A DNA stretch of 20,204 bases from a virus. The position numbers were made by a program, and so were the translations under genes. Below are positions 1 through 20,204 of this stretch, piece by piece. The DNA is taken from positions 1-20,204 of IMG/VR virus record IMGVR_UViG_3300035157_000682. One strand, written 5' to 3'. The notes under the pieces are model-generated. The model was not told the DNA's origin, searched no databases, and saw nothing but the letters and a program-made list of their open reading frames with translations. Each line of letters opens with the position of its first letter. Positions within the stretch are counted from its first letter, which is position 1.

Positions 1-1884
1 ACCTGATAGAGTTGACCAAGATGTATTACCAGATCCATCACTGATAAGAACTTGGTTAGCAGTACCGTTACTTGGTGGGAGTACAAAGGTTGTGTTACCA
101 GATAACAATGATGCTGCTGGAGCTTTTATTGTTGCCGAATATTGATTGTTATTATCAGTAGATAAGTTTAACTCTGCAACAGAATTACCAGCAGAAACAG
201 TCAGTCCACCAACAGTTATAGCAGTTGTAGTTGTATTACCACGACCAGTTACTGAAGCAAGTGTATCAGTCTCAGTATAAGATCCAGCCTGATTTACCCA
301 ACTGGTATTTCCCGATCCATCTGTACGTAAAACTTGGTCTACACTACCGTGAGTTCCAGGTAACGTGAAGTTAATGTTACCACTGAAGTTAGCATGTGAT
401 GGTGCTTTTATACTTACCTTATGTGCATTACTAACCTCACAATAGAGGTCGATAGATGCCACGTTTCCAGTACCTGTTCTTACTGATAGAAGCCCATCAG
501 CAAGAGTGATACCACCTGTAGTACCATTACCACCAATGGTAGCAGAGTTATTTGATGTTGATCCCCTAGCAATAACATTAGCAAGGGTGCTGGTCTCCGT
601 GTAAGATGTTAAATAATTACTAAGATCTGGTGGGGTGAATGAAAAGACTCCATTTGCACTGTTATATGTTATGTTTCCGTTACCACTAGCAGCATTTGGT
701 GCACCAACAGACAAAGCAGTCAGTGCTACATACCCACCTAAAGCATGATCTCCCCATGCAACTGCTGCATCCCAGTTAGTTATCTTAGTACTAGTAATAT
801 TATATGCAGCAGAAGCAACAAAGACTGGATCAGTCTCTGCAGATGTTGAAGTTAAATATCCCTGTGTACTATGATCACCCCAACCATGAGCCTCATTCCA
901 ATCAGTTGAAGTACCACCAGTAGCAGTAACAACACCACTAACTGTAATTCCTGTCGCCGTAGTAGCTAATTTCTCTGTTGCAGCATGGTATAACTTAACA
1001 TCTCCATCAGGAACAAACTTAGCAAGAAGGTCACTGGTTCCATCCTTTAATATCTTAACATCATGTGCACTCTCAATTGATAATGGGTTACCAGCATTAG
1101 AATGTTTTATCTGACTCTTACTACCTGTATGAACAATAGTGAAATCAGATCCTGTACCAAGAACTATTGGATCAGTATCTAATAATACAATACCACCAAC
1201 AGTAAGTGATTGATTAGTAGTACTTCCTCTATCAGCTACACTATCAAGTGTCTCTGAAGCAGAAACAGATCCGAAACTAAGACCACCCGAACCATCAGTG
1301 AGTATAGCTTGTCCAGCCAGACCGTCAGAGGCAGGGTAAGTTAAACCAGAAGCAACTAAAATATTTGATATAGTAGTTGTAGTATTACTTACAAGAACCT
1401 TCTCTACATTATTATAATAAAGCTTTACATACCCACTTGTACCTTCAACTGCTTCAATTAATGTAGCATTGCTTGCTTGATTCTTTAAAGCAATAGCATC
1501 ACTATTAATTTCTAAACCACCAAGACCAACTATCCTACTACCATCAGCAGTCGTGTGAGAAATTGCTAGGTCATCATTAGCACCAAATATTGCTACTGCA
1601 CCATCACCCCATTTCAATGTGTTATCAATCTTAGTCCATTGTAAATTACTAGTCTGGCCAGTGAATGTTGATGTACCACCACTTATAAATCCAGCATCAA
1701 GACTAAGTTGTACGTTAGTAGAAGCACCTCTGTTTGTAACTACTGCTAAGTCATCTGTACCTGTACTTGATATACCAACAGATTCCCAAGCAACACCATC
1801 CCACGCCCAAGTTCTCCCACCTGTAGTGTAGGTAAAACTACCATCAGTTAGTTGCCCTGCGGTTGAGGGAAAATTTATGGCCAT
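1..1884 (-). CDS. Tail fibre-like structural protein, 3' end beyond the window
   Basis: An open frame of 628 codons runs from an ATG at 1884 to base 1 with no stop, so the C-terminal part is missing. The protein begins MAINFPSTAGQLTDG and is rich in Gly, Ser, Thr and Asn. It has repeated motifs of the type ETDPVFVASAAY, WNEAHGWGDHST and GLTYPASDG, which also occur in the 1842-residue fibre just upstream. Such low-complexity repetitive beta-rich proteins are typical of cyanophage tail fibres and other distal-tail proteins. A strong Shine-Dalgarno (AAGGAG) lies 10 bases before the ATG, and a late-type promoter octamer lies at 1907-1914. It is the third of three related fibre genes in tandem. 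The structural role follows from composition, repeats and context; the exact position in the virion is unknown. Confidence 0.8.
   Translation of the reverse strand, partial: MAINFPSTAGQLTDGSFTYTTGGRTWAWDGVAWESVGISSTGTDDLAVVTNRGASTNVQLSLDAGFISGGTSTFTGQTSNLQWTKIDNTLKWGDGAVAIFGANDDLAISHTTADGSRIVGLGGLEINSDAIALKNQASNATLIEAVEGTSGYVKLYYNNVEKVLVSNTTTTISNILVASGLTYPASDGLAGQAILTDGSGGLSFGSVSASETLDSVADRGSTTNQSLTVGGIVLLDTDPIVLGTGSDFTIVHTGSKSQIKHSNAGNPLSIESAHDVKILKDGTSDLLAKFVPDGDVKLYHAATEKLATTATGITVSGVVTATGGTSTDWNEAHGWGDHSTQGYLTSTSAETDPVFVASAAYNITSTKITNWDAAVAWGDHALGGYVALTALSVGAPNAASGNGNITYNSANGVFSFTPPDLSNYLTSYTETSTLANVIARGSTSNNSATIGGNGTTGGITLADGLLSVRTGTGNVASIDLYCEVSNAHKVSIKAPSHANFSGNINFTLPGTHGSVDQVLRTDGSGNTSWVNQAGSYTETDTLASVTGRGNTTTTAITVGGLTVSAGNSVAELNLSTDNNNQYSATIKAPAASLLSGNTTFVLPPSNGTANQVLISDGSGNTSWSTLSG
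801..837. repeat. 37-base exact repeat shared by two fibre genes, copy A
   Basis: This stretch is identical to 5205-5241. Both copies encode the ETDPVFVASAAY motif in the same frame, one in the distal partial fibre and one in the 1842-residue fibre. Exact identity over 37 bases within otherwise diverged sequence suggests recent exchange or gene conversion. Confidence 0.8.
912..951. repeat. 40-base exact repeat shared by two fibre genes, copy A
   Basis: This stretch is identical to 3303-3342. It encodes GITVSGVVTATGG in both fibre genes and is followed in both by the near-identical WNEAHGWGDHST segment. It is a candidate exchange site between the paralogous fibres. Confidence 0.8.
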
Positions 1885-1894
1885 GCTTAGATTA

Positions 1895-1900
1895 CTCCTT
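1895..1900 (-). promoter_or_regulatory. Strong ribosome binding site of the distal fibre gene
   Basis: Read on the minus strand this is AAGGAG, 10 bases before the ATG at 1884. It fixes that start. It is the clearest Shine-Dalgarno in the window; most other genes here rely on weak sites or on stop/start overlaps. Confidence 0.7.
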
Positions 1901-1906
1901 CCAGTT

Positions 1907-1914
1907 TATTTATC
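1907..1914 (-). promoter_or_regulatory. Late-type promoter octamer GATAAATA before the distal fibre gene
   Basis: The minus strand reads GATAAATA, one mismatch from the T4 late consensus TATAAATA recognised by gp55-type sigma factors. It lies in the short gap between the stop of the 1842-residue fibre gene and the next ATG, 22 bases before that ATG. The same octamer sits at an equivalent position before the 1842-residue gene (7473-7480). Function is inferred from sequence and placement. Confidence 0.6.
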
Positions 1915-4900
1915 CTATAGGGCTGCTACTCTTGTTTTGAAATCAGCGAAGTCACTAGATGCTGCAACGACATTCTTCAAATCACTTAGTTTAATATAAT
2001 CTGACTGTGATAATGGTGGTGTTGCAGAGACCCACTGTGAAGAATCAGGATCTTGATAATAGATCTTGAGTGTACCATCAGTTGAATCCCACCATAAATC
2101 ACCATCGATTGCTGTTGATGGAGCAGTATCATCGGTAGATACATTAGCACCACCACTACCACCACTACCAGAACCACTAGAGGTCTTCATGATGTAGCAG
2201 AGAGCATAATATTTTGGTCTAATGTCTATGTTGTTACCACTACCAGTAGATAAAGTGGTAACACCAGTAGTTTTATTGTCGCATCCAAGACTCAAGCTTG
2301 CATCTCCAAGAGAAATACTAGTGGTAGCAGTGTCACAAGTTACAGAAGAATTAGCACTACCAACAGTTCCTGATACAGAAACAGATGGACTAGCACTACC
2401 TGTAGTACCACTGTGAGTATGTCCACCAGCACTACCTGTGTTACCACCAACATTTCCATAGAAGCTGTGACTATGACCACCACCACTTCCGATACTTATA
2501 CCAGTACCAGAACTCCAAGTTGAACTAGTAGAAGCTCCAGAAACAACAGTAGTATCAGCTCCATGACTATCAGTATCAACACCTGTACCTCCAGAAGGTA
2601 TAGCAGCTGTATGTTGATGTCCAGGATCACTCACACTGTGACCATGACTTCCACCACTACCTGTGTTTCCACTAACACTACCACTCATAGAGTGAGAGTG
2701 AGAACCCTGACTAGATCCAGTACCAAAATTATGAGTATGTGAACTAGAAGATCCACTACCACTCCAACTATGAGAGTGACCGTTATCGCTACAGTCATGA
2801 GAGTGTCCATCATCTGTAACACTATGAGTATGCTGACCAGTTGCAGTATGTGAGTGTCCAGGATCATTTACCCCATGAGTATGAGAAGGTAACTGAGCCT
2901 CAGTAAGAGTTATTAAATCATTACCACCATTATCACCAACAGAATATGTTTCACCTGCATTACCAGTTCCTATGGAAGCACCAACAACAAACTTATCTCT
3001 TAGATCAGGAGTCTGTTCTCCATTCTGCACAGAACCATCACATAGTGACCAACCATCTGGTATGTTACTAATAGATCCAGACCAGAGTATAATCATACCC
3101 TTCTCAACACCGCTAGGTGGTATCACCTGATCTGCTGCTTCCCACTTCAATGTAGAACTATTGTACTGTAATATCTGACCAGCACCAGGTGATGCTGTTG
3201 AAACATCTGATAGATCATTAAGAGAACTACTACTCAAACCATTTAGATATCCAGCAGTAGAGTGATCACCCCATCCATGTGCTTCATTCCATTCAGTTGA
3301 GTTACCACCAGTAGCAGTAACAACACCACTAACTGTAATTCCAGCTGAAGTAGTCTCAAATTTCTTTACCTTATTCCAGAACAACTCAACTGAACCTGAG
3401 TCATTAAAGATTGCTCTGTTACCACCACTCTCAGTAATTCTTAATGGATGTCCAAGTGGACTACTAAGGATATTAGCAGATCCACTATGACCGATCTGTA
3501 GATCCTGTTGCGTACCCATCTTAAGGTAAATGCTATCATCTACAGTAATATCATTGGTACTAGAAAGACCTGCAACAGTGATAGAAGCTGTAGTAGTATT
3601 ACCTCTTTGAGCAACATTATCAAGAGTGTCTGCAGCAGAAACAACAGCAGGAGTAAATTCAAATACACCAGTGTTAGCATTATATGATAACCCACCACCT
3701 CCATTTGCTGTTACGGTACTAACGGATAGATCTGTTAGGTTTATACCACCTCCACCACTAGCAGTAAGGTCAGACGCTGGTTCATATAGATTTGTATTTG
3801 CATTCCACTTCAGTATCTGACCTTGTGAAGGAGCAGCAGCAGATACATCAGCAAGATCTCTTGTCCTAAATCCTTGTCCACTAATGGTTATAGAACCAAC
3901 GTCTAGAGTATTTGAAATCGTCACTCCAGTCGAAGTAGTTTCTAAACGCTTCGTTCCATTATGGTAGAGCTCAACTGTACCACCATTAACAAACTGTGCT
4001 AATAGATCTCCACTAGAACCACCACCATTAGTAATCTTTGTTATACCACCAGTAGAACCAATTAATAGATCAGAGTTAACAGTCCTCAATGATAGATCAA
4101 CTGTGTTACCTACTATCTCATCTACTGTAGTATCATGATAGATCTGTAAGGTCTGAGAAGGACCGAACCTCAACTTATGATTTACACCTGAAAGATCCAA
4201 TCCACCAGCAGTAATAACATTACTGGTAGTAGAACCATTGGTAGTAACATCATGTATGTCTGATGATGTTGGAGCTGAAGCAAGGTTGGTGAAACTAATG
4301 ACACCCGACCCATTTGTGGTCATGACCTGTCCTGGATTCCCGTCAGCCGCAGGGTAGGTTAAACCACTAACCTTAAACGTACCATTATTACCATTATTAA
4401 ATTCTACATTACCATTAGAATATATCCTAGAGTAAGTATTGATGCTAACGTATCCATTAGCAGTGGTGATGAACATATCACTTTCTTCACCCTTGATAGT
4501 TCCTTGTACACTAGTATCACTGTTTGCTCTGAATCTAATCTCTGAGTGAGATCCAGTATCAATAAGTGATAGAGCACCATTCAAAGTACCATCATTAGAT
4601 ACATCAATACCACCAACAACAAGAGTATTGGTAGTCTGATTACCTCTATCTGTTACAGTATCTAAGTCATCACTACCTGACGCAGCAGCCATAGTAGTTG
4701 GAACCCACAGTCCATCATTATCATTCCATGCTAATACCTTACCATCAGCAGCACTATCAACTGAAGTAGATACATTTGTTAAAGTTCCTAGTGTGGATGG
4801 TACAGAAGGCTTACCAGTTAAAGAGTTCCATGTACCATCAAACAATGATGGTGTATTAGATAGATCATTATATGATCCAGAGAATACATCAGCAGGTGTA

Positions 4901-7443
4901 AAGGTAAACGTACCATTATTATCATAAGATAAACTACCACCACCTGAAGCAGGTGATCCTGTAGATACAGAGAAGGCAGTCAATCCACCTACAATTCCAC
5001 CACCACCTGATAGATCAGATCCAGGAGCCCATTTGTTCTGTGCTGAACTCCACTTAAGAACTTGACCATCTGAAGGTACAGAATTAGATACATCAAACAG
5101 ATCAGAAAGATTCTCAGTTAAAATATTTGTTAGATATCCTTGGTTAGCATGATTGCCCCACTGATATGCAGCATTCCAGTTAGCAGTTTGAACATTAGTT
5201 ATACTATATGCAGCAGAAGCAACAAAGACTGGATCAGTCTCCTCATATGATGTTAGGTAAACACTAAGATCTGGTGGTACATATGTGAATATACCATTAG
5301 AACCACTATATGTTAACCCACCATTACCTGAAGGATTTAGAGTGTATACAGAAAGTTGAGATAAATCTGCAGAACCACCAGGACTACTACCATCACCTTC
5401 ACCATGATCAGCTACTGCTGCCCACTTAGTACCATCCCATTTAATTATATGTCCTACTGCAAGTGTTCCAGTATCTACATCACTAAGATCACCTATACTT
5501 GCTTGACTTACTTGCTGTCCTAGTTGAATCCAAGTTCCATCCTGATACATCTCAACTTGGTTTGAACTATTATTATAGACCAGAGTACCATTGAGTACAT
5601 TTAGTGCATCTCTTTCACTTGTTGTCTTACTAGGTAACTTAAGTGAATTTAATATACTAAGAGAAGTTATAGTACCAGCAGCAGATACAATGTTATCAGT
5701 ATTAATATAACCATCTACCCTAAGCTCACCACCACCAGGTTCCCATAATAACTTATTAGTTCCAGCAAAACCACCACCAGAATTATACTGTATCGATCCT
5801 GTTACACCACCAGCATTTGCTGCTCCACCTCCACCTCCACCAGAAACAGAAGTAGTAGCAATACTTGTTATCCTTCCTGTTGGACTTACAGTAATGATAG
5901 GTATACTATTAGCACTACCATAAGTTCCTGAAGTTGCTCCCGTTAATCCCGATAACTGATCTGCATTACCAGTGTATGCATTAGCATCTAATGTACCAGT
6001 TACATTAAGACCAGCAAATGTAGGAGTAGCACCAGCACTTAAGTCTTGTGCAACAGCAAAAGTTAACTCATTAGCACTTCTAGTAAGAGTAACACCAGTA
6101 CCAGCAGTTAATTTAAACTCCTGTGCATTAGAATTACTATCAGTTAAACGAACAATCTTTGTATTTGCCTGTGTATCATTCTCTACAGTCAGATTGTATA
6201 AAGTATCTGCAGAGTCAACAGTTAATTTCTTATTAACATTATCAAGATTAACTGTAGTACTACCAGTACCTACTACTCTTAGGACATCATTACTAGCAAT
6301 AGTAACATCTACAGTAGCATCTCCTATTGACCATCCAGCATACAATGAAGGTATGATACCCCAACTAGCTGTGTTACCATCTGATGTAAGGTATCTACCA
6401 GCATTACCTGCTTGAGCAGGTAACAATGCCGTGATTGCTTCTGAAGCTGTGGTAGCACCAGTACCACCATATGCTATACCTATAGTACCAGCATTCCATG
6501 TACCAGTTGTTAATACACCAACACTACTAAGACTAGAATTTAATACCGTGTTACCAAGACCAGTAGAATCTATTACACTAATTCCATTGATCTTATATTC
6601 TTTACCTATATCTAGATCCCAATTCTCTGAGGACTTCCAAGCATCCTCACTATTATCCCAAAGAATAGTATGTTCTGTGTTTCCCTTTAATTTTATACCA
6701 CCACCATCAGCTATACTATCTGAAGGGGCGAGGACATCATTTAAAAATATGAACTTATCTGTTGTGGTAACAGTGGTAACATTAGAGTACGTTGTCGTTC
6801 CCTGTACTGTAAGATTACCAGATACTACAATAGAATTAAATGTTACAGAATCAGTTGTTCCTACTGGTTGTCCAATCTGAATTTGATTCTCGGAATTAAT
6901 GGATACACCATTAGCTCCTGTATATGTTGTGTTTGTATCAGTTGAATTTACGGTGATCGTTCTACCGCTTTGAGTAATATTAGTAGAACCGCTACCAACA
7001 ATAGATACATCTCCATCAGTATAGCCTGTACCATTAGCACCTATCTTCGTTACTGTATCAGTGTCTGTGAAGTTACCATCAATAGTAATCCTAGATCCAT
7101 CTCTGGATAAAGCTATGTTTGAACCTGCAACAAGGACTACTTCAGAGTTTGATCCTCCTGATCCACCTGCAGTTAACTTAATTACTTTATCTGTTACTGG
7201 ATTAACTCCATCAACAGTAGACACTACGTAAGTTGTGTTGCTATCTGTTGTGGAAATACTCAACCACTCTAGTCCTGTAGAACCTCTTCCTAAAACTTGG
7301 CCTGATAATCCTGGGTTACTATTAAGAATAATAGAACCATCAATTTCTAAATTTTTAGTACTAGGTATCTTAAGACCTTCTACTGCAAGGGTAGGACCAC
7401 TACCACCTTGATTGATGAGTTCGTTTACTCTAATTCTGGACAT
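1915..7443 (-). CDS. Giant tail fibre protein with phage tail-collar tip and HxH-rich distal domain
   Basis: A protein of 1842 residues starting MSRIRVNELINQGG; this start is supported by the matching N-terminus of the 1059-residue fibre gene (MSRARVDQIVNQLG). Residues 1 to about 1440 are Gly/Ser/Thr/Asn-rich, with repeated units such as LSDVSTASPGAGQILQYNSS and TEWNEAHGWGDHST, as expected for a fibrous trimeric shaft. From about residue 1449 (GMIILWSGSISNIPDGWSLC) it matches the phage tail-collar pattern. That region ends near residue 1740 with RPKYYALCYIMK and contains 11 HxH motifs between residues 1521 and 1677. In T4 gp37, HxH motifs bind iron in the receptor-binding tip, so this is probably the host-recognition tip. 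About 90 further residues follow, including DGDLWWDSTDGTLKIYY. A late-type octamer lies upstream at 7473-7480, and AAGGCGG (7450-7456) is the likely ribosome binding site. Confidence 0.88.
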   Translation of the reverse strand: MSRIRVNELINQGGSGPTLAVEGLKIPSTKNLEIDGSIILNSNPGLSGQVLGRGSTGLEWLSISTTDSNTTYVVSTVDGVNPVTDKVIKLTAGGSGGSNSEVVLVAGSNIALSRDGSRITIDGNFTDTDTVTKIGANGTGYTDGDVSIVGSGSTNITQSGRTITVNSTDTNTTYTGANGVSINSENQIQIGQPVGTTDSVTFNSIVVSGNLTVQGTTTYSNVTTVTTTDKFIFLNDVLAPSDSIADGGGIKLKGNTEHTILWDNSEDAWKSSENWDLDIGKEYKINGISVIDSTGLGNTVLNSSLSSVGVLTTGTWNAGTIGIAYGGTGATTASEAITALLPAQAGNAGRYLTSDGNTASWGIIPSLYAGWSIGDATVDVTIASNDVLRVVGTGSTTVNLDNVNKKLTVDSADTLYNLTVENDTQANTKIVRLTDSNSNAQEFKLTAGTGVTLTRSANELTFAVAQDLSAGATPTFAGLNVTGTLDANAYTGNADQLSGLTGATSGTYGSANSIPIITVSPTGRITSIATTSVSGGGGGGAANAGGVTGSIQYNSGGGFAGTNKLLWEPGGGELRVDGYINTDNIVSAAGTITSLSILNSLKLPSKTTSERDALNVLNGTLVYNNSSNQVEMYQDGTWIQLGQQVSQASIGDLSDVDTGTLAVGHIIKWDGTKWAAVADHGEGDGSSPGGSADLSQLSVYTLNPSGNGGLTYSGSNGIFTYVPPDLSVYLTSYEETDPVFVASAAYSITNVQTANWNAAYQWGNHANQGYLTNILTENLSDLFDVSNSVPSDGQVLKWSSAQNKWAPGSDLSGGGGIVGGLTAFSVSTGSPASGGGSLSYDNNGTFTFTPADVFSGSYNDLSNTPSLFDGTWNSLTGKPSVPSTLGTLTNVSTSVDSAADGKVLAWNDNDGLWVPTTMAAASGSDDLDTVTDRGNQTTNTLVVGGIDVSNDGTLNGALSLIDTGSHSEIRFRANSDTSVQGTIKGEESDMFITTANGYVSINTYSRIYSNGNVEFNNGNNGTFKVSGLTYPAADGNPGQVMTTNGSGVISFTNLASAPTSSDIHDVTTNGSTTSNVITAGGLDLSGVNHKLRFGPSQTLQIYHDTTVDEIVGNTVDLSLRTVNSDLLIGSTGGITKITNGGGSSGDLLAQFVNGGTVELYHNGTKRLETTSTGVTISNTLDVGSITISGQGFRTRDLADVSAAAPSQGQILKWNANTNLYEPASDLTASGGGGINLTDLSVSTVTANGGGGLSYNANTGVFEFTPAVVSAADTLDNVAQRGNTTTASITVAGLSSTNDITVDDSIYLKMGTQQDLQIGHSGSANILSSPLGHPLRITESGGNRAIFNDSGSVELFWNKVKKFETTSAGITVSGVVTATGGNSTEWNEAHGWGDHSTAGYLNGLSSSSLNDLSDVSTASPGAGQILQYNSSTLKWEAADQVIPPSGVEKGMIILWSGSISNIPDGWSLCDGSVQNGEQTPDLRDKFVVGASIGTGNAGETYSVGDNGGNDLITLTEAQLPSHTHGVNDPGHSHTATGQHTHSVTDDGHSHDCSDNGHSHSWSGSGSSSSHTHNFGTGSSQGSHSHSMSGSVSGNTGSGGSHGHSVSDPGHQHTAAIPSGGTGVDTDSHGADTTVVSGASTSSTWSSGTGISIGSGGGHSHSFYGNVGGNTGSAGGHTHSGTTGSASPSVSVSGTVGSANSSVTCDTATTSISLGDASLSLGCDNKTTGVTTLSTGSGNNIDIRPKYYALCYIMKTSSGSGSGGSGGANVSTDDTAPSTAIDGDLWWDSTDGTLKIYYQDPDSSQWVSATPPLSQSDYIKLSDLKNVVAASSDFADFKTRVAAL
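2413..2883 (-). repeat. HxH-rich Gly/Ser repeat segment in the fibre tip
   Basis: This in-frame segment of the 1842-residue fibre encodes 11 HxH triplets (HTH, HSH, HGH, HQH) embedded in Gly/Ser/Asp spacers such as DPGHSH and GSGGSHGH. At the DNA level the short units CATACTCAT and CACTCTCAT recur. HxH motifs in T4 long tail fibre tips coordinate metal ions along the trimer axis; the same role is inferred here. Confidence 0.75.
3303..3342. repeat. 40-base exact repeat shared by two fibre genes, copy B
   Basis: This is the partner of 912-951, in the 1842-residue fibre just N-terminal to its collar domain. The downstream protein segment (TEWNEAHGWGDHSTAGYL) is nearly the same as in the other copy, with scattered base changes. 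Confidence 0.8.
5205..5241. repeat. 37-base exact repeat shared by two fibre genes, copy B
   Basis: This is the partner of 801-837, in the same reading frame within the 1842-residue fibre. The flanks on both sides are similar at the protein level (ITNxxxxNWxAA) but differ in bases. Confidence 0.8.
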
Positions 7444-7472
7444 TATTTACCGCCTTATCACAGCATCAAAGG

Positions 7473-7480
7473 TATTTATC
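7473..7480 (-). promoter_or_regulatory. Late-type promoter octamer GATAAATA before the giant fibre gene
   Basis: The minus strand reads GATAAATA, overlapping the TGA stop of the preceding chaperone gene, 29 bases before the ATG at 7443. It has one mismatch to the T4 late consensus TATAAATA. Recurrence before two large fibre genes supports function. Confidence 0.6.
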
Positions 7481-8096
7481 AACCAGACAATCGTGCCTTT
7501 ATATCTTTTCCCTTTTGAACCGCAGATTTGAATGTTTCATAGCATCCAAACACATTTGTATTGTATCCTGACGGTAGGTTTTCAAATGTAATATCTAATG
7601 GTGAAGCGAATGTTGCTGGTAAATCTCTAACCCACTGTCTAAAAGTATCCCACTCATCATTTTTAAGGCTTGTAATATATTCATGATGATCTGTTACTTC
7701 CAACAAATCATCTCTCATACTTCTAGCTTGTTTTCTTTCAGCAATAGTTCCCCAGTTATCCCATTCAGATAAGTAATCAGCATCATCTGCATCTTGTTGT
7801 GCTTGTACTTTTTCTGCTATCTCTGCTTCAATCTTATCACACTCAGTACGAGCCCATACATTATAATAATCTCTTAATTCATCAGACATCTCAGTGGATG
7901 CTTCTCTACCTTCAGGTTTAGTTGTCTTCCACTCAATACAATTAACATTATTAACAGAGTCATAACGTACAGCCCAAACATGTTCCCACTTATCTGTTGG
8001 TGCATTACTAACAAAATTCCTCTCACCATATATCCTATCTCCATACATGACTGTCCCATCAGTGGAAGATTCACCAACTAAAATAGAGAATTTCAT
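7479..8096 (-). CDS. Probable tail-fibre assembly chaperone
   Basis: A protein of 205 residues. Residues 115-165 carry the pattern of phage tail-fibre assembly chaperones: a charged helix (IAERKQARSMRDDLLEVTD, 118-136) followed by EWDTFRQWVRDLP (148-160). This matches the family signature of R..LL..TD, then W..(Y/F)RQ..RDLP. The N-terminal part (residues 1-60) is an unrecognised beta-like segment; 85-110 is a likely coiled coil. The start overlaps the stop of the upstream Cys-rich gene as ATGA, so the two are probably translationally coupled. Lying between two giant fibre genes, it fits a helper that folds or trimerises a neighbouring fibre. The family assignment is from motif recognition only. 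Confidence 0.7.
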   Translation of the reverse strand: MKFSILVGESSTDGTVMYGDRIYGERNFVSNAPTDKWEHVWAVRYDSVNNVNCIEWKTTKPEGREASTEMSDELRDYYNVWARTECDKIEAEIAEKVQAQQDADDADYLSEWDNWGTIAERKQARSMRDDLLEVTDHHEYITSLKNDEWDTFRQWVRDLPATFASPLDITFENLPSGYNTNVFGCYETFKSAVQKGKDIKARLSG

Positions 8097-8422
8097 TTCT
8101 TGCCTTCAATGATACCTTTATTATTTAGAGTTTCTGATAAAATAGCAGGTACAATTTCTTGTGCTTGTACCATAACCTTAGTCAGTTCCTGTGTCTGTTC
8201 ATAACTAACATTCCTAAAGCTCTCTACCGCAGCACCAGCCTGTCTTGCTTGACTAGATGCTTCAATAACGAGCATAGGTAACATAGTAATAGAACAATCC
8301 CATTCATCAACTGGTTCACCTGTCTGTGGATGAGTACCTCTTAATTGTATCCACCACTTACAATCCCATTTTTTACAAGGACCACCGACAAGAGGGCAGT
8401 AATCACCAGATTCTAATTTCAT
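8093..8422 (-). CDS. Small Cys-rich conserved cyanophage-type protein
   Basis: A protein of 109 residues that I do not recognise by function. The N-terminal half holds four cysteines (C9, C16, C21, C43) in aromatic context (CPLVGGPCKKWDCKWW and EWDCS), which looks like a small metal-binding site, zinc or iron-sulfur. The C-terminal half (about 55-105) is Ala/Gln/Glu-rich and probably helical. It starts 7 bases after the stop of the 1059-residue fibre gene and ends in an ATGA overlap with the chaperone gene, so it is probably co-transcribed with the fibre and chaperone. A role in fibre assembly or as a minor virion component is inferred from position alone. Confidence 0.75.
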   Translation of the reverse strand: MKLESGDYCPLVGGPCKKWDCKWWIQLRGTHPQTGEPVDEWDCSITMLPMLVIEASSQARQAGAAVESFRNVSYEQTQELTKVMVQAQEIVPAILSETLNNKGIIEGKK

Positions 8423-8428
8423 ATTAAG

Positions 8429-11400
8429 TTATGTCCTAGTGCATATTATAACATCAACGTACTGTACAGACAAGTCTATAGTACCAGCAGTAAAGGTAAC
8501 AGCACCACTAATAGCATCTCCAGTAAATGTTGAGGTTATAGAACGATTATCAGATATATCTCCACTCACATCCATGTCTCCTCTAGCAACAGTAAGTCCA
8601 GGCATTTGACTTCCATTGATATTAAAACTACCACTAACACCAAGATTTCCTTTTCCTGAATCAACAGATCCACTATATCCTGGACTACCAGAGACATTAC
8701 CAACACCATCTAAGTAATGTCCATGACCACTACCTCCACCAGAACCAGCAGTTGAAACCATCACTTGAGTGGATATAACATTTGCTCTACCATCATCAGT
8801 AGCATTTCCTCTCCTTTGATATCTTCCTTCAATATAATTATGTCCATGCCAAGGCATCTGAGAGTTACTAATAGCATGAGATCTAGCATACATGTTACCT
8901 GGATATGCTTTTAGGTTTCCAGCATTGAATGAGACGTTACCCATACTAACGTAAGGAGTACCGTTAATAGTAAGACCAGAAGCAGTAATCTGACCACCAG
9001 AACCCCAAGTAGCAGTAGGGTTACCAGTTAAATTAAGATTAGATAAATTAATATTTCCAGACCCAAAGTTTGATGATACATTACCACTAACACTAAGTCC
9101 TGAAGAATCAACACTACCTCCTGTAGATCTAGCATTTGAAAAACAAGTAGTAAAAGCACTAGAACCACCGCCACCGCCACCAGATCCACTTACAACTCTA
9201 AGTGCTTTATTATTATGTGATGTTGATTTTGTCCATCCAAGAGGTGCTGAAGCCTGTGCAAACAACATAGAAGTACCAGCTGGAATGTCTACCCTACCTG
9301 CAGGAAGAGTTACAGTTGTATCAGTTCCACCATTTCTTTGGAAGGTAAATTGACCACCACTAAAGAAAACTTGATCAACATATCTACCATCAATATTACA
9401 GTTTGGAGTTTGAGTACCATCACTCTTAACAGCTTTTACATTACCAGCACTTTTATCCCACTGTAGTGAAGTAATTGATGTATCAGCAGCAGTAGCAAGC
9501 TTATATCTACCATCCAAATCAACAGTAACATCTGGTTGTTGTGTACCATCACTACCTTCTACTGCAGATGAAAGAGTAAGTACACCATCAGTAGTATTAA
9601 AAGTAGCAGAATTTATATAATCTTGATGTGTTACATACCTAGCATCAAGATCATAAGTATACTCATCTCCATTACTAACAGAAAGATATAGACTACCATC
9701 AGTAAATGTAAATGAATCTACCCTAGTATCACTAGCAGTAATTGGTGCATATAATCCATCAAGATAATCATATAAAGCTTCTGTTTCAATATCTACATTA
9801 ACATTATCATTTCTACTTAACCTTAATATTGGTCTTGATATATGGAATCCTGGTGGATTGGTAGAAGCAGCTGGCCATGCACCACTAGTAACATAATTGT
9901 TATCACCTGCACTTGTTATGTAACGTCCGTCAAGATTGACTACTATAGATCCAGTTCCATCATTAGGAGTAAGAGTAAGGTTACCACTATTAGCACTAAA
10001 GTTTGCAGAAGTTATCTTAGCATCAGCAAGACCACCAGATGTAACGTACCTAGTATCAAGATATGCCTGTAGATTAGATACAGGAACATTAATATCCTGT
10101 AAAGAATCAGTTCTCTCTATAGTTAGTGCTCCAGTTATAGCATTATAATATGCGTTATCAACATAACTGTTACTATTATCAGAACTAATAGCAATGATAT
10201 TACCAGACTGAACCATGCTAACTGATCCACTAGCTTGGAATGATATATCACCAGAAGCAAAAGCTCCTCCCGTAGTTCCTGGTCCAGTTATTTTTAACCG
10301 TGTGATAGTATCATTATCTGTGTCGGTAGCAGCTATAGTGATGTTACCATTAGTCTCTCTAGTAACCGTTGCATTAGCACCACCAATTATCTTTGCTTCT
10401 TTTACAGGATCACCAACAGCATCGCCACCAGGTATCAATCTAATAGAAGCACCACCAGAGGTAGTCTGTGTATCTAAATCATAGGTACTATCAGTATCAC
10501 CTCCACCTCCTCCACCACCTAGTGTTGATAGATCAACTGTAATATCTGCTAGTGCTCCTGTCCTACCTATAACTAAATTTGTACCAGTAAGAGTAGCACT
10601 ATCTACATAATCGTTATCATTATTATCAGTGAAACTAGAACCAAAATTTATAGTGTTACCAGAACGTGTGATTGTAATATCATTCTGTCCAACTAGAGTT
10701 ATATCATCAGTTATACCATCATTATCAGTCAGTCTTATCTTAGCTGTATTTGCTGACCCACCAGCTTCACCAGTTAAATCATATGTCTTTGGAGTAAATC
10801 CACCAGTAGCAGGTAGATCTGACCAGAATATACTACTACCATCTGTCTTCAAAAATCTATTAGTATGAGCACCAACGGAAGGAGCAAGTCCTAAGAATGC
10901 TGCTGATGCTGTCGTGTTACCAGTACCACCCTTATCAATAGGTATAGTACCACCAGCCCAAGTGCCTGAAACATCACCACTAAAGTTTCCATTTACTGCA
11001 CCAATGTTACCTGTTAATGTTAAAGCAGCAAAGGTAGGTGTAGATGTAGTTTCTATTTCCTGTGCTATAGAAAACTGTAGATCAGTAAGTGTTATACCTG
11101 TTCCAGCAGTATATGTTGTATCAGTAGATCCTATCTGAATTACTTGACCAGTCTGTGCTACTGTTGTAGCATCAACTCCTGTAAAAACTATATCACCAGA
11201 TACTAAAGTACCGCCACTAGCTTGCAGTCTAGTAACGGTATTATCATTAACAAATGATGAGTCAATTATAATTTCATTAACACTACGAGTAAGAGTTACA
11301 TTACTACCAGCTCTGAATGCTATCTGTTGCTGGCCAGCAACACCACTCTGTGTAAGATTAATAACCTTTTGATTTGCAGTAGGTCCATCACCAGCAGCAA

Positions 11401-11608
11401 GAGTTACAAGATCACCATCAGACCACACCAGTTCTGAATTGTTTCCAGCTTTCAAAACCTGACCAGCAGTTCCTGTAGATCCTCCATAAGCTTCTACAGG
11501 TCCACCAATTCTTAATGTTTTTCCAGCAGAAACTTGTAAACCCTCTGGGAATTCAACCGATCCAGTTCCTAACTGGTTAACAATTTGATCAACTCGTGCT
11601 CTAGACAT
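8429..11608 (-). CDS. Tail fibre protein with collar-like C-terminal domain
   Basis: A protein of 1059 residues starting MSRARVDQIVNQLG, matching the N-terminus of the 1842-residue fibre. This gives the start and suggests a common attachment domain over about the first 60 residues (GKTLRIGG, then GTAGQVLKAG). The shaft (about 70-770) has recurring units of the type ITRLKITGPG, ASGDISFQASGSV and DARYVT. From about residue 776 the sequence IPAGTSMLFAQASAPLGW, then NNKALRVVSGSGG, matches the collar-type tips common in cyanophage fibres. The protein ends in SVQYVDVIICTRT. The tip is Gly/Ser/Asn-rich with two short HGH sites. A late-type octamer is at 11634-11641. The likely role is a host-contact fibre or adhesin. 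Confidence 0.87.
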   Translation of the reverse strand: MSRARVDQIVNQLGTGSVEFPEGLQVSAGKTLRIGGPVEAYGGSTGTAGQVLKAGNNSELVWSDGDLVTLAAGDGPTANQKVINLTQSGVAGQQQIAFRAGSNVTLTRSVNEIIIDSSFVNDNTVTRLQASGGTLVSGDIVFTGVDATTVAQTGQVIQIGSTDTTYTAGTGITLTDLQFSIAQEIETTSTPTFAALTLTGNIGAVNGNFSGDVSGTWAGGTIPIDKGGTGNTTASAAFLGLAPSVGAHTNRFLKTDGSSIFWSDLPATGGFTPKTYDLTGEAGGSANTAKIRLTDNDGITDDITLVGQNDITITRSGNTINFGSSFTDNNDNDYVDSATLTGTNLVIGRTGALADITVDLSTLGGGGGGGDTDSTYDLDTQTTSGGASIRLIPGGDAVGDPVKEAKIIGGANATVTRETNGNITIAATDTDNDTITRLKITGPGTTGGAFASGDISFQASGSVSMVQSGNIIAISSDNSNSYVDNAYYNAITGALTIERTDSLQDINVPVSNLQAYLDTRYVTSGGLADAKITSANFSANSGNLTLTPNDGTGSIVVNLDGRYITSAGDNNYVTSGAWPAASTNPPGFHISRPILRLSRNDNVNVDIETEALYDYLDGLYAPITASDTRVDSFTFTDGSLYLSVSNGDEYTYDLDARYVTHQDYINSATFNTTDGVLTLSSAVEGSDGTQQPDVTVDLDGRYKLATAADTSITSLQWDKSAGNVKAVKSDGTQTPNCNIDGRYVDQVFFSGGQFTFQRNGGTDTTVTLPAGRVDIPAGTSMLFAQASAPLGWTKSTSHNNKALRVVSGSGGGGGGSSAFTTCFSNARSTGGSVDSSGLSVSGNVSSNFGSGNINLSNLNLTGNPTATWGSGGQITASGLTINGTPYVSMGNVSFNAGNLKAYPGNMYARSHAISNSQMPWHGHNYIEGRYQRRGNATDDGRANVISTQVMVSTAGSGGGSGHGHYLDGVGNVSGSPGYSGSVDSGKGNLGVSGSFNINGSQMPGLTVARGDMDVSGDISDNRSITSTFTGDAISGAVTFTAGTIDLSVQYVDVIICTRT

Positions 11609-11633
11609 ACCGTGGCCATAGTACTATCTTATG

Positions 11634-11641
11634 TATTTAGA
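11634..11641 (-). promoter_or_regulatory. Late-type promoter octamer TCTAAATA before the 1059-residue fibre gene
   Basis: The minus strand reads TCTAAATA, one mismatch from TATAAATA, 25 bases before the ATG at 11608 and just after the terminator of the preceding gene. Spacing to the start codon resembles the two GATAAATA sites (22 and 29 bases). Confidence 0.5.
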
Positions 11642-11645
11642 CATT

Positions 11646-11667
11646 AAAAAACCCCCCGAAGGGGGTT
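11646..11667 (-). terminator. Factor-independent terminator with UUCG tetraloop
   Basis: The minus strand reads AACCCCC, TTCG, GGGGG, then TTTTTT. This gives a GC stem of five pairs extended by two A-T pairs, a cUUCGg tetraloop and a run of six T. It starts 6 bases after the stop of the 208-residue gene and insulates the downstream late fibre genes from read-through. It is the only strong intrinsic terminator I see in the window. Confidence 0.92.
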
Positions 11668-11672
11668 ATTTA

Positions 11673-12299
11673 TTATTCACCGTCTCGATCATTAAGATCT
11701 TGTGCGTGTTTATCTTTATCTAAAACATCATCCAACTTATCCATATCCCCACCTACTCTATTATCACCTAGTTTAATAACATTATCAGTGTAATGTATAT
11801 CATTAGTAGTAGTAAAGTCTAAGTTACCAGTAAGATCAACTTCTCCTGCAGTAACTCCATCTAAATTAAAATCCCAAGATGCATTATTACATGCACTGAA
11901 ATCACCACCAGTGAAAGTTATGTTATCAGATGTAGTATCAATCTTGATATCAGCACCTGGTATAGTTGTAGGGAACTGTAATATATCTGCTGGAACCTTA
12001 TACCCACCAGTGTTTAAATCTATATCAGACTCTAGGTTAAACTTATAACCATCAACTGTATTAACACCACCATCAGGATCTGATATTGTAAAGTTGTGCT
12101 CTGCATTCTTTCTATAGTGCTCAGTTACATTATCCACACCACGAATAGGTGTAGTAACTAGCAACTCTTTAATATTATTAAGTGTATCAACAAGCAGTGT
12201 AAGGTTCTCTTCATGCTTATTCTCTAACGAAGCAGTCAGAGCATGTCTAACCTCTGCTTCAGCAGCTTCTAGGTGCTGACGAATCTTTGAACAGGACAT
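11673..12299 (-). CDS. Unknown protein in its own promoter-terminator unit
   Basis: A protein of 208 residues whose family I do not recognise. Residues 1-55 look helical or coiled coil (IRQHLEAAEAEVRHALTASL). Residues 70-180 are beta-like and rich in Asp, Asn, Thr and Gly (SDNITFTGGDFSACNNASWD), similar in composition to the neighbouring fibres. The C-terminus is acidic and charged (DKLDDVLDKDKHAQDLND). A near-consensus sigma70 promoter ends 27 bases upstream of the ATG and a strong terminator follows directly, so it looks like a single-gene transcription unit. It could be a small virion accessory protein, or a gene expressed at another time than the late fibres. The function is not assignable. 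Confidence 0.8.
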   Translation of the reverse strand: MSCSKIRQHLEAAEAEVRHALTASLENKHEENLTLLVDTLNNIKELLVTTPIRGVDNVTEHYRKNAEHNFTISDPDGGVNTVDGYKFNLESDIDLNTGGYKVPADILQFPTTIPGADIKIDTTSDNITFTGGDFSACNNASWDFNLDGVTAGEVDLTGNLDFTTTNDIHYTDNVIKLGDNRVGGDMDKLDDVLDKDKHAQDLNDRDGE

Positions 12300-12325
12300 A
12301 GTATAGTATCTTGGTTATGGTATCT

Positions 12326-12354
12326 ATTATAGCACAGAATTATTTGTCTTGCAA
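12326..12354 (-). promoter_or_regulatory. Sigma70-type promoter with extended -10
   Basis: On the minus strand, TTGCAA (12354-12349) is separated by 17 bases from TATAAT (12331-12326), which is preceded by TG one base upstream (TGCTATAAT), an extended -10. The predicted start near 12319 leaves a leader of about 20 bases to the ATG at 12299. The -10 lies just after the stop codon of the upstream membrane-protein gene. The match is by eye and untested. Confidence 0.7.
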
Positions 12355-12687
12355 CGCTTCATCTTTTGAAGCTATTTCCTTTGCTTTCTTATTGCTGTAG
12401 TATGCGATAGCAAGCACAGATAGGTACATGAGTGTATCATCTAGCATCACAAGGAAGAAGATAATAGACCCACCTATCCTAATCCAATCAGGTATAACAT
12501 GCGAGAATCCTTCTCCAAACTTACGAAAGAGTCTTTCAAACCTAAAGTACAGAAGGATGAAAGCAGTGACTACAAACTCACTGTATGGTACAACAAAGTA
12601 TAAAGAAAGAAAGATAAAGAGAGGCCAATAATGCCTCTCAGGTATCTTATTAACTAATGTTAGGTACTTCCGTATCAGTTTTTTCAT
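12340..12687 (-). CDS. Small integral membrane protein of unknown function
   Basis: A protein of 115 residues with a basic N-terminus (MKKLIRKYL) and about four hydrophobic segments: two closely spaced within residues 21-50 (LFIFLSLYFVV, FVVTAFILLYF) and two within 72-97 (GGSIIFFLVML, LMYLSVLAIAYY). A basic loop (FERLFRKFGEG) lies between the pairs, and the tail is charged. The ATG lies 38 bases inside the end of the preceding small gene. Size and topology would allow a holin- or antiholin-like role, but no family motif is visible and lysis genes are not apparent nearby, so this is only a possibility. Confidence 0.75.
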   Translation of the reverse strand: MKKLIRKYLTLVNKIPERHYWPLFIFLSLYFVVPYSEFVVTAFILLYFRFERLFRKFGEGFSHVIPDWIRIGGSIIFFLVMLDDTLMYLSVLAIAYYSNKKAKEIASKDEALQDK

Positions 12688-12835
12688 CTAAGATCTCAGG
12701 ATATATTCTCTTATCATCAGACTCATAAGGTGGTTGGATTGCAACCACAAATGTACTAAAGTCTGGTGGGTCTGTGCCCTTAATAGCAGCAGTACCAGTA
12801 GCCACCAAACCCACAGAGAGTGTTGAGGCAATCAT
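12650..12835 (-). CDS. Small hydrophobic protein downstream of the structured RNA
   Basis: A protein of 61 residues from the ATG at 12835. The N-terminus (IASTLSVGLVATGTAAIKG) resembles a membrane anchor or uncleaved signal. The remainder is polar, Pro- and Asp-rich (GTDPPDFSTF, YESDDKRIYPEILDEKTD). The reading frame stays open upstream, but extending it far would run through the RNA fold at 12895-13011. A GTG at 12874 would add 13 residues (FIYKLLELAEAT follows the GTG), with native-looking codons. No good Shine-Dalgarno decides between the starts. It is the first gene after the structured RNA and may be controlled by it. The function is not recognised. Confidence 0.55.
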   Translation of the reverse strand: MIASTLSVGLVATGTAAIKGTDPPDFSTFVVAIQPPYESDDKRIYPEILDEKTDTEVPNIS

Positions 12836-12894
12836 TGTTGCTTCAGCCAACTCTAAAAGCTTGTAAATGAACACGGGTCTGTATAATAAAGGAG

Positions 12895-13011
12895 TGTTGA
12901 GAGAGTGGGGCATCATGACGGGTTTCACCCGAATGCCCAAATTTACCCTATGGGAATCGCTTACACCTGAACCCCCAGAACTGGGGCATAGGAACCACAT
13001 ATCCCTCAACA
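12895..13011 (-). ncRNA. Candidate structured RNA (sRNA or cis-regulatory leader)
   Basis: On the minus strand this region folds by eye into a three-way junction. P1: TGTTGAGGGA (13011-13002) pairs with TCTCTCAACA (12904-12895), with one G-T wobble. It continues after a TAT bulge as GTGG (12998-12995) with CCAC (12908-12905). P2: CCTATG (12992-12987) pairs with CATAGG (12952-12947) and contains a nested hairpin CCCCA-GTTC-TGGGG (12986-12973). P3: GGGCAT (12938-12933) pairs with ATGCCC (12913-12908), with an inner helix CGGGT-GAA-ACCCG (12931-12919). P1 and P3 would share one C at 12908. A sigma70-like promoter at 13017-13046 predicts a start near 13010, at the base of P1. It is not a tRNA. 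I recognise no family; it lies about 60 bases upstream of a small ORF, so leader and independent sRNA are both open. Confidence 0.6.
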
Positions 13012-13016
13012 AATAT

Positions 13017-13046
13017 AGTATAACACATAGATGGGCACTGTGTCCA
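13017..13046 (-). promoter_or_regulatory. Sigma70-type promoter for the structured RNA
   Basis: On the minus strand, TGGACA (13046-13041, five of six to TTGACA) is followed by an 18-base spacer and TATACT (13022-13017, five of six to TATAAT). The predicted start falls near 13010, where the first RNA helix begins. A small inverted repeat GGCAC/GTGCC (13056-13052 with 13038-13034) brackets the -35 box and could be an operator or chance. Confidence 0.6.
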
Positions 13047-13059
13047 TCCATGTGCCACT

Positions 13060-13245
13060 TCAATAATCGTCCTCTTGCATCTCAATAAACTCTTTGTTCT
13101 GCCTACAGATACCATGTACATCAATCTCTTGATGTAAGTGAGCAGAGGTGTGAAGACCCTCTATCAGTAATAGTACTGCTAGTAGCATCACTGGGGTGAA
13201 CCATAGCGGATTACCTATAACTTCACCTGCTGTTTCTTTTCTCAT
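13060..13245 (-). CDS. Small single-pass membrane protein
   Basis: A protein of 61 residues with one hydrophobic segment (WFTPVMLLAVLLLIEGL, residues 15-31) followed by a His-containing stretch (HTSAHLHQE) and an acidic tail (EMQEDDY). The ATG overlaps the stop of the bilin reductase gene as ATGA, indicating translational coupling at the end of the metabolic operon. No family is recognised. Confidence 0.65.
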   Translation of the reverse strand: MRKETAGEVIGNPLWFTPVMLLAVLLLIEGLHTSAHLHQEIDVHGICRQNKEFIEMQEDDY

Positions 13246-13868
13246 TCTGCGTAAGGGAAAAAGAACTCATCCATCATACGATTAGCATTCTCTTTACCAA
13301 AATGACCACTAAGGTATCCTAATATAGGATCTAATCTCTTCATGTATGAATCAAAATCTTTATACTGTGTGGTGTCCTCACCAGTGGGTTGTGCCTTGTC
13401 TATCATCTCTCTATAGAGGGTCAGATAGTACCTGAATGTTGGTAAATATGTATCAACCTCATCCATGTTACAATATCGCACAAAAATATTCTCCGAGAAG
13501 TGGTTACCCATCTCGAAGAATCTATAAGTCTTATCTGCTTTAGGTAGAGGGTGTACGTTTAGTACATAGTTCTCTACTGGATGTTGAAAATCGAATACTA
13601 TGATAACTTTCTTGTGAAAGAACCCCATGAGATCCATCCCAAAACAAGGAAGGTTATGTCCTGTCTTAGGATACATTACATTGTTATAGATATCAGTCTT
13701 ATCACTCCTAATATCCACCTGTCTAGACTTAATAAAATGTGGTGCAGTATAATTATCTGCCGTCATGTTCAGATCATCTTTATTGCACCAGTTACACCAC
13801 CGAGATTCAAACTTGAACTCAGGGAATATATCATCCAGCGTTTTCTTGTAATTCTTCCACAGATTCAT
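13242..13868 (-). CDS. pebS: Ferredoxin-dependent bilin reductase, PebS-like
   Basis: A protein of 208 residues of the FDBR family, which reduces biliverdin with electrons from ferredoxin to make phycobilins. The family core VMYPKTGHNLPCFGMDL (64-80) is followed by VIIVFDFQHPVENYVLNV and GNHFSENIFVRY, and a C-terminal MKRLDPILGYL (176-186). The catalytic Asp pair of PebS (D105, D206) corresponds to D79 and D180, with identical spacing of 101 residues. The site that is His88 in PcyA is Asn62 here, as in PebS-type enzymes, so phycoerythrobilin synthesis is favoured over PcyA activity. PebA or PcyX activity is not excluded. The ATG at 13868 is chosen because MNLWKNYKKTLDDIFPEF aligns with the family N-terminus. 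It overlaps the preceding gene by 38 bases. No heme oxygenase gene is visible in the window. Confidence 0.85.
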   Translation of the reverse strand: MNLWKNYKKTLDDIFPEFKFESRWCNWCNKDDLNMTADNYTAPHFIKSRQVDIRSDKTDIYNNVMYPKTGHNLPCFGMDLMGFFHKKVIIVFDFQHPVENYVLNVHPLPKADKTYRFFEMGNHFSENIFVRYCNMDEVDTYLPTFRYYLTLYREMIDKAQPTGEDTTQYKDFDSYMKRLDPILGYLSGHFGKENANRMMDEFFFPYAE

Positions 13869-14037
13869 TATATTTATCCCAAGGATGTATGTACTGAGAG
13901 CTCCCAACAGCATCTTGAGGGACAGCAGCAACAGCACGACCACTAGGTAGTCTGATTAGAAACTGTTCTCCCTTTTCGATTTTTGTTAAGTACTCTTCGT
14001 ATCCGTTTTCAAATTCTTCATGCGTAATTTCAATCAT
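13831..14037 (-). CDS. Small Phd/YefM antitoxin-like protein
   Basis: A protein of 68 residues starting MIEITHEEF. The ATG at 14037 overlaps the glutaredoxin stop as ATGA; a longer reading would need a TTG start. Residues 1-40 follow the pattern of Phd/YefM antitoxin N-terminal domains: an initial strand, a helix (FENGYEEYLTKIEKGE), then the strands FLIRLPSGRAVAAVP. The C-terminal part (SSQYIHPWDKYNESVEEL) is short and unassigned. In the family the N-terminal fold binds operator DNA and the tail neutralises a toxin. No toxin gene is adjacent, so it may be a regulator, an anti-defence factor neutralising a host toxin, or only structurally similar. The assignment is from pattern, not a search. 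Confidence 0.65.
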   Translation of the reverse strand: MIEITHEEFENGYEEYLTKIEKGEQFLIRLPSGRAVAAVPQDAVGSSQYIHPWDKYNESVEELQENAG

Positions 14038-14291
14038 ACCAAGCAACAAATTTCATTGTTTTTCATGTATGTGATAGAGTCTTTACATCCACCAAGATGT
14101 AATCTCTCTCCACTTGTGTCTAATTGTACTTGTGGGAAGGTAGCACCTTCTCCAAATGTCTCATAGAATTGTTTTGATGTAAAGTCAGTGTCTAACTCAT
14201 ACACAACATGTTCTAGGTCTGAAAGCTCACACACTGCTTTAAACTTTTCACAGTATGGACATCCAGGCTTGGAATATATGGTAAAGATCAT
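14034..14291 (-). CDS. Glutaredoxin
   Basis: A protein of 85 residues with the dithiol active site CPYC (residues 11-14) after the first strand MIFTIYSKPG, the cis-proline motif TFPQV (51-55) and the glutathione-binding GGCKD (67-71). It is the expected full length for a phage glutaredoxin. In T4-like phages the protein (NrdC) reduces ribonucleotide reductase, consistent with nrdA and nrdB upstream. It ends in ICCLV, an extra vicinal Cys pair that is unusual and could affect redox behaviour. The stop overlaps the next ATG as ATGA. Confidence 0.93.
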   Translation of the reverse strand: MIFTIYSKPGCPYCEKFKAVCELSDLEHVVYELDTDFTSKQFYETFGEGATFPQVQLDTSGERLHLGGCKDSITYMKNNEICCLV

Positions 14292-14306
14292 TTTTGTTGG
14301 TCTTTA

Positions 14307-14978
14307 TTACGGACTATTTAGTATAGCTTGACCTTCAATTGAAGCAGCATAGTCCTTATCAAAGATGTCCAACCCCTTATCCGTAAGGATATGATTGTAC
14401 ATTCCTTCAAAGACTTTCACTGGTATAGTACAGATATCAGCACCATATTCAAATGCTCTACCTACATCTCTCACACCTCTAATAGATGCGGCTAATATTT
14501 GTGTAGAATCCCATGATTGCTTCTCAAATACGTTAGCAATGTCCTTAATAAGACACAATCCACCGAATGAATTATCATCAACACGACCTACAAATGGTGA
14601 GACGTATGTTGCACCTGCTTTAGCAGCAAGAATTGCCTGTGATGGTGAGAATATAAGGGTAACATTGACTCTTATATTATTCTCAGAAAGTTCCTTGCAA
14701 GCAAGCAATCCATCAACTGTACATGGTACTTTAATAGTAGCACATTTAGGGAATTTCTTTGCTAGTCTCTTACCCTCAGAGATCATGTTCTCTTTGCTAC
14801 CAATGACCTCCATACTGATGTCTGTAACACCAATCTCTTTGATCTCTTGATAGACTTCTTCGTGGTTTCTACCACTCTTTCTGATTAATGATGGGTTAGT
14901 AGTCAACCCATCAATCAAACCAGTCTTAAAATGTTTACGGACTTCATCCGTTATTGCTGTATCTAAAAATAATTTCAT
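14307..14978 (-). CDS. talC: Transaldolase, TalC/fructose-6-phosphate aldolase type
   Basis: A protein of 223 residues, the compact TalC type of cyanophages, clearly shorter than the cyanobacterial TalB enzyme. Landmarks are FLDTAITDEV (4-13), DGLTTNPSLI (23-32), the Schiff-base lysine in ATIKVPCTVDG (K83), VNVTLIFSPSQA (104-115) and YVSPFVGRVDD (125-135). It transfers a dihydroxyacetone unit between sugar phosphates. In infected cyanobacteria phage TalC is thought to push carbon from the Calvin cycle to the pentose phosphate pathway, raising NADPH and ribose for nucleotides. It sits between an unknown gene (6-base gap) and glutaredoxin (15-base gap) in the metabolic operon. Confidence 0.95.
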   Translation of the reverse strand: MKLFLDTAITDEVRKHFKTGLIDGLTTNPSLIRKSGRNHEEVYQEIKEIGVTDISMEVIGSKENMISEGKRLAKKFPKCATIKVPCTVDGLLACKELSENNIRVNVTLIFSPSQAILAAKAGATYVSPFVGRVDDNSFGGLCLIKDIANVFEKQSWDSTQILAASIRGVRDVGRAFEYGADICTIPVKVFEGMYNHILTDKGLDIFDKDYAASIEGQAILNSP

Positions 14979-14984
14979 TGTAAG

Positions 14985-15284
14985 TTAATCTCTTTGTCTC
15001 CAGTCATCAGACCTCTCGTTATGGAACCATTCTACCACATCTTCGGGAGATCCGAAACCCCTTTTGTGACGAGTTGAATCGGGGTCACCTATGTTCAACT
15101 CATTAAGAAAAGAATCAGTAGGGTCAGTACTGATTCTTCTAGCAGTGTTTAACATACCTCTTGCTGCGGTATTTGCTTTTGCTAATTTCTCTGCCCAGAT
15201 CATATCTTCTAGACTAACCTCAACTCCAGCACCTATGTCTTTACAAATTGCTGTTAGTCTCAAACGGTATTGTGTTGATAGCAT
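14985..15284 (-). CDS. Unknown small soluble protein
   Basis: A protein of 99 residues with no recognised domain. The N-terminal half is helical (QYRLRLTAICKDIGAGVEVSL, LEDMIWAEKLAKANTAARG). The C-terminal half is polar, with DPDSTRHKRGFGSPEDVV and an aromatic, charged end (WFHNERSDDWRQRD). The ATG at 15284 is preceded by AGGA at 5-base spacing on the minus strand, the likely ribosome binding site. It lies between petE and talC with short gaps and is probably part of that operon. The function is unknown. Confidence 0.78.
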   Translation of the reverse strand: MLSTQYRLRLTAICKDIGAGVEVSLEDMIWAEKLAKANTAARGMLNTARRISTDPTDSFLNELNIGDPDSTRHKRGFGSPEDVVEWFHNERSDDWRQRD

Positions 15285-15292
15285 ATGTTCCT

Positions 15293-15308
15293 AATAACTA
15301 TTGTTATT
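15293..15308 (-). other. Small AT-rich inverted repeat after petE
   Basis: AATAAC and GTTATT flank a 4-base loop, overlapping the petE stop codon and lying just upstream of the next ribosome binding site. It is weak and has no T-run, so it is not a terminator; it could tune mRNA stability or translation, or be chance. Confidence 0.25.
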
Positions 15309-15627
15309 TAACGTGAACTACACCCTTCATACCAGCTCCTGCATGGGGATCACACTGAAAGTTATAATCTCCTGACTCAGGAAAGGTAATATCAAAGCTA
15401 TCACCAACGGCAAATGCTAGATCTCCATGTGATAATTCTGGGTGGTCTTCTACCATCACATTATGGGGTGGTAATGCTCCATTAGTAAAGGTAATTGTTT
15501 CACCAGCATTAATTGTAATATCATTTGGTTCAAAGACTAAGTTGCCTCCCGAACCCATTTGTACTTCAACTGCCCATACAGGTAGGGCAAAGAAAAATGC
15601 TAAGATTGCTGTAAATAAGTACTTCAT
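15304..15627 (-). CDS. petE: Plastocyanin
   Basis: A protein of 107 residues with a signal peptide (MKYLFTAILAFFFALPVWA, cleavage likely after A19), which sends it to the thylakoid lumen or periplasm. The mature part is about 88 residues, slightly shorter than cyanobacterial plastocyanins. All four copper ligands are visible: H55 in LPPHNVMV, and C92, H95 and M100 in QCDPHAGAGM, with the family spacing. It carries electrons from cytochrome b6f to photosystem I or a terminal oxidase. Phage copies are thought to sustain photosynthetic or alternative electron flow during infection. The start overlaps the previous stop as ATGA. Confidence 0.96.
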   Translation of the reverse strand: MKYLFTAILAFFFALPVWAVEVQMGSGGNLVFEPNDITINAGETITFTNGALPPHNVMVEDHPELSHGDLAFAVGDSFDITFPESGDYNFQCDPHAGAGMKGVVHVK

Positions 15628-15830
15628 TCGTTTAAAGCTTCCATTCGTAGGAATTGTTCATTCAGATTATAGTACAATTTATAGTTAGTTGTGGTAACAT
15701 AGTACCCAACTATGTCGTTTCCATCACAATGGTATCCATACCCTTTAAGGATCTCATTAACACCATCAATTCTAAAGGTTTTACCACCTTTTTCTAGATA
15801 GTTGTGGAACTTTTCATCAAGGTTAATCAT
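15624..15830 (-). CDS. Small unknown protein between oxygenase and plastocyanin
   Basis: A protein of 68 residues with no recognised domain; it is Tyr/Asn/Gly-rich (KGYGYHCDGNDIVGYYV, NYKLYYNLNEQFLRM) and probably mixed alpha/beta. It is joined to both neighbours by ATGA overlaps, at 15827-15830 with the oxygenase and at 15624-15627 with petE. This strict coupling supports it being a real gene of the operon. The function is unknown. Confidence 0.75.
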   Translation of the reverse strand: MINLDEKFHNYLEKGGKTFRIDGVNEILKGYGYHCDGNDIVGYYVTTTNYKLYYNLNEQFLRMEALNE

Positions 15831-16510
15831 GACTTAAATCCTCTGGGGTTCTGTTTCTTAGCAGCAGCTACTTTTCTTTGAAAACCTTCGTCTCTAAATT
15901 TATCCTCAGTGTATATTGAAGGATGATAAACTTTTTTAGGTCCATCCCCTTCTTCTGGTTCTGGGGGGTTTGCATATATATCAACTGGTATTAAATGGAA
16001 ATTACCAGCAGCACCAATCCTTCTACCTTTAGTTGGTGGTACTTCATGATCTAGATGTCCAGGAAATACAACTAACATACCATTCTCAGGTTGTATAACC
16101 TCACCCTCAACAATTAAGGGTGCACATCCTTTTTCAACATCAACAAAATAAACAACTGAATAAAGAGAAGGAAAATGATTGTGATGTACAGCCTGATCAC
16201 CATCTAAGTAGTCCATCACCCAAAAGTTAAAGGGCTCAACCTTAGCTTCCTTATCATTATAATAATGCTCACTAACATAATCACAAGCTGAAGTCATTAT
16301 CTCTACTAGAGGATTAAATGCTTTTGTTATCTTGTGAGTGAACCAATGACTTCTCCATGCTCTAACATTACTCTCAACCCCTTGAGGATTTTGCTTTTTC
16401 AGGTTGAGTATATGCATCTTTACATGCTTATTGATTGTTTCATAATCATCAATTATAGTAGTAAAGATTGGAGTCTCCTTTTTTATAAATCGTGCGTCAA
16501 TTTTAGGCAT
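15827..16510 (-). CDS. 2OG-Fe(II) oxygenase family protein
   Basis: A protein of 227 residues. The core has the double-stranded beta-helix pattern of phage 2-oxoglutarate/Fe(II) oxygenases: FWVMDYLDGDQAVHHNHFPS (96-115) with candidate iron-binding histidines H110/H112, then SVVYFVDVEKG, GMLVVFPGHLDHEVPP (144-159) with H152/H155, then RRIGAAGNFHLIP (163-175) with an Arg expected to bind 2-oxoglutarate. Such enzymes are abundant in cyanophages; proposed roles include protein or nucleic-acid hydroxylation and 2OG sensing, none proven here. The substrate cannot be read from sequence. It overlaps the nuclease gene by 8 bases upstream and the next gene by ATGA. Confidence 0.85.
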   Translation of the reverse strand: MPKIDARFIKKETPIFTTIIDDYETINKHVKMHILNLKKQNPQGVESNVRAWRSHWFTHKITKAFNPLVEIMTSACDYVSEHYYNDKEAKVEPFNFWVMDYLDGDQAVHHNHFPSLYSVVYFVDVEKGCAPLIVEGEVIQPENGMLVVFPGHLDHEVPPTKGRRIGAAGNFHLIPVDIYANPPEPEEGDGPKKVYHPSIYTEDKFRDEGFQRKVAAAKKQNPRGFKS

Positions 16511-16952
16511 AATCTTTTCTGTAATAGCGTCCTAGAATATTACTGTTGTAATATGCTGGTGTTCCATCATCCAAGGTCTTTTGCAAGACATTATTAAGAA
16601 ACAATTGTTTTGTTTCCTCATAATTTACCTCGCCTTTGGTGGGATGGGTTGATAAGATCTCTCGTTTGAATTCTGAGTTGCCAAGTAGTTTTCTATCTGC
16701 CTTAAGTTCATCAGAGCTTCCGTAGTATCTTTTCCAATCACTCTCAGACGTAACCCTTCTCTTACCACCTCTAGGTTTACGTTTTGACCAGAAGTATTTG
16801 CGTCCGATGTATTGCCTACCGTTCTGCAAATTAGTAATCCTGTAGACAAAACCGAACTGGTCGCCAATATGGTCAGTAATGAAAGGTTCACCCTCATATA
16901 TCCAGGGGTTTTCGTAAACTCCCTCTTCAGCCATTTCATAATTTTTATCCAT
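16503..16952 (-). CDS. GIY-YIG-type nuclease, SegE-like
   Basis: A protein of 149 residues. FVYRITNLQNGRQYIGRKYF (35-54) contains diverged GIY (VYR) and YIG (QYIG) strands followed by the conserved Arg/Lys, and a later NYEETKQLFLNNVL supplies the expected catalytic Glu. The basic stretch SKRKPRGGKRR and SDWKRYYGSS fit the GIY-YIG family found in T4 SegE-type endonucleases and in many cyanophages. It may be a homing endonuclease or a DNA-processing nuclease. It is a complete gene placed right after the methyltransferase with a 10-base gap. No intron or disrupted host gene is visible. The ATG at 16952 is chosen; the other long frame over this DNA is not protein-like. Confidence 0.78.
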   Translation of the reverse strand: MDKNYEMAEEGVYENPWIYEGEPFITDHIGDQFGFVYRITNLQNGRQYIGRKYFWSKRKPRGGKRRVTSESDWKRYYGSSDELKADRKLLGNSEFKREILSTHPTKGEVNYEETKQLFLNNVLQKTLDDGTPAYYNSNILGRYYRKDYA

Positions 16953-16962
16953 CTAGCCATAT

Positions 16963-17925
16963 TTATCCTATTAATCTTTCCTCTGTGTGAGCACCACACT
17001 CGACTAGTGCAGCTTGTGCTATTTTTAAAGCGTCATCACTAACATCACAGACAGTACAATCTCTATCAAGATTGAATGCTGCTACAGCAGTGGTTCCAGA
17101 CCCACAAAAGGGGTCAAAAACTGTCCCATCTTTAGGACATGATGACTTGATGATCCTCTCCAATAACTTGACTGGTTTCTGGGTAGGATACCTACGCTTA
17201 TTCTTCTCTGATCTAGAGATGAAATGTATATCATCCCAGAAATTCTGGATAGGAGACCCCTTAGACTCAGATAGATATATCTTCTTATATGGTAGGTTGT
17301 TACCATAATGAATCAGACCTTGAGCATCAAGCTCTTTAGTCTTCTCGAAGTCAAATCTCCACCCATACTCAGGATCATACATCTTATACTGATACTTATG
17401 ACCTGGTCTAGACTTCTCACCAGTCAGTTTACCTAGTGCATAGAAACCTTTCTCATCCTTATTCTTAAATGAGTTGGCTTCATAGGTAGGATCTAATGGT
17501 TGGTACTGAACATCAAAATATGGGTCACCTTTACGGAAAGTCATTATAGAATCAACGATGTTTCCCCATCCCTTCTTGATGTTATTCTTAGGACCTGACC
17601 TCTTCCATGAGATATTGGTGTAAAACTTACCTCTAATCTCTTTAGTGATCTCACCTAACACCAATGCATTACTATCAAAATTATTGTGGCAGTACAACCA
17701 ACCATTTGGTTTCAATGCTTCAAAACAATCTTGTATTACAGTAGCATACCACTCAATATAGGCATCAGTTGACTCCCATTTATCATCAAAGGAGACCTTC
17801 TTGTTCTCTTCAAACATGAAGAACTCCCTATCGAGACCGAAGGGAGGATCGATGTATATTAAGTCGTATTTTTCGCCATAATTGTTGAGGTTTTCAACCC
17901 TCTCTTTTCTCAATTTGATCGTCAT
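16963..17925 (-). CDS. DNA methyltransferase, N6-adenine/N4-cytosine beta class
   Basis: A protein of 320 residues. Catalytic motif IV DPPF (26-29, in LIYIDPPFGLD) precedes the AdoMet-binding motif I DPFCGSGTT (271-279), the order of beta-class enzymes. YPTQKP (246-251) is the typical motif before motif I. DPPF favours adenine N6 methylation, though N4-cytosine is possible. The central 100-240 region holds the target-recognition part (GYALGKLTGE-like and YGWRFDFEKTKELD). No restriction enzyme gene is next to it, so it is probably a solitary methylase that protects or marks phage DNA. It overlaps the previous gene by 32 bases. Confidence 0.93.
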   Translation of the reverse strand: MTIKLRKERVENLNNYGEKYDLIYIDPPFGLDREFFMFEENKKVSFDDKWESTDAYIEWYATVIQDCFEALKPNGWLYCHNNFDSNALVLGEITKEIRGKFYTNISWKRSGPKNNIKKGWGNIVDSIMTFRKGDPYFDVQYQPLDPTYEANSFKNKDEKGFYALGKLTGEKSRPGHKYQYKMYDPEYGWRFDFEKTKELDAQGLIHYGNNLPYKKIYLSESKGSPIQNFWDDIHFISRSEKNKRRYPTQKPVKLLERIIKSSCPKDGTVFDPFCGSGTTAVAAFNLDRDCTVCDVSDDALKIAQAALVECGAHTEERLIG

Positions 17926-18232
17926 AATAATTTTCCCACGGATCGGGTATTAAATTCCTTGGTCTTTGTTCCTCTGGAAGAACTCCTTCAGGCTCGACTG
18001 GCAGTTGGGAGGTTCTGGGTCTTTGATACCTTTCTTCCTCTTCCAGTCGTTGTGCATCGCTTGCATCAACCAACTCTGAGATAGACTCTTCGGTCCATTC
18101 ATCAGCAATTCTCTGTTGAGTTTGCCGTGAACTTTCATACCGAGGTACTCTTCTCTCCACGACTCGTCTCGTGGTTCTAGTTCGGTATCTTGGGTCATAA
18201 TTTAAAACCAGCGAAAGTATCTTTCTTAACAT
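17894..18232 (-). CDS. Arg/Glu-rich unknown protein overlapping nrdB
   Basis: A protein of 112 residues with no recognised domain. The N-terminal half is basic (RYRTRTTRRVVERRVPRYES), the middle acidic (WTEESISELVDASD) and the C-terminal part Pro/Glu-rich (QRPRTSQLPVEPEGVLPEE). The ATG at 18232 lies 38 bases inside the end of nrdB, and the 3' end overlaps the methyltransferase by 32 bases. The alternative frame 18198-17950 (82 residues) has an ATGA overlap with nrdB. However, its third codon positions are much richer in G and C than those of neighbouring genes, while this frame keeps the AT-rich third positions of the phage. I therefore prefer this one, with moderate certainty. Confidence 0.6.
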   Translation of the reverse strand: MLRKILSLVLNYDPRYRTRTTRRVVERRVPRYESSRQTQQRIADEWTEESISELVDASDAQRLEEEERYQRPRTSQLPVEPEGVLPEEQRPRNLIPDPWENYYDDQIEKREG

Positions 18233-19325
18233 CTTGTTTAATACTACCTATCATGTAGCTCTCAACCTCTGTTTCTTGTGGTGCTACTTGTAATCCTTTA
18301 GAGGATAACCAGTGTGCAGTCCAAGGTAGTGGATTATTGGCTAGCGGTGTATCGTATATAGGTTTCAATCCCATCGATTTTAACCTACGGTTAGCAGTCC
18401 ATTCAACATACTTCTGTAATAATACATCATTAAGTCCAATTATGCTACCATCCTTAAACAAATACTCTGCCCACTCCTTTTCTTCTTGAACACACTCCCT
18501 AAACATTTGGTAAACATTCTCTTCTTCTTCCTTAGCAATCTCTACCATGTCTGGATCGTCACCTTCATTCCATTTGTTTAGTATATTGTTCGTGACTCCC
18601 ATGTGTTGTGACTCATCACGAGCAATAAGGGAGATAATCTTTGCTGATCCTTCGAGTAACTTGAGCTCGCCAAAGGCAAAGCTGCAAGCGAAAGAGACAT
18701 AAAAGCGAATACCTTCAAGAATGTATACATTAGCAACTGCTCTATAAAGTTTACGTTTAAGATCCTTCAGTGTCCATTCAGCATTAACATGATCTCTCCA
18801 TCCATCTTTCCACAGATTACTTTGACCATATTCCTGTGCATAATTGATGAAATCATCATATGCTTTAGTAACTGACTGAGCACGTGCAAGTATCTTATCA
18901 TCATCAAGAATAGTATCAAAGACCTCTGATGGATCAGGGTATACATTCTTAATGATATGAGTATAAGACCTACTATGAATCATCTCCATAGTCTGCCAAA
19001 TATTCATACATCCTTCAAGCTCAGGTAGTGAACAGTAAGGAGCAAAAGCCATACCAGGAGCACGACCTTGTACAGAATCTAAGAGAATCTGGTACTTAAG
19101 ATTGCTAGTAAAGATATGTTTCTGTGCTGCATTCAACGTCTGATAGTCTGCTCTGTCTTTCTGTAAAGATACCTCTTCAGGTCTCCAGAAAAATCCTAAT
19201 TGTGTCTGTGTTAGCTTATCGAAGATAGGATATTTAAACTTATCATATCTTTGTACTCCTAAAGGAGGACCAAAGAACATCTGTCCTTTGGTAGTATCAA
19301 CTTTCTTCGTATTGAAGACGGTCAT
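18195..19325 (-). CDS. nrdB: Ribonucleoside-diphosphate reductase class Ia, small (R2) subunit
   Basis: A protein of 376 residues from the ATG at 19325 (MTVFNTKKVDTTKGQ), 13 bases after the nrdA stop; a longer reading would need a TTG inside nrdA. All di-iron ligands of E. coli NrdB are present: D83 (YQILLDSVQGR), E114 and H117 (WQTMEMIHSRSY), E204 (ILEGIRFYVSF), E238 and H241 (ARDESQHM). The radical tyrosine is Y121 in SRSYTHI. The C-terminal ESYMIGS stretch carries the tyrosine used for radical transfer to NrdA. It houses the tyrosyl radical needed for deoxynucleotide synthesis. It shares an operon with nrdA. Confidence 0.97.
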   Translation of the reverse strand: MTVFNTKKVDTTKGQMFFGPPLGVQRYDKFKYPIFDKLTQTQLGFFWRPEEVSLQKDRADYQTLNAAQKHIFTSNLKYQILLDSVQGRAPGMAFAPYCSLPELEGCMNIWQTMEMIHSRSYTHIIKNVYPDPSEVFDTILDDDKILARAQSVTKAYDDFINYAQEYGQSNLWKDGWRDHVNAEWTLKDLKRKLYRAVANVYILEGIRFYVSFACSFAFGELKLLEGSAKIISLIARDESQHMGVTNNILNKWNEGDDPDMVEIAKEEEENVYQMFRECVQEEKEWAEYLFKDGSIIGLNDVLLQKYVEWTANRRLKSMGLKPIYDTPLANNPLPWTAHWLSSKGLQVAPQETEVESYMIGSIKQDVKKDTFAGFKL

Positions 19326-19338
19326 ACCACTGATTCCA

Positions 19339-20204
19339 TCAGATTTTGCAGCTATCACAGTCTTCCTCCTCGGTAGCAAATATATCTTCTAGAAGATTTT
19401 GAACTGATTCTTTATTTGAATCTAGATCAACCTCATCTGTCTTACTATCATATGTATTCTGATAATAAGATGTCTTCCAACCATACTTGTAAGTGGTTAA
19501 TAAATCTTGAGCCATCACTGAAGTAGGAACCTCATTGTTCTCAAATTGTTGTGGATTATAACTCCAGTTACCACTGATTGCTTGGTCAAAGAACTTCTGC
19601 ATCACTGCTACTATATTAACATAACCAGCATTAGAAGGCATATCCCAAAGGAGCGTGTAATTATTCTTAAGGGTGGCAATGTTAGGTACGATCTGTTTAA
19701 GTGGTCCCTTCTTAGACTTCTTCGTTGAGATATAATCTCTGGGTGGTTCAATACCATTTGTAGCATTAGAGACAACCGATGAGGACTCTGAAGGCATCTG
19801 TGCCGATAGAGTGCTATGTCTGAGTCCGTGAATTCTGATAGACTCTCTAAGTTCTTCCCAGTCATAGTTAAGTTTGTTGGGTACAATTTCATCTACATCT
19901 TTCTTGTAAGTATCAATGGGTAAGAATCCATCGAAGTACTTTGTTTGACTGAATCCATCACAAGATCCTTTCTCTTCAGCAATCTTATTAGATGCTTTGA
20001 GTAGATTGTATTGGAATGCTTCAGTCAAGTCATGAACTAACTTCCATGCTTCTGGATCTTCATACTTAACACCATTCTTAGCAAGATAATGTGCTAAACC
20101 AATGTATCCTATACCAAGAGAACGTCTAGCAAGGGTGCTTTTACGTGCTGCTTCTACTGGATACTTCTGATAATCAATCAACTCTTCTAGAGCTCGTACA
20201 GATA
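19339..20204 (-). CDS. nrdA: Ribonucleoside-diphosphate reductase class Ia, large (R1) subunit, 5' part beyond the window
   Basis: The last 288 codons of nrdA; the frame is open to the window edge (SVRALEELIDYQKYP at its start), so the N-terminal two thirds, including the central radical cysteine, are outside. Recognisable are RRSLGIGYIGLAHYL, the conserved SAQMPSESSS and NATNGIEPPRD segments of the substrate region, and the tyrosine pair in TSYYQNTY for radical transfer. The C-terminal redox pair CDSC (EEEDCDSCKI) accepts electrons from glutaredoxin or thioredoxin. The glutaredoxin at 14034-14291 is the likely donor. Confidence 0.95.
   Translation of the reverse strand, partial: SVRALEELIDYQKYPVEAARKSTLARRSLGIGYIGLAHYLAKNGVKYEDPEAWKLVHDLTEAFQYNLLKASNKIAEEKGSCDGFSQTKYFDGFLPIDTYKKDVDEIVPNKLNYDWEELRESIRIHGLRHSTLSAQMPSESSSVVSNATNGIEPPRDYISTKKSKKGPLKQIVPNIATLKNNYTLLWDMPSNAGYVNIVAVMQKFFDQAISGNWSYNPQQFENNEVPTSVMAQDLLTTYKYGWKTSYYQNTYDSKTDEVDLDSNKESVQNLLEDIFATEEEDCDSCKI

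What the first reader, a model, noticed from the sequence alone, without database searches (positions are those of the whole stretch)
12895..13046. Promoter-driven, multi-helix structured RNA of unrecognised family
Between two small genes the minus strand carries a candidate promoter (TGGACA, 18-base spacer, TATACT). Its predicted start (about 13010) coincides with the first base of a long helix closing a three-way junction: a 10-pair P1 plus 4 further pairs after a TAT bulge, P2 of 6 pairs with a nested CCCCA/TGGGG hairpin, and P3 GGGCAT/ATGCCC with inner CGGGT/ACCCG. A loop contact TTCA (12971-12968) with TGAA (12927-12924) is possible. Promoter and fold agreeing on the same 5' end is hard to explain as chance. 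It could be a riboswitch-like leader of the following small genes or a free phage sRNA.
Basis: partly seen in the sequence, partly recalled or inferred. Interest (0 to 1): 0.82.

Follow-up and report, generated by a model that had tools for sequence, protein, structure and literature searches.

The report
Uncatalogued plug-in RNA of marine cyanophages
This stretch of a marine cyanophage genome encodes a real but uncatalogued folded RNA, found in well over a hundred related phage sequences, with its own promoter, an almost unchanging core and one arm whose tip is swapped like an interchangeable plug; what it does is not yet known.

Summary
The minus strand (13010 to 12897) encodes a three-way-junction RNA. 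No Rfam family matches.

Covariation is decisive: on 62 distinct copies, 24 of 35 pairs have compensatory changes and 96.5% of cells pair, against at most 52% for slid controls. The region is not coding.

In promoter-proximal copies an extended -10 box lies almost always 5-6 nt before the first P1 base, so the RNA should start there.

New findings: nearly every record has one copy; unrelated genes follow it; some copies are cut off from the next gene by a new promoter or terminator; the P2a tip is exchangeable (13-230 nt), often joined by a loop-E-like GAA/AGUA signature.

Best reading: an autonomous phage RNA, made from its own promoter, that binds one conserved partner. A generic 5' leader is the main rival; a metabolite riboswitch is unlikely. 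Function is inferred, not shown.

The parts
13017..13022 (-). -10 box TATACT, extended by an upstream TG (TGTTATACT)
   Evidence: in 44 of 46 promoter-proximal GTTGAG-type copies a -10 hexamer sits exactly 6 nt before P1 (read from the printed list)
13024..13056 (-).
   Evidence: Sequence; the box AACTG(G/T)CACA lies about 38 nt upstream of the -10 in many relatives
12897..13010 (-). The structured RNA from predicted transcription start to the P1 3' strand
   Evidence: CM R1 match 13016-12897, 131.5 bits, E 5e-41; covariation. The window copy is one of the 30 sequences R1 was built from
13002..13011 (-). P1 5' strand TGTTGAGGGA
   Evidence: Pairs with 12904-12895; P1 pairs compensated in homologues (helix 1: 8 of 8 pairs)
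12895..12904 (-). P1 3' strand TCTCTCAACA
   Evidence: As above
12996..12998 (-). P1b 5' strand GTG (pairs with CAC 12907-12905), after bulge TAT
   Evidence: GTG/CAC alternates with ACG/CGT in homologues
12905..12907 (-). P1b 3' strand CAC
   Evidence: As above
12987..12992 (-). P2 5' strand CCTATG
   Evidence: All 6 pairs compensated; 138/180 copies fully paired versus shuffled maximum 55
12947..12952 (-). P2 3' strand CATAGG
   Evidence: As above
12973..12986 (-). P2a, the exchangeable arm; here the short form CCCCA-GTTC-TGGGG
   Evidence: 91 distinct inserts of 13-230 nt in homologues, 53 with GAA/AGUA (loop-E-like) junction
12953..12972 (-). Invariant core GTTCAGGTGTAAGCGATTCC with hairpin P2b (GGTGT/ATTCC)
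   Evidence: Exact hits in at least 120 IMG/VR stretches; no compensatory variants of the two P2b pairs tested
12939..12946 (-). Junction strand GTAAATTT (G(G/T)TAAATTT in homologues), nearly invariant
   Evidence: invariant columns
12908..12938 (-). P3 (GGGCAT/ATGCCC) with inner helix CGGGT/ACCCG and loop GUGAAAC
   Evidence: Compensatory changes in P3 and P3b (helices 6, 7); loop UGAAA constant in all 149 distinct copies parsed
12650..12874 (-). Small gene after the RNA (74 aa, GTG start 20 nt after P1), no known family
   Evidence: ORF; same start and spacing in relatives; no Pfam or PHROG match to its C-terminal 67 aa

Best explanation
The region is one copy of a previously uncatalogued RNA family of T4-like marine cyanophages. 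Shown by comparison: the minus strand encodes an RNA of about 115 nt (short form) that folds into a three-way junction. P1 pairs its two ends; P2 carries an exchangeable arm (P2a) and an invariant hairpin region (P2b); P3 ends in a constant GUGAAAC loop. Strongly suggested: in promoter-proximal copies the host-type RNA polymerase starts it from an extended -10 promoter at the first base of P1, so the 5' end is held in a helix. Inferred: the RNA works as an autonomous element rather than as a dedicated switch for the next gene. The invariant unpaired blocks (GGUU, GUNCAGGUGUAAGCGAUUCC, GUAAAUUU, GUGAAAC) would form one binding face for a single conserved partner, probably a host or phage protein such as RNA polymerase, the ribosome or an RNase. 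P2a would point away and tolerate replacement. Copies fused to a following gene would be carried along in that gene's leader.
For: Structure. Strand: (GU+UG 183, AC+CA 27). Not coding: of 3 frames in each of 129 copies only 7 are open. Start site: 44 of 46 GTTGAG-type copies have a -10 exactly 6 nt upstream; in the automated parse 57 of 129 contexts have one at 5-6 nt, with at most 3 at any other spacing. Autonomy: one copy in 52 of 53 distinct phage records searched with the model, including complete P-SSM2 and P-SSM5 (in record W02 the one copy appears as two partial hits). Genes starting within 36 nt of P1 fall into 27 blastp groups. In about 20 copies a new promoter lies between RNA and gene (L152, L158, L190, L201, L208; L185, L200, L206, L211; L008, L102, L113), and in L209 a terminator-like hairpin with a T-run follows. 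No known family. The exact core has no credible hit among 84,980 prokaryote species; the one hit, in Siphonobacter, lacks the flanking structure.
Against: No transcript has been seen; the start site rests on sequence. In many copies (roughly 30-60, depending on the parse) the RNA is followed within 36 nt by a start codon with no promoter or terminator between, so it is then part of an mRNA leader. In another 47 contexts further structured modules follow before the gene. A trans-acting RNA would not need to stay on the coding strand next to a start codon. The 22 GTGTGAG-type copies lack the -10 and have a different conserved upstream block. Most records are fragments, so copy number is a lower bound except in P-SSM2 and P-SSM5. 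Copies were collected by their exact core, so invariance of the core is partly selected for.
Confidence: 0.52

Rival explanations
1. A generic cis-acting 5' leader. The fold caps the mRNA of whatever gene follows, protecting its 5' end from host RNases (RNase E/J), promoting translation, or modifying RNA polymerase as an antiterminator RNA would.
For: The predicted start is the first P1 base. P1 ends about 20-30 nt before the start codon in many unrelated genes. The RNA is on the strand of its neighbouring genes in the loci inspected. Cyanophage infection induces a functional host RNase E isoform in Prochlorococcus MED4 (PMC9692554), so protection would have a purpose.
Against: A generic cis element should occur many times per genome, yet there is about one copy. 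In about 20 copies a promoter or terminator separates it from the gene. A mere stabiliser does not need a nearly invariant 20-nt core.
Confidence: 0.35
2. A metabolite riboswitch controlling the next gene.
For: Three-way junction with large invariant unpaired blocks; position in leaders; precedent of riboswitch-like RNAs in cyanophages (wcaG, manA, glnA; PMC2864571, PMC9964418).
Against: Following genes are unrelated (helicase, DUF6267, DUF7717, many tiny orphan proteins). In the directly fused copies there is little room for an expression platform between P1 and the start codon. Some copies are followed by a new promoter.
Confidence: 0.06
3. A DNA-level shuffling linker like the PeSL promoter-terminator cassettes of T4-type phages; the RNA fold would be a by-product or only an aid to recombination.
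For: The element sits between unrelated genes next to promoter/hairpin cassettes, and its pieces recur in different combinations and nestings. PeSLs mediate gene shuffling in T4-like phages (cited in PMC4503421).
Against: G-U over A-C pair bias and pair-by-pair compensation show selection on an RNA fold, not on DNA identity. Recombination linkers need sequence identity, which compensatory change destroys. PeSLs are repeated in a genome; this is about single copy.
Confidence: 0.05
4. Chance structure or coding sequence.
For: Single-sequence folding energy is ordinary (z about -1); a long minus-strand ORF crosses the region.
Against: covariation; frames closed in nearly all copies.
Confidence: 0.01

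Closest known systems
wcaG, manA and PhotoRC-II RNAs of T4-like cyanophages (Rfam RF01761, RF01745, RF01717)
   Same: Structured RNAs known from marine metagenomes and T4-like cyanophages, in potential 5' UTRs, function largely unknown (PMC2864571)
   Different: No cmscan match to any of them in the window or 18 homologous loci; those occur before functionally related genes, this one does not
PeSL cassettes (promoter early stem-loop) of T4-type phages
   Same: A promoter plus stem-loop between genes, associated with shuffling of gene neighbourhoods (cited in PMC4503421)
   Different: A PeSL is promoter plus terminator hairpin. Here such a cassette lies upstream, and the RNA is an additional, covarying three-way junction that begins at the start site
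phi29 packaging RNA (pRNA)
   Same: Phage-encoded RNA of similar size with a three-way junction and paired ends (own knowledge)
   Different: T4-like phages are not known to use one; P2a is freely replaceable here; not tested functionally
Flaviviral exoribonuclease-resistant RNAs and bacterial put/EAR antiterminator RNAs
   Same: Compact folds with invariant unpaired bases that act regardless of the gene that follows (own knowledge)
   Different: No Rfam match; no evidence of exonuclease arrest or antitermination here
Giant modular RNAs GOLLD, ROOL, OLE
   Same: RNAs with elaborate architecture, some in phages (own knowledge)
   Different: This RNA is far smaller; its expansion is by interchangeable modules at one arm

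Membership tests
Any Rfam family (4227 models, incl. wcaG, manA, PhotoRC, glnA) | Match to the covariance model at gathering score | tested here: not met
   0 matches in window and 18 homologous loci; only chance matches at E up to 10
Structured RNA (as opposed to chance or coding) | Compensatory base-pair changes beyond controls | tested here: met
Riboswitch | Conserved association with functionally related genes | tested here: not met
   genes directly after it fall into 27 blastp groups
Riboswitch | Ligand binding with change of an expression platform | not testable with these tools
   No ligand data; little room for a platform in copies fused to a start codon
Phage small RNA gene | Own promoter with start at the 5' end of the fold | tested here: met
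   by sequence only; met for the GTTGAG/GTCAGG types, not for the 22 GTGTGAG-type copies
Phage small RNA gene | Transcript ends before the next gene | tested here: inconclusive
   New promoter in about 20 copies and a terminator-like hairpin in L209; in many other copies it runs straight into a gene
PeSL cassette | Early promoter and stem-loop only, repeated through the genome | tested here: not met
   About one copy per genome and a three-way junction downstream of the promoter
tRNA or tmRNA | ARAGORN match | tested here: not met

The most novel reading that the evidence does not exclude
A new class of autonomous phage RNA built on a plug-in principle: a nearly invariant three-way-junction core with one docking arm that accepts many unrelated RNA modules, often through a loop-E-like junction. 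The same modules are strung together and nested in other leaders, so that cyanophages assemble such RNAs combinatorially, perhaps to bind or evade a host factor.
Probability: 0.35. Interest if true: 0.9.

Novelty: categorically new. Interest (0 to 1): 0.74.

Why it matters
Only a handful of structured RNAs are known from the abundant T4-like cyanophages. This one is supported by strong covariation, is present in well over a hundred marine viral contigs and in a cultured phage (P-SSM2), and can be tested directly in an existing infection system. Its core is nearly invariant while one arm is swapped between phages, which points to a fixed partner and a variable outer surface. The modular, nested exchange of RNA domains would be a new way for RNA to evolve by recombination. 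The mark 'categorically new' refers to the RNA family and its architecture; structured leaders and small RNAs in phages are as such a known kind.

Tried and rejected
Rfam families, tRNA/tmRNA: no match.

Coding: frames closed; arm-length differences of up to about 200 nt.

TTCA/TGAA loop contact: refuted by TTCA variants with unchanged UGAAA.

TGGACA as -35: not conserved.

Association with the MATRSRIG-type gene next to it in P-SSM2: only 33 of 127 loci.

P1 plus U-run as a general terminator: seen in some copies (P-SSM2), absent where further modules follow directly.

P2b hairpin by compensatory change: no variants for the two pairs tested, so P2b is conserved but unproven.

Searches were meant to find core variants, but the letter V did not exclude the consensus base at those positions; uninformative and not used.

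Single-sequence energy is not evidence either way.

The genome-contig hit (L130, Siphonobacter) shares only the 20-base word.

Literature searches found no description of this RNA; uncurated candidate lists in supplements could not be read.

Full report
Setting. The window is a 20,204-base IMG/VR virus record. Its genes place it with the T4-like cyanophages: a bilin reductase and nucleotide matches to cyanophage records. The finding lies on the minus strand between a 61-aa gene and a 74-aa gene.

Observation. On its own the sequence does not fold clearly better than shuffled sequence (z -1.05 and -1.07), and the minimum-energy fold misses P2. The case therefore rests on relatives.

Relatives. 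Distant blastn against 50,697 phage records found the element only in P-SSM2, P-SSM5 and four AG-345 single-virus genomes; in P-SSM2 and P-SSM5 no gene is annotated there. A one-base variant set adds 66 stretches. In 84,980 prokaryote species the 20-mer occurs once, in Siphonobacter, without the rest of the structure. So far the RNA is phage-only.

Structure. Thirty short-form copies were aligned. The consensus has P1, P1b, P2, P2a, P2b, P3 and P3b. Counted on these copies, 98.2% of cells pair, 18 of 35 pairs have double changes, no shuffle reaches this, and sliding the partners drops pairing below 60%. On 62 distinct copies including the variant set, 24 of 35 pairs have double changes and all six P2 pairs covary, the first switching C-G to G-C. 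Because an alignment fitted to a model leans towards it, P2 was also read by plain text parsing: 138 of 180 copies have fully complementary arms against a shuffled mean of 38 and maximum of 55. G-U outnumbers A-C pairs 183 to 27, so the functional strand is the window's minus strand. P2b and the pairs next to the loops do not vary and are conserved but untested; two searches for compensated P2b variants found none. The proposed TTCA/TGAA contact fails because TTCA changes in 45 distinct copies while UGAAA does not.

Not coding. Of three frames in each of 129 copies, only seven are open through the RNA.

Start site. In the 46 GTTGAG-type copies the upstream sequences differ, but a -10 hexamer stands exactly 6 nt before the first P1 base in 44 (counted from the printed list). 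An automated parse over 129 contexts, which extends P1 outward where pairing allows, finds 57 at 5-6 nt and no more than three at any other spacing. The TG before the -10 makes it an extended -10 promoter, and no -35 is conserved. A second group of 22 copies (GTGTGAG type) lacks this box and shares the block GGGGGGACGCNTAAAGTGT instead. A third group has another RNA module in front. In the window the predicted start is 13010.

Context. One copy was found in 52 of 53 distinct records searched whole, including complete P-SSM2 and P-SSM5; in record W02 that copy appears as two partial hits, and one contig (G038) had two copies flanking a gene. Genes that begin within 36 nt of P1 fall into 27 blastp groups, among them helicase-like and DUF6267 proteins and many tiny orphans. 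Some groups are dubious short ORFs, so about 20 is a fair count. In about 20 copies the next gene has its own promoter between the RNA and its start (for example L152, L185, L206, L008), and L209 has a terminator-like hairpin with a T-run. In others the start codon follows P1 by about 20-30 nt with nothing between, as in the window, where a GTG start lies 20 nt after P1.

Exchangeable arm. Ninety-one distinct P2a inserts were found, 13 to 230 nt long. Fifty-three attach through CC(C)GAA...AGUAGG(G), the sequence signature of a loop-E/bulged-G motif; 24 use CCCCAAACC...GGUGG(G)G; 11 are short hairpins. Several inserts also occur outside the RNA, before or after it, and some leaders string together many such modules. 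In L063 the whole junction is itself inserted in another module. In P-SSM2 a neighbouring gap (55,814-56,117) carries such modules without this RNA. The loop-E reading is from sequence only.

Comparison. No Rfam family matches. The cyanophage RNAs wcaG, manA and PhotoRC-II (PMC2864571; PMC9964418) are thus excluded as the same family. The promoter-hairpin units upstream resemble PeSL cassettes of T4-type phages (PMC4503421), but the RNA is an additional element.

How it may work. Shown: an RNA fold under selection. Strongly suggested: a start at P1 in promoter-proximal copies. Inferred: an autonomous RNA with one conserved binding face and a free arm. For autonomy speak the single copy, the change of neighbours, and the separating promoters or terminator. 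For a cis leader speak the fused copies and the short, regular distance to start codons. I put autonomy at about 0.52, generic leader at 0.35, riboswitch at 0.06 and DNA linker at 0.05. Induction of host RNase E during cyanophage infection (PMC9692554) gives the leader rival a plausible purpose but is not evidence for it.

Limits. Copies were collected by an exact core, so the core's invariance is partly a selection effect. Records are mostly fragments. No expression data were available. Searches were faulty and not used.

Noticed in passing
L012, L061, L095, L106 and many others upstream of -10 boxes; window 13059-13050: A box AACTG(G/T)CACA directly after gene ends, about 38 nt upstream of the -10 box, usually with a hairpin between: a recurring promoter-terminator-like cassette of these phages.
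   Followed up: partly
22 loci, e.g. L021, L094, L121 upstream of GTGTGAGGG: A second conserved upstream block GGGGGGACGCNTAAAGTGTNNNTATA before the RNA, after different upstream genes; perhaps another promoter class.
   Followed up: no
L005 6125-6220, L007, L012, L054: Further uncatalogued structured-looking modules, e.g. GTGGTATGACTTAGTACC...GGTGAAGCACCTCTTGAGCATACCAC and TTCATGCCCTGTTGGTACAATC...GTGGTTCAATTCCAC (T-arm-like, not called by ARAGORN).
   Followed up: partly
L063 4930-5100: The whole three-way junction is inserted in another hairpin module (GGCA...TAAGTCC), an RNA module inside an RNA module.
   Followed up: partly
P-SSM2 NC_006883 55814-56117 (L150): Intergenic stretch with several of the same modules but without this RNA.
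   Followed up: no
L152, L158, L185, L200, L206: The RNA repeatedly lies before a DUF6267 gene (phrog_455) whose N-terminus has VSVKYDGAPAIVYG, reminiscent of a nucleotidyltransferase KxDG motif; the gene has its own promoter.
   Followed up: partly
L025 (contig IMGVR_UViG_3300006332_000008): Two copies of the RNA about 0.9 kb apart, flanking one MGTRSRIG-type gene.
   Followed up: no
window 13242-13943, 14307-14978, 15304-15627, 18195-19379: Auxiliary genes: bilin reductase (Pfam Fe_bilin_red); by eye transaldolase, plastocyanin and ribonucleotide reductase small subunit.
   Followed up: partly
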